DNA from: Nitzschia sp. pyKryTriq1
Taxonomy: Eukaryota > Bacillariophyta > Bacillariophyceae > Bacillariales > Bacillariaceae
NCBI GenBank assembly: GCA_956465555.1
Contig: OY101124.1
Coordinates: 1,240,001 to 1,304,000 of the forward strand
Length of the DNA: 64,000 nt
Direction of reading: 5' to 3'
Part shown: positions 1-64,000 of the stretch, piece after piece
Layout of the letters: every line of letters begins with the position of its first letter
How positions within the stretch are numbered: the stretch's first letter is position 1
The notes under the pieces: model-generated
What the model saw: the letters and a program-made list of their open reading frames with translations, nothing else
Database searches by the model: none
Told to the model about the DNA's origin: nothing
Translations under genes and position numbers: made by a program

Positions 1-992
1 CTCCCACCAACGAGAGACGGCAGTTGTTAATGGAAACAAAGAGTTTTTGGTGCTCCTGCGAGCGATGTAATGGCCCCGACTATTGCAGGTGCATGCCATG
101 TCCAACTTGTTCAACGAAAGTTCCATGCCGGTACCCTGACCAATCGGATGAAGCATATTGGGAATGTTCCAAATGTGGTATGTTGGAGCCGGACATTTTA
201 ACAGGGGTTGAACGCCAGATGGGGAAAACGTTGGATATGATCAATCGGACAATCGAGCAACGAAAAAACTTCGACAAGAACAATTCCGAGTACTCGCCGT
301 CAGCGATTCAAGAATTGATTTCGGAGTGTCAGGTGGAACTTTCTGAGACGCACCATTTGACAATCAAAGCACTACGACTCTTATTCACTACAGCCACCGC
401 ACATGCATTTGTGGCAATCAAACAGACCATGATTCGCGGACTGCCGATTGCTACCCCGCGGATCCATGCGTTATTCCGAACGAGTGTGGTAGCTGGATAT
501 CAGCTGGTGTTGGCGGGGGAGTGCGTTGCAGCTGAATGTTCGGGCTGTCAAATGAAAAATAGAGGTACCGATGGGGAGGATATTGATCTTGTTCTACGGC
601 CAACTCATGAACCGAACTACGATCGCGCTTTGGCTTTTCGGCACATATGCGACAACCTGTTACGGTTGCCCATGTTCTGGTGGCCTCCACAGACTCTTTC
701 CATGACGCTCCGATACTTACCGATGCTGAGGGCACGCTTCGGGCAACTGGTGGCACCCATTGAAACACATATTACCCAGGCACACAATGACGTAATGTGC
801 TTTGAATGCGGGACCTATTGGAATGCCTACGCCAGAACGACAAGCCCCTCACCATCCCCAGCTACAGCCATCTCTGACGAAAAAACTTCAGAAAGAGTCG
901 TCGATAGACCACCGGCTCCGTCGGCACCAGCTAGTAGAGGGAAAGCGGGGAACAACAAGCGAAACAATAAGAAGAAAAAGAGAAAAAAGTAG
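1..992 (+). CDS. SET/SMYD-type protein, C-terminal part (5' partial)
   Basis: The reading frame is open to the left edge of the window, so the gene begins outside it; the first in-window ATG is at 30. The visible part starts with the post-SET zinc motif typical of SMYD-type lysine methyltransferases (an aromatic residue, then CSCERC, followed by further Cys pairs CRCMPCPTC and CSKCG). A long helical segment follows and resembles the C-terminal helical region of SMYD proteins (about residues 60-270). The last ~40 residues are a Lys/Arg-rich tail (KRNNKKKKRKK) that could be a nuclear or nucleolar signal. The catalytic SET core is upstream and not seen, so activity cannot be judged. By family the substrate would be a protein lysine, but which one is unknown. 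It converges on the aldo/keto reductase gene that ends at 1045. Confidence 0.75.
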   Translation, partial: PTNERRQLLMETKSFWCSCERCNGPDYCRCMPCPTCSTKVPCRYPDQSDEAYWECSKCGMLEPDILTGVERQMGKTLDMINRTIEQRKNFDKNNSEYSPSAIQELISECQVELSETHHLTIKALRLLFTTATAHAFVAIKQTMIRGLPIATPRIHALFRTSVVAGYQLVLAGECVAAECSGCQMKNRGTDGEDIDLVLRPTHEPNYDRALAFRHICDNLLRLPMFWWPPQTLSMTLRYLPMLRARFGQLVAPIETHITQAHNDVMCFECGTYWNAYARTTSPSPSPATAISDEKTSERVVDRPPAPSAPASRGKAGNNKRNNKKKKRKK

Positions 993-1044
993 AACTGACT
1001 AATGAGCCTTTACGCTTGCTATGGTGTCCATAGATTGCAACTAG

Positions 1045-2103
1045 CTAGTTCCAGGCTAGAGCAGCTCGATCCGACCAGTAGCTTTCACTATCCATAATGC
1101 TGGCCGCCATAATCTCTTCCAACAGCTGCTTGTTCTCCAGCAGTTGGTCGGCGATAGCTTGTGCTTTTAGATTGGACGACAGCTGCTCGGGTGTCACGGC
1201 ACCGGATAAGACTCGCGGGCAAAAAGGTTGTGCCAGAATACACGCCAGCGCCAGTTGATCAGGCTCACAGTTCAATTTCTGGCTGTATTCCACAATGACC
1301 GTACTACGAAGTGCCCGTCCGTTGGCGAGACCTTCTTTGATGATAATATCCAAGCCTGCTTCATGAGCTTCTAGAAGGGCTTCCCCGGGCCGTTGTTCCA
1401 ATACGTTGTAGGTACATTGTACCGAATCGAATAGTACTTCGCCGCCTTCGCTTCCGTCCGCACCGGCGACTCGGATTTTCATGGCTTCGCGGAGAATGTC
1501 GCTTTGTTCGGGGCCAGAAACGGACAAGCCAATCGCCCAACCACGCTTCCTCCGACAAGTGGCTAGAGCCTCATGTGCCTTCTGATCTGTCAAGATACCG
1601 GAATCGAAAGTAGCCGAATGAATCTGATAAAGATTCAAATTGTCTCCCAGCAGCTCTTCTGTTTCCTTGACTTGTTTCAGAAAGTTCTCCGTCGAATGAT
1701 CCTTTACCTCATGCTTGGCACCAGGAGCCAGCTCAACTTTAAAGTCGGCCACATATGTGTACCCCCATTTGCTTGAGACGTAGACCGAACTTGGATCCAC
1801 ATTACGACTTCGTAGATATTCACCGACGAATTTTTCAGACAGCCCATAAGATCTCGCACAGTCCAACCAAGGTTGCTTGGTGGCGGATGTTGATGGTGAT
1901 GGTGATGTTGATGTTGATGTTGATGATTCTTCAAACAGTCGATCCATCACTAAATTTGCTTGATGTTGCATTTTATCCACAGTCCGTTCTTCAGAACCGA
2001 ATATTGCAGCTCGATCGAGGGTAATGTACCCGGGTCGTCCTAGGGCAGCCATTCCCAATCCCATCCGAGGCAACGCTGGCGATGTCATCTTGGCAACTAC
2101 CAT
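1045..2103 (-). CDS. Aldo/keto reductase
   Basis: 352 aa, single exon, starting at an ATG. The catalytic tetrad of the aldo/keto reductase family can be seen in order: Asp and Tyr in PWLDCARSYG, Lys in YVSSKWGYTY and His in LYQIHSATF. It has a TIM-barrel length, with a Ser/Thr linker (SSTSTSTSPSPSTS) inserted before the tetrad. The family reduces aldehydes or ketones with NADPH; the substrate is not predictable. The N-terminus has no clear targeting peptide, so a cytosolic location is inferred. It is divergent from the BioA gene, with a 392-bp spacer. The Ser/Thr stretch is encoded by a GATGTT/GATGGT-type short repeat around 1887-1925 and may vary in length between strains. Confidence 0.85.
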   Translation of the reverse strand: MVVAKMTSPALPRMGLGMAALGRPGYITLDRAAIFGSEERTVDKMQHQANLVMDRLFEESSTSTSTSPSPSTSATKQPWLDCARSYGLSEKFVGEYLRSRNVDPSSVYVSSKWGYTYVADFKVELAPGAKHEVKDHSTENFLKQVKETEELLGDNLNLYQIHSATFDSGILTDQKAHEALATCRRKRGWAIGLSVSGPEQSDILREAMKIRVAGADGSEGGEVLFDSVQCTYNVLEQRPGEALLEAHEAGLDIIIKEGLANGRALRSTVIVEYSQKLNCEPDQLALACILAQPFCPRVLSGAVTPEQLSSNLKAQAIADQLLENKQLLEEIMAASIMDSESYWSDRAALAWN

Positions 2104-2495
2104 TACTGGTTACCGTATGGTTCAATCAGCAGGACCTGCAATACGGAAACAGAATTACCCTGTGTCAGTCCGATCGATGGAGGCTGAAGGCCTACTATTA
2201 TACCGGTAGACTAGCTAGCTGATTAAGAATGGTGTGGATGATGTGAATTCCAATGCCGCCAGAAAACAAAAAATTGACAATAATATCATAGACCCACGCA
2301 CGGACAATGCTATCGGTACTTGTACGTGGAATCATCTTGGACCTCATCAGTCCCGCTGAAACCTGAAAAATGCGAATCATCAAATCATCAATCCCGAACT
2401 GGTTGGAGGCCAGACGTGAGAAAGATCTCCCTCCAAGTCCAACTGACAATAATACGCACCCAAAAACGAAAATCCGATGGCGACAATGATCGATA
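2104..2495. promoter_or_regulatory. Divergent spacer between aldo/keto reductase and BioA
   Basis: This 392-bp spacer lies between two head-to-head genes and must hold both promoters. It contains only shadow ORFs that do not begin with a supported start. One TACCGGTA palindrome lies near 2200. I see no RNA gene or mobile element. Confidence 0.4.
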
Positions 2496-3974
2496 ATGCT
2501 AAAAAGTTGGAGCCGTCATCGAAGGCTGCGAGACATCTACACGCACTTGCTTCATAGATCAAACGACTATCAAAATTCCTCATTCCCCGCCATCATGTTT
2601 CGGTCGAGACAAGTCTCATCTTCGGCATCATCATCAGATGATCAAGAATTTCGACATTCTTCCCGCTTATTGTCTTCCGAGGAAATTATTCGATTGGACC
2701 AACAACATGTGTGGCACCCCTACGCTGCCATGCCAAATGCGTTGGAGTGCGTACCTGTCCAGAGTGCCAAAGGGTGTGAACTAACTTTAGTCGATGGTCG
2801 GACATTAATCGATGGCATGTCCTCGTGGTGGGCCTGTATCCATGGATATTCACACCCTCATCTCGTTCAAGCCGCCAAGGGTCAAATCGATAAAATGTCG
2901 CATGTCATGTTTGGTGGGTTAACGCATGAACCGGCGGTACAATTAGCATCGGAACTTGCTCAAATCGTTCCGGGATCAGCAGCAGAGGGTACCAAGCTAG
3001 ACAAAATATTTTACTGCGATTCTGGTTCTGTCGCCATTGAAGTTGCCATGAAAATGGCCTTGCAATATTGGTACAACCTTTCGAATGGTGAAAAGAACAA
3101 ATTTTTGACGATTCGAGGAGGATATCATGGCGATACTTTCGAAGCCATGAGTGTCTGTGATCCGGTCAACGGAATGCACCACATATTTTCAAGTGTTTTG
3201 CCGGAGCAACTATTTGCACCTCGACCGACAACGGCCTACCATGAAGCCTGGGATGATTCGGATACAGACGAGCTGGAATCCATGTTGCGATCCCAGTCCG
3301 ATAAAATTGCAGCTATCATTCTGGAACCGATTGTCCAAGGTGCGGGGGGTATGCGATTTTACTCGCCCCGCTATCTGCAACGGGTCCGACAGTTGTGTGA
3401 TCAGTACAATGTCCTGTTGATTTGCGATGAAATTGCGACTGGATTTGGACGGACGGGAACCATGTTTGCCGTGGAGCATGCCGATGTAGTACCGGATATA
3501 TTGTGTATTGGGAAGGCTCTTTCCGGTGGATTCATGAGTTTTGCAGCAACTTTGACGAATGAACGGATAGCTCAGGTGTTTGCCCAAGGCCCAGCAGGTG
3601 TTTTGATGCACGGCCCAACCTTTATGGGCAATCCATTGGCGTGTGCGGTCAGTCTCGCGTCCTTGCAGTTATTGCGATCGTACCCCCTGGCGACAATGGT
3701 GAAGAACATTGAATCGCAACTCATGGAGGGTCTAGAACAATGTCGAGAATCTCCACTTGTGAAAGATGTCCGTGTTCTGGGGGCCATTGGAGTCGTGGAA
3801 ATGAAAGAACCAATGGACATGAAAACAGTGCAACCAGCTATTGTGGAAGAGGGGGTCTGGTTACGTCCCTTTGGTAAACTTTTATATACGATGCCACCTC
3901 TCATTATTCAATCGCACGAACTGCGGCAGATTACCAAGGCAATGGTGTCGATCGCGACTAGAAGAAGAGCGTAG
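2496..3974 (+). CDS. bioA: Adenosylmethionine-8-amino-7-oxononanoate aminotransferase
   Basis: 492 aa, single exon. It converts 7-keto-8-aminopelargonate to 7,8-diaminopelargonate in biotin synthesis, with SAM as amino donor and PLP as cofactor. After a ~65-residue Arg/Ser-rich leader, the class III aminotransferase fold begins with the BioA-typical HVWHPYAAM and the SSWWACIHGYSHP substrate-site segment. Next come the PLP-phosphate region CDSGSVAIEVAMKMA, the GGYHGDT motif, the Asp of ICDEIATGFGRTG, and the Schiff-base Lys in CIGKALSGGF. The HGPTFMGNPLACA motif is present. The leader, rich in Arg and Ser and poor in acidic residues, suggests mitochondrial import. In plants and many algae this activity is fused to dethiobiotin synthetase; here the ORF holds the aminotransferase only. 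Confidence 0.93.
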   Translation: MLKSWSRHRRLRDIYTHLLHRSNDYQNSSFPAIMFRSRQVSSSASSSDDQEFRHSSRLLSSEEIIRLDQQHVWHPYAAMPNALECVPVQSAKGCELTLVDGRTLIDGMSSWWACIHGYSHPHLVQAAKGQIDKMSHVMFGGLTHEPAVQLASELAQIVPGSAAEGTKLDKIFYCDSGSVAIEVAMKMALQYWYNLSNGEKNKFLTIRGGYHGDTFEAMSVCDPVNGMHHIFSSVLPEQLFAPRPTTAYHEAWDDSDTDELESMLRSQSDKIAAIILEPIVQGAGGMRFYSPRYLQRVRQLCDQYNVLLICDEIATGFGRTGTMFAVEHADVVPDILCIGKALSGGFMSFAATLTNERIAQVFAQGPAGVLMHGPTFMGNPLACAVSLASLQLLRSYPLATMVKNIESQLMEGLEQCRESPLVKDVRVLGAIGVVEMKEPMDMKTVQPAIVEEGVWLRPFGKLLYTMPPLIIQSHELRQITKAMVSIATRRRA

Positions 3975-4183
3975 AAGAACTTACTTGTAGTAAAATAGAG
4001 GGCACCAATGGCCAAGTAGTGCTCAAAGAAGTATTTGTATATTACGTATTGCGGTACCGGTATGCTTCTCTAGTACGTCGAGTTATTGCTTATGCTGTGC
4101 AACGTACCTTGTACGCTGGTCGCTCATTCACAACGTTTGTATTCATCAGATTGTGGGTCGGTTTTGTCCATATGTACGAAGTA

Positions 4184-6796
4184 CTATAGCAAATCTGGAA
4201 ACAGTTCAGCATTAAGCCGAAATAGGTCAAGAAAGAGATCCTTGGCCTCCTGTTGTTCACCCATACTCCCCGCAGAATCGCCGTTCAATTGTAACCACGT
4301 GACGAACTCATCTAATTCAACAAGGCCATCTTTGTTGCGATCCATCTGCGTGAACGTCCTTTCGCAAAGCTCGTGGGCTTTGTGAAGAGTCTGAATATTT
4401 TGAACAGTGACATCTACATTTGCGTCAGCCGAATCGTATGATGAAGCGCCTCCTTCTTCGTCTTGGAAAAGAGAGGAGAGAAACGAAGGACAACCCAGGA
4501 AGCAAGCTTCAAACAAGTTGGCCATGTCGCCGGGGCTAAGCCGATTGTCACCATCAGTGTCAAAATATGCGACGGTCAACTTGGCCTTTTGCAAAATTGA
4601 CCCTGAACCGAGAACGATCATGGCCACAAAAAGTTCGGAAGAATCCAATACCTTGTTATTGCCTGCATCAACAAGGCCAAATAGTTTGTTTACAATGGCT
4701 TCTTGATTTCGACTCAGCATTGGGCCAATGACCCCACGAAAGTGGTCCTTGTCCAGCACAGCTTCCTCTCGAAGTACTGAAGAGTCATCTGAGAGTGACT
4801 GCCGTCTTGCCTTGCTCGCGGCGATAAGTTTCAAATGTTTCCGGTAAAGCATTGACATCGGTTCAGGCTGAAATCCGCTTTGTTGGTGGAAGTCACTGAT
4901 GGCGCGCCTTGAAATGTTAAACTGGGGAGGGGCTACAAGGAAAGGGCAGCCGATGAATGAATTGAGTTTGGGAACATCCAGTAGCGCAGGTATCTCTGAA
5001 AATGCAGGTGGCCATATTGTGATCTCATCTTGATAGACGATTTGGCAGATCTCTTTTTGTGTTATGATCAGTCGCCGAGATTGTCGAATTTCCTGCATTG
5101 TCGATTTCTTCGTTGACTGACGCAAGTGAGCGTACAATTCGTGGAACGTGATATGTTTCTTTCCACCCCGAAACAGAACCGGAATGAGCTCGCCATCAAG
5201 ATCAAAGTATTCGTCGAAGCGAACGATGGCCTGCTTCGAGAGCTCCCTGCAGCTTTCTCCAGGCGCAATCCGATGGAAGATAGCATGCAGTGCTTGGAAT
5301 TCAGGATCAACCGGCTGTGTCATTGTCCAAGGCGCACGTCTTTCTGAGAGCAAATATTCTCTTTCCGCGTACCTGTTGGGACGATTAAAAATCGGATTGC
5401 GGTGTGGGAAGCGGCCATATAAGCCAATAGCTTGGGCACGCTCGATTGCGACCTGGAGGAAATGCAGGCCGACCTGTCGATTGACATCTTTGTTCTCCTT
5501 ACTAGAAACCGCTATCATATCTGTACTCCACTTTGCCCATTTGTCCATGCTCAGGTCTTGCATATCCCTGTCTTCGATCTGACTAGCTGCCATGTAAACC
5601 CACATTCGTTCTACCACGTTATACACTTGCTCATCCCATTTGTTAGCACATATTGTGTTCACGAGTGCAGCGACTTCAGATTTTTTCCCAAATGCCAAGG
5701 GAGTCCCCCGATAAATAGTTCGAGGAAATTGATCCAAAATTATGAGCTTTGCCAAAGCTCCGTAGGGCTCTGTTTCCCACCCATCCAAAATCGATACTTT
5801 TACTCCCATACAGGTAGTATCACACCACTCCTTTTGGTAACGACGAAAGCGAGCACTTTCCGACTCGCCACCCACAAAGATCCCCACGCGCCACTGATTC
5901 ATTCGATCACGCCAGATTTCTTCATTCATGTCGGCAGGTTCTCGCATCGATCCCAGCCAAAAATCTAGAACAGCCTCTGGAGAATGGCTGGACTGAGACC
6001 CCTTTGTCATATTTCTGGTGTCACTTTTCCACCGAAAGAAAAGGTAGTCATCTTTGAAGTCATGGTCGTAAACAACATGATGAAAGCTCCCAAGCTCGGC
6101 TTGTAGTCTCCGACCCAATTGCACCGCATCCGACCGTCGGTCGACAATTTCGGTCCCTACCAAGAAGTCCACAGCTTCCGAGGCAACAAAGCACTGTGCA
6201 TACTTCTTCAAATGGTACATTCGATCTTTGACCAACACATTTTTCCGAAGCTTGGCGGCCACTCGAGTTAATTGGTCGATCGTCCAATCTGCTACAGGTA
6301 GCGAGGACGACGATCTCAACAGAGAATGTTGTGCGCCTTGTTGTGGTACCGGTATTGATTGTTCTTCTGCCGAGCATTCCCCGTGGCTTCTTCGCACAGC
6401 AGGATCGATGAAACGATAAAAAAGAAATGCGTCTTTAAACTCTTGCTCTCGGCAAACGTGTTCGAACAAATGGAACCTTTGACACAATTCTCGGCCCAGT
6501 GCCACCGCTTCCTGACGTTCTCGGGCATAACCCGCCATGATGAGATAATCGACAGCTTCTCTAGCGACAAATGTATTGCGATACACTTTGAAATGATAGC
6601 GATTGTTGCGGACGGGTACATTCTGTTCAAAATCACGGGCTATCATGTCTAGAGATAACGGGACGGGTCCACTATTGCTGGAGCGGATCGATAATCCTTC
6701 TTGTTGATCCAGTGACAGTGAAGTAGCCAGGGTCTGCTCACCAGAATGAGAATCTGCCCCTCTGGTCTTCATCGAGGGGCGGATCAGTTGGTTCAT
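4184..6796 (-). CDS. DEP-DEP-DUF924-EF-hand protein
   Basis: 870 aa, single exon, ATG start. Two DEP domains lie at about 45-140 and 165-255, both with the VAxEAVDxL core and a closing LFYRF/LFFRW. A complete DUF924 domain follows at about 270-500, recognised by VLDFWLG, the ILDQFPRTIYRG motif and the GRFPHRNPIF motif. After a ~230-residue linker come EF-hands near the C-terminus. One loop is degenerate (VDAGNNKVLDSSE), one reads DTDGDNRLSPGD, and one is canonical (DRNKDGLVELDE). DEP domains bind membranes or G-protein partners, EF-hands bind Ca2+, and DUF924 has no assigned reaction. A Ca2+-responsive, membrane-associated role is inferred only. No transmembrane segment or signal peptide is visible. 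Confidence 0.88.
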   Translation of the reverse strand: MNQLIRPSMKTRGADSHSGEQTLATSLSLDQQEGLSIRSSNSGPVPLSLDMIARDFEQNVPVRNNRYHFKVYRNTFVAREAVDYLIMAGYARERQEAVALGRELCQRFHLFEHVCREQEFKDAFLFYRFIDPAVRRSHGECSAEEQSIPVPQQGAQHSLLRSSSSLPVADWTIDQLTRVAAKLRKNVLVKDRMYHLKKYAQCFVASEAVDFLVGTEIVDRRSDAVQLGRRLQAELGSFHHVVYDHDFKDDYLFFRWKSDTRNMTKGSQSSHSPEAVLDFWLGSMREPADMNEEIWRDRMNQWRVGIFVGGESESARFRRYQKEWCDTTCMGVKVSILDGWETEPYGALAKLIILDQFPRTIYRGTPLAFGKKSEVAALVNTICANKWDEQVYNVVERMWVYMAASQIEDRDMQDLSMDKWAKWSTDMIAVSSKENKDVNRQVGLHFLQVAIERAQAIGLYGRFPHRNPIFNRPNRYAEREYLLSERRAPWTMTQPVDPEFQALHAIFHRIAPGESCRELSKQAIVRFDEYFDLDGELIPVLFRGGKKHITFHELYAHLRQSTKKSTMQEIRQSRRLIITQKEICQIVYQDEITIWPPAFSEIPALLDVPKLNSFIGCPFLVAPPQFNISRRAISDFHQQSGFQPEPMSMLYRKHLKLIAASKARRQSLSDDSSVLREEAVLDKDHFRGVIGPMLSRNQEAIVNKLFGLVDAGNNKVLDSSELFVAMIVLGSGSILQKAKLTVAYFDTDGDNRLSPGDMANLFEACFLGCPSFLSSLFQDEEGGASSYDSADANVDVTVQNIQTLHKAHELCERTFTQMDRNKDGLVELDEFVTWLQLNGDSAGSMGEQQEAKDLFLDLFRLNAELFPDLL

Positions 6797-7938
6797 GGTT
6801 CGACGATAGGCGATAACGTGCGGTACCGGTAGAATACTTCGTACTGGTATTCGTACGGTAATGTAGCCCGAGGCGTCGTCGAGAAGATGTGGTTGTGATG
6901 TGCTCGATCTCGACCTTTTTGACTGGGTTGGGACTCTGTTTCAACGGGTGTGATGGTGATTGTGATGGCGATGATGATGGATATGATGGTGAGTGATGAG
7001 ATATTATATGTTATTATGGATTTTATTGTGGGTTCAGCAGGGTGCGATATGATGATGTGCATGACTCGACAGCCGGCCAGACGGAGGCAGAAGGAGCTTC
7101 TGATGGAAGGCGCACGCCTGACAGACGGAGTAATGATGACGCCATCAAATGAATCTGATTGGTAGATGGGCGGAAGAAATGGCGCAGGCTGCAGAGATGA
7201 GTGAGGACGGCGAGCAATCGAAAGAGTGATCGCAGGATCATTCGAGATCGATCTGCAAACGAGCCGAGAGCCGCTCTGTCATAGACCAAGTACATAAGGA
7301 TATACGGACTTGTAGATAGCTTATGGAGATGAGGTATTCCACGTGGAGGTGCGGAGAACAAGGCGCGCGTGAGAGAGGTGGAGTCTGCAGGAATCCACGT
7401 TATTCCCCAAGACTCTCCGGTCACATGCATAATACTCCGGTAGATGTACCGGTACAATACCGTACTTATTGTACAGAACGTGTATTATCGGTACAGTACT
7501 TACCCCGGTACGTTACTGGTACTCTCTCTGTATGTGCTGTGTACCGGTAGAAAGTGCCAAGCCAGCAAAGTGCGAAAAAGCCCGCATCGATGTTCGGCGT
7601 TTTTTTAGTCGTGGAACTCTCTCAGAACAGCGGTTGATGGACAGATGATTCGTAGTACCCCGTACAGTATGTATTGTATTTACGGACTACTACTAATACT
7701 CGTATGATAGTTTTTTTCACTCTCTACTACTAGCTCTCTCTGGTAGTAGAGAGACCACCTGCTCGCCCTGCTCCTCGCCCTTCTCCCCGCCCTACTGTAC
7801 CGTAAAGGTACATCCTACCGGTACATGTACCGGTAGTCTACTACCGGTATACGTAGAAAGTTAATACTGAATAATGCTACCACGGTGTAGTACTACTACA
7901 TGGCTCAATAATGCGAAATGATGGTAACGAGAAAGCCA
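6797..7938. other. Intergenic, palindrome-rich, no gene
   Basis: This is 1.1 kb upstream of the DEP-DUF924 gene and downstream of the secreted aldo/keto reductase. I see no supported gene. It holds clustered GTACCGGTAC-type sites (about 6820, 7440-7560 and 7800-7850), including a perfect 22-bp palindrome at 7815-7836, plus T/C-rich and CTCTCTACTACTAG-like low-complexity DNA. Confidence 0.5.
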
Positions 7939-9027
7939 TCATGGCACAGCACAATCTCCGGCCTCGGCCTTGGGTTTGGTTGCTGCAGAAAGGGTCGCCA
8001 TGTGCTCTTCGGAGAGCTCAAATCGAAAAATTTCCCGATTCAATGCAATATGGTCTGGAGTATTGCTTTTGGGAATGACTGGAATGTTCTGTTGCACAAT
8101 GTACCGAAGAGAAACTTGACTAGGTGTCACACCACCCTCGTAGTGAGTGGCAATCTCGGTGACCAAGGCTCCATTGATCAAAGAGTCATCTTTGCTTTCC
8201 AATTCACAAGGCCCACAAAGCGGCGAGAAACTCATAAACGTAATACCAAATTTACGACAGGTCTCCATGACATTGTCCACGTCTTGAGATCCAATATGAT
8301 ATTCGACTTGATTGATAGTAGGAAGAACGGTAGCAACTTCGAGGATATCATAAATATGCTGAGGGCAGTAATGGCTGATACCAATCGAGCGAGCTTCACC
8401 GGACTTGTAAACTTCTTCCAACGCCAACCATTCTTCTTGTCTCGCTTCTTTCGACGCTACGGTCGCTTCCCAGTCCGCGGGAAAGTGCGTCATGAGATGA
8501 TCCACGTAATCCAGTTGGAGTTCCCACAAATTTTGTTTGTGGGCCGCATGAACTTGAGACGCATTCAATCCACCAGGTATCTTGGTCATGACAAACAAAT
8601 CCTGTCGGGAAGACGTCCAACAATCTTGAATGGCACGGCCGACGCCCTTTTGATTGCGGTAACCAAAGGCGGTGTCCACAAACGTATATCCAGCATCAAA
8701 CGCCTTGCAAACGGATTGATACGCAATTGTATCATTGTACTGCCATGTTCCGGCGCCCAAAAGCGGCAATACTACCGGTCGTCCATGCACATCGTTTCCA
8801 ATCGTAATGGTCGGTATCGGCGATAGTGACGATGCCGATGCCGATGCCGATGCCGATGCCGATGCCGATGCCGATGCCGACGATGACTCCTCCTCCTCGG
8901 GGCCAGCATGATCGCTTGACGCAATGTCCACTTCCAATGCAACCGCCGCCGCCGCCGCCACGGACTGCCAGCAGCATGCCCCCCAAAGGAGGAGGATCCA
9001 ACAAGACAGCGTCGATCGCGACAACAT
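7939..9027 (-). CDS. Secreted or ER-targeted aldo/keto reductase
   Basis: 362 aa. The frame extends upstream to a TTG, but the first ATG at 9027 gives a clean signal peptide (hydrophobic run CWILLLWGACCW, then Ala-rich). A Ser-Ala repeat follows (about residues 50-65), encoded by a hexanucleotide array. The reductase domain shows the tetrad: Asp in FVDTAFGY with its Tyr, Lys in VMTKIPGG and His in LMTHFPAD. The NADP-binding end VIPKSNTPDHI is also present. It is closest in type to the 2,5-diketo-gluconate reductase/AKR branch. The signal peptide places it in the secretory route, which is unusual for this family; it could also be an ER-first plastid protein, but no Phe follows the cleavage region. 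The substrate is unknown. Confidence 0.87.
   Translation of the reverse strand: MLSRSTLSCWILLLWGACCWQSVAAAAAVALEVDIASSDHAGPEEEESSSASASASASASASASASSLSPIPTITIGNDVHGRPVVLPLLGAGTWQYNDTIAYQSVCKAFDAGYTFVDTAFGYRNQKGVGRAIQDCWTSSRQDLFVMTKIPGGLNASQVHAAHKQNLWELQLDYVDHLMTHFPADWEATVASKEARQEEWLALEEVYKSGEARSIGISHYCPQHIYDILEVATVLPTINQVEYHIGSQDVDNVMETCRKFGITFMSFSPLCGPCELESKDDSLINGALVTEIATHYEGGVTPSQVSLRYIVQQNIPVIPKSNTPDHIALNREIFRFELSEEHMATLSAATKPKAEAGDCAVP
8831..8878 (+). repeat. (GATGCC)8 coding microsatellite
   Basis: Eight perfect hexanucleotide units lie inside the secreted aldo/keto reductase. They are read on the minus strand as alternating Ser-Ala. The unit length is a multiple of three, so copy-number change would not shift the frame. 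Confidence 0.9.
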
Positions 9028-9637
9028 GATTGGCAGGTATCGTACCGTTCGTGTCAAATAAATAGAATCACTCTCTAGCTAGCTATAGTGAGAATATAGA
9101 AAGAGGCAAACAGCAAACGGCAAACGGCAAATTGTAAAAGAACGTGCTTCGATGATGAGCGGCTGGCGTGTGTCATGGTCGTTTCGTCTTTTTCTTCGCG
9201 ATCGATGAAACGCAACGAGAGAGCGATGAGGCGGCGGGAGAGAAAGATCTTGCGATCCAAGACTCGTTCATTCCTGGATACTGCTTTGAAAAGAATAAGA
9301 GGGGAAACGAAAGAGGGGCGCCGAAGTGAAAAAGGGGAACGAATGTCGCGAGAGACGACCGCACAAAAAAAAACGACGATATCGATCGACAATGAGCTCA
9401 TTGAGCATTGAGCAAATGGAGAGCAGCAGCGAGCGCTGAATCGGGAGACATGGGACATGCTCACTACGAGTAGCAGTAGTAGCAGTAGTAGCAGTAGTAG
9501 CAGTAGTAGCAGTAGTAGTAGTAGTAGTAGTAGACTACAACGGATCTTCTCTACCTTATATGTCTTATTCACTCCGACTCTCTGTCGCTTGAGCTCGTCA
9601 TCATCACTATCTATCTATTGAATTGGAAGAATGAACA
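9028..9637. promoter_or_regulatory. Divergent promoter region with TAG/CAG microsatellite
   Basis: This spacer separates the secreted aldo/keto reductase (minus) from the 894-aa gene (plus). It contains GTGTCAAATAAA at 9051-9062, just upstream of the reductase start. An imperfect (AGT)n/(AGC AGT AGT)n array spans about 9469-9533. No gene is supported. Confidence 0.45.
9469..9533. repeat. AGT/AGC trinucleotide microsatellite
   Basis: About 65 bp of interrupted AGT and AGC units in the divergent spacer, ending in a pure AGT run. It creates poly-Leu shadow ORFs on the minus strand that are not genes. Confidence 0.85.
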
Positions 9638-11779
9638 ATGCAAGCTCATGATCATCATCATCATCATCATCATCTCGACAACGAGAACGAAGACGAAGAC
9701 GAAGAAAAGAGCGCCGACGACTGCCCGAGGGTTTCTGTAAAGCGTCCAATAAGAAGGGCCCAATATCATCCTTGGCAACGGAGAAAATTGAGGGTTCCGA
9801 ATAATGGTGGTGATGTGGAAGTTGGTGAAGAAGAGAGGAATCATTTCATGGATGCCTACGAGCATCAGAGATACGGCGGCGCGAATAGTGATTTTTTCTG
9901 GCAAGAGGATTTGATCGCTCCCTTGTCACATTATCATGGTCGCCCTCGCCGTCCGTGGCCGTCCAGCCAGGTTCTTTCTTCGACGATGATTGCCACCAAC
10001 AACGACACCGACAATAGGGAGACCGTGGGCATGGCTGCTCACAACAACAATAAGTTGGTGCCATTTTTAGAGGCTTTTTACAAGTCTGTCGGAATGGCGA
10101 TGCCTTCCAGCTCGTCTGAGGTGGAGGACCCACGTGAGAAACGCTCTGTAGAGGAGGAGGAGTTGTCGTTGTTGTCTGCCGAACAGCAAGCAGGGAAATC
10201 CGAGTTGGAAGACCTTGATAATTCTGCCTTTTCAACGCTGATTCCTTCCCAACATCGCCGCTATTTGAAGCTCCTGGAACAGACCGAACGTCGGACGCCA
10301 TCGGAACGTGCCCACTGGAAACAACTGCGAGGTATCGTCCCCGTCGAACAAGCCAAATACCAAAAGGCCGTACAACAGTTCTGGTCAAATCATCGCGACG
10401 ATCGTTTGCTATTGGGCTTGTCGTCGTCGTCGTCGTCGCTGTCTTCGGGCCTCCTCGGTGACTGTTACCAGTGGGCCTGTGCGGAGAATCGGCGACGTAA
10501 TGAACGACTGTTGGGACGGCGATCGCTACTACAAGAAGAAGATGGTTTCACGGCGCCGGTATTTGGCAAATGTCGGCAAGTACTGTCATTACGGCCATCA
10601 TTGGCAGCGGCAGTCACCAAGGACAAACATCATGACACATCATTACCAGACGTCATTAGTTTCGATATCAAGGTGGTATCGAGCATTAATGATGTTGATG
10701 ATGGTACCACGAATCATCACCATCCTGCTCCTCCGATCATCTCGGAACTACCCGCTGTCGGCACTCGGATCCAAGCGCCCTCGTCTGCTGCGACTTCCTC
10801 TTCCTTTTTAGAGACACGGCTGCAAGATGATACGAAAGCTTTGCAGCTTGCTGCCCAATATAAAGCGGAAATTATGACGACAGATGAAACGTTAGAGACC
10901 CTGCTCTGTATTCCTGGCGATAGAACCACTCGTTGGATGCTTCTAGCGACGACTTGCAGTTCTAGTAGTACGTCGACGTCGACCGACAACAACAACAACA
11001 ACAACAACAAACGCCAGCAGCAGGGCCAGGTGATTGTGTTGGAATCTCCGCTGGCGCAGGCCTATACCACTCCTCGAGAGTGCCTGACGCGCGGTATTCA
11101 GGAAGGTTTGTATCAGCAGGCAGCAGCAGCAGCAGCATCAGCATCAACGAGGACGAACCAGTCTCGGAAGACCAATGATCCTGCTTCTCCAAATTTACAG
11201 CAGCATCACCAACAATATGCTTACACTCTATGGACCCTCCCGGCGACAACTTGCAGCGGTGCGGCAGCACGTCGATCCCAAAAGTCTGCCTCCTGCAAAG
11301 TGCTCATTCGATCGATAGTGCGACTTCAGTGGATTACCACGACTGATCCTCCAGGAATGACATCAGGCGCCGCCAGAGCGACTGCCGTGGTACCAGCACC
11401 ACTCAAGATCCGAGCCCATATCGAATACTTTCCAGAGCGTGGACAAGAATTACTTTCCCGGTACGAGCGATCTTTATGGATTTTGGATCAACTATTATGG
11501 CAAGGTGGTGTTGTTCCCAACAACCCGAAGATTGTTACCAGATTATGCCGAGTAGATGGCCGAAATGGTACCGTATTGGAATGGCAGGAAACAAGTGTTG
11601 CTCATGCTTTTGCTGTGGAAGGCGAGGGGGGTGAGAGTCCTATGCAAGGCTTTGCTCAATTGATACAGTTCTTTCAAGCTGTCTCTACTATCGACTTTCC
11701 GAAAGGTACTATCATTGGTGGTCGTGGCGGCGGAACTCCAACCACCACGGTGGACTCTGAACTTAGAAGACAGACGACT

Positions 11780-11814
<35 letters not shown>

Positions 11815-12322
11815 TCCTCCTTTCCAGACACCCAATTGTCGCCTCCTGTGCCTTCCTAGTCGGGAAGCAACATCTTCTTCAGGCAGTCGACAACAACAAG
11901 CTTCCGAGGGCTACGGCAACACGACTGCACCGTTTGTAATATCGGACCCGTACTCTGTATCTGTGCATGCCCCGTGTTTGAGTACTACTCCTAATATACA
12001 CAGTAGTGACAAGCAGCGAAGAACCATCACCACCACAACGACCCGCCATCACCACCACCAACAACAACACGATGTGGTGGTCACGACGAGTGATGGCTTT
12101 GTTGTTGATTTGGAGCCCGTCCTTCAAAACGCAGACGGTGTCCTGCTGAATGCCAAGGCCATTCAAGAATGCCAGCGACCGTGGAAATGGGATATTCCGG
12201 ATCGTATCCCCTATACCTTTCCTACGACGAAGACGATAACGACCACGACGACGGGTCGAAACAACAACAACAATAAGGCCATTACGGCAAGAACTGGTAG
12301 ATCCAGCAAGAACAAGCGGTAA
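9638..12322 (+). CDS. Low-complexity protein, possible ICE2/NARG2-like little-elongation-complex subunit
   Basis: 894 aa, single exon from ATG 9638. The chain carries homopolymers: His7 near the start, runs of Ser, Asn and Ala, Thr14 near residue 715, and Gln/His blocks. Two ordered regions stand out. One, at about 205-250, reads IPSQHRRYLKLLEQT and ends in a segment rich in Glu/Gln/Lys. The second (about 520-690) has YTLWTLP, then VLIRSIVRLQW, IRAHIEYFPERGQE and a downstream FAQLIQFFQAV. The order and spacing recall the NARG2/ICE2 C-terminal domain (Y-x-LW-x-L, LIRS, then LEYxPExG), a subunit of the little elongation complex for snRNA transcription. This is my own pattern match, not a search result. 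The Lys/Arg-rich C-terminus would suit a nuclear protein. Confidence 0.6.
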
Positions 12323-12928
12323 AACTAGTAGAGACTAGCTAGACTAATTGCACGTGCGGTACTACTTCTTATTTTAAAACATGTACAGTATAATGTTTTA
12401 TCTATCTATCTATCTATCTCCATCCGAGTGGACGCAGGGGTCCATAGAGAGCGAAGGGAGCCATACCCCGGTATGGCGACCCCTACCTGCCTACGCTACA
12501 TACCGGTACTGTACGTTATGATACGTAGGGAGAGACCGCACTGTTCGTTCGTTCGTTCGTATCGTAGCCGCGTACAATACCTGTGGTACCCGAAAGGACG
12601 CGCGTGGGGCGCGCAACCAAAGTCGAAACACGCAACGAACGTACGCGATGATGATGCGAGCGAGGATAAGACGCCGCGGCGACAATGATGATGATTGATG
12701 ATGCGAGATCGCGATGGGTTGCAAGCATCGCAAGAAGTGATTCTTCTCCTGGCTCCTGGTCACATACACTCACTACTAGCGATTCATTCTCACTTAGGAC
12801 GAATTGGAGGGTGGATTGGTTGATGCGATAGATTCTTCTTGCTTTGTCATTTGTTTCCAGCACCACCCATATAGCACGACACGTATCGTCTTGAATACGA
12901 ACGTACCAGTACCATCATCACCATCATC
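12323..12928. other. Intergenic spacer with TATC and GTTC microsatellites
   Basis: No gene seen. It holds a (TATC)n run at about 12400-12420, a short (GTTC)n run near 12543 and a TACCGGTA site near 12500. It includes the promoter of the VPS39-like gene. Confidence 0.45.
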
Positions 12929-15900
12929 ATGTCCATGGACGCCAGTTGGGATCTGCGTAGCACCGTGGCTTCACCGAGAAGTTTATGCGTCTACACTGCA
13001 GCTGCCGGATCGCAAGAAACGAATCCTTTTGAAGTCGCCGCCGGAGCAGTGGAAACTCCCACGGCCCAGGCAGTGGTGTTTGGCACGGAAAAGGGCAGTC
13101 TTCATTATCGAACATATCCAGCACCTACTTCGACCGGTGGTGGGGGCAGCAACAATAATAATGCACCGAGGCCTCCTCTAGGAGCTTCTACAGGGAGACG
13201 ACCGCCTTCCAATTTGCCGAGGGCCTACCTCCCGGTGGATTTAGCAGGTTCGAGCTTGCCGGGGGCAGTTGTTGGAGTGTTGCAAGCCAAGGGATCGCCG
13301 CCGCATCGGCCTGTCTTTTTAGTCGTGGTAGACGACAATCGGGGCAGCCATCAAGGCAGTAGTAATACCACCACAAACAGTGCGAGCAGTAGTGGTCACT
13401 ATGCGACGTTGTTGGTGACCTTGCAACAGGGAAGTTTTTCCAAATTGCCGACACCGCAACTTTCAAGTTTCGGAGGAGGAGGTGGTGGTGGTGGTGGTGG
13501 GCTGCCGCGAGTCTCTTGTGCCACGTCCCATGCTCGATGTGGATTCGTCATGGCCGGTGGTCGACGCTTGTACAGCATTCCGCCCGAAGCCTTTCTGGAA
13601 ACAGCGAGCTCTTCGAATAGCAAACGACGAGCCAGGGGAGGCTCTACTTCGCCCCTGATTGATTTTTCGAGTGTTGTTCTCCCATCTCCGGGAGCAAGAG
13701 GAGGTCAAGACGCTTTGCAACTGACAAGCGGGGGCAAAGTAGCGGTGGTCGCAGTTGGAAACAGTGTCTACGCTGTCGCGGGTCGAGAAGGGGGCGCAGA
13801 CAAGGACGATCCGACCTTGGTGGCGGCTGGAGGCGGTACTTCCAACGCTACTCCACCCGAGTGTGTTCGAGTCATCAGTTTTGCTCAATCGTCGCAAGTC
13901 CATCCTGTTATTGTACTGGATATTCAAGATCCTAGTATGGATCCAGACTGGTCCAGTTTACTCTGTGCTAATGGACGGGAATGCGCCGTCATTGACTTGC
14001 AGTATGCTCAGCATCAAGTTTCTTGCGCTCCCCCTCGCAATGGAGTGGTGACAATCTCTTCGCCAATCTTGGCTGCTGCGACCAGCTGGCCATGGCTCGC
14101 TCTCTTGACCTCGGATGGCCTTATAAGCATTCGAAGTCCGAGTTGCTTGGCGATTCCGTTGAAAACGGTGGAAGTCGGTACCAGACCCAATGACTTTTTT
14201 GTCCTTAGAAGCTTCTACGACGATTCTACCACACACAACGTACCCTATATCGTGGCGGGAAGCTACTCGGGTCAAGCCAAAGTTTTACACTGTCAGCCAG
14301 ACACTGCTCAAGATTTGGCAGATCGATTAATGCGGCATTCGATTGATGCCTTTGGATCCAATGGCTTTCCACGAAGTGAGTTGGCCGAAGCCCTGCATGC
14401 GAGCTTCACGGCTACCTCGTACGTGGGTCCAGAGCCAACCGATCACGCCCGGGACTTGCTGCGACAATATTTGGAAGCCATATTGGGACTCGCCGACTTT
14501 GAGGGGGGAGGAGCTACAGGATGGCCGACCGAACGAACCGCCTCTTCGGGCGACCAACCTCATTCCCCCAAAACGGCAACCTTCCACATGGATTCGCCCT
14601 CATCTTCTGCTTTTGCAGATGCTTCTCGACAAATTGGGTCAACAGCGCCTTTTACTACTAGTAGTACAACCAGGGCGGAGTCTTCCCCTGTGGTAACGGC
14701 GGATACACCCAATGCGCTTGTGGCTGGAACCGCCTTGTTGTGTCTGGTATGTACCCAGTTGAGTCCCTCCCCCAAGGCATCGCTGGCGAATCGTGCCGCC
14801 AAGGCCTGCGCTGCCAAAATGGGGGTCTTGGTAGACGATGGATCGAAGACTGGATCTTCAGCAAGCGTGAGCCTCTCTGCAATTCGTGTGTGCGAGCTGG
14901 TTACTGACCGACTCTTGGAGGAAAGCAGCACAGCCGCAGAGAATGCAGGGATCTCTCAAGTTCGAGTTGGCAAGTACATATCACCTCGCGTTCCATCATC
15001 CTCGACCGGCTCGTCACAGCAATTCTCTTCTCCCTCGATGTTGTCCATGGATTTTGTCGAGGCATCTACGTGGATACTACGATCCTGTGGAAAACACGAA
15101 CGTGCTATCGATGTCTTGTATGCTCGAATGCAGCAGCAACAACAGCTTCAGGGCCAACCGACACGATCGTCATTATCGGGAGGATTCTGGTCCCCCATTA
15201 AGTACGAGAGTTACACCGCAACTCATTTGGGTGAGCTTTGGGCTACGTCTGAGGACGCGGCTTGTGAGTTAGTGTTACGGTCTCCTGCCACTACCCGCCT
15301 GTTGGAACAAAACCCTCGCATGGGATTACATGTTTTTACTGTCTTGCATCCTCAAAATTCATCACAGTGGAAACAACTACTCGCGAAAGACGATCCTCTG
15401 GCTCATCCTTCGTATCCATCACAAGTTGTTCAGCTGCTTAAGGGAATCCAACCAAAAGTCACAGAGCCCCCTTCGGAAACGGGTCCTGCCATGTTACCGA
15501 TGGATACAGGTAGAGCCTTGGCAGTAGCATACTTGGAATCGGCCGTTGGAATCGATACGGGGCATCCGACGGAAGAGGATGCCTTCGATTTGGTGGCACC
15601 CGATGAACACCAAGAAGAGCGAATTGCAGATTTCCATGACGAGCTCTGCTATTTATTGCTGGAGGGTGTCATTTCGGAACGGGGGGATGATCCGCCCCAA
15701 CGGCATCCGAATCATCATCGTCAGCCTCCAGACCAACAGGAGGAGGACACTACGGAATTAGGAAAGATCTACCGACAAAAACTTCGTCGATTTTTGCAGT
15801 GGCCGCTAGCTAAAGTCCGATCAGAACGGCTCTTGACTTCACTACCCAAATCATTTTTACAGGAACAAGCCTTGGTGTTAGGTCGCTTGGGCAAACACGA

Positions 15901-16885
15901 GGAGGCCCTTCGGATCCTGTACATTGACTGCAAGAGTATGGATCTAGCGCTGGAGTACTGTGATGTGAGATACGAGCGCCAACAAGCTAAACTCGAAGCT
16001 GAACGATCAAGGTTAGCAGCTGCGGGTCTGCTTGAAGAACGCGATGACCTAAATCCATTTGCCCCTGATGGTGGTTATCGATCTCCGGGAGAGGGATGCG
16101 CGTATCTCCCTCTCGTCAAGGTTGCCCTTGAGTCGGACGCGGATAAACAACGAGGAACAACTGCGGCCATTCAAGTTCTCGCACTTCGAAGAAGTGTCAT
16201 TGACCGTGCCGCTGCTCTGCGGTTACTGCCCAAGAATGTCCCTGTCGCAGCTGTGGCCCGACCTTTCTTGATTCCCGCACTCGTGGAAAGCGAGTCGCAA
16301 GCTCGACGCCTCAAAGTGGTTTCCTCGCTGTTGAGAGCCCGGCACAATGCTCTCAAGCAGCAACTAACCGACGCCCAACTGAAGGCGCAAGCACACCTTC
16401 ACGTCGTCCCACAATTACGTTCCATGAATCTGGGAGAGCCGCTACACTCGAGCAAGGCATTCAAGGCACGCCCATCGTCCTCCGCGTCCTCGACCTTCCC
16501 CGATGTGGTAATCGTAAAGCACTTCTTCCCGCGACATGTGGTCATTCAAGCCAAGGTCACCAATGGTTCCGCGGCGGTCGATGGGAGAGCTCTTGGCAAC
16601 GTCGCCTTTGTGGTGGCAGAGAGTTCGGAAGAAGCTATTCAGCCATCTACTTTGGTTCCAATCAAGGTTTTACCGTTCAAGGCGACAGGTTCGACTTGGT
16701 GCGTCCTGGTGGCAGCACCTAGTCGGATGGAAGGTACGGCTATTTTGACATGCGAACTGCGATACACTGTAATGGGTGTCGATAGCGCGACTGGAACACC
16801 ATTGAGTTTTGGTGCCGGAGTCAGCGGCCGAACCTTTGTCGAAGAGTTGCAAGATCTGGATGTCGTTTCATCCAACTTTTCTTGA
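12929..16885 (+). CDS. VPS39/TGFBRAP1-like tethering protein with C-terminal gamma-COP-appendage-like domain
   Basis: 1318 aa, single exon. The N-terminal ~480 residues look like a divergent beta-propeller (CNH-type) with Ser/Gly-rich inserts. The helical C-terminal half carries the Vps39 signatures. The first, about residues 950-1010, includes ERLLTSLP, then ALVLGRLGKHEEALRILY and ALEYCD. The second, about 1080-1160, includes RLLPKNVPVAAVARPFL and SSLLRARHNALKQQL. These mark the VPS39/VAM6 or TGFBRAP1/VPS3 family, subunits of HOPS or CORVET that tether late endosomes and vacuoles; no RING is seen. Residues 1190-1318 then match the gamma-COP appendage beta-sandwich: VKHFFPRHVVIQ, LPFKATGSTW, LRYTV followed by a D-x-x-TG-x-P pattern, and an acidic VEELQDLDV ending. 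The fusion lies in one uninterrupted frame. Confidence 0.85.
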   Translation: MSMDASWDLRSTVASPRSLCVYTAAAGSQETNPFEVAAGAVETPTAQAVVFGTEKGSLHYRTYPAPTSTGGGGSNNNNAPRPPLGASTGRRPPSNLPRAYLPVDLAGSSLPGAVVGVLQAKGSPPHRPVFLVVVDDNRGSHQGSSNTTTNSASSSGHYATLLVTLQQGSFSKLPTPQLSSFGGGGGGGGGGLPRVSCATSHARCGFVMAGGRRLYSIPPEAFLETASSSNSKRRARGGSTSPLIDFSSVVLPSPGARGGQDALQLTSGGKVAVVAVGNSVYAVAGREGGADKDDPTLVAAGGGTSNATPPECVRVISFAQSSQVHPVIVLDIQDPSMDPDWSSLLCANGRECAVIDLQYAQHQVSCAPPRNGVVTISSPILAAATSWPWLALLTSDGLISIRSPSCLAIPLKTVEVGTRPNDFFVLRSFYDDSTTHNVPYIVAGSYSGQAKVLHCQPDTAQDLADRLMRHSIDAFGSNGFPRSELAEALHASFTATSYVGPEPTDHARDLLRQYLEAILGLADFEGGGATGWPTERTASSGDQPHSPKTATFHMDSPSSSAFADASRQIGSTAPFTTSSTTRAESSPVVTADTPNALVAGTALLCLVCTQLSPSPKASLANRAAKACAAKMGVLVDDGSKTGSSASVSLSAIRVCELVTDRLLEESSTAAENAGISQVRVGKYISPRVPSSSTGSSQQFSSPSMLSMDFVEASTWILRSCGKHERAIDVLYARMQQQQQLQGQPTRSSLSGGFWSPIKYESYTATHLGELWATSEDAACELVLRSPATTRLLEQNPRMGLHVFTVLHPQNSSQWKQLLAKDDPLAHPSYPSQVVQLLKGIQPKVTEPPSETGPAMLPMDTGRALAVAYLESAVGIDTGHPTEEDAFDLVAPDEHQEERIADFHDELCYLLLEGVISERGDDPPQRHPNHHRQPPDQQEEDTTELGKIYRQKLRRFLQWPLAKVRSERLLTSLPKSFLQEQALVLGRLGKHEEALRILYIDCKSMDLALEYCDVRYERQQAKLEAERSRLAAAGLLEERDDLNPFAPDGGYRSPGEGCAYLPLVKVALESDADKQRGTTAAIQVLALRRSVIDRAAALRLLPKNVPVAAVARPFLIPALVESESQARRLKVVSSLLRARHNALKQQLTDAQLKAQAHLHVVPQLRSMNLGEPLHSSKAFKARPSSSASSTFPDVVIVKHFFPRHVVIQAKVTNGSAAVDGRALGNVAFVVAESSEEAIQPSTLVPIKVLPFKATGSTWCVLVAAPSRMEGTAILTCELRYTVMGVDSATGTPLSFGAGVSGRTFVEELQDLDVVSSNFS

Positions 16886-16990
16886 TAGTAAAGAAATTTC
16901 TACTAGTAGCTTTTTATTCCAGCAACAAGATATACCCGAAGAATATACAACATATCAGGCCATCCCAGTCACTTCCTATCCTATTCATGT

Positions 16991-17410
16991 TCACCCAAAG
17001 CAGCAAAACAAATAATCACAACGTCTCGTCTCAATATTTTCGTCGCTGCGAATCCAAGACGTTCTTCGCGGTTTTTGAAGGCTGCTATTTTGGACTCGGT
17101 TGTCAGCCCATTGATTCGTAATCGATTTTAGCCGTTCTGACCGCCACGCTTTTCGTTCCTCGTAATCGTTCACCCGCTGTTGCTCCCTTGCTGACATTTC
17201 CCTTTTCGTACGGGGCATGGTAAACGATTCGTCTTCGAGTGGAACATTCTCCAATCCCTCTTGAATTTCTTGAAATCCTCCACGTTTGCTACCAGTGCCA
17301 GATAGGAGTTCCTTTCGGCTGCCCTCTCGGTCTAGTCGTCGAACAGAGGATGAGTCGAAACCGAACGCAATACTCCCTCCTCGCGAGAGTCCTGGTCTGA
17401 CAGAAGCCAT
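16991..17410 (-). CDS. Small charged protein with QWAxN motif
   Basis: 139 aa, single exon, ATG start, no recognised family. The N-terminal half is Ser/Gly/Arg-rich. The middle is a strongly charged helix (REMSAREQQRVNDYEERKAW) leading to RLKSITNQWADNRVQNSS. That last segment closely matches the C-terminus of the small protein at 19137-19379, over about 30 residues (N-x-Y-E, then R-x-ER-x-K, then QWA-x-N and NS). The chain ends in a Cys-Cys-Phe-Gly tail. The shared motif makes a real gene likely, though the exact 3' end could be altered by splicing. It is convergent with the VPS39-like gene, only ~105 bp away, and head-to-head with the borealin homologue. Confidence 0.6.
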   Translation of the reverse strand: MASVRPGLSRGGSIAFGFDSSSVRRLDREGSRKELLSGTGSKRGGFQEIQEGLENVPLEDESFTMPRTKREMSAREQQRVNDYEERKAWRSERLKSITNQWADNRVQNSSLQKPRRTSWIRSDENIETRRCDYLFCCFG

Positions 17411-17935
17411 GGCGATGATTGGGTTGTGGTGGTTGTTAAATTTCGCGACACAGAATACAATCGAAGTGACAATTCAGAGATGCTCGGCGAAAACAGGAAT
17501 GGGAAGCATGATCATTGTGTATTGCATATCGGCAACAGCAACAACGCACAGTCGCTACTTGTGTATTTGCTGCTTCCTCCCTTTCCGTTCAAATGCCAAC
17601 GCACGGAGCTCGACTGGCGCGAGCGAGGTTTTCACATAAGCGATGACTAATTCGATCGCTTCAAGATGAAAGATGGGAGCCGACTGCCGACTGACTGAAC
17701 GCGGCTCGCGCGCCGCGACCCTCGCGAGCCTCGAGCGCGAGCAGAGATCCTCAGGTAATCGACTCATATGACCAATTATTATTTAACGGTTAACGGTCGT
17801 CCTGATTTGAATTGAGAGCCTCTCTTCAACATCGATTGTAACCATGGCACACATTCAATTTCTTGTCTCACCAGCACAAACGATCTCTTTTGCTCCCCAA
17901 GTCCCAGTAGACTTCATACATTGCTTAACCAAAAG
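17411..17935. promoter_or_regulatory. Divergent spacer upstream of borealin homologue
   Basis: This 525-bp head-to-head spacer holds the promoters of the small QWAxN protein and the borealin gene. No convincing coding exon was found in it. A GC-rich, CG-rich patch lies near 17700-17750 (CGCGGCTCGCGCGCCGCGACC). Confidence 0.35.
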
Positions 17936-18768
17936 ATGTCTCGCTCCCCTATGCGTGCTGCCCAGCAACCCTCGTCGTGGCATTCCGCCACCAAGCGTCA
18001 CATCATGCGAGGATGGAATGACGACAAGGCTGGCATGGACGGAAGCAACCCCGAACATGTCAAGATGCTGCAGGAGGACCTAAAAACGAAATTCAACCAA
18101 ATCATTGCCAATCTAAAGGCGGATGCGGAGGATGCTAAGGGACAACAAGAGGAAGCCTTGGGTTTGGGCCTTGTGAAACTTCCCAAGGCCATCCGCCAAA
18201 TGTCAGTGAAAGAATTCAACCAAACTCATCAATGCGATCTCTTGGCGCTTCTCAAGGCGAAGGATGGGGTATTGATCTCGAAGGACTCACAGTACCGAGA
18301 TCTTGCGGGAAAGAAACGAGAGCATCATAATATCACTGTGGCGGCCACGCCTGCTCCCACTCGTTCAAGAACAAATCCAGATGCACCCATGTCAGTGCTC
18401 CGTACCGCACGAAAGGGAGAAGGTATCTTGTAAGTGATTTCAATGATTCGATGACGTGTGATGATGTTTCTTTTTGTGTGTCATCATGTCCATCTCACTG
18501 AGTTCAACGTTTTAGCTCCGTGAACGGATCTCCGGTAGAAACTCATGAAGTCGGTACGGTGGTGGCAACAGTCACCAAGAAACGCCGCGGAAATGGAAGT
18601 GACACTGCGGCCAATTTCGAGATCAATGTCGGGGAGGGACGCATTATCAATCTGAACGATCCAATGGGAGTCAATGAGCTTGATTCTAGCATGAAGGCCA
18701 CGGCGGCCACCCAGCTCAAAGTGTTGCAGGATCAAATGGCTAGTCTCATGGCGCAGTTGACCAAGTAG
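17936..18768 (+). CDS. Borealin (CDCA8) homologue, chromosomal passenger complex
   Basis: Two exons, 17936-18429 and 18516-18768. The 86-nt intron begins GTAAGT and ends TTTTAG, giving 248 aa. The frame also extends upstream to a TTG, but the first ATG is used. The N-terminal helix (about 35-100) ends with LVKLPKAIRQMSVKEF, which matches the borealin helix that packs with INCENP and survivin (animal form: LRLPKALREM then an aromatic end). After the splice the C-terminal domain has GEGIFSVNGSPV, then a beta-rich INVGEGRIINL stretch and a final helix with KVLQDQMASLM. These are the borealin dimerisation-domain features. Its inferred role is centromere targeting of Aurora kinase in mitosis. The intron falls just before the NGSP motif, and its removal is needed to complete that domain. 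Confidence 0.85.
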
Positions 18769-19136
18769 GCCACTTCTACCTCGCGACAATATGGATCAGA
18801 GCTTTCCGGTGCATCATCTGGCAGTGAAACACGCAGGTGATACCACACTATGTTTCTTTCTAATTTTTACTTCATCCCTTTTCAAGAATGCCATAACATT
18901 GAGAGCGAATTCCTGTACTCTACCTGGTAGAAGGTGGGAGATTATGACGCATCTTGTTATTCTCTAGACAATTATCTTCTCATGAAATTCGAATAAAACA
19001 ACAAATCTTCGACAGCAGTACGTCGTATCACCACAGAATCTCACGGAACAAGCGGAATCGTCATGTGTGAAAATTCTAGGAATGTGACTCGTGGCCGCCG
19101 TCGCCAAAGAAATAAAATTCCAACAGAAAGGTGCAT
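18769..19136. other. Convergent 3' spacer, no gene seen
   Basis: About 370 bp between the converging borealin homologue and the small MGN protein. I see only A/T-rich 3' sequence and no supported feature. Confidence 0.4.
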
Positions 19137-19379
19137 TTAGCTGTTCGCCTTCTTGTTGGCAGCCCACTGGGACGAAAGCTTTTTCTTTCGTTCTTCCCGC
19201 TCCTTTTTCTTCTGTTCGTATTCCGCATTACGATCCTTCGACCGTTGGTCTCGTTCTTTTTCGGCATCCGACTTGGCACCTGTCAGCGTAGTCAAACCCT
19301 CTTTCGCTTGATTGGCAGCGTTTCCAGCCTGGTTTTTGGCCGCGGCAGCGGCGAGTGGATTAGAGGCTCCGTTTCCCAT
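19137..19379 (-). CDS. Small MGN protein with QWAxN C-terminus, likely myristoylated
   Basis: 80 aa. The open frame reaches upstream to a TTG, but the ATG at 19379 gives MGNGASNPL. Gly at position 2 and Ser at position 6 form a standard N-myristoylation signal. An Ala/Gln-rich segment follows, then a long, highly charged helix of Lys, Arg and Glu (about 38-70). The C-terminus LSSQWAANKKANS is shared with the 139-aa protein at 16991-17410. No known family is recognised. A membrane-tethered helical adaptor is a reasonable inference, but function is unknown. The two related genes lie on the same strand, with the borealin gene between them on the other. Confidence 0.7.
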   Translation of the reverse strand: MGNGASNPLAAAAAKNQAGNAANQAKEGLTTLTGAKSDAEKERDQRSKDRNAEYEQKKKEREERKKKLSSQWAANKKANS

Positions 19380-19782
19380 GATCACTTTTCGTTGCAACTA
19401 TTTACTCTAGTGCACGTAGGAGCGATGGCTCTGAGACTTTGAATTGAATGTGGGGAGCTTGATGCGTCTTTTTGTTTTCTTTTCTGTTTGTTGTGGAGAG
19501 GACGAGAGACAAACAGGCATCGCATAAGATGCGGGGTCATGCAGTCATTTCGGGAAAATATTGCAGTCGACCCGGTCAAAGCGACCTGTCCGACCTTTCC
19601 AGTTACCACCGGCGGAGTTGAGTACCGGTACTACCGGCACAGTACTGGTACTGTACTGCACTCGTCGTACTTGTACCGGTTCAGAAGTAGGGTAGTTAGT
19701 CTACCTCTACCGTATGTACTGTACAAATACTACTAATTCGCACTCCTCTCTCTCTCTACGAGAACTCTCTTTACTCTCACTT

Positions 19783-19783
<1 letters not shown>

Positions 19784-19815
<32 letters not shown>
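19784..19815. repeat. (GA)n microsatellite
   Basis: About 32 bp of pure AG dinucleotide. A short CT-rich stretch just upstream could pair with it as a hairpin. Confidence 0.85.
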
Positions 19816-19818
<3 letters not shown>

Positions 19819-20427
19819 GGTAGTATAGGTTTGAGACTTGGAGCCTTGGAGCTTGGAGTGCAGCAGGGTCGTACTAGTCCATTACTCCTATGCTGGGTTG
19901 GCTCTACTCTAGCGGTAGTAGTACAGGTAGTACCGGTAGAGAGAGGAGAGTCAGTAGTCCATTACTCCTATACGATAAAGAGAAATGTAGAAGGGCACCA
20001 AGAGCAGCAAGAGAATGTGTTGGTAACATCCCACCACTCTTGTCAATTGATTCAACGGACCGTCAGGATTCATTCAAATGGCGAAACACATGGTCATGCT
20101 TGGTTGTTGGTTGTTGCATCTACATACCGGTACGGTACCGGTTACCCGGTACTCCTTGGTACGAGTTCGAACAGTATGTACGGTACCGGTACATAGTACG
20201 AGTAATTTAGTAGCCACGTCGGTTTAGTGAAGCGAACGCGAAACGCGTACCGGTATGAAGGATACCGGTACTCGTAGTTGTTAATGAGTGGTGCGTGGCC
20301 TGCATTTTCGCGGGCTTTATCTGGCCTGTTTTTTGGGTGGCCTCGCGCGCCTTCCCGCGATGGTGAAGTATCCGACCGACTTGCTCCGTAGAATATGTAC
20401 TGAATCCTTCGTAGACTTTCCGATCCG

Positions 20428-20435
20428 TGACGTCA
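20428..20435 (+). promoter_or_regulatory. Candidate CRE site TGACGTCA
   Basis: A perfect TGACGTCA palindrome lies ~450 bp upstream of the DUF6824 gene. TGACGT-type elements bind bZIP factors and in diatoms are known from CO2/cAMP-responsive promoters. One 8-bp match is weak evidence. Confidence 0.25.
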
Positions 20436-20883
20436 AGTTGCTACGTCTTGTCGCCGTTGGTGTGGTGGTGGTGGCGGTCTAAAAAGATCCTTCCTCTCTA
20501 TCTTCGTTGGCTTTGCTGGGAGAGCCTTTGTCGGGTGCGACGATAGGGGTCCATCGAAAACTTTATCCGTGGTTCGTGATCATAATCTGCTATTTACAAA
20601 TAGAGCAATACCAAGAGGAAAAGGCCATGTCATCTGTCTTTCAAGGGGATTTATAAGCTTGTTGTCTGTTTGTTTGGTTTGCGGTTGGAAGAGCTATTAT
20701 TGGATAGGCTTGGAAGCAGCAAAAAGGGAACGCGCAGAGTTGGGATTTTTGGAGGATTGCTTTTTTTCACATAGCTTTGTTGCGCTATTTCTTCTTCTTT
20801 TATCGGATTTGCTCCGATACCCATCGATCGAGTAGACTCGATTTCCCATTTTCAAAGTCTTTGAACGCTTCGTCCTCGCATCA

Positions 20884-22179
20884 ATGAGCAGATCTCCTCC
20901 TCAGGCTTATCCACCCCACCACCCGCACTACGGACGCCCGCTCATCACCGTCCATGATCACGATGTGCTTTGTGGTAGGGGGGTCAACATTTCACAGCAC
21001 CCCGGGAACGAACGGTTCCGTTCTCTCGTCAACACTAGACAAGACGCTTCTTACTGCACAACCTTCACCACCAGCGAAAAGCAAGTGCTGGCGGAAGAGA
21101 TCGTGAGCCACATTCGCAGTCTCGATCCACCAGGACGTTTCCTCAAGCGAAACGGCCGGACGCAGAGCAACCGAGGACTCACTGGTCCATGGGAAGAGCT
21201 CAGTCACCGCGAATGCATCAAAAAGGCCTGTCAGGCATTGCGCGATTGCAACAGGCAGGATCGTCAGGGCTACGCTGCCCAGGTCACGGCTCCCACCGAT
21301 GTGGCTGCAAGTGCTGAAGAGAGAGCCAAATCGGGCATGTCGCTCAAGGAACACGCTGCGGCAGCTGTGGCCAGGGCGCACCCCGAGCCTTTCAACTACC
21401 CTTTCAATCCCGCTGTTATTGATGAACAATCTGCCGGCCCTACAGAGCAGAATCTACTGAACCAGAGGACTGGCGAAAACAGCAAGCGGTCCTCAAGAGA
21501 AGACAATGTTTCTCCCACTGTGGATATGGCTGCGCAGTGGCTGAAGAAGCAGCGCACTGAAGAGCCTCGATCCTTTGCTATAACTAGCCAGGGACCTGAG
21601 GATGAGGCTGATCCCGTTTTTTCTACTGCTTCGAATCATCCCCTTTCCACTCCCGCTCCGCTCGTGGCGCCGGTGCCCGTGTCAACCACTCCGGCGAGTG
21701 CTCAGTCGCACCACCACCTCCACCCCGGGAATCCCCACATGACTCATCATTATGATCCAGGATATCATTTGGTAACATCTCATCATACAGATTCTCCTCA
21801 GCTGCCTTCGCCAACTGCCTACCATCACCATGAAGCCATAGCTCCAGCTCCCTACTCCCCCGTGGTGCTGCTCAATGACCACGACGACGATCGGGACATG
21901 GATCGAAACAGTGGCATCGACCCCCATGCACACCTAGATCCATACAACGGAACCCACGACGACGATACCCATTTCGACGAACACCACCCTTTCAACTCCA
22001 CCCACGACCACCACCACCACGAAGACCCAGATCAAAACACGGATGATTTCAAGGCCGCTGCCGCGGCTGCTGCGTCATCACTGGGCCACCACCCACACCA
22101 CCACCGTGATAACAGCCTTACGCTACTCAATGGCGAAGACGATGGTGCCCACGACTCCTTGCACATTTCCGATTTGTAA
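20884..22179 (+). CDS. DUF6824 domain protein
   Basis: 431 aa, single exon, ATG start. Residues ~18-110 form the DUF6824 domain, common in diatoms. Its marks are HDVLCGRGVNISQHPGNERF, a central VLAEEIVSHIR, then PPGRFLKRNGR and a closing WEELSHRECIKKACQALR. The function of this domain is not established; its basic and aromatic character has led it to be treated as a possible DNA- or chromatin-linked domain. The rest is low complexity: Pro/Ala/Ser-rich, then strongly His- and Asp-rich (many HH and HHHH runs between 260 and 410). The nuclear location suggested by this composition is inference. The leader upstream holds a TGACGTCA site. Confidence 0.85.
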   Translation: MSRSPPQAYPPHHPHYGRPLITVHDHDVLCGRGVNISQHPGNERFRSLVNTRQDASYCTTFTTSEKQVLAEEIVSHIRSLDPPGRFLKRNGRTQSNRGLTGPWEELSHRECIKKACQALRDCNRQDRQGYAAQVTAPTDVAASAEERAKSGMSLKEHAAAAVARAHPEPFNYPFNPAVIDEQSAGPTEQNLLNQRTGENSKRSSREDNVSPTVDMAAQWLKKQRTEEPRSFAITSQGPEDEADPVFSTASNHPLSTPAPLVAPVPVSTTPASAQSHHHLHPGNPHMTHHYDPGYHLVTSHHTDSPQLPSPTAYHHHEAIAPAPYSPVVLLNDHDDDRDMDRNSGIDPHAHLDPYNGTHDDDTHFDEHHPFNSTHDHHHHEDPDQNTDDFKAAAAAAASSLGHHPHHHRDNSLTLLNGEDDGAHDSLHISDL

Positions 22180-23249
22180 CCGGGAAAAGTCGCAAGTAAC
22201 AAGAAGATAATATACCGGCATATCAAGATTCTACGAGACTATACAAATGAAGAAGAACTATTACGTGAGGAACGAACAGCAGCTCTTCAATTGTCAAACC
22301 CATCGGAACCACAAACGATGGTATCCTCATTCCATATAATACTACAGTCAGTATTGGAATCATCGAGCAACTAAGCAGTATGAACCCTCCTCTATTTGGA
22401 GTAGCAGGATGGAATTCAACTCGCTAGCTCCCAAGTCCTCCACCGACAACTCAACAACAACAACAACGATGTTGCGCTTCACTGGTTTTGCAAAGCAGTG
22501 AATATAGATAGACTACAGAAATAACTAATCAACTATATAGTAAGATACCTCTTGCATACAATCTCTAGTAGAGAGAGAGAGATTAGAGTTAGAGAGAGAT
22601 TAGAGTTTGTCGGTTTCATGCAGATGACACAACTGGTACGGTAGGGAAGCACCCTCTCCTTGCATGTTGAAACTGAAAATGGCGACGCAGTGCTGACGCG
22701 AAATTTCAACGATCATCTTCCGAGAAAAACCTACAGTACGTGTACGCGTATCGTGACGCCGTGCGAAAAATTTGGGCTCACCTGTCGCGCGGAGTATCAC
22801 TGGTTCCTATATTATATATGCCCAAGAACACCACTCTGGCCAATAGAATGATTGAAGAGATTTCATGTGACACCATCACGACATCTTCGAAATTTCCTTG
22901 GGCGTTTCGAGAAGCACAGTCGCCGCTTAAGGGAACATCGGGGAAGGCATGACGTTTTTGCGAGACTTTGCTTGCTTGGGTTGCGCCACCACGCACGCAT
23001 GCCGCCGCTCGCTCGCCTTTTCTTCTTCCTTCTCGTTCCAACAATAATTCTCGCGTCTCGTCGCGTCACAATGTCAGGTCGAAAGAATCTCGAAAGGAAG
23101 AGAAGAATCTCGGATGAGATTCAATCATCATATATTGTACCAGTGCAAATAATTCATCAGTCAAAGCGTTGGAAACTGTATTTCCCTTCCATCGGCAATC
23201 ACACACAAATTGTCATTGGAAGGATTTTCAATTTGTCAACAACGTGAAG
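22180..23249. other. Intergenic, no gene seen
   Basis: About 1.07 kb between the DUF6824 and patatin-like genes. It holds a short (GA)n run near 22570-22590 and an AC/CAA-rich stretch near 22450. No ORF here has a plausible product. The 3' end carries the patatin-like promoter. Confidence 0.4.
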
Positions 23250-25361
23250 ATGACGAAAATACACCACTTGCTAGTCAGTTGTTTGATTATGGCAGGGCTT
23301 GGTGCTGTTCCCCGGAGCCAATACTCAAATTCTCCTTCTTTTTCGACATGGGGGGTTGTCACCGGAATGACTATTTCTGCTTGGAGCCTTGTTTCTTTCA
23401 CAGCATCTGCCTACCAACCTCCTAACAGCAGAAAATCGGGACTTTTTGGTAGGGAATACGGCTCTCCAACCTCCTCCAGCAGAGAAACCGACTTGAAGCG
23501 AAAGTACCAAAATGAGGCCAATGGAGACGATGCTGGAGGTGATTATACAACAGATCTCGTGAGGAGAGAGGCAACTCAATTTGGAATTCTAGGCATGGCC
23601 GTCAAGAATAAGGCCAGCGGGACAGCCCAAGTCCCTGTATCAGACGTTTATGAGCTCCGAAATGCAGTATTGGATGAGAAATACGAGTTTTCCCGGGTCA
23701 AGCTGGCGAATCAGTTTGACGCTGCTATTCAGGAACAAATTGACGAGACATTTCTACAGAATCATGACGTCCTGCAATTGATGAAGCAACGATTTGAAAC
23801 TGGTTCAAAGCCGGGACATCGACAGGATAATGCGACCTTGGCTTTGGCTATTGAAGGTGGAGGGATGAGAGGCTGCGTTAGTGCAGGAATGGCAGCAGCT
23901 GTGGCTTCGCTGGGATTGACCGACTCCTTCGATAGAATTTATGGTAGCAGCGCTGGATCAGTCATTGGGAGCTATATGGTATCTCGGCAGATGTGCGTTG
24001 ACGTGTACGTAGATATTCTACCTGCGGCAAAAAAGCTGTTCCTTTGCAAACGTAGGCTCGTATCAAGCCTGGCGAAGTCTCTTGTGGAAGTCCTCAAGAG
24101 TTCCTTCAGCTTGAAGAAGAGCTCTCAGGAATCGTCCTTTGAACAATCTTCGGGGATGAACATCAGTTTTGTGCTCGATTCAATCATGGGAAAAGATCAC
24201 GGTGTCAGACCTTTGGACTTTGAGTCGTTCAGGCGGAACAATCTCCATCAAGAGCTACGCGTGGTCGCTTCGTGTGTCGACGAGCAAGGGAACTTGGTCA
24301 CCAAATGTTTCGGAGCAAATGACTTCTACGGTGATGCCATCGTGCGGAGAGTTGACGGTCAACGAGAAGGTTTATTTGCTTGTCTACAAGCCTCGATGAC
24401 TGTCCCCGCCGCGACTGGACCTCCCGTAGAGTTGACCAGAGCCTCGAGCAATATGAATTCGATTGAAGAATCGGCACCATCCTTGCAATGTTTTGATGCA
24501 TTTTGCTTCGAACCTATCCCATACCGAAGTGCGGTGGAAGAGGGTGCCACCCATGTCCTGGCACTTACCAGTCGTCCATTGGGATTCCAACCCAAATCCA
24601 AGCCAGGAGTGTTTGACACAACGGCCGCCCCTCTCTATTTCTATTCTCACCGCCAGAATGAGGCGGCCAAATTTTTTGAAGGCGGTGGCCAGCAGTACCT
24701 CTACGCTGAAGACTTGCTTACACTTCAGGATGCAAAACGAAAGCTACACGAGCCAGTTCTGATCCCACCCGCCAAGATTATGTACGGTTTGGGCAAAGAA
24801 TACCTGCGCAAGATGGAACCTGAAACCATCGATCGGAGCAACATATGGAAAAAAGCGCATTTGTTACCGGTCCAAGTTCCACCAACAACACCAGAGCTTG
24901 GCTCGCTTGAACAAGATAAGGATGCGGTGTTAGAGGCAGTCCGGGGAGGGTATAGCGCAGCTTTTGATCTTTTGGCGCCGATCGTAGGGCTGAGGCCAGA
25001 GCTTCTCGATGTATCTGGATGTGAAGTGGCAAAGCTTGTTTTTCCTGATTTTGGCTCGGAGCAAAAGGATGAACTGGTCCCTAATCTCGACAATATCCTG
25101 TTGCAAACGAAGGTTCATGTCCCGGGAGACCCACTCTTGGACGGCAGCAACGACGATGATACGCGATTATCAACTCCAATGTCAGCGGCAAGAAAACCGT
25201 CTTCGAATCAAAATCCTGATACAACTCTTTCGCACACCTTGCTTTCTGCGCTTCCAGGTTTTCAGGGAGGAAGACTGCATCACTTGTCGAAAGGATTGAG
25301 GCACGGAAGCAGTCTTTATTTGGATCCCGAACAATCGTCATCGTCTCTGGAACCGTTGTAG
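23250..25361 (+). CDS. Patatin-like phospholipase
   Basis: 703 aa. The frame extends upstream to a TTG, but the first ATG is at 23250. The N-terminus has two hydrophobic stretches (about 5-20 and 40-58), suggesting a signal peptide or membrane anchor. The patatin core starts near residue 190: LALAIEGGGMRG is the oxyanion loop and YGSSAGS holds the nucleophile Ser (G-x-S-x-G). The Asp of the dyad is probably in CFDAFCFEPIPYRSAVEEGATHVL, a D-A variant of the D-G motif. Such enzymes hydrolyse acyl chains from phospholipids or galactolipids. A role in lipid remodelling is inferred. The last ~80 residues are Ser-rich and unstructured. Confidence 0.88.
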   Translation: MTKIHHLLVSCLIMAGLGAVPRSQYSNSPSFSTWGVVTGMTISAWSLVSFTASAYQPPNSRKSGLFGREYGSPTSSSRETDLKRKYQNEANGDDAGGDYTTDLVRREATQFGILGMAVKNKASGTAQVPVSDVYELRNAVLDEKYEFSRVKLANQFDAAIQEQIDETFLQNHDVLQLMKQRFETGSKPGHRQDNATLALAIEGGGMRGCVSAGMAAAVASLGLTDSFDRIYGSSAGSVIGSYMVSRQMCVDVYVDILPAAKKLFLCKRRLVSSLAKSLVEVLKSSFSLKKSSQESSFEQSSGMNISFVLDSIMGKDHGVRPLDFESFRRNNLHQELRVVASCVDEQGNLVTKCFGANDFYGDAIVRRVDGQREGLFACLQASMTVPAATGPPVELTRASSNMNSIEESAPSLQCFDAFCFEPIPYRSAVEEGATHVLALTSRPLGFQPKSKPGVFDTTAAPLYFYSHRQNEAAKFFEGGGQQYLYAEDLLTLQDAKRKLHEPVLIPPAKIMYGLGKEYLRKMEPETIDRSNIWKKAHLLPVQVPPTTPELGSLEQDKDAVLEAVRGGYSAAFDLLAPIVGLRPELLDVSGCEVAKLVFPDFGSEQKDELVPNLDNILLQTKVHVPGDPLLDGSNDDDTRLSTPMSAARKPSSNQNPDTTLSHTLLSALPGFQGGRLHHLSKGLRHGSSLYLDPEQSSSSLEPL

Positions 25362-26341
25362 AACCATAATTTTTCCAAATGGAGGTTTTCCTCTTCGACC
25401 TTTGAAATATGAATGATCGACACGCAGTCTGCAATCGTCGTGTAAAATTTTCACGATGGACAAGTTCCCGATTAGTACAGTACAGCGAGAGCATTAACTT
25501 TCGTTTGGACGATGGTGCAACGAAAGGCGACAGCAAGAAGCACCACGCGATAGGCAAGGATCGAAGGAGAGCACCGATCAATACTACGAATACAAACTGA
25601 ACGACCGTCTTCGACCTATCAGTTCCAAATAGTACCTCGTACGTTTGCTTTCATCTTTCGCCCAACAAAAGTATAGGTATTTAAAAAGTAACTATTCGTG
25701 AGGCCTTCGTGTATGTGTACGTGTTTCTTCCACGGATTCGTATTGTTTATTTTCCAAAGAGATAGACATCGTCAAAGTAAACTTTTTCCTTGCTCCAGAA
25801 CGAAGGACTGTGTCAAATAAAAAAATGTGGAACCCTGTCAATAGGAGGACCAACAGTACCAGTCGAGTGAATCGTCCATACCAGTCGGTTATTTTTCTAG
25901 CTCGAGGTGTCAAATAAAATGTAAGTGACCATCCGTCGACCGTCGTGCGTGCGTCTATCTTGCTTCTACTGTACGAGTATCATCATGATACTAACTTTCA
26001 ACTTACCGGTACATGGTACGATGGCTAATTTATCGTTGTCTTGTGAAAACCACTTTCACTGCTTGTTGGTTGTTCCAAACAAACATGAATTGGGGCAGTG
26101 GTTGTCCGTTCGTTTGTTGACGATGATGATGATCATGATTATTATTCGGAAGCAACAGAGACCCCGCGCGCGTGTTGTTTTGTGTCGTGCATCCCGCCAA
26201 AAAAATCAGTCAAGGTGCGCGCCGTGTACGAAAGTTGCCGCCGGTACATCTCAGGCAGGTTTTGTGATTACAGAAATTCATAAATCTTGATCCTTGATCC
26301 GGAAGAGTCTCTACCACAAAATCCACCGCAAGTTTTGCATA
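25362..26341. other. Intergenic with repeated GTGTCAAATAAA motif
   Basis: About 980 bp between two same-strand genes. It holds two copies of GTGTCAAATAAAA (25810-25822 and 25907-25919), the same 12-mer seen beside the secreted aldo/keto reductase. A TACCGGTA site lies near 26005 and an ATG-rich low-complexity run near 26125. A 73-codon minus-strand frame with a hydrophobic middle exists here but has no ATG at its start, so it is not called. Confidence 0.4.
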
Positions 26342-28006
26342 ATGGGTCGATCTGTGTCGCCCAACGCAGTCCTCTGCTTGTTGTTTGGTCTGTCGATGAC
26401 GAGCTCGTGGTCGAGCAGCCACGTCCAGGCACAAACAGAAGATGTGAGCACCACCACTTGTGAATTGAACGGTCTAATATTCCAACGCGGCGAAAGTCTC
26501 GGGGGAAGTTTTGTTACACGATGTGGGCCAGCCGATGTGTATCCCTGTTTTTGTAATCCAGACTTGAGTCAACAAGTTGAATGCCCTTACTGCGGATTTG
26601 CTTTGGAGGGAGGAGGCTTGCTCTGCGCCAAGGATCTTGAAATCCATACGTTCGCCGATATCGATGGCAATTCCAAAACCTGTGAATGTTCTGCACCTCT
26701 TGGAGGGGCTTCACCGACATTTGATTGTGAAATAGAAGACAACCAATCTCTCAACCAGCCTGGTGTTGAGGATGGTGGGAGCTGTACATTCGACATGCCC
26801 GATGGTAGCACTATTTCGTTTCTGAGTGGAGAACCAATACTATCTGGTGTTTTTTTCAATCGATGCGGCGATGATTTCCCATGTTATTGCGATCAAACTT
26901 CAGATGATCAAGTGTCTTGTCCTTATTGTCACTTCCCTGCGATGGGGGGAGAAATGTTTTGTGCTCGCAATGGGCAAGTCGTTGCTCTTCAAGACGAGGA
27001 CGGTGTCAATCAGATGTGCACTTGTACCATTGCTCAAGACGATGGAGTGGTTTCCTCTAATTGTATCACGTCTGACGGCGATGCTGTACCTACAACTACT
27101 CCCGTGGATCAGTCAAAACCCATTGATCAATCGGATGTATGTACACTCGAACTGGGAGATGGTACTCAGGTCATGACGTTTCAAAACGGAGAGTCTTTCG
27201 GTGAATATTTGTCGACACGATGTGGAAGTGCCAGCGACTTTCCGTGCTTTTGTAATACGGCGCTACCCAACAAAGTGGATTGTCCCTATTGTGGCTTTGT
27301 GAAAGGCGACGGTGAGCTCGTTTGCGCTAGGAGCGATGAGACCATTGATTTTGTCGATGGCGATAAGAACTACCGAACTTGCACCTGTGAAATTGTTGCT
27401 CCCGGCCAAGAACCCATTCGTACCTGCGAAGATGGAGATATGCCTCCCACTCCAGCACCCACAGATCCATCATCATTGGTCGAAAATCCCACTAGTAATA
27501 ACGACGGGAACGTGTGCTTTGCCACCGGGCGCAACGGAGAGATTGTGGCTGTTCAGGACGGAGAGTCCTTTGGGGACCTGATTCCCCCCGGTATTTGTGG
27601 ATCGACGGATGAATGGCCTGCCTTTTGCAATGTTGCATTGGTAGGCACTAATACTATTTCACGACAAGAAGGCAATGTCGACACGCCGCCAGCACTTTTT
27701 GAGTACCCCTACTGTATTTTCGAGAATACAAAGTCGGGAACGCCCGTGTGCGCCAAGAGCACTGCTGGTGGGCAGGGGGTGACCTTTGTCGATGATTCAG
27801 GGATCACCCAACGATGCTCCTGTACTTATTTGAGTCCGTCGTTGGGCGGCGCCCAATCGTCATGCATCCCCGAAGTGGTCGTGGTGGACGATCCATCGAC
27901 GACGAAGACTCCCACGCCTTCGGCAGCGCCGCAAAAGGACACATCACGCACCATGATCTTCTTGACAGTTAGTACGATCCTCTGTGCTGTGGAGCTCTTT
28001 CAATGA
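26342..28006 (+). CDS. Secreted four-repeat Cys-rich protein, probably GPI-anchored
   Basis: 554 aa from the first ATG (the frame extends to an upstream TTG). A signal peptide (VLCLLFGLSM core, cleavage near VQA-Q) is followed by four tandem ~100-residue Cys-rich repeats at about 40-135, 147-247, 266-364 and 391-515. Each has C, then GE-S, then RCG, then a P-C-F-CN motif, CPYCGF, CAR/CAK, FxDxDG and TCxC. Repeat 4 is divergent, keeping PYC but losing the first Cys of CPYC and of PCFC. Repeats are joined by Thr/Pro-rich linkers. The chain ends with a hydrophobic tail after TSRTM, as in GPI-anchored proteins. I do not recognise the family; a cell-surface or frustule-associated role is inferred from layout only. 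Confidence 0.85.
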   Translation: MGRSVSPNAVLCLLFGLSMTSSWSSSHVQAQTEDVSTTTCELNGLIFQRGESLGGSFVTRCGPADVYPCFCNPDLSQQVECPYCGFALEGGGLLCAKDLEIHTFADIDGNSKTCECSAPLGGASPTFDCEIEDNQSLNQPGVEDGGSCTFDMPDGSTISFLSGEPILSGVFFNRCGDDFPCYCDQTSDDQVSCPYCHFPAMGGEMFCARNGQVVALQDEDGVNQMCTCTIAQDDGVVSSNCITSDGDAVPTTTPVDQSKPIDQSDVCTLELGDGTQVMTFQNGESFGEYLSTRCGSASDFPCFCNTALPNKVDCPYCGFVKGDGELVCARSDETIDFVDGDKNYRTCTCEIVAPGQEPIRTCEDGDMPPTPAPTDPSSLVENPTSNNDGNVCFATGRNGEIVAVQDGESFGDLIPPGICGSTDEWPAFCNVALVGTNTISRQEGNVDTPPALFEYPYCIFENTKSGTPVCAKSTAGGQGVTFVDDSGITQRCSCTYLSPSLGGAQSSCIPEVVVVDDPSTTKTPTPSAAPQKDTSRTMIFLTVSTILCAVELFQ

Positions 28007-28422
28007 TGTTGTACTAGAGCAGTACTTTCTTAAAATAGTCTACCGTAATAATAACAAGCGGCCAAGCTAGTAAAGTCTACTTTTAAATCAATAGCCAATT
28101 CCCACTCAAGACTGTCGTCTCAGTCCTTGCATGACGGAATGACGGGTCCTGAAAGTCGACTCGTTAGACTTGAATTTACCACGAAGATCTGGCTTGAAAT
28201 AAAGCGCCTAATAAAGTACTTTTTGAATAAACCACATAATGCTGCGACTTTTTTGGCCAACCGATTTTGAGTAGACCAAGTACCACTGCTACGTGACGTC
28301 GTTGGTGTCACGCGCAAGCCAGCCAGCAGATTTCAGCGAGACGCGCCAATCGGAACCAAGCCAACACTACTGACTTCATCCTTACGAGTAGCTCTTCTTT
28401 GATCTTTGCTTGTTGATTGTTG
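28007..28422. other. Short spacer, no gene seen
   Basis: About 415 bp between two same-strand genes. A TGACGTCG site lies near 28295 with a nearby GTGTCACG, close to an inverted pairing; nothing else is supported. Confidence 0.35.
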
Positions 28423-29334
28423 ATGTTATCCTCAAAAATACAATACCTCTCATATTTTACTTCCACCATGATGGCCGCTTTCGCCAGTTCCACAACAAGG
28501 TCTTCCTTTTTTCGCCCACGAAACAAGACAGTTTCTGTTGAATTTTACTTGGATAGTACTTGTACTCGTAATGACGACGGCGACGACGACGAGCCTTTTC
28601 TCGATTGCGTCGACAAACAGGTCGATGTCTTTGATTTTTTGGAAATCGAGCGTGATGACACATCCGTGAGCTCTTCATCGTCTTCTTCCTCTTTGGATGA
28701 CGACGATGAAGAATCCTCCGTGTTGAGCTCGTCGTCGGAAACAGTGTACATGGATGCTCTCCACGACTTTTTTCAAGATGGTGGCGAGCGTGATGAGCGT
28801 GAGCTTTTTGACGGGGAAGAATCGTCACCCGCGACAGCAGCAACAACTACGTCTCCTACCGAGCACGAAGCTTGCCGAATCCAAGAATCCTCCGGCGAGC
28901 AGCAGCAGCAGCAGCAGGACGAAGGAAACCCTATTGCGCATGTGGTCCATCTGGCACAAAACATCTGGGAAGGCTCCAAGCAGACGCCTCTGGGTCTCGT
29001 CATCAATGTCACCGAAGGCGTCTGCGGAGGTGTCTTTGGGCATTTAGTAGGACTGATGAATCAGCATCATCATCATGACAACAATGCCATTGAAGATGGA
29101 GAATCATCACCAAACAACAACGGGGTGGTCTCCCCGATCGAGTCAGCTGTCCTCGAGGTTTCAGATGATGATGGGAGTGGGTTTGAAATATGTTTGTCCA
29201 ATAGTAGAAATCGAGAGGTCCAGATGGCCGAAGAACTGAAGCGACGTTTGGATCTTTCCATTACAACGGACTTTCCCATTGCCGAATCATCATCATCCTC
29301 TAAGGACGGGAATTGGCTTCCATTGGAAGAATAG
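28423..29334 (+). CDS. Acidic low-complexity protein, function unknown
   Basis: 303 aa from ATG 28423; an internal ATG pair at 28468/28471 is an alternative start. The N-terminal part is followed by acidic and Ser runs (DDGDDDEPF, Ser8, DDDDEE). A short ordered segment at about 170-215 (AHVVHLAQNIWEGSK, then GLVINVTEGVCGG and HLVGLM) may be an amphipathic or membrane-touching helix pair. The C-terminal third is again Asp/Ser/Asn-rich. There is no clear signal peptide and no recognised domain. The length of the frame through mixed-composition sequence, and a sensible ATG, support a real gene. Function is not predicted. Confidence 0.6.
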   Translation: MLSSKIQYLSYFTSTMMAAFASSTTRSSFFRPRNKTVSVEFYLDSTCTRNDDGDDDEPFLDCVDKQVDVFDFLEIERDDTSVSSSSSSSSLDDDDEESSVLSSSSETVYMDALHDFFQDGGERDERELFDGEESSPATAATTTSPTEHEACRIQESSGEQQQQQQDEGNPIAHVVHLAQNIWEGSKQTPLGLVINVTEGVCGGVFGHLVGLMNQHHHHDNNAIEDGESSPNNNGVVSPIESAVLEVSDDDGSGFEICLSNSRNREVQMAEELKRRLDLSITTDFPIAESSSSSKDGNWLPLEE

Positions 29335-29664
29335 ATAAATATTGCAATAGTGTGTCGTACGGTTCGCCACATTGACGATGGTTGCAGGCAATCTTACTTC
29401 TATCGGAAGTCTAGCTAGAGGGGCGTGGTAGAAACAGTAGATAATTTAGCAACAACTTATCTGTGAACTACTCGTGTTTTAAAAGTAATGAATATATTGA
29501 ATCGAGCATGAACTGCTCCACACACTACATCAAATGTCCTATCGAGGAGAGTCATCCATGATGAGAAGCAATAAAGAAGTTGTGAGAAGATGATCATAAT
29601 AAAAATGTACTGGAGAACGTTCATCGCAGTAGCATTCGTCCCTGCTAGTGGAGCACGAAGGTCA
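29335..29664. other. 3' spacer between unknown gene and DENND4-like gene
   Basis: 330 bp. On the minus strand the frame can continue here if the GTAAGT at the end of the DENND4-like gene is used as a donor (see findings). Otherwise it is 3' untranslated sequence. Confidence 0.35.
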
Positions 29665-32600
29665 CTACTTACCAAAAACAGAACGAAATCCAAGAGCGAC
29701 ATCTGAAACATCATGAAACGGTGAGTACCCGTTGGACTTGGACCGGGCACGTTTGACAGCCTCGTGCAACAAGCGATCAAAGATGCTCAGAGTTGCAATG
29801 GGGCACCAGAAATGGTAACCCTTGCACGGTTTTATCGTAGCAGGAAAGAACGCATGGAACGCCGAAGTGCATTGGTACTTCGCCAGGTACAGGGCGGTAC
29901 GGTAACATTCCAGTTCCACATTCTGGGCCGTAGAGTCGTTTCCATCACTCCGACTCGGGATCAACGCCAGAGAGCTGCTGCCTATTTCGCTACCACTATT
30001 TCCATTGCTGGTGGAGGATGTCAAGGAAACCACACCAACACCAGCGTACTTTTCCCGCCTTCGTTTGTTGACGCGTAGCAGACATTCGACCACTGGACGA
30101 AAATCGCGCTTGTCGCAAGCCTCGACCAGCGTAACAAGGATCTTCGACAAGTCCTCGTGGTCCCATACAGTAGAGTAGTAGCCTTGAAGGTTAAAACGGG
30201 CAAGAAGTGGGTAATCACCGAAAGCGTCCAAGGAACTATTGTTTTCCTCAGTCGTGCTGATGCCAGAAGACGCATTCTCAGCAACGCCGCCGCCATTTTT
30301 ACTTTTCATCCCGGCCTCGTTGAATTGATCAGTATCAAGCAGCGAAGTCATCACCATAGCCGCACTCACACAACCACGAAGTGCTATCTGATAATCCCAC
30401 CCTACCATTGCACAGTAGTGCTTGTTGTCTTTTACAACAGATGAAACTGGCAGTGGCAAAGGAAGCGAGAATCTGGCAGAATACCACCAAAGATTGTAGA
30501 AGACTTCCGGGTCGATCTCTCGCAGCCGGTCTCTCTCCAAGATACCCTCACCATGTTCTTCGATGTGACGTTCGAGGCCAGATCGAAGAGTTGAGGGACT
30601 GATATATGTCACATATGAAGCTTCTGGTAATTCTTCGATCGTTGAGCGCATTTGAGGAGGCAAAGTGGCAAAGTCGGCTGCGGCATCACTGACATCGCTT
30701 CTGCAGGATGGAATCTGTGACAAGGGCGATGCTTGTTTGGAACCAATAGCCATGGCAGCCTCCACCGACAAAGCTCTGTACCCCAACGCAGGTATCAATA
30801 GTTCCCCGCATCGAGGACAATTGATGGCACCAGGAATATCGTTTTCACCTCCGACAACATCCCAGCCAGCCTGAACTTCTTCCTCCAGTGGAATATATCC
30901 GCATGCTGTTCACGATAGGCAAGCAGGGACAACGTGAGGTGAGGAGATCATGATTACTACAATCCTGATTCTGGGGATCGTGTACTTACATCTGCAGCTC
31001 TTCGTTCGAGACCACATGGCTACTAAGCGGGTCTGGTCTGGGGCCAATGGGGGAGCTTTGGCGGTATTCGAGTCCTCTTGTCGCGAAGGGGCAAGCGACC
31101 ATGAAGTTGCTACGGGGAGCCAGGGTTTGCTGCTCTTCTTCCGAGTTCGGTCTCCACTCTTACCACCTTCTTGAGTGGAAGCAGGCTCGTCGTGGCGTGT
31201 AGATGCATCTTTCTCGCCCATGCTTTTCTGGCGCCAACGGCGTCCAGAATCTTCCAAATTGGCAAGGTTCCTATCCAGCGAAGCCAGCGCCGCCTCTGGA
31301 TCTGCACAGCTTTTCATCAGAGTACCAAAAGCCATGTCTCGGCTGAGAGCTTCTGTCATTTCGACATCCCCCGCTTCATCGTCTGAAAGGCCGGTAGATC
31401 TTTGCTTGGAATAGCCCTCTGCCAAAGCCTTCGTGTATTGTCCAAGTGTCACGGCACTTGGGAATATTCCATCTGATCGAAGAAGTCCGAACAACTTCAC
31501 CAATTCCGTGCGTCTATCACTCCTGGTCCGCCCACATGCTACAATAAGCGCTCTGTATGCAGCCTCGTCCGGTACGATCCGTTGCTTGCTACGCAAAAGC
31601 CTCAGGGCACCAAGGGCTCGGAGCAGATACTTGGACTGCTGCTCGTGGGTAATAGAGGGCTGGGCCACCAAAGCTGGAATGCACAGTAACCACGCTCCCA
31701 AAAAATGAGATCCCATCAACTTAGGTAGCTGCCAAAGACATCGCCGTTGCGTTGGGAGACCACGGTAAGTGGTAGCAAGCTTTCGTCTCCTGTCCGCCTC
31801 CTCAATCTCTTTTCGACTTCGGGTAAGCATTGGAGTCGGCGCTGTTGTCATTTCCACAAGCCACGATTCAGGCTGACGCGGGAGATAGGAAGTCGGGTTT
31901 AATCGGTCAGGAAAGGTAGGGTTTCCATCAACACAGTACATAAAGCGTGACCCAACGGGAAGTCCACTGCGGGATGGAAGCGTCACCCAATCCCCGGTCG
32001 CATTCTTGGCGAACTCTGAGTGGCGCAAATTCCCGTCTCCAAAGTCAGACGAAACGAAAGAACCCTTCAAAAGAAAACCGCTGCTATCCGTGTCACTCCC
32101 GTGTCTAGAGTCACCGTCGAAGCTTTTCTCGTTGATTATACTTTGCGTCGTCTCACTTGCTGACTGGTCTACAAGCAAGCTGTAGAGAAGCTGTGGATGT
32201 TCGTTCTCGGCGGTGTGTACTGTTGCGACGTCTCCGCCGAGACGACCATAAGGGACAGATGTCGAATGAAACTCAGCCAGGCATTCGTCGAACAGTAGGC
32301 AGTGTACGTCACTAGCCTCGGTCCGACGCTGAATAAATGATTGGAAGAGTTGAGTCGAGACAAGCGTACCAAGAAATGCCGCCTTTTCTTCCGAGGCCGC
32401 AGCCAAGAATCCCTTTGCATCGAACCACTCGTTTCCGCTGATCAAAAAGTCTACGTCTGGAACCACCAAATATCGTTCGTATCCACCTAGTACCGAACAG
32501 AAAAATCGTAAAAATGCATCACGAATAGCACGATCGTCCAATGGCACCTTGTGCTCTTGGCTCAAAGTTCCAGTGTCTTGAACAGGAGTGGACGGCATCG

Positions 32601-35600
32601 TTGCTTCGAATGCAGGATCGACAAGCGAGTCGAGCGGCTCTTGTCCGGGTACAATGCCGGCATCGCGGCAAAGAGTCTCAAGCTCAGAGACAAGATTCGA
32701 TCGAGGACCCGGTGGGATGATTCCCCATGAACTGTTTAGGACAGTCATCCTATCACCGCTGCAATCGACACTACCCGTATCCAAATCGACAATTGTGCTG
32801 TCCTCTGGCATGTTCGCCCGAACTTCTGCGGCCAGTCCGGTAGGGGTACCATCGTCGTGGATCCCAACGAAAATCGCCCCAGGAAAATCCAGGCATGACA
32901 TAAATGGTTCTGTTAGTCTTGGTACGTATGGTGCACAGAGATCGAAAGGAAACAGCAACGATCTTAATAATTCACAAATATCCAGCACCAGCGACGGGCG
33001 AGTCGACATGACAATAACCTATCGATCCATGAAATCAAGTTAGACGATAACCATTTTCAAATCGCTCCAAAGTTGCATGAAACTCACCTTTCTTTCCAGA
33101 GCTAGAAAGCCCAAAACTACCGTGACGATGGTAGGAATATCCAAGCAAGAAACGAGTCTCTCATATGGAAGATCCAAAAGCGGAAGATCTTTAGAAGGTG
33201 GCGACCACAACATCATGGGGATATTAAAAGTCGGAAGAGGAATCAGCACACTGGGTCCGCCAGGCTTGGGGATCGGCACTGCCAGAAGCAAATGAGAGAT
33301 ATATCGTTCCAAAGGTAGGTCGGAAGTGGAACCAGAAACGCTGTGTAGATGGGACAGGAAGCGACGAAATGCGCTCCAATAAGGAAATCGGCTAACCAAG
33401 CAAATAGTCTTGTTTTCAAATGTTGTCATTTCATCGAATCCTGTCAAGAGCATGTTTGATTCGTCATCATCGTCATCACTTTCATCGTCCAAGTCGTGGA
33501 AAGCTTGATCGGCGGCAACATTGCTGTCGGAGGATGAAAACCCACCCTGCTGCCTTCTTCGACGCCTCTCTCGTTTCGCCCAGAATTTGGCGTGCGGCAG
33601 AGAAACACGCCGGCGATTTTCAGAGAGTCGGTCTAGTTGCTTTCGCTTTTGCTGAGTCAAAGGTTCCATAAATGAAACACACGAGACATAAATGGAATCT
33701 CCGCGTTCATTCTTGACGACAAAACCATAATATTGTGGAAGGGGAGCATTGCAGAATTGGGCCCGATACAATCGACATCCAGTCGGATAGCAAAACATGG
33801 GTAATTCCTCTTCAGGAAGAGGCAGTCCCTTGTAGTTCTTGTACGGAAATCGATCCAATACAGTAGTGGAGAAGGCAGCATCGCAGAAACCCAGAGGAGC
33901 ATTGCGGCGTACTATTACGCACGTCTTGCCAAGTACCGATCGGCTCGACTTGGGTTTGGACCGCTGTTGCATCGGGCTGGAGGAGGAGGGTTCGGATGAC
34001 GTATTCGCAGCGATCCAAGCAGACTTTTCTAGCAATGTCATTCCAGCGTCGTCATCTTCTTCCTCAAAGGGGTCCACTTCTTCGTAGGGCATGACAGGCC
34101 TACCCATGTCATCGGTAAAGGTAACAGCCATTTCGACAATGGCTGGATCCTCGTGAAAGCGCTCTTCTTCGCCGATTCGTTGGCGTCGAATAGCTAAAAT
34201 CGGAACGAAAAGGTATTCATCGTCTTCATCGTCCATGAGATCCACCCTGGTTCCAACTGGGAACATTTTTGGTTCTAGCTGATCCCGCCAAGAGGAGGGA
34301 GATGTACATAGAGACGCTCGTTTGCGTTCCACGGCTTCGATCCCCGAACTAGTATCGTCCATTTCACCCGGTTCTTTGGGAGGAAACAGAAAGGTTTTGT
34401 AAGGATTTTCGGGAGTAGTGGGAGGATGGCTTGGAAATCGTAATTCACGGTAAGGCTCTGGAATCGACCACTCTTCCATACCGGATGGCAACGATAGTAG
34501 GGATTTCAATGGGACGGGTTCACCAAAGTCCGCACTGCTCTGACTGGCAATGGAAGCAATGGATGATGATTGATGATGCTGATGAGGAGAGTTTCGAAGA
34601 ACCCGACTTTGAAAGGTTTGTTTTCCCGCCTCGGCAACTCGAAGTAATGCCGCCGCCGCTCCCTTTTGAGATACAGTGCTCCCCCCAGCCATCGACATTA
34701 CAGAAGTATTACTTGTCTTTTCGGATCCAGCATCCCCTCTCATTGACTGTACTTCGTTAGTGTTGTGATCCGGTGGAAGCGTGGCCTTGTGCAGTCGTAC
34801 GTGGTAGAGTTCCAAGTCGGCAATGGCTGGGCGTGTAGACTCGTCAGGGGAGCGCCGGCGGAAGGATAGATAGAACTTCTTCTTGGATGGGCTCGAGTAG
34901 GCAACGAGACGCTGTTGGAACGTCGACTGGACCTTTTCACGTAGGTCTTTCAAAGGAGTCGACGACTTTTTGTTGCGTCCCTCTAGTTGTCGCTGCTGTT
35001 CCGCCACAAGTTCGGCAAATCTACCAGTCAAGCCATGCATAGGATCCAGGTTGGCATCCCACACCTGTCCCCTGGACCAGAGCGGCGGAGGGATCTCATT
35101 GTGATTGTCGTGATTCTCTGGTGTCGACGGTGGGGCAGATAGTGGTCGAGTTTGTTGAATGACAGTCCAACCCTCTAGCTCCACCGTTGGTTGTTGGTCT
35201 CCTTCCGCATTCGCAGTTCCCAGGATGATCGAAGATGCCACATCCGAGGGACTGGGAGAGGTGGGCAGTGTTACAGGATAAGAGGGCCGATGATTCTGCT
35301 TGGCGGCGCCGGCGTTGGGATACACGACAGTCGTTGGAAACTGCTGTTGTGGATGTTGTGTGCTACTCGCACTACGACTCTCGTCTGCCACCCAAACAGC
35401 ACATTCGACAATTTCGCGGTAAAATCGTTCCAGCAATCTTGCGTCGTTTTCCTCCACGTAACTCGTACCAAAATCATTAGTATTAATATTCTGAGCACCA
35501 TTGGTAGTAGTGGCGGCGGCTGTTCCTCCTCCTGCCACCCCCGGGCTCTCCGGATCGGGCAGCGAGGAAGAAGAAGAAGAAGACGCTTGCTGTTTTTGGG

Positions 35601-35817
35601 CGTGTCGCCACACCAATTCTTCTCCCACTCCCAGTGTGGCAAAATAATCGGCGACCCCCACCTGTTGTTTCGGATAAGCTGTAGCAACAGCAACAGCAGC
35701 AGCAGTAGTTGTTGTTGTAGTAGTACCTCCGTTTTTGTTTCGCGACGGTCTAGGCGGCGACAAACCTTGCTGGTCATTGCCGTCCAATGCCGAGAGAGGC
35801 TGATCATCATCTGTCAT
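29665..35817 (-). CDS. DENND4-family Rab guanine-nucleotide exchange factor
   Basis: Three exons: 35817-33088, 33018-30990 and 30905-29665, joined by GT-AG introns of 69 and 84 nt. Phases fit exactly and give 1999 aa. A ~600-residue disordered N-terminus leads to a uDENN region (about 615-710, with RFPYKNYKGLPLP and FCYPTGCRLY). The cDENN starts near 780 (CLVSRFPYW, then HLLLAVPIPKPG) and crosses the first splice at FLALERK-VIVMSTRPSL, the expected core. dDENN follows. At about 1380-1450 lies a PPR-like helical pair, a DENND4 trait. The second splice completes a zinc ribbon (CRSCGY, LEEEVQAGW, CPRCGELLIPAL) also typical of DENND4. Family members activate Rab10-type GTPases in secretory traffic. 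The Rab here is unknown. Confidence 0.88.
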
Positions 35818-35889
35818 CTTTTCTTTGGTTCATGCGGCGGGCGTGCTGCTTGCCATTGGAAGTAGAAATCTCAAAGGAACCAATGAATC

Positions 35890-35924
35890 GATGGATGGAT
35901 GGATGGATGGATGGATGGATGGAT
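35890..35924. repeat. (TGGA)n microsatellite
   Basis: About nine tetranucleotide units, ~80 bp upstream of the DENND4-like start codon. Confidence 0.85.
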
Positions 35925-36469
35925 GAATGAACGATGAACAAACCCTCTTTCCTGAGACTACAGTACTCGTCTCTAGTGCAGCGGTGAATGAATGAGACCA
36001 GTAGTCTACCTGATGTATATACTGTAGTCGTCGATGCACAAGAGAAGAGGGACCGATCGATAGACTTGGACGTACCGGTACCGGTAAAGCCTCTCGAGTG
36101 AAACCCATGAAAAAAATGATGAAGGGAAAAAGCGAAAAAAACGAGCTTGCACGTGTGCCGGCCGTGTGTTCGAATATCTACATCGAACGTCCACGGAACA
36201 ACGGACGGACGCGACCAGCGTTCACGATTACGCAAACCCGCGCATGTCGCACGATTGGATCACGCACGACCCCAGGATTCATTCTAAGACTATCGGAGAC
36301 GATCTATGATCCTCCAAGAAACTGTAAGAAGCCAACAGACTTCTATCAAAATACATGTCAACGATTCAAGAGAATAGAAATGAACCACAGTTCATTTCAT
36401 CAGTAGAGCATTCAGCTCATTAATTTAAGATAACGCACTTCGTTATCCCACAGTCAAATTAGTCCTTTA

Positions 36470-36663
36470 GCCCTGCTACTGAATAACAACAAGTACCGCC
36501 TCCTAGTAGTGGACCAAGGAAAATGGCAAGCACCATCCGCCGCGGAAGAAAAGATCATCGCGCTGGAGGCCAAACTCACCGCAATGAAACGCGGAGGCCC
36601 TCCGAAGAAACCGCCACCGAAAGGTAAAAACGGCGACAAGAAAAGAAAGGGTCTCAAGCCATC
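36470..36663 (+). mobile_element. Fossil LTR-retroelement Gag-like fragment (Ty1/copia type)
   Basis: A short open stretch resembles the C-terminal part of diatom copia-type Gag: a KYR-LL segment, GKWQAPSAAEEKIIALEAKL, then a Pro/Lys-rich tail (KKPPPKGKNGDKK). It is only a small piece of an element and is clearly broken. No long terminal repeats or Pol region are visible nearby. Confidence 0.4.
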
Positions 36664-37498
36664 GTACTACTTGTTGGTGTGCAATGTTAGTATGTACTTG
36701 TACCGTAATGTAGTGTAGACGACAGACGTACGGACGCAGAGTACGTACAAACGTACTATTATATTGGTAAATGCTGGATGTATAATACTTACATATGTAC
36801 ATACGTACAAAGATATGGGCCGCGCGTCGCGCGTGGAGGGGAGGGCGGGGGCCGGCGACTGCTGCTTTCTCTTTCGTTCTTAACAGGAGCGGCGTCCAGA
36901 CGACGCAGAACAGATGCCAGATGCCATTTTTCGATGATAATTGATAATGCTACAAGTTCTGGTGCACCGGTACTGACTGTATTGCCCCTCCGCGCGCAGA
37001 GAACGTTTAGGAACAGGAGAAGGTGGAATTAATGAAGATGACGAGTACCGAAGAAGCCTTCGTCGGATTCGAAACCTTTTCAAGGAGGGAGTTCTTTGTT
37101 CATTCCGTTGTTCCTTGAAGAACATGTGACCGGGAGAAAAAATGAGCTTTCCATTCCACAAAAAGGAAAAGGGAAAATCTGGCTATCAAGAAGATTTACT
37201 AGAGAGTAGACTACGAGTTTCGGTAGGTCTTGAAATAAAATAATGCAGGAGTCGTCCGCCGAGGTAGCAGACAAAAGAGTAGAGTCTTTTCTGTACAGTA
37301 GAGAGGATTTTGGAGAAGCACGTATGCAAGTAGGAATAGTAGAATGGGTAAAACTTTATCCCATTCTTCCAGACTTTCTGCTGGTAGTAGCTCTACTAGA
37401 GACAATAAAAAAATATGAAAAAAATGTTTATGTATATATATTATTATGTACGAGTAGCTATTGAGTTGTGATGACGTGAGAGAGTGCTGCTTCGATCC

Positions 37499-38575
37499 TC
37501 AAGTCGTGCCATTGCTTTTGCCGTAGTAATCCCAGACAAAGCCAATGTCTTCGAGTCGTGAGACTCGCACGGGATCCATGGTTGACGTTTTACCGGCCAT
37601 GTACAATCTGTATTGTCTTCGTTGGCGCTTGATCCAGGTGGAAAGCTGCGACCCCCCTTGGTATATACATGGGACGTTTGTATGCATGTGCAGCTGGTAA
37701 AATTGTTTTAGCTCTTGATACTTTTCTTCCCAGGCGGCGCCGTGAGCTGCGGATAAATCGCGACAAAAGTTGGTTAGAAAAACACCATGTTGCGGTTGCT
37801 TTGGAACTAGTACTGAAGCCCGATGGTGTTACTTACAGTCCCAGATAAAGCCCAACATATTCAAGGCTTGTATGCGAGATTCGTCAAGATTTGCATGAAG
37901 ACCTTGGCATAATAGCTTGTATTGATGTCGTTGCCGCTTCACCCATTGGCCGAGGCATGGGTTGTCTTCACAGACGTACGGCACATTGCAGTGGCCGTGT
38001 CGCTGGCAAAATGCGATTAGATCTTGATAACGATCCATCCATCGTTCTTGTTGATATGGATGGATTCGTTTGCTTGGGTCAGCAGTAACGCTGCTCTGGC
38101 ATGGAGGATTCGATGCGATGGTAGAAGGTTGCCAAGATGATTCGTCAGGTGAATTGGAAGACAAGTGCCCTGAAGTCTCCATTGAAAACCCTACTTGAAG
38201 GGTCTCGGGCCCTGTCGGCGTGTGCTGGAATGCTTCCTTCCCCTTTAACTCGTCTTCTGGAAATAAGTGAGAAAGCGCCGCAATGTATTCTTCACAGTAC
38301 TGCTTCAGCTTTCCTGGCAGCGTTTCGACACTTGGAACAGCTTGGACGGCTCCCTTTTGAGCCATGGGCGTCGGCTCTATTGCATCGTGAGCAGATGTTC
38401 TGATTGGGGCCACAGAGGACTCGATATATGACATTGCTCCGATGGAGCTCATGAAATATTCACCGTTGCAGAAGTGAAGACTGCTCTCGCAGAATGCTTG
38501 GGAGGTCGAATCGACAACACTACGGCTGTTGCCATCCATGACATTGCTTTGCTGGGCCTTGTGGGAGATACACAT
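37499..38575 (-). CDS. Tandem helicase-associated (HA) domain protein
   Basis: Two exons, 38575-37837 and 37746-37499, with a 90-nt intron (GTAAGT to CCGCAG), giving 328 aa. The first ~170 residues are Ser/Pro-rich and unordered. Two HA domains (PF03457 type) follow. The first has W-MDRYQDLIAFCQRHGHCNVP, then LGQWVKRQRHQYKLL and LNMLGFIWD. The second, mostly in exon 2, has WEEKYQELKQFYQLHMHTNVP, LSTWIKRQRRQYRLY and LEDIGFVWD. The intron lies exactly between them, just after the first GFIWD. These short helical domains are very numerous in diatoms, often in tandem, and are thought to bind nucleic acid. A DNA-binding regulator is a plausible but unproven role. Confidence 0.85.
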
Positions 38576-39208
38576 TACGGGAAAATATTTTGCGGTTGAG
38601 GTTTCAACCCTTGTAACTTCTGAGAAGGAAACCCGTCGTACTTGGACGATTATTTTAATGGGATGAGCGAAACGCGAAACCGACCGCGAAATCCTGTACC
38701 ATATCTCCTCTTGATGATTATTCGTCTCTGCTGGATCTGCATTGAAGCAAGAGCTTCATCAGGCTTCATTTCAGCCACCTCCGGTACTCTGTAGACTACC
38801 TGTACAAGAAAGCGCATTGCATGCACTACCAAATCTGTTGGTAGAATTCCACGTGATATTCATTCATTTTTCATGCGCCGTAGGCGCAACCACGTCAGAT
38901 GCACAGTACGTGTATGTAGTCCGTAAAAAAATAATAAAGGAAGGAAGCATGCTATTATGCTTGCTTTATATCCATAGTGAGATTGATGTGCCAGCCGAGG
39001 TACTGAAAGAGCTTTAAATGCCTCCCGAGGCACTTTAAAATGGCTTCGTAGGGCAAGTACCAGAGGCTACGCGAAGTCAGAAACTTTACTCCCTCATCAC
39101 CGGTATGTACAAATAATAATGTCGACCATGACGATTGACGACTGATGAACTACTCATGATGATAGAAGAAGATTGTCTACGTATTTTTCAAACTAATAAG
39201 AGCAATAT
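38576..39208. other. Intergenic, no gene seen
   Basis: About 630 bp. It holds a GCGCCGTAGGCGC near-palindrome (38875-38887) and a TTTAAATGCCTC...AGGCACTTTAAA imperfect inverted repeat near 39013-39041. The latter is close to the 3' end of the nuclease/piggyBac-like ORF and might act in 3'-end formation. Confidence 0.4.
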
Positions 39209-42200
39209 TTATCTATATCTTTCGACGAATTCTTGTAGAGACGACACCATTGCGTCTTTGTGTGTTTCGTGGAAACACGAGTTCGCACAAGAGATCGTCT
39301 CTGTCTTGCCAAGTCGAAGAGCAACAGTATACTCAATACGTTCGTTGAAGCCTTCAACCAAGCGTGCCTGTGAAGAAACTTCAGCACACAAACTCCGCTT
39401 GCAACGGAGACAGTACCATGGGGTCCGGGCTGTGCAGAAAGTACATCTTTGGCGATCGGGGCGCCGGACAAGATGACCAGTGCAGGACTCAGTACGCTGA
39501 ACGAATAGTTCATCCTCTGGGGACAACCGTACACCTGCTTTGCGTTGGTCTTGGAGCTGCTTGAGTTTCTTCACCAAGTTTCGCTTCGGAGTCTTCCCCG
39601 TCTCAATTTGGCCCATCATGACCCTAGTGATATCGGCTGTTCGTCGTGTTACTCGCGGAGGTGTTGCCATTCCGTTTCGATTACTACGTGTCGTCGTCAC
39701 ACTTTGTCCCACCCTTGGAAGGTACAACCGAGTAGCTTGGCTGACAAGGGACGTCAGTGTCGTCTGGTATGAAAATCGCTGCGTGGCAGCATTTCTGTAG
39801 CCCCTCAGAGACGAATAGAAATTGAGATCTGGCTTTGCGGTGGCAAGCTGCAAGCATTTATGTAGCTGTACCGAACACAGCATAAGTTGGCGTGCCACAG
39901 CGTGGGACTGATTGTCTGTGTTGGGAGTGGAACACTTACAATGCCACATCATCTTGGTGATGGAATCAGAGCCCCCCTTGATCGAATTCCACACTGCAAA
40001 GACCAGTGGAATGATTCTCACTATTTTCGGCAGTGGGAAAGACATTTTGCAAATGTCTTTGTACAATGCCAGAGTCATCGAGAAACTGTGCTCGTCAAGG
40101 CTATCCCCGTTGACCTTGACGAAAGGTAGGACGCTTTTTAGCTCCTCCATCCTTTCGTCCGCAATCTCATCCTCGTAGGCAAACGAGAGAAATTCATCAT
40201 AGATTTCATCCATCTTGGCTTGGTACCTTTCCCGCAGATTCGCGGGCACGTTGACGTAGACACCAAAGATTATGTCACCACGTTCGTCACCGACTAGCAG
40301 AAGAAGATGGTTAAGTTCGTAACAGCATGCGTGGTGCATGAGCTGCACCAGCTCGCTCTTCTTCCGCACAAAAAACGTAAAGTCGTCGCTATCGGCGTCA
40401 ATCAAAAAATATTTCCGCTGACGCTCTCGATCAGTCCGTCCTCTGGCTTGAAGCCGAGTTTTGACGGCGATGAAATGGTTGCGCTCTTCCGCACTGGTCT
40501 TGTGTGTTACTCTGCCCTTCACCTCTACGCCCAGCAGAGATTCATTTCCGGCGCAGGTTCCAATCCCCAGAAAGTCGATGGAATCTTTTACATACGACTT
40601 ATTGGCCTTGTGAACGAGACCGGCAGCACACACTTGGAGCACCCTGGGCATTCCCCGGCCGAGAATAGCCGGATTATCTTGTTCCTTCATGCATTCGCAT
40701 ATAATTAGCTCCTCCAACTCATGGCCCCGTCTTGTCCATTTCTTTGCTTTGCCCTGCAATGGACGCAGAAAAGAAGACTCGAAGATCCGTTGGAACACTT
40801 TTTGTCGCTTTGAAGGTCCCTGCTCATCCTCGGCTTCCTCGACGACTTCAATTTCTTCATTCGGGAACGCAAGCATATACTCATTTATCGCTTTTCGGAG
40901 CTGAGTTTTGTTCATTTCCCTATCATTTCTGGTAGTATCAATGTCAAGACTCTCTGCAATATTCTTGAGACTGTCCTTGGACTTGAAATAGTGCGCTCGA
41001 AATGCAGGGGCGCAACGTGTCCAGTCTCGGAGTTGATTCTTGTCGCTCAAGTCTGGGTCCCTGGCCTTGGACAGCGGCTGACCCAGCTGCGTTAGCGTTG
41101 CTCGGACATAGTCAATAGGGATGACCTCATCGTCATCAAAACGTCTTCTGAAAGCTTCGAACGCATTCAGCGAAGACAACAAAACACGAAGCGGTGGTCT
41201 GACGAGATCATAGTTTGTATCGTCCTCTCCCTCGTCTTCATCACTCGTGTCATCCTCTTCTTCGTCTTCTGCCCCCTGGTTGCCCATGATTCCAGCCAAC
41301 ATATTGGTTGCCCAATCGGAGCCCTCAAGTTCTGTGACAATTCGATCGATGGTGCTGGACGTAAGCGAAAACTGGCGTAACATGAACCAATCAGCAGTAC
41401 GCTGCTGCATTGTAAGCGGGACGATGCCCACCGCAATGAGTTGGTCCAAAAATTCTTCAGTCGGATCTTTGTAAGACTGATCTTCCACATTTAGCATCTT
41501 GAAGCATCGTTTGAGTCTCCGCTCTAGTTGCTCTTTGACAATAGCACTATCATGGGTGCCGATACTATCATCGGAGCCGATACTATCATCATCCTCCCGT
41601 CGGACGCGGTCTTCATCCATTTGCGCCTCGTACCATACCATATCGGCAGGTTGATCAAGCACCAGCTCCCACTCTGGAGCACCATGCTCTGTTGTGAGAC
41701 CAAGAGTACAATTGCCATTACCATTTCGATAGCAAACAGAGAATGCATCTCTGTCGCTCATGGTCATTTTTTTGATAAAGAGAGTCTTCGCTCCGGTCAC
41801 AGGCACATCAGTGCGTTTATCCCTCTCGCTCAGCTTTTGGTTGAAAGTGAAAGGGATACACGCCATTCGCTTGGTGGTGCTGGCCTCTATTTTCATGCCA
41901 GACGCCATGACCTGGGCGATGATTTCTTTTTCCCAGTACCCACGATCCTTGGCAGCCGAAACAGTCGACATATCCCCAAGATCGCCGGGAGGGGCCATTG
42001 GGTTGAATGCGTCATGGTAGATACGGACTGTGCATTTTTCGGTGGTGTCACCGCCTTCTCGCTCGTAGGCGATTTGGCAAATAAACTGAGAGCCAGCCAG
42101 TACGGCAGTGTGGATGGTATTCCCATTCCGGTTATCCTTTGTGTGCCGGACGCGTTTCAATCCAGCAGAATATTGCTCTGACCCCCTTTCGAAATGAGCC

Positions 42201-42217
42201 TTGTCGTCATCCAACAT
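39209..42217 (-). CDS. YqaJ-like nuclease with piggyBac-like C-terminus, probable DNA-transposon protein
   Basis: 1002 aa, single uninterrupted exon. Residues 1-255 have no recognised domain. At 272-290, QRTADWFMLRQFSLTSSTI recalls the R-x3-W-x3-R-x4-TxS start of YqaJ/lambda-exonuclease nucleases. RGHELEEL (497-504) supplies the RG-x2-E element, and D548 with E565-V-K567 in LLGVEVKG forms a PD-(D/E)XK core. LLLLVGDERGDIIFG (638-652) is a typical following strand. Further on, IKGGSD (746-751) resembles the segment holding the third catalytic Asp of piggyBac transposases. The last ~100 residues form a Cys/His cluster (HLVRRPDRQRCTFC, WYCLRCKRSLC, CFHETH) like the piggyBac zinc-binding tail. The first two piggyBac Asp motifs are not seen. 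It is probably from a DNA transposon or a domesticated copy; clear terminal repeats were not found. Confidence 0.65.
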   Translation of the reverse strand: MLDDDKAHFERGSEQYSAGLKRVRHTKDNRNGNTIHTAVLAGSQFICQIAYEREGGDTTEKCTVRIYHDAFNPMAPPGDLGDMSTVSAAKDRGYWEKEIIAQVMASGMKIEASTTKRMACIPFTFNQKLSERDKRTDVPVTGAKTLFIKKMTMSDRDAFSVCYRNGNGNCTLGLTTEHGAPEWELVLDQPADMVWYEAQMDEDRVRREDDDSIGSDDSIGTHDSAIVKEQLERRLKRCFKMLNVEDQSYKDPTEEFLDQLIAVGIVPLTMQQRTADWFMLRQFSLTSSTIDRIVTELEGSDWATNMLAGIMGNQGAEDEEEDDTSDEDEGEDDTNYDLVRPPLRVLLSSLNAFEAFRRRFDDDEVIPIDYVRATLTQLGQPLSKARDPDLSDKNQLRDWTRCAPAFRAHYFKSKDSLKNIAESLDIDTTRNDREMNKTQLRKAINEYMLAFPNEEIEVVEEAEDEQGPSKRQKVFQRIFESSFLRPLQGKAKKWTRRGHELEELIICECMKEQDNPAILGRGMPRVLQVCAAGLVHKANKSYVKDSIDFLGIGTCAGNESLLGVEVKGRVTHKTSAEERNHFIAVKTRLQARGRTDRERQRKYFLIDADSDDFTFFVRKKSELVQLMHHACCYELNHLLLLVGDERGDIIFGVYVNVPANLRERYQAKMDEIYDEFLSFAYEDEIADERMEELKSVLPFVKVNGDSLDEHSFSMTLALYKDICKMSFPLPKIVRIIPLVFAVWNSIKGGSDSITKMMWHCKCSTPNTDNQSHAVARQLMLCSVQLHKCLQLATAKPDLNFYSSLRGYRNAATQRFSYQTTLTSLVSQATRLYLPRVGQSVTTTRSNRNGMATPPRVTRRTADITRVMMGQIETGKTPKRNLVKKLKQLQDQRKAGVRLSPEDELFVQRTESCTGHLVRRPDRQRCTFCTARTPWYCLRCKRSLCAEVSSQARLVEGFNERIEYTVALRLGKTETISCANSCFHETHKDAMVSSLQEFVERYR

Positions 42218-43332
42218 TGAGTAGTTTTCAGCGAAAAGTTGACAAGTAGGGTATTGGATGCCATGATTGCTCTCGACTAAATAAGACTCCTAAATACTAC
42301 AATCCTAGACATATCATATCTCTACAATACTAGTAGAGGCTGATTATATTGACTCTCTAGCTATAGAGAGGAGAGTGGAGTACGAGTACTCCTCGCTATT
42401 TTTGTGGTTCCAGACCCACCGCGGATGGAGAAAAAGGGCGGAAGCAAAGAAAGTCACCCGGAGGATTCGTCCCGTCTGTCCGTCAATCCCCTGCAACGCC
42501 GCACCCCATACATATCCAATGGATAAAATAGGCAAATCCAATCCATTGCGATAAAATTACTTAACGATTCTATGTCCTATGCGACTCTGGCACGCCAGCA
42601 ACAAAATAAAACGTGATTCACAGGTAGTAGTACAATTGATTTTTTGTTTCTGTCATCAAACGTAAACTGACACAACGCTAGGTTGTGAAAGATCACGGTC
42701 GGTTGCATCGGTTGTAATACGACTTGCCATCCGAATGAAATTCCTCGTGGCGGCATGGAAAAATAATTCGGTCCCATCGATCACGTTATCTTGGAGTTGA
42801 GACGAAGTGATCGGATCGGTCACATTTTACCGAGGAAAGGGATGACAGACGGAAAAAGGACGAAAAGGGAGGAGAAGAACAAACAGACGCCGCAGACACG
42901 ACAGACACTATCGATTGGATATATCATAAAAATTATTCGGATATGGAGAATTCTGAATGTTCGCTTATCCATTGGATATGCAAAAGACGCTGCAACGCCG
43001 GGCTGAGGAAGTGGTCCCACTAGTCGAATTGTCAGCTGACAGCGTACAGACTACGTAGATTTCAACACTCGTCATCCTTCGATCCTGAAAAATCCGCCCA
43101 ACACCGTGATGAGGCGTTTCGCTCGATGTTTTGCATTTTGCACTTCCAACGCACCGCCGACCGCCGTGATGCCAGCATCATAAAAGAGGCATCACCCACC
43201 ACATTCCACTTTAAAGAGCTTTCCAATCAACGCAGTAATCTATTCTTTAGTACGTCTATGCCGGTACGAAGAAGCGAGTAAGGTAGAGCCAGCGAGATGG
43301 GAGCAGAGTCAATATAGTATAGATCGACGAGT
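42218..43332. other. Intergenic, contains candidate MITE
   Basis: 1.1 kb between the nuclease/piggyBac-like ORF and ADHFE1. The main feature is the inverted-repeat element listed separately. The last ~330 bp should hold the ADHFE1 promoter. No gene is supported. Confidence 0.45.
42502..42989. mobile_element. Candidate 488-bp MITE with 11-bp target duplication
   Basis: CATATCCAATGGATAA at 42511-42526 is perfectly inverted at 42965-42980. Exactly nine bases outside each arm sits the same 11-mer, CTGCAACGCCG (42491-42501 and 42990-43000). Taking the 11-mer as a target-site duplication gives an element whose ends form 25-bp terminal inverted repeats with 19 matches. An 11-bp duplication fits Mutator-like elements. 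The interior has no credible ORF, so this would be a non-autonomous copy. Confidence 0.55.
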
Positions 43333-44745
43333 ATGTTTCTTCCGCTTTCCAGGTGCATGTCGCCGGCATCCTTTCGCCCACGTGGTTTCCCTTGGGGGAG
43401 ATCGTTTGCTTCGATAGAACTTGACAAGATATGCGAACTGGCCTCGTCGAATCTACGCTTTGGATCTGGCGCGACTTCCGAGGTAGGAGACGATCTGGCG
43501 TTTCTCAAGGCGAAGAAAGTCCTGGTAGTCACCGACGACACAGTTATGGAGCTTCCACCGATGCAAGTCCTGCAGGAATCCTTGCAGCGCGCTGGTATTG
43601 ACTTTGAAGTATACAGCCAAGTGCGAGTGGAACCGAATGACGTCAGTTTCCAGCATGCGATTCAATACTTTCAAGAACGAAAGTATGATGCAGTGGTGGC
43701 ACTAGGGGGAGGATCTGTAATTGATACAGCCAAGTGCGCCAACCTGTACGCAAAGTATCCCCCGTCCGACTTTTACGATTACGTCAATCCACCCTTGGGA
43801 AAAGGCATTCCGGTCCCTGGAGAGCTACCGCCTCTGATTGCGATTCCAACTACGGCGGGTACGGGTAGTGAAACAACAGGCGTCGCTATCTTTGATGACA
43901 CACCCACTAAATCCAAAACCGGAATCGCGAATAGAAAGCTCAAACCGACACTAGGAATAGTTGATCCAGACAATACGAAGAGTCTACCTTCTTCAGTGGC
44001 GACATTCTCTGGTTTGGATGTCCTGTGCCACGCCATTGAGTCCTATACAGCCTTACCCTTTAATCAGCGGCCCAGACCATCCTCCCCTGTGCATAGACCG
44101 GCATATCAAGGATCCAATCCGATCAGCGACGTGTGGAGCTTGTTTGCCTTGGAAACCACCGCAAAATATTTGAGACGGGCTGCGCTTGCCGATCCAGAGG
44201 ATGAAGAAGCACGGACGAAGATGCTGATTGCCTCGTCGGCAGCTGGGATGGGATTTGGGAATGCCGGGGTCCATCTTTGTCATGGAATGTCATATGCGAT
44301 TGCTTCGCAAGTAAAGCAGGAATCAACAGGCAACAAACCTCTCTTTAAACCAGAAGGATACGATTCCGCTGACCATATCTTGGTACCCCATGGATTAAGC
44401 GTGATTGTCAACGCTCCATCTGTCTTTTCGTTTACAGGTATCTCGAACCCTGACCGGCACGCTAACTGTGCTCGCATTTTGAAGCAAGCACGAACCAGCG
44501 ACGGCACTATCTACTTTCCCAAACCTTCCCCTGATACTGGACGGTGGCTCGCGGATGAAATTCGTTACTTGATGGACGATTTGAATGTGCCAGTCGGGTT
44601 GAAACCTTTTGGCTATGAGTTGGACGATATTCCATCATTGGTGGAAGGCACCTTGCCACAACATCGGGTCACCAAATTATCACCGCGTCCGGTGGGCAGA
44701 AAAGAACTCGAAGATCTATTTTTGAGCGTTTACAATGAGGAGTAA
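43333..44745 (+). CDS. ADHFE1: Hydroxyacid-oxoacid transhydrogenase (iron-type ADH)
   Basis: 470 aa, single exon, ATG start. It belongs to the iron-containing alcohol dehydrogenase family, ADHFE1 branch. This enzyme moves hydride between gamma-hydroxybutyrate and 2-oxoglutarate, giving succinate semialdehyde and D-2-hydroxyglutarate. The N-terminal ~25 residues (Arg, Ser, Phe, no acids) form a likely mitochondrial presequence. Seen in order are FGSGATSEVG, the nucleotide-binding GGGSVIDTAK, IPTTAGTGSETT, and GLDVLCHAIES. The metal-binding His/Asp set follows in GNAGVHLCHGMSYAI and VPHGLSVIVNAP. The segment RPRPSSPVHRPAYQGSNPISD is characteristic of the ADHFE1 branch rather than of bacterial FeADHs. 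Full length, with no missing motif. Confidence 0.93.
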   Translation: MFLPLSRCMSPASFRPRGFPWGRSFASIELDKICELASSNLRFGSGATSEVGDDLAFLKAKKVLVVTDDTVMELPPMQVLQESLQRAGIDFEVYSQVRVEPNDVSFQHAIQYFQERKYDAVVALGGGSVIDTAKCANLYAKYPPSDFYDYVNPPLGKGIPVPGELPPLIAIPTTAGTGSETTGVAIFDDTPTKSKTGIANRKLKPTLGIVDPDNTKSLPSSVATFSGLDVLCHAIESYTALPFNQRPRPSSPVHRPAYQGSNPISDVWSLFALETTAKYLRRAALADPEDEEARTKMLIASSAAGMGFGNAGVHLCHGMSYAIASQVKQESTGNKPLFKPEGYDSADHILVPHGLSVIVNAPSVFSFTGISNPDRHANCARILKQARTSDGTIYFPKPSPDTGRWLADEIRYLMDDLNVPVGLKPFGYELDDIPSLVEGTLPQHRVTKLSPRPVGRKELEDLFLSVYNEE

Positions 44746-45442
44746 GTGGGTGGTCATTTATGTTCAGTACCGAGCACGTAGAGAAGGGAACTGATGTAGT
44801 CATCTGATGTAACTTGGTAAAAAGGACGGTAGAGATTGGGTATAGTCCAGCAACACCAGTAGCGAAAATATTACGTCAGTCAGCTAACTTTCTCGTGAAG
44901 ATCACCGACTATTCGTTGGTGTTGCTGTGCAAGTATTACAACAACAACATTATCTTGAAGTAGACTTCTCTCTCTAGAACAGTTTCTAATATGATACCTA
45001 CTACGAGAGCAGATATCGAGCTCTGTAGACTTCGTAGAGTGGAGACAGACCCATGCCGTCTACTACCGCTACGTTCGTTGGAAGTCAAATAAGGCTCAGG
45101 GTCGAAAAGGTCGACAATTATGACTCGATGGACTTCCTGTAGTTTCCCTTACTGCTGTGTATTGCCGTCCGCACCGCGCAAACAATCGAAGATCCTTATT
45201 GCGAATGAATGAAGATGACGCATGGCGCGATACCTACTCTCAATTCTCAATCACCGGTCACCGGAAGACGTTTCCTCTCTTGTCCTTATCCTCAGATTGA
45301 CGACTCCTCCTCTTTCATCTGATTCTGGAGTGCCTTCACTGTACAACAAGAAGTGTGAGGACTCGAGAGGATAGTCAACGCTTTGTCGACTCCTCCTCCT
45401 CCTCCAAGTGGGCACAGCGTCCGAGAAATCCAAGAAGCAAAA
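44746..45442. other. Intergenic, no gene seen
   Basis: About 700 bp before the beta-galactosidase start codon, holding its promoter. The frame of that gene is open upstream to a stop at 45356 but without an ATG. Only short CTCTCTAG-like low-complexity DNA is seen. Confidence 0.4.
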
Positions 45443-49871
<4,429 letters not shown>

Positions 49872-50218
49872 AGGCGAAGGAATATGAATACAGGTAAATG
49901 CAATTTGAGCTGTATCGAATTTTATCGAATGCACGACTTTCTAACTTGTCGGTGTTGTTATAGCCTTTGGCTTTTGCTCTCTGGACCTGGTGAATCACCA
50001 GAAAATGTGGTTTCGCATACCATGGAATACTAATGTCGGTTTCTATATTACAACTTGTAAGCGTATGGATGTTTGGCAAAGGTCCCATTTTTATTCAAGG
50101 CGGCTCTCAAGGCTTTGGGTGCTCGCGCTAATACTGATACCAAGAGCACCTGGTATTCCCCCCAGCACGACAGGGGAGACTGAACGTGCTGGTTGTGGCA
50201 TTACCACCAGCGAAGAGC
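49872..50218. other. Convergent 3' spacer, no gene seen
   Basis: About 350 bp between the converging beta-galactosidase and secreted-protein genes. It is A/T-rich with no supported feature. Confidence 0.4.
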
Positions 50219-51502
50219 CTATTCAGCGATATGATGTATTCGCAGTCGGCGCCGGCGCTTTCCATCTTTCTTGGGCGATGACGACGACTCGTCAGCGGAA
50301 TCATTTCCGTCTTTCTTGCTGCTCTTTTTGGGTGATGAATCCTTTTTGGTAGATTTACTGTTGCTTCCACCTTTCTTGCTTGCCTTTTTCCCCTTCTTCT
50401 CTTTTTTGCCACCCTTTCCTCCGATTGTGCCATCTTTGGCTTTGGGTACTTCTCTACCAAAATCGCCCAGTCCTTCCATCAAATCGAGAAGCATGGAGTC
50501 CAGCTCTTCGTATCCCATTGACATTGACATTGACATCGACATAGAAAAACCAAGGTCCATCGACATTGACATGGAAAAGACAGTTGGAAGTGGTGTCGGA
50601 GCCGGAGTGGCTGGGGCCACGGTCGGGCCAGGCGTAGCATCGACTGGCGCCATGGACGGAGCCGCAGTAACGACGATTGGGGCCATGGATGGAGTCGCAG
50701 TAACGACGACTGGGGCCATAGTCGGTGGTACCGACACCTCCACTGGAGCCACGGTAGGTGATGCGGTAGGCGAAAAGGTGGGGACTTCCATATCATCAAA
50801 GGCTGTGCAAACGCCTTCTGGGGGACTTCCTAGCTGCGTCTAAAATGTGAAGCCGTCAACAAGTTAGGGATAAACGAGTGGTTTCTATCAAAAGAGAGAC
50901 ACGACCGACCAAACTCACGAATTCAGTCCATCCAAGAGAGAACCCATCACCAAGAACAGGATACACAGAACAGTTATTAGTGAAGGAAATTGCAATAATA
51001 TTCACAATCGCTTCACCATCTGCGTTTTGACCGTAGATATTCAACTGAAGTGCTTTGGGGAAAGTGTTGACGTCGTCGCTGACAACAGAGACATAGTCAA
51101 ACGAATCTCCATCGGCAAAGTTCTGAGTATAGTTTTGCTGTGCTATGATGGCGAAGTTTTGTCCCAGTTCAAGAACGGTTACAAACTCGACACCCACCTT
51201 CAAGACAAAATGTGTGTGAGCTCTCATAATCTAGGCTTGGGAAAGTTCAATCGCAAGGAGTTTCTTCGACTTACGGGCATGAGATCTGTAACGTTGTCCG
51301 CAGTTTCTCCGAATCCCTCAACATCGCAGACAGATGCGGCAATACCCCCAGTCGGCGTCACTGCTGTGCACTCAGATCCAAAGTTGAAAGTAAATCTATA
51401 ACTTCCCGGTGTACAAGCACACACATCATTCACTTGGCCTCCTGCTGGAAAGAAGGACAGCAATGCTACTAGGCCGATCAAACATCGACTTGACTCCATC
51501 AT
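50219..51502 (-). CDS. Secreted diatom protein with silaffin-like Lys/Ser tail
   Basis: Three exons: 51502-51275, 51197-50919 and 50839-50219. Introns are 77 and 79 nt, all phase 0, giving 375 aa. The start is at the first of two adjacent ATGs. A signal peptide (LIGLVALLSFFPAGG) precedes a beta-rich domain of about 145 residues. It opens with CACTPGSYRFTFNF, contains VGVEFVTVLELGQ (made by the first splice), GDSFDYVSV and a NCSVYPVLGDGF end. I know this layout only as a recurrent secreted domain in diatoms. Thr/Pro repeats (APVVVTATPSM type) follow, then Ser-Met repeats (SMSMSMSM). The last ~80 residues are packed with KK pairs and Ser (KKEKKGKKASKK) and end RKRRRR-like. Paired lysines among serines recall silaffin polyamine/phosphate sites, so biosilica association is inferred. 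Confidence 0.82.
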
Positions 51503-52563
51503 GGTTTCTCGCTGTTTGATATTTTGAAACAAACCAAGTCTATAGCCAGGGAAATGTTGTTTTGGTTGTTGCTTTCAAACACACCAGAAATAAATGGCTG
51601 AATGTGTTGTGATACAAGAAATTTGGGCTGGAAGTCCGCAAAGGCGAAATTTTGTGATGAGTTTGATGCTTTCACTATGTTCTCGGGTATGCGCCGTAGG
51701 CCTCCTAAGTAACCGTAGCCAACGTAACAATTGAATAAGCCTATCCGTTATATTATAACGGTATTGGACTATTATTTAGAGGTACTCAGCCAATATTCCT
51801 TCTTAGTTATTTTTGTTGTGTATGCAATTTTGGCCGGCAATTTTGGCGTTGTCTTTCCGTATCAACCTCGATCCACATGAACGGCTCGATCTGAACGTTT
51901 CACCAACGAGCTTTTGGCATTCCGTTGTCGCCATCCATAGACAAAAATGCACCCGTTTGAACTGTTCTATTAATGCTTTGGATTGCCTACTCCGTCTGCA
52001 TGATGGACCGATGGCTGATCCAAGATTCACTATGGCGACCTCACATCGGGCATGCTGGCTGGCATGCTGGCTGGCTGGCCATTGCTCTCCAGATGAGCAT
52101 CTCGATCGTATTGCTCTAGCTAGCTCAAAACTAGTACGAGTACCTGGTACCAGTACTCAATGTTGAGGAATATTATTCGTTGGGTCAATCTACATCTCAA
52201 GATATCCCACCGTCTTGCTTTATCTGATACTTTATTTTGCTAGAGAGGAGGCACTGGTAGAGTAGACTGGCCTGAAGTACCCTCCTACGTTGACTGACAG
52301 TCAGTGGAGTACGTCCCGTGCTTGTACTAATACTTTAGATGATGATTCTGGGTCGAAACTACCTGTACTTGCACGCTTTCTGAGTACACGAGTAGGCATT
52401 ACCTCTAAAAGGAAGGTATGATACGCTGCTCACCAATGATCCACGAAAGCTCTATACAAACTCTTCTTTCAGGCCGAAGACTTGCTTGTCGCTTGGAAGA
52501 TCGTCCCGTACGTGTTGCATATATCAGCCTTACTTGTTCTAGCTCTAGCTAGAGTCATGCTGT
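51503..52563. other. Intergenic, no gene seen
   Basis: About 1.06 kb. It holds a short GCTGGCTGGCAT direct repeat near 52050-52075 and ATGCGCCGTAGGC at 51689-51701 (also at 38873-38885). Open frames on both strands at 51800-52170 have no recognisable product. Confidence 0.4.
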
Positions 52564-53592
52564 TTATTCTATCCTATCCGGCATGGAAGTCGTATTATTA
52601 GTCACTATCGTCTCTCCGGCCTGTTTTTCTGAGGTCACAACATAGTCAAAGCCCAATCGAATTCGCCCCCGTTCTGTTGTTGCCCTAAGACTTTGCTCTT
52701 CTAAATCGTCCAAGACAACTTTCATTTGATGAGCTAGTTCGGGGGTAGGAAAGGATGGAAACTTGCCCCTGGCAACATTGATTTGATTGACGATAGTGGA
52801 ATGACGATAGAGAATCGGAAAGGTAGTCGTTCGAAGCAGCGTGAGGCGGGTGTCAGCCTCTTGGGTCTTAATTTGTCGTTGGATCCATTCAACAGGATAT
52901 TCTCGATAGCATCGATGACCTGCCAGTAAAATGCAGGCATCACGTATTTGGCGGACCTTGCAAATGATATTGGCATCCCCAGGAGCGGTGTCCGGAATCG
53001 GTTCGAGCCCCACAATGTATAATCTCCCTCCCGGTTTGAGTAGCTTGGCTAGTTTCGGAATCATCAAGTCCTGCTGATAAGGCGAGAAGCCATCCATGGC
53101 ACCGATCAAGTAGTCCGCCAAAATTGTATCGTAGGGTGGCTCTTGGTCCGTATTCTGCAGCAAGAGTTGCTCATCTAGAGGCCTTTCACCGAACCAGTTG
53201 CCGATAAGTACTTTTCCGAGATGCGAGACCTCCAATGCGTCTGCCTCGGTCTGGACGTTGCGTTGCATAGTTTTATCTGCCGTTATAGCAGTGAAACCAG
53301 TCATGCCCTTTTCGCCCAAGGTTGCAATCCACCGTAGACTATGCATTCCAGTACCCGCATCTAGAATATTGCCGAAGGGTTTGTCACCTTGCCTTTCTTC
53401 GATCGAGCCAAACAAGGAATCATCCCTCCCGTACACTAATCGACTTTTGGCACTACTAGCGCCGTTAGACGACGAGAAGAATACGCTGGACATGGCACCG
53501 ACGACCGCGAACCGAGGTGGCTGCAGAAATGGGCTCAAAAGGAAAACGGGAGAAACTAAAATCGAAATTTGCCGCCGTGGAAATATTGCCAT
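52564..53592 (-). CDS. Class I SAM-dependent methyltransferase
   Basis: 342 aa, single exon, ATG start. The SAM-binding motif I is seen as FGNILDAGTGMHSLRW (about residues 72-88). An acidic residue at the end of strand 2 (TAITADKTM) and motif IV (PYDTILADYLIGAM) are also present. The closing KLAKLLKPGGRLYIVG strand is typical of class I methyltransferases. The N-terminal ~45 residues are hydrophobic then Ser-rich (VFLLSPFLQPP), which may be a signal or organelle-targeting peptide. The C-terminal half has no diagnostic substrate motif, so the acceptor molecule is unknown. It lies alone between two gene-poor spacers. Confidence 0.82.
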   Translation of the reverse strand: MAIFPRRQISILVSPVFLLSPFLQPPRFAVVGAMSSVFFSSSNGASSAKSRLVYGRDDSLFGSIEERQGDKPFGNILDAGTGMHSLRWIATLGEKGMTGFTAITADKTMQRNVQTEADALEVSHLGKVLIGNWFGERPLDEQLLLQNTDQEPPYDTILADYLIGAMDGFSPYQQDLMIPKLAKLLKPGGRLYIVGLEPIPDTAPGDANIICKVRQIRDACILLAGHRCYREYPVEWIQRQIKTQEADTRLTLLRTTTFPILYRHSTIVNQINVARGKFPSFPTPELAHQMKVVLDDLEEQSLRATTERGRIRLGFDYVVTSEKQAGETIVTNNTTSMPDRIE

Positions 53593-53959
53593 TGAACGTT
53601 GTAGGCGAGAAATGATTATGAAGCTGATGATGATTCAATTCGTCCAACTGTTAAAGACTCCCTGCCGTGTGGCCGGACGTAGTATTGGGTGAGATGGAGG
53701 ATACAGTAGCACCGTCACCGATACAGGTATTAGGTCGGCGTCAACTCATTGTTTGTCATCTCAATGTCCATCCTCGCTTTTATCGGCAATCGGCATGCTT
53801 ATATCGTTGTATCTTTATTTGACGTCCCTCTACTGTACTTATGTACCGGTACAGTACACAGTGTGAGTTCAAGTACCCGTATGTGGCGCGTTCATTTTGT
53901 GCGGTCCACGGTCCACGCGCTATCACGGTTCGCAGTCCGCGCAGCTCGACTATTACGGT

Positions 53960-54392
53960 AGACCGACCGACCGACCGACCGACCGACCGACCGACCGACC
54001 GACCGACCGACCGACCGACCGACCGACCGACCGACCGACCGACCGACCGACCGACTGACGGACTGACTGACCGACTGACCGACTGACCGACTGACCGACT
54101 GACCGACTGACCGACTGACCGACTGACCGACTGACCGACTGACCGACTGACCGACTGACCGACTGACCGACTGACCGACTGACCGACTGACCGACTGACC
54201 GACTGACCGACTGACCGACTGACCGACTGACCGACTGACCGACTGACCGACTGACCGACTGACCGACTGACCGACTGACCGACTGACCGACTGACCGACT
54301 GACCGACTGACCGACTGACCGACTGACCGACCGACCGACCGACCGACCGACCGACCGACCGACCGACCGACCGACCGACCGACCGACCGACC
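53960..54392. repeat. GACC / GACCGACT compound satellite
   Basis: About 430 bp in three blocks: roughly 23 GACC units, then roughly 32 units of the 8-mer GACCGACT (about 54069-54324), then roughly 17 GACC units. A few variant units (GACTGACGGACT) mark the first junction. The layout suggests that one GACC pair mutated to GACCGACT and then expanded inside the older array. Both strands stay open as artefactual Asp-Arg-Pro-Thr or Ser-Val-Gly-Arg repeats. Confidence 0.95.
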
Positions 54393-54489
54393 GTTTACCA
54401 GTAACCAGTACGTGTACGTTGTACGTACCAGACTATAATCAGATCCACCACTCGTTGGAAGACGACGACTCCTCACACTGCTTGTTGTG

Positions 54490-54779
54490 CTTCTTGCTAT
54501 TACTACGCAGAGCACCTGAAGGAAGAGGAGGTTCAGTACAGTCCCCAAATCATTCGAGATCGTACGACCGAGGTTGAAATTTTATGGCAAGGCAAAGCAA
54601 TTAGTTGTATGAAGACGTTGTTCGGAGTCCTACGTTGCCAGTTATGCATGGAAGAGAAGCTTGCAATTCTACGTGCCCACTGGGAACAGCCCGAGCTACT
54701 ACTCAACTCAATTATTGAGGTCGAGGAAAGCTGCAAGCATAGGACTAGGTTCCATCGTCTCTTGAGATGTGCAGATTAG
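54490..54779 (+). mobile_element. Fossil retroelement tail (Penelope-like or related polyprotein end)
   Basis: The frame ending at 54779 carries the zinc-knuckle-like end common to Penelope-like and related retroelement polyproteins: KAISCMKTL, then CQLCMEEKLAILRAH, LLNS and SCKHRTRFHRLL. Only this terminal piece is visible; the reverse transcriptase part is absent, so the copy is broken. The GACC satellite abuts its left side. Confidence 0.5.
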
Positions 54780-56504
54780 CGCTGATGATCCCGTAAGGGT
54801 GAAAAGAGTCCATTGAGTCAATCAATTGGACTGTCTGGCGTGGATGGTATCGTTCCGGCGGGAGAGAGATTAATTGCTCTCAACCGTCAAGGTAGCAACT
54901 AAATTAGACAGTGCACTTTTTCGCTGCTTTACGATATATTACTGTAGTAGTATAGTGCGATTACTCGTACTGTACTACTGTATGGAACAAGCCTATCCAG
55001 AGTTCTCTCGATCGATCGAGCTCTACTAGAGTAGTACAGGCACAAGAATATTTCTAGAAGAAGACCGCCAGAGAACTAAATAATAAGATTGGTAGTTTTG
55101 TCTACGACTAGCAGCATGGGTCGTGGCTCTCTCTCCCCAGGACATGGCTGCTGGGTATTAATATCATCATACCGCAGGCGAGGAGTACATGTATTCATTA
55201 TTTGGGATACGCCTATTTTTGCAAATGATTCGACACATTGAAGGCTGTGATGTAGGAGCAAGCATAGTACTTCGTACCTTTTACCGTACTGGTCCTTCAG
55301 CTGCACGTGTATCACGTTTAATAGCAGGGGGAATGTGGCGATTTCAACTTGGTTACTGAGTGTGGTTTCAACAACAACAAGAAGGGAATAATCGGGTTGT
55401 GGTTAGCCCCTGAATCCGGAAGGATCTAGTGACTTGATACAGCTAAGCACGACGACACCGGTTTGTTCTTTTCATCATAGCGCACATGGAAGTTGGCATC
55501 AAATGTAAATCAGAAACCGTAGTAATAGAGCTTTCCAGCTTTGTAATCCTTTGAAAGAACAAAAAGATGCCGCCGAGGTGACACAGCATGATTTGTAGAA
55601 ACAAACCAGGCCACAACTTACCACGAAGTACCGACTCATTCTGGATTTCCACCAAAACATGGGGCAGCCTCAACGGTCTCCACCAAACCCTTCATTTTCC
55701 AAAACATGATTGAAGGCCGCGGCGAATCATCAGCAGCCGCAACTCCTTTCCGGATTATTTCTCTACTGACAGATCATCACTCCAGAAGAAGTGGAAAGCA
55801 AGTTATCTTCGCCTACGTCTAGTGGGACAGAGCCTGCATGCAGACTATCAAGAAGACATCGCCGGTCGCCGGTCGCGACATGTTCATTACAATGGAAATG
55901 GATGGCTGCGATTTTTTGATCTGGATCTGCGGGGATCCTTTTCGCGCGCTTCAGGTATAATCCCAGGTACTAGGATAGACCCTCTGCCGAAAAGATTCTT
56001 CGATCTCATGCTGGACCAGCACTCACTCTCCTTCTCTACTGTAGAGAGAGGAGTCGTCGTCGTCTCTCGACGAAGTAGACCCCCACAGGGAGCAAATAGT
56101 CGTCGTCTCTAGAGTAGGTACTCTGAAGTCGTCAAAGACCAATGTGTTTACCAGTGCCATAATATTATTATACCATGGCTACTAGTAGGACCATCTAAAG
56201 TAAAACAAGAAGATCATAATGGAATTAATAAAGGGTAGGGTTTAGGCTGCGCCGCCGTGTCAGCTAAATAAATTCTTGGTCGGGTTGACCAACATCAACG
56301 TCGCAAACAGTCTAATCTACGTGAAAGGGGGCGCGGTGGCATAAATGTATTTTTAATGTTGAACAGCGTCTGTCATCTTTCTTTCAGTGAAATGTGAAAA
56401 GGGATCGTGGGCGTGATGTGTTTGAATTTGATAGTAGGAAAATCTTCAGACGAGTAGACTGCTGTAATCTACTATGTACGAAGAAAACAGTGGTCGGACC
56501 AATA

Positions 56505-57209
56505 TTAGGCCTCCCCGCCAGCAGCAGCGCGTTTCAACTTTTTCTCGAGGGTTTTCTGTGCCACCAGATCTTCGTACTCCTTGCGCTCTTCCCAGTTCTT
56601 CTTGGCCGCCCTGCGGAATTTGACGAATCCAAGCATCCCTAACAAGTTGTTCCAGAAACCCATGAAGAAAGACTTGATGGAGAAAAATGTTCCAGACGAC
56701 GTACTCTTGCTCTTGACGGCCTTGACCATAACCATCAATTCTTCTCCGCTGGCCGTGGCCGGCACAGTCGCGATGCACGGTCGAATCCACTTGCCGTTCA
56801 CCATGCATTCGCATGTTCCACATTCACCCTTTCCGCACCCATACTGGATGAATTGACCGGCTTGCGTTGCAACATCCCGAAGAGGCTGGCCCGCCCACGC
56901 CATGCTAGTTCGGGTGTCATTTCCTTGCTTGAACACGACGGGAATGGTGCCTTTGAGACCGACCTTGTCAAAGCCAAGATCTTTGATCGAACCTTGCTCG
57001 TCAGCAAGGGTTTTCTTTTTTGTCCACTTGGGAACATAACCGCTTCCTTTGCTGTTTGGACTTTGCACGGCTTGCAAGGGAGAGCTCTTCACCCTTTCGG
57101 GAGAAGAAAACAGCAACGAGGGCGTGAAGGCGGCAGAGAAGGCGACCAAGGACAGGGCCAAGCCTGCCAGCAAAAGAACTGAAGGAGGAGTCGATCTTCG
57201 TCTAATCAT
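56505..57209 (-). CDS. Plastid 2Fe-2S ferredoxin-like protein
   Basis: 234 aa from the first ATG (the frame extends to a TTG). The leader VLLLAGLALSLVAFSAAFTPS is a diatom plastid bipartite signal: a signal peptide cleaved before Phe, then a Ser/Lys transit region. The iron-sulfur site is YGCGKGECGTCECMV with a fourth Cys in KWIRPC, i.e. C-x4-C-x2-C and then C about 12 residues later. This spacing is closer to the short-loop 2Fe-2S sites of the molybdenum hydroxylase/succinate dehydrogenase type than to photosynthetic ferredoxin. A ~75-residue C-terminal extension has an amphipathic stretch (FFMGFWNNLLGMLGF) that could bind a membrane, then a charged helix. An electron-transfer role at thylakoids is inferred. 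It is head-to-head with protochlorophyllide reductase. Confidence 0.85.
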   Translation of the reverse strand: MIRRRSTPPSVLLLAGLALSLVAFSAAFTPSLLFSSPERVKSSPLQAVQSPNSKGSGYVPKWTKKKTLADEQGSIKDLGFDKVGLKGTIPVVFKQGNDTRTSMAWAGQPLRDVATQAGQFIQYGCGKGECGTCECMVNGKWIRPCIATVPATASGEELMVMVKAVKSKSTSSGTFFSIKSFFMGFWNNLLGMLGFVKFRRAAKKNWEERKEYEDLVAQKTLEKKLKRAAAGGEA

Positions 57210-57855
57210 GTCGTCCGTCAACAAAAAGTTCAAAGATTACAATCGGTGGACTCTTGCTTGGAGAGATCTTTGGAAAGTGAGATAATCGTACGAGAATGAT
57301 GACTATCTTCCATCTTCAAGAATCATCTCCACCGACCGGCGACGGCCATCATCCACCATCCACCATCAAAACGATCGAACTTGCAAGGTTCGGTTTTTAA
57401 CTCCAAATTTGACCCAGCGAAACGTCAAACTTCAACTTTTACGTGTTTTCAAGTAGAAAAACTACGGAGACCAAAGATACCGCAATTGCTGAAGAACATG
57501 GCCGTAAAACAGGTTGCAGGCTGGCCAGCCGCATGCGACATTCATCAATTAAGGATGATGCGTCAGAATGACGACATTCAAGTGCGGAATGCATTCCTCG
57601 TGGAACGATGGAACGACGCCATCATCAAAAGATACGCCGCAGCTCCTTCCCTCAAGTTATGAGCCACCAATCAAACGAAAATCTCGTGCATGCATGCATG
57701 ATGCATGGATCCTTTTCTTTTCTTCTCCTACTAGTCTACTTGATGTGTCTTTTGCCTTCGACGGCACGGTGTTGTTGTTCCTTGTTCTCATTTTTGCCAA
57801 GGCTTGTTGTCGTCTTGAGTACGTACAGGTAGTCATATCTTTCCCAACTGCAACC
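57210..57855. promoter_or_regulatory. Bidirectional promoter of two plastid-protein genes
   Basis: This 646-bp spacer separates the start codons of the plastid 2Fe-2S protein and protochlorophyllide reductase, which are transcribed away from each other. A CATGCATGCATGATGCATG run lies near 57690-57710. No supported gene lies inside; a 93-codon frame on the plus strand lacks an ATG start. Confidence 0.4.
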
Positions 57856-59716
57856 ATGAAGATCACGTCAATCCTGCTTGTCGCCCTTGCTGTGCCATGC
57901 GAAGGGTTCCAGTTCATGTCGAAATGGAAGATGCCAACGCATGATCCGAACGCAGAAAAGATTCAAGAAAAGTTTGGAGATAAGAGTAAGTTTCACGTGG
58001 GCTACAGAGTGTATCTTCTTCTGCCGTCGCTCTTCCTTCCATGACTTGTGACTGACTGACCCACGGATATTCCTTTCTTTTTGCCGATCCAGAACTCGTG
58101 GTCGTCACCGGCACATCCTCCGGTCTAGGTCGAAAAGCTGCGTTGGCCTTGCTTCGGTCCGGAGAGTACCATGTCGTTGGCGCAGTTCGTGACATTGACA
58201 AGATGGAGGCAGTCGCAGAGATTGATGGTTTTGATCCTGAAAACTTCACACCCATGGAATGTGAACTGAACTCTTTTGAGTCTGTTCGCAATTTTTGCCA
58301 AAACTTGAATGAATTTCGCATGTCCAAGCCCATCGATCGCCTTGTCTGTAATGCTGGCGTCTACCAGCCGTCTCTCGACCATGCCAAGTGGAGCGCTGAC
58401 AATCATGAGCAGACTATGCAAATCAACTTCCTTTCTCATTTCTTGATGATCAGCGAGCTCATGGAAGGCATGATCGACTCTCCAGACGCTCGCGTCATCA
58501 TGGTCGGCTCGGTTACTGGAAACGACAATACTGTTGGCGGAGGTGGCGTTTACCCCATCGCCGATCTGCATGATCTGGATGGATTCAAGGCAGGCTTTGT
58601 AAATCCTATCTCGATGGCAGATGGCTACGGTTTCATCGGTGCCAAGTCGTACAAGGATAGCAAGCTTTGTCTCATGATGATGGCCAACTTTCTCCACACC
58701 AAGTACCACAAACTGACCGGAATTTCCTTCAGCAGTATGTACCCTGGTTGCATTGCAGAATCTCCCCTTTTCAGAGAAAAGCGACAATGGTTCCGCACCT
58801 ACTTTCCGATTTTTATGAAGTTCATCACTGGTACGGGAATCCCTACTTGTTACCATGCTATCATTTTATCATCATCATCATCATCATCAGGATAAACTCT
58901 AACTCTGCTCTCCCTCGTTTCTCCGTAGGTGGATTTGTCGGAGAACATGAAGCTGGACAACGTCTCTTTCAAACGGTGCATGACCCTCGCTGTGCCAAAT
59001 CGGGCGTTTACTGGTCTTGGAATGGAGGTCCTCGTGAAGGTCGCGGTGCTGAGGCTCTTGAGAAGGGAGGACAAATCTCTGGTGGTGGCGGTGCCGGAGG
59101 AGGTTGGGACTCCATTTTCGAAAACGACCAATCGAGCAAGGTTCTTAACATTGAAACACAAATGAAGCTTTTCGAATACGCAACTCAAATCACCGGAGCT
59201 GAATGGCCCCAGCTAAAGCAAATCACAAGTCCGTGTCCTACTCTGAAAGTTATTGGAACAGTCACACAGGGCATGGTCAAACGCGAGGAACTCAAACGTA
59301 TGCAAGAAATGGGACGTCCTGGCATGGAGGCCGATGCTGTTGAAAAGCCCAAGATTTCCAAAACGAAAAAGGTCGTCGCCGCCACGGATCGTGTTGTCAG
59401 CGGTGTATTGTCCAACACGGTCGGACGCGTTGCCCGATTTGCTGGTCGCCGTGTTCTGGGAGAAATCCCAGAAACTGCCAAGACTGGTTCTTTCCATGAA
59501 ACTAGCCCAGCTGACGCTAGTACAATGTCACAATCTACGAACGAGGAATCATCGACCATCTCTGACTTGGAGGGTGCTGAGATGATCGAGCAGGCTATCG
59601 CCGAACAACTGCAAAAGGATAAGGAAGTGCAAGTCGCACTCGACACAGAAGACGAAGCTCTCTTCCGTGAGCTACTCGTTGAAACGAAAAAGGATGAAAA
59701 TACCGTCAACGCATAA
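57856..59716 (+). CDS. POR: Light-dependent protochlorophyllide oxidoreductase, long C-terminal form
   Basis: Three exons: 57856-57985, 58093-58830 and 58929-59716. Introns are 107 and 98 nt, phases fit, and the product is 551 aa. It reduces protochlorophyllide to chlorophyllide with NADPH and light. The leader ILLVALAVPCEGFQF is a signal peptide with Phe after the cleavage site, as for diatom plastid import. The Rossmann motif is VTGTSSGLGRKAA, created right after the first splice. The catalytic Tyr and Lys lie in GAKSYKDSKLC. SGVYWSWNG and TGAEWPQLKQ near the usual end are POR-typical. The normal POR ends near residue 410; a further ~140-residue Lys/Ser/Glu-rich extension follows and is unusual. 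It is head-to-head with a plastid 2Fe-2S gene. Confidence 0.93.
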
Positions 59717-60714
59717 ACATAATAGTCTAACATCTATCACTGGCTGTGTGAATAAATGATGATTGCTAGTAAAAAACAGTTTCGCAGCTCCTCCCTCGCC
59801 GACGTCTCTTGGTATACCTATATAAAAGTATTCTACCTCTACGACATTCGATGCTATTAATTTTCCCAGACTATTGTCTATAAATAGTGAAACATCTTTC
59901 TATGTCTGGCATTCCTCAGGGGAAAGCGATCGACAAATCGCTAGCTGCAGGATCTCGACAATAGTACTTTACTTGCTCACTCTCTCTGCGCTGCTTTGGT
60001 ACGAGCAAGAACAGCAGTAAGAGACTCTACTACTGCTGTACGAGTAGTAAGGAGAGGATTGGAGTAGTCCCTCTACTACTCCACCTCTACCTCTACCTCT
60101 ACTAGTAGAGCTAGAGTAGAGAGTAGCAGCAGCAGCAGAGGAGCTATTTGTACACCGGGGGGTACACAGTACAGGACTGGGACTGTACCACTCATACATA
60201 CGTAATACCATACCTGATACTGCGGCCGTTGTGGTAACGTACCGGTACGGTACGTACATATCGGTACCGGGGTGTACAGAGGGAGAGAGGTGCGGTACCC
60301 GTACCGGTGCGGTGTACCTGGTACCGGTACCAGGTATGTACCGCCGGTACTGCATAGAGGGCGTTCGTACGTGCGTCGCGCGTCGCGTCTATGCAAGGCG
60401 CGCGAGCGGGGCGTGGCGGGGGGTCGGGTCTGTCCCTCTACAGTACACGGGTACCAGGTACTTGTACGAGTAATAGCGTCTCTGGAACGACAGCCATCAC
60501 ATCATATCATCGCTCTTTTTTCTTCTCTTTTGTTTTGCAAACGTCAAACATCTAACAACACCACACCACACATCACATCACATCACATCTATCATCGCAC
60601 ATCTACGAATACTGTACCAGTACCCCCTTGTGCTCCTCAACTTATCGCTTTATCTTCCGAGTTTCTGATAAAAAAATTCGGTGTAGGATTCAGTGCTTTC
60701 TTCTGCTTTCACAC
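59717..60714. other. Intergenic, dense GTACCGGTAC palindromes
   Basis: About 1 kb between POR and the DEAD-box gene, without a gene. Palindromes crowd 60230-60350, including a perfect 22-bp one at 60315-60336. (CTCTAC)n-like and (CATCA)n runs lie near 60070-60110 and 60560-60590. Confidence 0.5.
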
Positions 60715-62553
60715 ATGAATCAGAGAAGCCGTGTCGTTTCGACGGCTGTCTTTTTGACAATGTTGGCGTTATGTCGAGGACTGTCAGTTGGATTCCGTGC
60801 CGGTAGGGGAGTCGTCGGGGGCCCCAGCCGAATAGGCGCAACACGGGGGCGTCCTCTGGCATCTTCTCAAGCACTCCGAATGGTGGCGGCACCGACGAAC
60901 TCGGATCGATCGGCCGCGTCTCAGTCTCGACCTGCTTTCCGAATGCCTCGAAACAGCCCCGACGACTCCAAGGCAGCCACGACGAAAGGCGGCCCGTCGG
61001 GACAGACGATGGACAAAAGGCTGACATGGAATCCCCTTGGTTTGTACACAGAACTTGTCGGTTGTCTGGAGGGAGAATTAGGACTACCAGCTCCGACACC
61101 CGTCCAATCTCTTGTTATTCCAGAGCTTCTGAAGGAAGATAAGGAATCGCTTGCATTCTTGGCAGCGACGGGGTCGGGTAAAACGCTAGCTTACCTTCTG
61201 CCTTTGATGCAACAACTCAAGCAACAGGAGCAATTCGAGAGCTACGAACGTCGTCCGCGACGACCTCGGCTTTTGATTTTGGCTCCGACTCGCGAACTGG
61301 CTTTGCAAATTACTCAGGTCATGAAATCGTTGTCGCATTCCCTCAAGTTGAGCTCCCAGGCCTTGGTCGGAGGACAAGATCGGGGGCTTCAACGGAAAGG
61401 ATTGGCCGGTCGGCCCATTGATGTGGTTGTAGCCACACCTGGTAGACTGCTTCAGCACTGGAAGGACGGATCAGTTTTCTTGGGGAGTCTGGATTCGATT
61501 GTATTGGACGAAATGGATACCATGCTCGAGCAGGGGTTTCAGCGAGAGCTTCGTGAGATTTTATATCCTCTACTGTACAAAGAGACACCGACGATTCCTG
61601 AAAATAGTGACGGCAAGGGCATCCCGCTTCCAGAGATAAAAGAAAATGCACCCCGTGTCGTCTTAACATCGGCAACAATGACCCAGAGCATTCAGAAATT
61701 GCTTGGAGACAATCCCAAGACTTCGAAGCTCGCTGTGAATGCCAAGAAACTCCATGGTGGAAAAGACCCCTCTGTTTCCTCCTACGCAAACAAGCTTCTC
61801 CTCCCTCCAATGAGAATTATAAGTGCTCCTGGACTTCACAAGGCCGTTCCTCGGCTAGAACAAATATTTGTGGACGTTGGCAGTACGGACAAGATCAGTC
61901 TGCTTGTAGATGTGATATCGTCGCAGAAAACGGAAGCGACCATTGTCTTTTGCAATACGGCAGCTTCGGTCCGTGCCGTCCAATATGCACTTGCAGAATC
62001 TCGCATCAAGTGCTTGGCGTATCATGGAGAATTGAACAGCGTGGTACGATCCGAGAATCTGAATAAATTCCGCCGTGGAGCAGCTGCAGGAAGATCCTCG
62101 GAGGATGCTGAGCTTGAAGACGACGAGGTGGAGGGCTACTCAAACGTCCTCATTTGTACAGACCTCGCTGCCAGAGGATTGGATATCCCACAAGTCGATC
62201 ACGTCATCATGTTTGACTTTCCTTTGAACGCCATGGACTATTTGCATCGGAGCGGGCGGACGGCACGAGGTGCTGGCCGGGGTAAGGTAACTGCCCTGGT
62301 AGCGAAACGAGACAAGGTACTGGCAACCGCTATCCAGCAAGCCGTCATGAAGGGGGAGACGCTGGATGGCTTGTCATCGCGCAAGTCGGATTATCTTCCC
62401 GGAGCCAGGTTCGGGGCTCAGCCAAAGAAAAAGAGCAGTTTCGAAACGAGCAAGCGTGGAAGTGACGCCGGTCGAGCAGGTGCAGGTCAGAAGACGAAGT
62501 CTTCGGGATCGGGAGCGAGACGCTCCACCAACAACAAGAGCTTTCGCAAGTAA
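60715..62553 (+). CDS. DEAD-box RNA helicase, probably organellar
   Basis: 612 aa from the first ATG (an upstream TTG extends the frame). The N-terminus VVSTAVFLTMLALCRGLSVGF looks like a signal peptide followed by Phe, and an Arg/Ser/Gly region follows, which would fit plastid targeting. Helicase motifs are in order: Q motif (PAPTPVQSLVIPELL), AATGSGKT, PTRELALQI, GGQDRG, VVATPGRLL, motif II LDEMDTML, TSATM, then VFCNTAASVRAVQYAL, TDLAARGLDIPQVD and HRSGRTARG. Motif II reads DEMD instead of DEAD. The C-terminus is Lys/Ser/Gly-rich, as in RNA-binding tails of these enzymes. Inferred role: unwinding RNA during ribosome assembly or RNA processing, probably in the plastid. Confidence 0.92.
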   Translation: MNQRSRVVSTAVFLTMLALCRGLSVGFRAGRGVVGGPSRIGATRGRPLASSQALRMVAAPTNSDRSAASQSRPAFRMPRNSPDDSKAATTKGGPSGQTMDKRLTWNPLGLYTELVGCLEGELGLPAPTPVQSLVIPELLKEDKESLAFLAATGSGKTLAYLLPLMQQLKQQEQFESYERRPRRPRLLILAPTRELALQITQVMKSLSHSLKLSSQALVGGQDRGLQRKGLAGRPIDVVVATPGRLLQHWKDGSVFLGSLDSIVLDEMDTMLEQGFQRELREILYPLLYKETPTIPENSDGKGIPLPEIKENAPRVVLTSATMTQSIQKLLGDNPKTSKLAVNAKKLHGGKDPSVSSYANKLLLPPMRIISAPGLHKAVPRLEQIFVDVGSTDKISLLVDVISSQKTEATIVFCNTAASVRAVQYALAESRIKCLAYHGELNSVVRSENLNKFRRGAAAGRSSEDAELEDDEVEGYSNVLICTDLAARGLDIPQVDHVIMFDFPLNAMDYLHRSGRTARGAGRGKVTALVAKRDKVLATAIQQAVMKGETLDGLSSRKSDYLPGARFGAQPKKKSSFETSKRGSDAGRAGAGQKTKSSGSGARRSTNNKSFRK

Positions 62554-63477
62554 AACAAATCCAAATCCACAAGTACTACCACTGTCCGTTTCTCATCAAT
62601 AGTGTTGGAAATAGTAGTATGAACATGTTTCTATAGCGATCGTCAGGAGCCAACCTGTTCTCACATGGTGATCACTGATAGAACAACATACTACTAATAT
62701 CAGACACGAAAATCTACTAGTAGTGCGTAGAGCTACTATGTACTTACAGAATAGTATACATAGAGAGGAAGCGGGGGCCACCGACGTATCCCCGCCCATT
62801 CATCCCCCCTGCGCTACATACCGGTAGCTCCCCGAAACATGTTTTTTGTCGAATTCAGGAGACTACCGTACTACTGTACTCGCACTGCGTACTGTACGAG
62901 TACGGCACAGTAGCAGTACTGGTACTGTACAAGTACACCACCGTAGGATACCGGTAGGGAAGTGGAAATATGTGTGCTGGCGTCGAAGTCATTACCGTAG
63001 TTACAGAACGCGTACAGTACTGTGGGTGGACGGGTTCTCTCGAGTCTACCGGTACCTGGTACAGTACCAGAGTACCTGGTACTGTACCAGTACATACCGG
63101 TACGTACTTGAAACGCGGGTGAGGAGCAGAGAACCATTGGGTATGGTTCTCTGGTGAGGAGTGGTGAGGAGTGGGGCGAGGAGGAGGCGAAGGACCGCGC
63201 TTATGCGCGATCGAGAAAGGTTTGTAGGGCGAAGGCCGAAATTCCGAACTTTTCAAGGAACCGCGCCGCCCGCCAAACAAGATACTCTTACGTCGACGAC
63301 GAGCTTTTCGACAATATTGCACTTTCTCCTCTCATCACTCGTCGTCGTTGGAAAGGGAAGAAAGATATTGCTGCTCCAGTTTTTTGTGAAGACACATTCG
63401 TTTCCATAAATCGATCAAGTCTTCATTCGTAAGCAAATTGAAGCAAACTCTCAATTTCTTGTGTGTTGCAAAGAAAA
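62554..63477. other. Intergenic, GTACCTGGTAC palindromes; PEPC promoter
   Basis: About 920 bp without a supported gene. Two or three copies of a GTACCTGGTAC(A/T)GTACCAG unit occur at 63050-63110, with more TACCGGTA sites at 62820 and 62950. The last ~150 bp precede the PEPC start codon. Confidence 0.45.
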
Positions 63478-64000
63478 ATGTTGAGAACTACTTCTGCTGC
63501 TGCCCGAAATGTGGCCCGTGCCGCTTCGTCTGGTTTGCGACTTGCCAGTGCAAAGCCGTCGGCGGGTGTGACTGCCGGTGGCCGTGCTAGTCGTCATATT
63601 GCCATGGCTGAGACCTTTGCGTCTCCTCAAGGACTCCGGTTTTTGAGCTCGTACTCCAGTTTCCGTGAACCCGGGTCGCTCTTTGAAGTTGTTCCTCTCA
63701 ACGAAACCTCTGATAGCATTTCTCCTCCGCCTGCGACGCAAGATCGAGATGCTCCTTTGAGGGCCGACGTTCGAACCATGGGTTCTGTTCTCGGACAGAT
63801 CATCCGGGATCATCATGGCGACGCCATCTTCGAGAAGATCGAAGACTTTCGCGCCCATGCAAAGAGGTGGCGTGAGGCCGGGGCTGGACGTGACCCTTCC
63901 AAAGCCGACGAAGCCAAGAAAACCTTTGACGAGTTGGCGGGGCTCTGTGCCGGCTTGACCGACGAAGAACTTCTCATCATTTCTCGCGCCTTCACCCATT
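63478..64000 (+). CDS. PEPC: Phosphoenolpyruvate carboxylase, N-terminal part (3' partial)
   Basis: 174 codons run open from ATG 63478 to the right edge. The first ~45 residues (MLRTTSAAARNVARAASSG, no acids, many Arg, Ser and Ala) form a strong mitochondrial presequence. Then comes the start of the PEPC fold: APLRADVRTMGSVLGQIIRD, AIFEKIEDFRAHAKRWRE, and the closing IISRAFTH. These match the first helices of PEPC, which adds bicarbonate to PEP to make oxaloacetate. Diatoms carry more than one PEPC and the mitochondrial type is the best fit. The catalytic His and Arg lie beyond the window, so completeness is not known. The minus-strand frame over the same bases is a shadow. Confidence 0.88.
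   Translation, partial: MLRTTSAAARNVARAASSGLRLASAKPSAGVTAGGRASRHIAMAETFASPQGLRFLSSYSSFREPGSLFEVVPLNETSDSISPPPATQDRDAPLRADVRTMGSVLGQIIRDHHGDAIFEKIEDFRAHAKRWREAGAGRDPSKADEAKKTFDELAGLCAGLTDEELLIISRAFTH

What the first reader, a model, noticed from the sequence alone, without database searches (positions are those of the whole stretch)
16496..16885. VPS39-type tether fused to a gamma-COP appendage-like domain
Residues 1190-1318 of the VPS39/TGFBRAP1-like protein follow, block by block, the beta-sandwich half of the COPI gamma-COP appendage: VKH-x-F-x2-H-(I/V)-V, then LP(F/Y)-x3-GST(W/Y), then (F/Y)TV-x3-D-x2-TG-x-P, and a closing acidic LEDLEV-like end. The platform half is missing. The frame is continuous from the Vps39 domain. 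Appendage domains recruit accessory proteins to coats, so a HOPS/CORVET subunit carrying one would link vesicle tethering to coat-style cargo or ArfGAP binding. I know of no described case. The family matches are from memory of both families.
Basis: partly seen in the sequence, partly recalled or inferred. Interest (0 to 1): 0.8.

Follow-up and report, generated by a model that had tools for sequence, protein, structure and literature searches.

The report
Vacuole tether carrying COPI ear domain
A diatom-like genome encodes what looks like a membrane-tethering protein in which half of the "ear" of a different vesicle coat stands where the usual zinc-finger tail would be, a combination that could join two machines normally studied apart, though what it binds is untested.

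Summary
One uninterrupted 1318-codon ORF (12929-16885, +) joins a Vps39/Vps3-family solenoid end to a gamma-COP appendage beta-sandwich. The ear is Pfam PF08752 (whole protein 45.5 bits, cut-off 25, E 1.1e-11; last 167 residues 51.3 bits, 1.9e-13), with 48 of 138 aligned positions identical to gamma-COP 1r4x. It starts nearer residue 1154 than 1190; tblastn finds no platform half in the window (best E 1.2). The solenoid (aa 973-1145) matches a recalled human VPS39 stretch (33%, pairwise E 1e-12; 0 of 2000 shuffles as good), but is sub-threshold in Pfam, weak against yeast Vps39 and without a PDB hit. The Vps39 zinc finger is not found; the ear sits in its place. The ArfGAP idea is not supported: that site lies on the missing platform, while the retained sandwich binds a beta-propeller in COPI. 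I favour the ear as a replacement clamp on a propeller of the HOPS/CORVET core; COPI docking is the main rival. Structure prediction failed (pLDDT 32 and 39), no relatives could be found, and function is inferred.

The parts
12929..16885 (+). Whole ORF, 1318 aa, single open frame: N-terminal region, alpha-solenoid end of Vps39/Vps3 family, gamma-COP-type ear
   Evidence: coding signal
12929..14368 (+). N-terminal 480 aa, presumed beta-propeller by family analogy; not detected by any search
   Evidence: no relevant Pfam hit or PDB hit; inference only
15845..16363 (+). Vps39/Vps3-family C-terminal solenoid block, aa 973-1145
   Evidence: 33% identity to recalled human VPS39 C-terminus, E 1e-12; 0 of 2000 shuffles; TPR_Vps41 sub-threshold 0.0036-0.013 in three of four stretches that hold the matched residues or part of the block, none for aa 1000-1190
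16298..16417 (+). Candidate long C-terminal helix, aa 1124-1163, equivalent of the helix by which Vps39/Vps3 pair with Vps11
   Evidence: helix 425-464 in a low-confidence model (block pLDDT 39-59); role by analogy
16388..16885 (+). gamma-COP appendage beta-sandwich (Ig-like) subdomain, aa 1154-1318, in the place of the Vps39 zinc finger; platform subdomain not found
   Evidence: PF08752 E 1.9e-13, 1.1e-11 in full protein; 48 of 138 aligned positions identical to 1r4x
16835..16867 (+). Presumed last sandwich strand, FVEELQDLDVV, aa 1303-1313, aligned to gamma-COP LEDLEV; protein ends 5 aa later
   Evidence: global alignment to 1r4x letters; outside the Pfam match

Best explanation
SHOWN BY SEQUENCE: a Vps39/Vps3-family C-terminal solenoid followed, where human VPS39 has its zinc finger, by the beta-sandwich half of a gamma-COP appendage. 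INFERRED: it is a HOPS or CORVET subunit. Its long C-terminal helix pairs with the Vps11 helix and RING as in yeast, and the ear, on a short serine-rich linker, acts as a new C-terminal clamp by docking through the conserved base of its sandwich onto a beta-propeller of the core (Vps18 or Vps11), the way the gamma-COP sandwich docks on the second propeller of beta'-COP. The ear would then fix the position of the Rab-binding arm, the job done in yeast by the Vps39 C-terminal portion on the Vps11 RING and the Vps18 propeller. My estimates: fusion protein about 0.9; membership of a HOPS/CORVET complex about 0.75; propeller clamp within that complex about 0.4.
For: Ear identity. Solenoid identity; human VPS39 itself hits TPR_Vps41 at profile 257-299, also below the cut-off (19.9 bits against 27), where this protein hits 255-294. 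Zinc finger not found: no zf-Vps39_C hit, the only CxxC is at aa 605, and the only two Cys after aa 1100 lie within the ear. The retained half is the propeller-binding half and the lost half carries the ArfGAP site: PMC5482573 section 9. The Vps39 C-terminus contacts the Vps11 RING and Vps18 propeller: PMC9592082 passages. Yeast Vps3 lacks anything after the long helix, with a smaller contact area and weaker association: PMC11187117 passages.
Against: No structure: both single-sequence models are unusable. No propeller detected at the N-terminus. The PDB search with aa 850-1190 did not list yeast Vps39, which is in the library (only CWF19-like protein 2, E 0.25); the match to yeast Vps39 is weak (E 0.003; 1 of 2000 shuffles as good). 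Pfam's only hit in the solenoid is sub-threshold and vanishes for aa 1000-1190. Most of the human VPS39 letters are unverified recall. No relative was found, so conservation of the fusion or of a binding surface is unknown. Other HOPS/CORVET subunits were not sought in the window, and the base-of-sandwich residues could not be mapped without coordinates.
Confidence: 0.4

Rival explanations
1. The ear binds COPI itself: it mimics the gamma-COP sandwich and docks on beta'-COP, or competes with gamma-COP for it, so that the tether captures COPI-coated or partly coated carriers at a vacuole or endosome.
For: The gamma-COP sandwich binds the second propeller of beta'-COP through a conserved base (PMC5482573); this ear matches gamma-COP and no other Pfam family listed (ear alone, E<=10).
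Against: Only 48 of 138 aligned positions are identical to gamma-COP 1r4x; the base could not be mapped; COPI acts in the Golgi/ER part of the pathway (abstract of PMC5482573).
Confidence: 0.25
2. The ear works like a platform-less adaptor ear (gamma-adaptin/GGA type) and recruits accessory proteins carrying short hydrophobic motifs.
For: Related appendages without platforms bind ligands, and AP2 appendages have a second site on the sandwich (PMC2262067 passages).
Against: No adaptin-ear family is listed for the ear; the same paper notes that ligand-contact residues differ between adaptins and COP appendages.
Confidence: 0.2
3. The ear is carried passively or is a decaying remnant in place of a dispensable zinc finger.
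For: Single genome, no demonstration of conservation; a role of the VPS39 zinc finger is put only as a hypothesis in PMC7384125 (abstract and introduction).
Against: All sandwich blocks are kept, the frame is open and coding signal in the ear (0.17-0.22) is like that of the rest of the gene (0.07-0.26); in yeast HOPS the Vps39 portion after the helix is reported to contact the Vps11 RING tightly (PMC11187117).
Confidence: 0.1
4. Assembly or annotation chimera of two genes.
For: Only one assembly, no reads or transcripts; coding signal is ambiguous in the linker, aa 1160-1195.
Against: A chimera would have to fall in frame at the zinc-finger position, without a stop or a GTRNG donor at the junction, and end gamma-COP about at the sandwich/platform border with no platform found elsewhere in the window.
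Confidence: 0.05

Closest known systems
VPS39/Vam6 (HOPS) and Vps3/TGFBRAP1 (CORVET)
   Same: C-terminal solenoid block up to the long helix
   Different: Zinc finger (zf-Vps39_C) not found, ear in its place; Vps3 of yeast has nothing after the helix
COPI gamma-COP appendage, beta-sandwich subdomain (PF08752)
   Same: Sandwich, PF08752 E 1.9e-13
   Different: No adaptin-type trunk listed; no platform, no FxxxW, so no ArfGAP site of the known kind
Platform-less ears: gamma-adaptin ear and GGA GAE domain (recalled; platform-less gamma-AP1 mentioned in PMC2262067)
   Same: Ig-like sandwich alone at the C-terminus of a trafficking protein
   Different: Sequence matches gamma-COP; no adaptin ear family listed
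AP-3 delta ear binding to Vps41 of HOPS (recalled)
   Same: Links an appendage to HOPS
   Different: There the ear is on the coat and acts in trans; here it is fused in cis to the Vps39-like protein

Membership tests
gamma-COP appendage sandwich (PF08752) | Profile match above the curated cut-off | tested here: met
   45.5 and 51.3 bits against 25
gamma-COP appendage sandwich (PF08752) | Ig-like beta-sandwich fold | tested here: inconclusive
   model pLDDT 31.7
gamma-COP appendage (whole) | Platform subdomain with FxxxW-type site | tested here: not met
   no FxxxW in the ear; platform not found in the window, best tblastn E 1.2
gamma-COP subunit | Adaptin-type trunk | tested here: not met
   no Adaptin_N listed in the whole-protein Pfam scan at E<=10
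Vps39/Vps3 family | C-terminal solenoid sequence | tested here: met
   human VPS39 (recalled letters) 33%, E 1e-12; weak to yeast (0.003), no PDB hit, Pfam sub-threshold
Vps39/Vps3 family | N-terminal CNH/beta-propeller | tested here: inconclusive
   nothing found in aa 1-480; this part was not modelled
Vps39 (HOPS) | C-terminal zinc finger zf-Vps39_C | tested here: not met
   no hit, no CxxC after aa 605; yeast Vps3 also has nothing after the helix
HOPS/CORVET subunit | Physical association with Vps11/Vps18 and a Rab | not testable with these tools
   needs biochemistry

The most novel reading that the evidence does not exclude
A coat appendage has been moved onto a tether, so that one polypeptide both binds a Rab on the vacuole or endosome and docks on a coat propeller (beta'-COP), giving these algae a direct COPI-to-HOPS/CORVET link in place of the usual zinc-finger assembly contact.
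Probability: 0.2. Interest if true: 0.8.

Novelty: new variant of a known kind. Interest (0 to 1): 0.6.

Why it matters
HOPS/CORVET and COPI are built from similar propeller, solenoid and appendage parts, but I found no report of one protein joining a Vps39-type tether to a coat appendage. The searches were: open-access papers only, seen as listings; the lists (15 of 754; 15 of 40) were cut; passages of a few papers were read. If conserved, it is a natural domain swap that tests whether the Vps39 C-terminus is just an assembly clamp, replaceable by another propeller-binding module, or a place where coats and tethers meet.

Tried and rejected
ArfGAP recruitment through the ear: set aside because the published site is on the missing platform. 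A separate downstream ear gene: thought unlikely, since no stop or GTRNG donor separates it, though coding signal is ambiguous in the linker. A split gamma-COP gene nearby: tblastn found no platform in the window. Chance resemblance: rejected by profile E-values and shuffles. NCBIfam, a prokaryote library, gave no hit for the whole protein at E<=1. Structure route: two single-sequence AlphaFold2 jobs gave pLDDT 31.7 and 38.9, so no fold search was made. Relatives: five scans of viral contigs, two of genome contigs (45, 59) and one tblastn of phages (24) found none; these collections are viral or prokaryotic, so this says nothing about diatoms. The Pfam name as a paper term returned nothing. 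PMC3785458 (12 of 13 passages with my terms shown) traces Vps3/Vps39 across eukaryotes and holds neither 'appendage' nor 'gamma-COP' in its main text. PMC10307638 (passages) lists appendage and HOPS domains in Asgard archaea; the passages shown mention no such fusion. Vps39 as opposed to Vps3/TGFBRAP1 was not attempted by tree, for lack of sequences.

Full report
WHAT IS THERE. The window reads as a diatom-like nuclear genome: a DUF6824 protein (E 7e-22; that this family is typical of diatoms is recalled) and long ORFs on both strands. No genome is held for it and the organism was not identified. The ORF 12929-16885 (+) encodes 1318 aa without a stop.

THE EAR. In the whole protein, Pfam lists two families: TPR_Vps41, below its cut-off, and PF08752, 'Coatomer gamma subunit appendage platform subdomain', at 45.5 bits (cut-off 25), E 1.1e-11, aa 1154-1291. 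With the last 167 residues alone PF08752 reaches 51.3 bits, E 1.9e-13. For the 129-aa stretch given, no other family is listed up to E 10, so among known families it is gamma-COP-like; no adaptin, beta-COP or GGA ear family appears. PDB sequence search ranks gamma-COP first (1pzd and 1r4x; 1r4x alone). Against this, the search with the whole protein does not list it, and full-length gamma-1 5a1u_E was listed in neither nor 52. Smith-Waterman against 1r4x: score 103; shuffles mean 26.7, maximum 52, 0 of 2000 reach it; the reversed ear scores 24, and ear against VPS39 scores 36, which 82 of 2000 shuffles reach. A global alignment to 1r4x has 48 of 138 aligned positions identical. Despite the Pfam name, the matched part is the amino-terminal Ig-like sandwich: appendages are a sandwich followed by a platform that carries the FxxxW motif (PMC2262067 passages). 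In the alignment this protein ends before the FEAAW of 1r4x, and a tblastn of the 1r4x platform over the whole window gives nothing better than E 1.2. The exact sandwich/platform border used there is my own.

THE TETHER PART. Pfam shows only TPR_Vps41, below its cut-off: E 0.013 for the whole protein, 0.0045 for aa 440-1180, 0.0036 for aa 850-1190 and no hit for aa 1000-1190. Human VPS39 itself hits TPR_Vps41 at nearly the same profile positions and also below the cut-off, so the weak Pfam hit is what a true family member gives. Against this, a PDB search with aa 850-1190 lists no Vps39, yeast Vps39 matches only weakly (E 0.003; 1 of 2000 shuffles as good), and no CNH/propeller or PDB relative is seen for aa 1-480. 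I call it a Vps39/Vps3-family protein and leave the choice between the two open.

THE JUNCTION. In human VPS39 the solenoid is followed by a zinc finger (PMC7384125). Here the solenoid match ends at aa 1145 and PF08752 begins at 1154. The only CxxC of the protein is at aa 605, and the only Cys after 1100 (1258, 1275) lie in the ear. So the ear stands where the zinc finger would be. Coding log-odds in the ORF's frame is the highest of the three forward frames in 15 of 16 segments. In the serine-rich linker, aa 1160-1195, it ties with frame 2 (0.08 each) and the reverse strand is higher (0.15); at aa 600-700 the reverse strand equals it (0.13). There is no GTRNG-type donor between 16250 and 16530; five GTRAG sites lie elsewhere in the ORF, the last at 15965 inside the solenoid, so an intron in the gene is not excluded by sequence alone.

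MECHANISM. [quoted passage not shown] In yeast HOPS the Vps39 C-terminus pairs with the Vps11 helix and RING, and its long helix touches the Vps18 propeller (PMC9592082, passages). In CORVET, Vps3 has nothing after the helix, and its association is weaker (PMC11187117, passages). The simplest reading is that the ear is a substitute clamp, a propeller-binding module at the spot where Vps39 reaches the core. This is inference: no structure or interaction is shown. COPI docking is the main rival; a motif-binding ear is the next.

LIMITS. The collections searched are viral, phage and prokaryotic, so eight searches without a relative say nothing about other diatoms. Protein architecture databases could not be consulted, so the same fusion may already be listed there without comment. 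The literature searches cover open-access papers only; I saw listings, passages and single sections, not whole texts.

Noticed in passing
window 4184-6796 (-): One ORF with two DEP domains, a DUF924 domain and EF-hands, an unusual combination in my recollection.
   Followed up: no
window 30910-33009 and 33040-35817 (-): A DENN protein is split over two ORFs (uDENN and start of DENN upstream, rest of DENN and dDENN downstream), suggesting a short intron or frameshift near 33010-33040.
   Followed up: partly
window 45383-49871 (+): Three consecutive ORFs read like one LacZ-type beta-galactosidase interrupted by introns (by eye, not searched).
   Followed up: no
window 53892-54548 (-): ORF made largely of GRSV/GQSVS-type repeats, probably a translated simple DNA repeat rather than a gene.
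   Followed up: no
window 26294-28006 (+): Cys-rich ORF (signal-peptide-like start by eye) with an IFT144 zinc-finger Pfam hit over 16 residues (31.3 bits, cut-off 27.5, E 1.9e-7); I suspect it is spurious.
   Followed up: no
aa 32 and 1042 of the ORF at 12929: Two NPF tripeptides, the motif bound by EH domains (recalled); may be chance.
   Followed up: no
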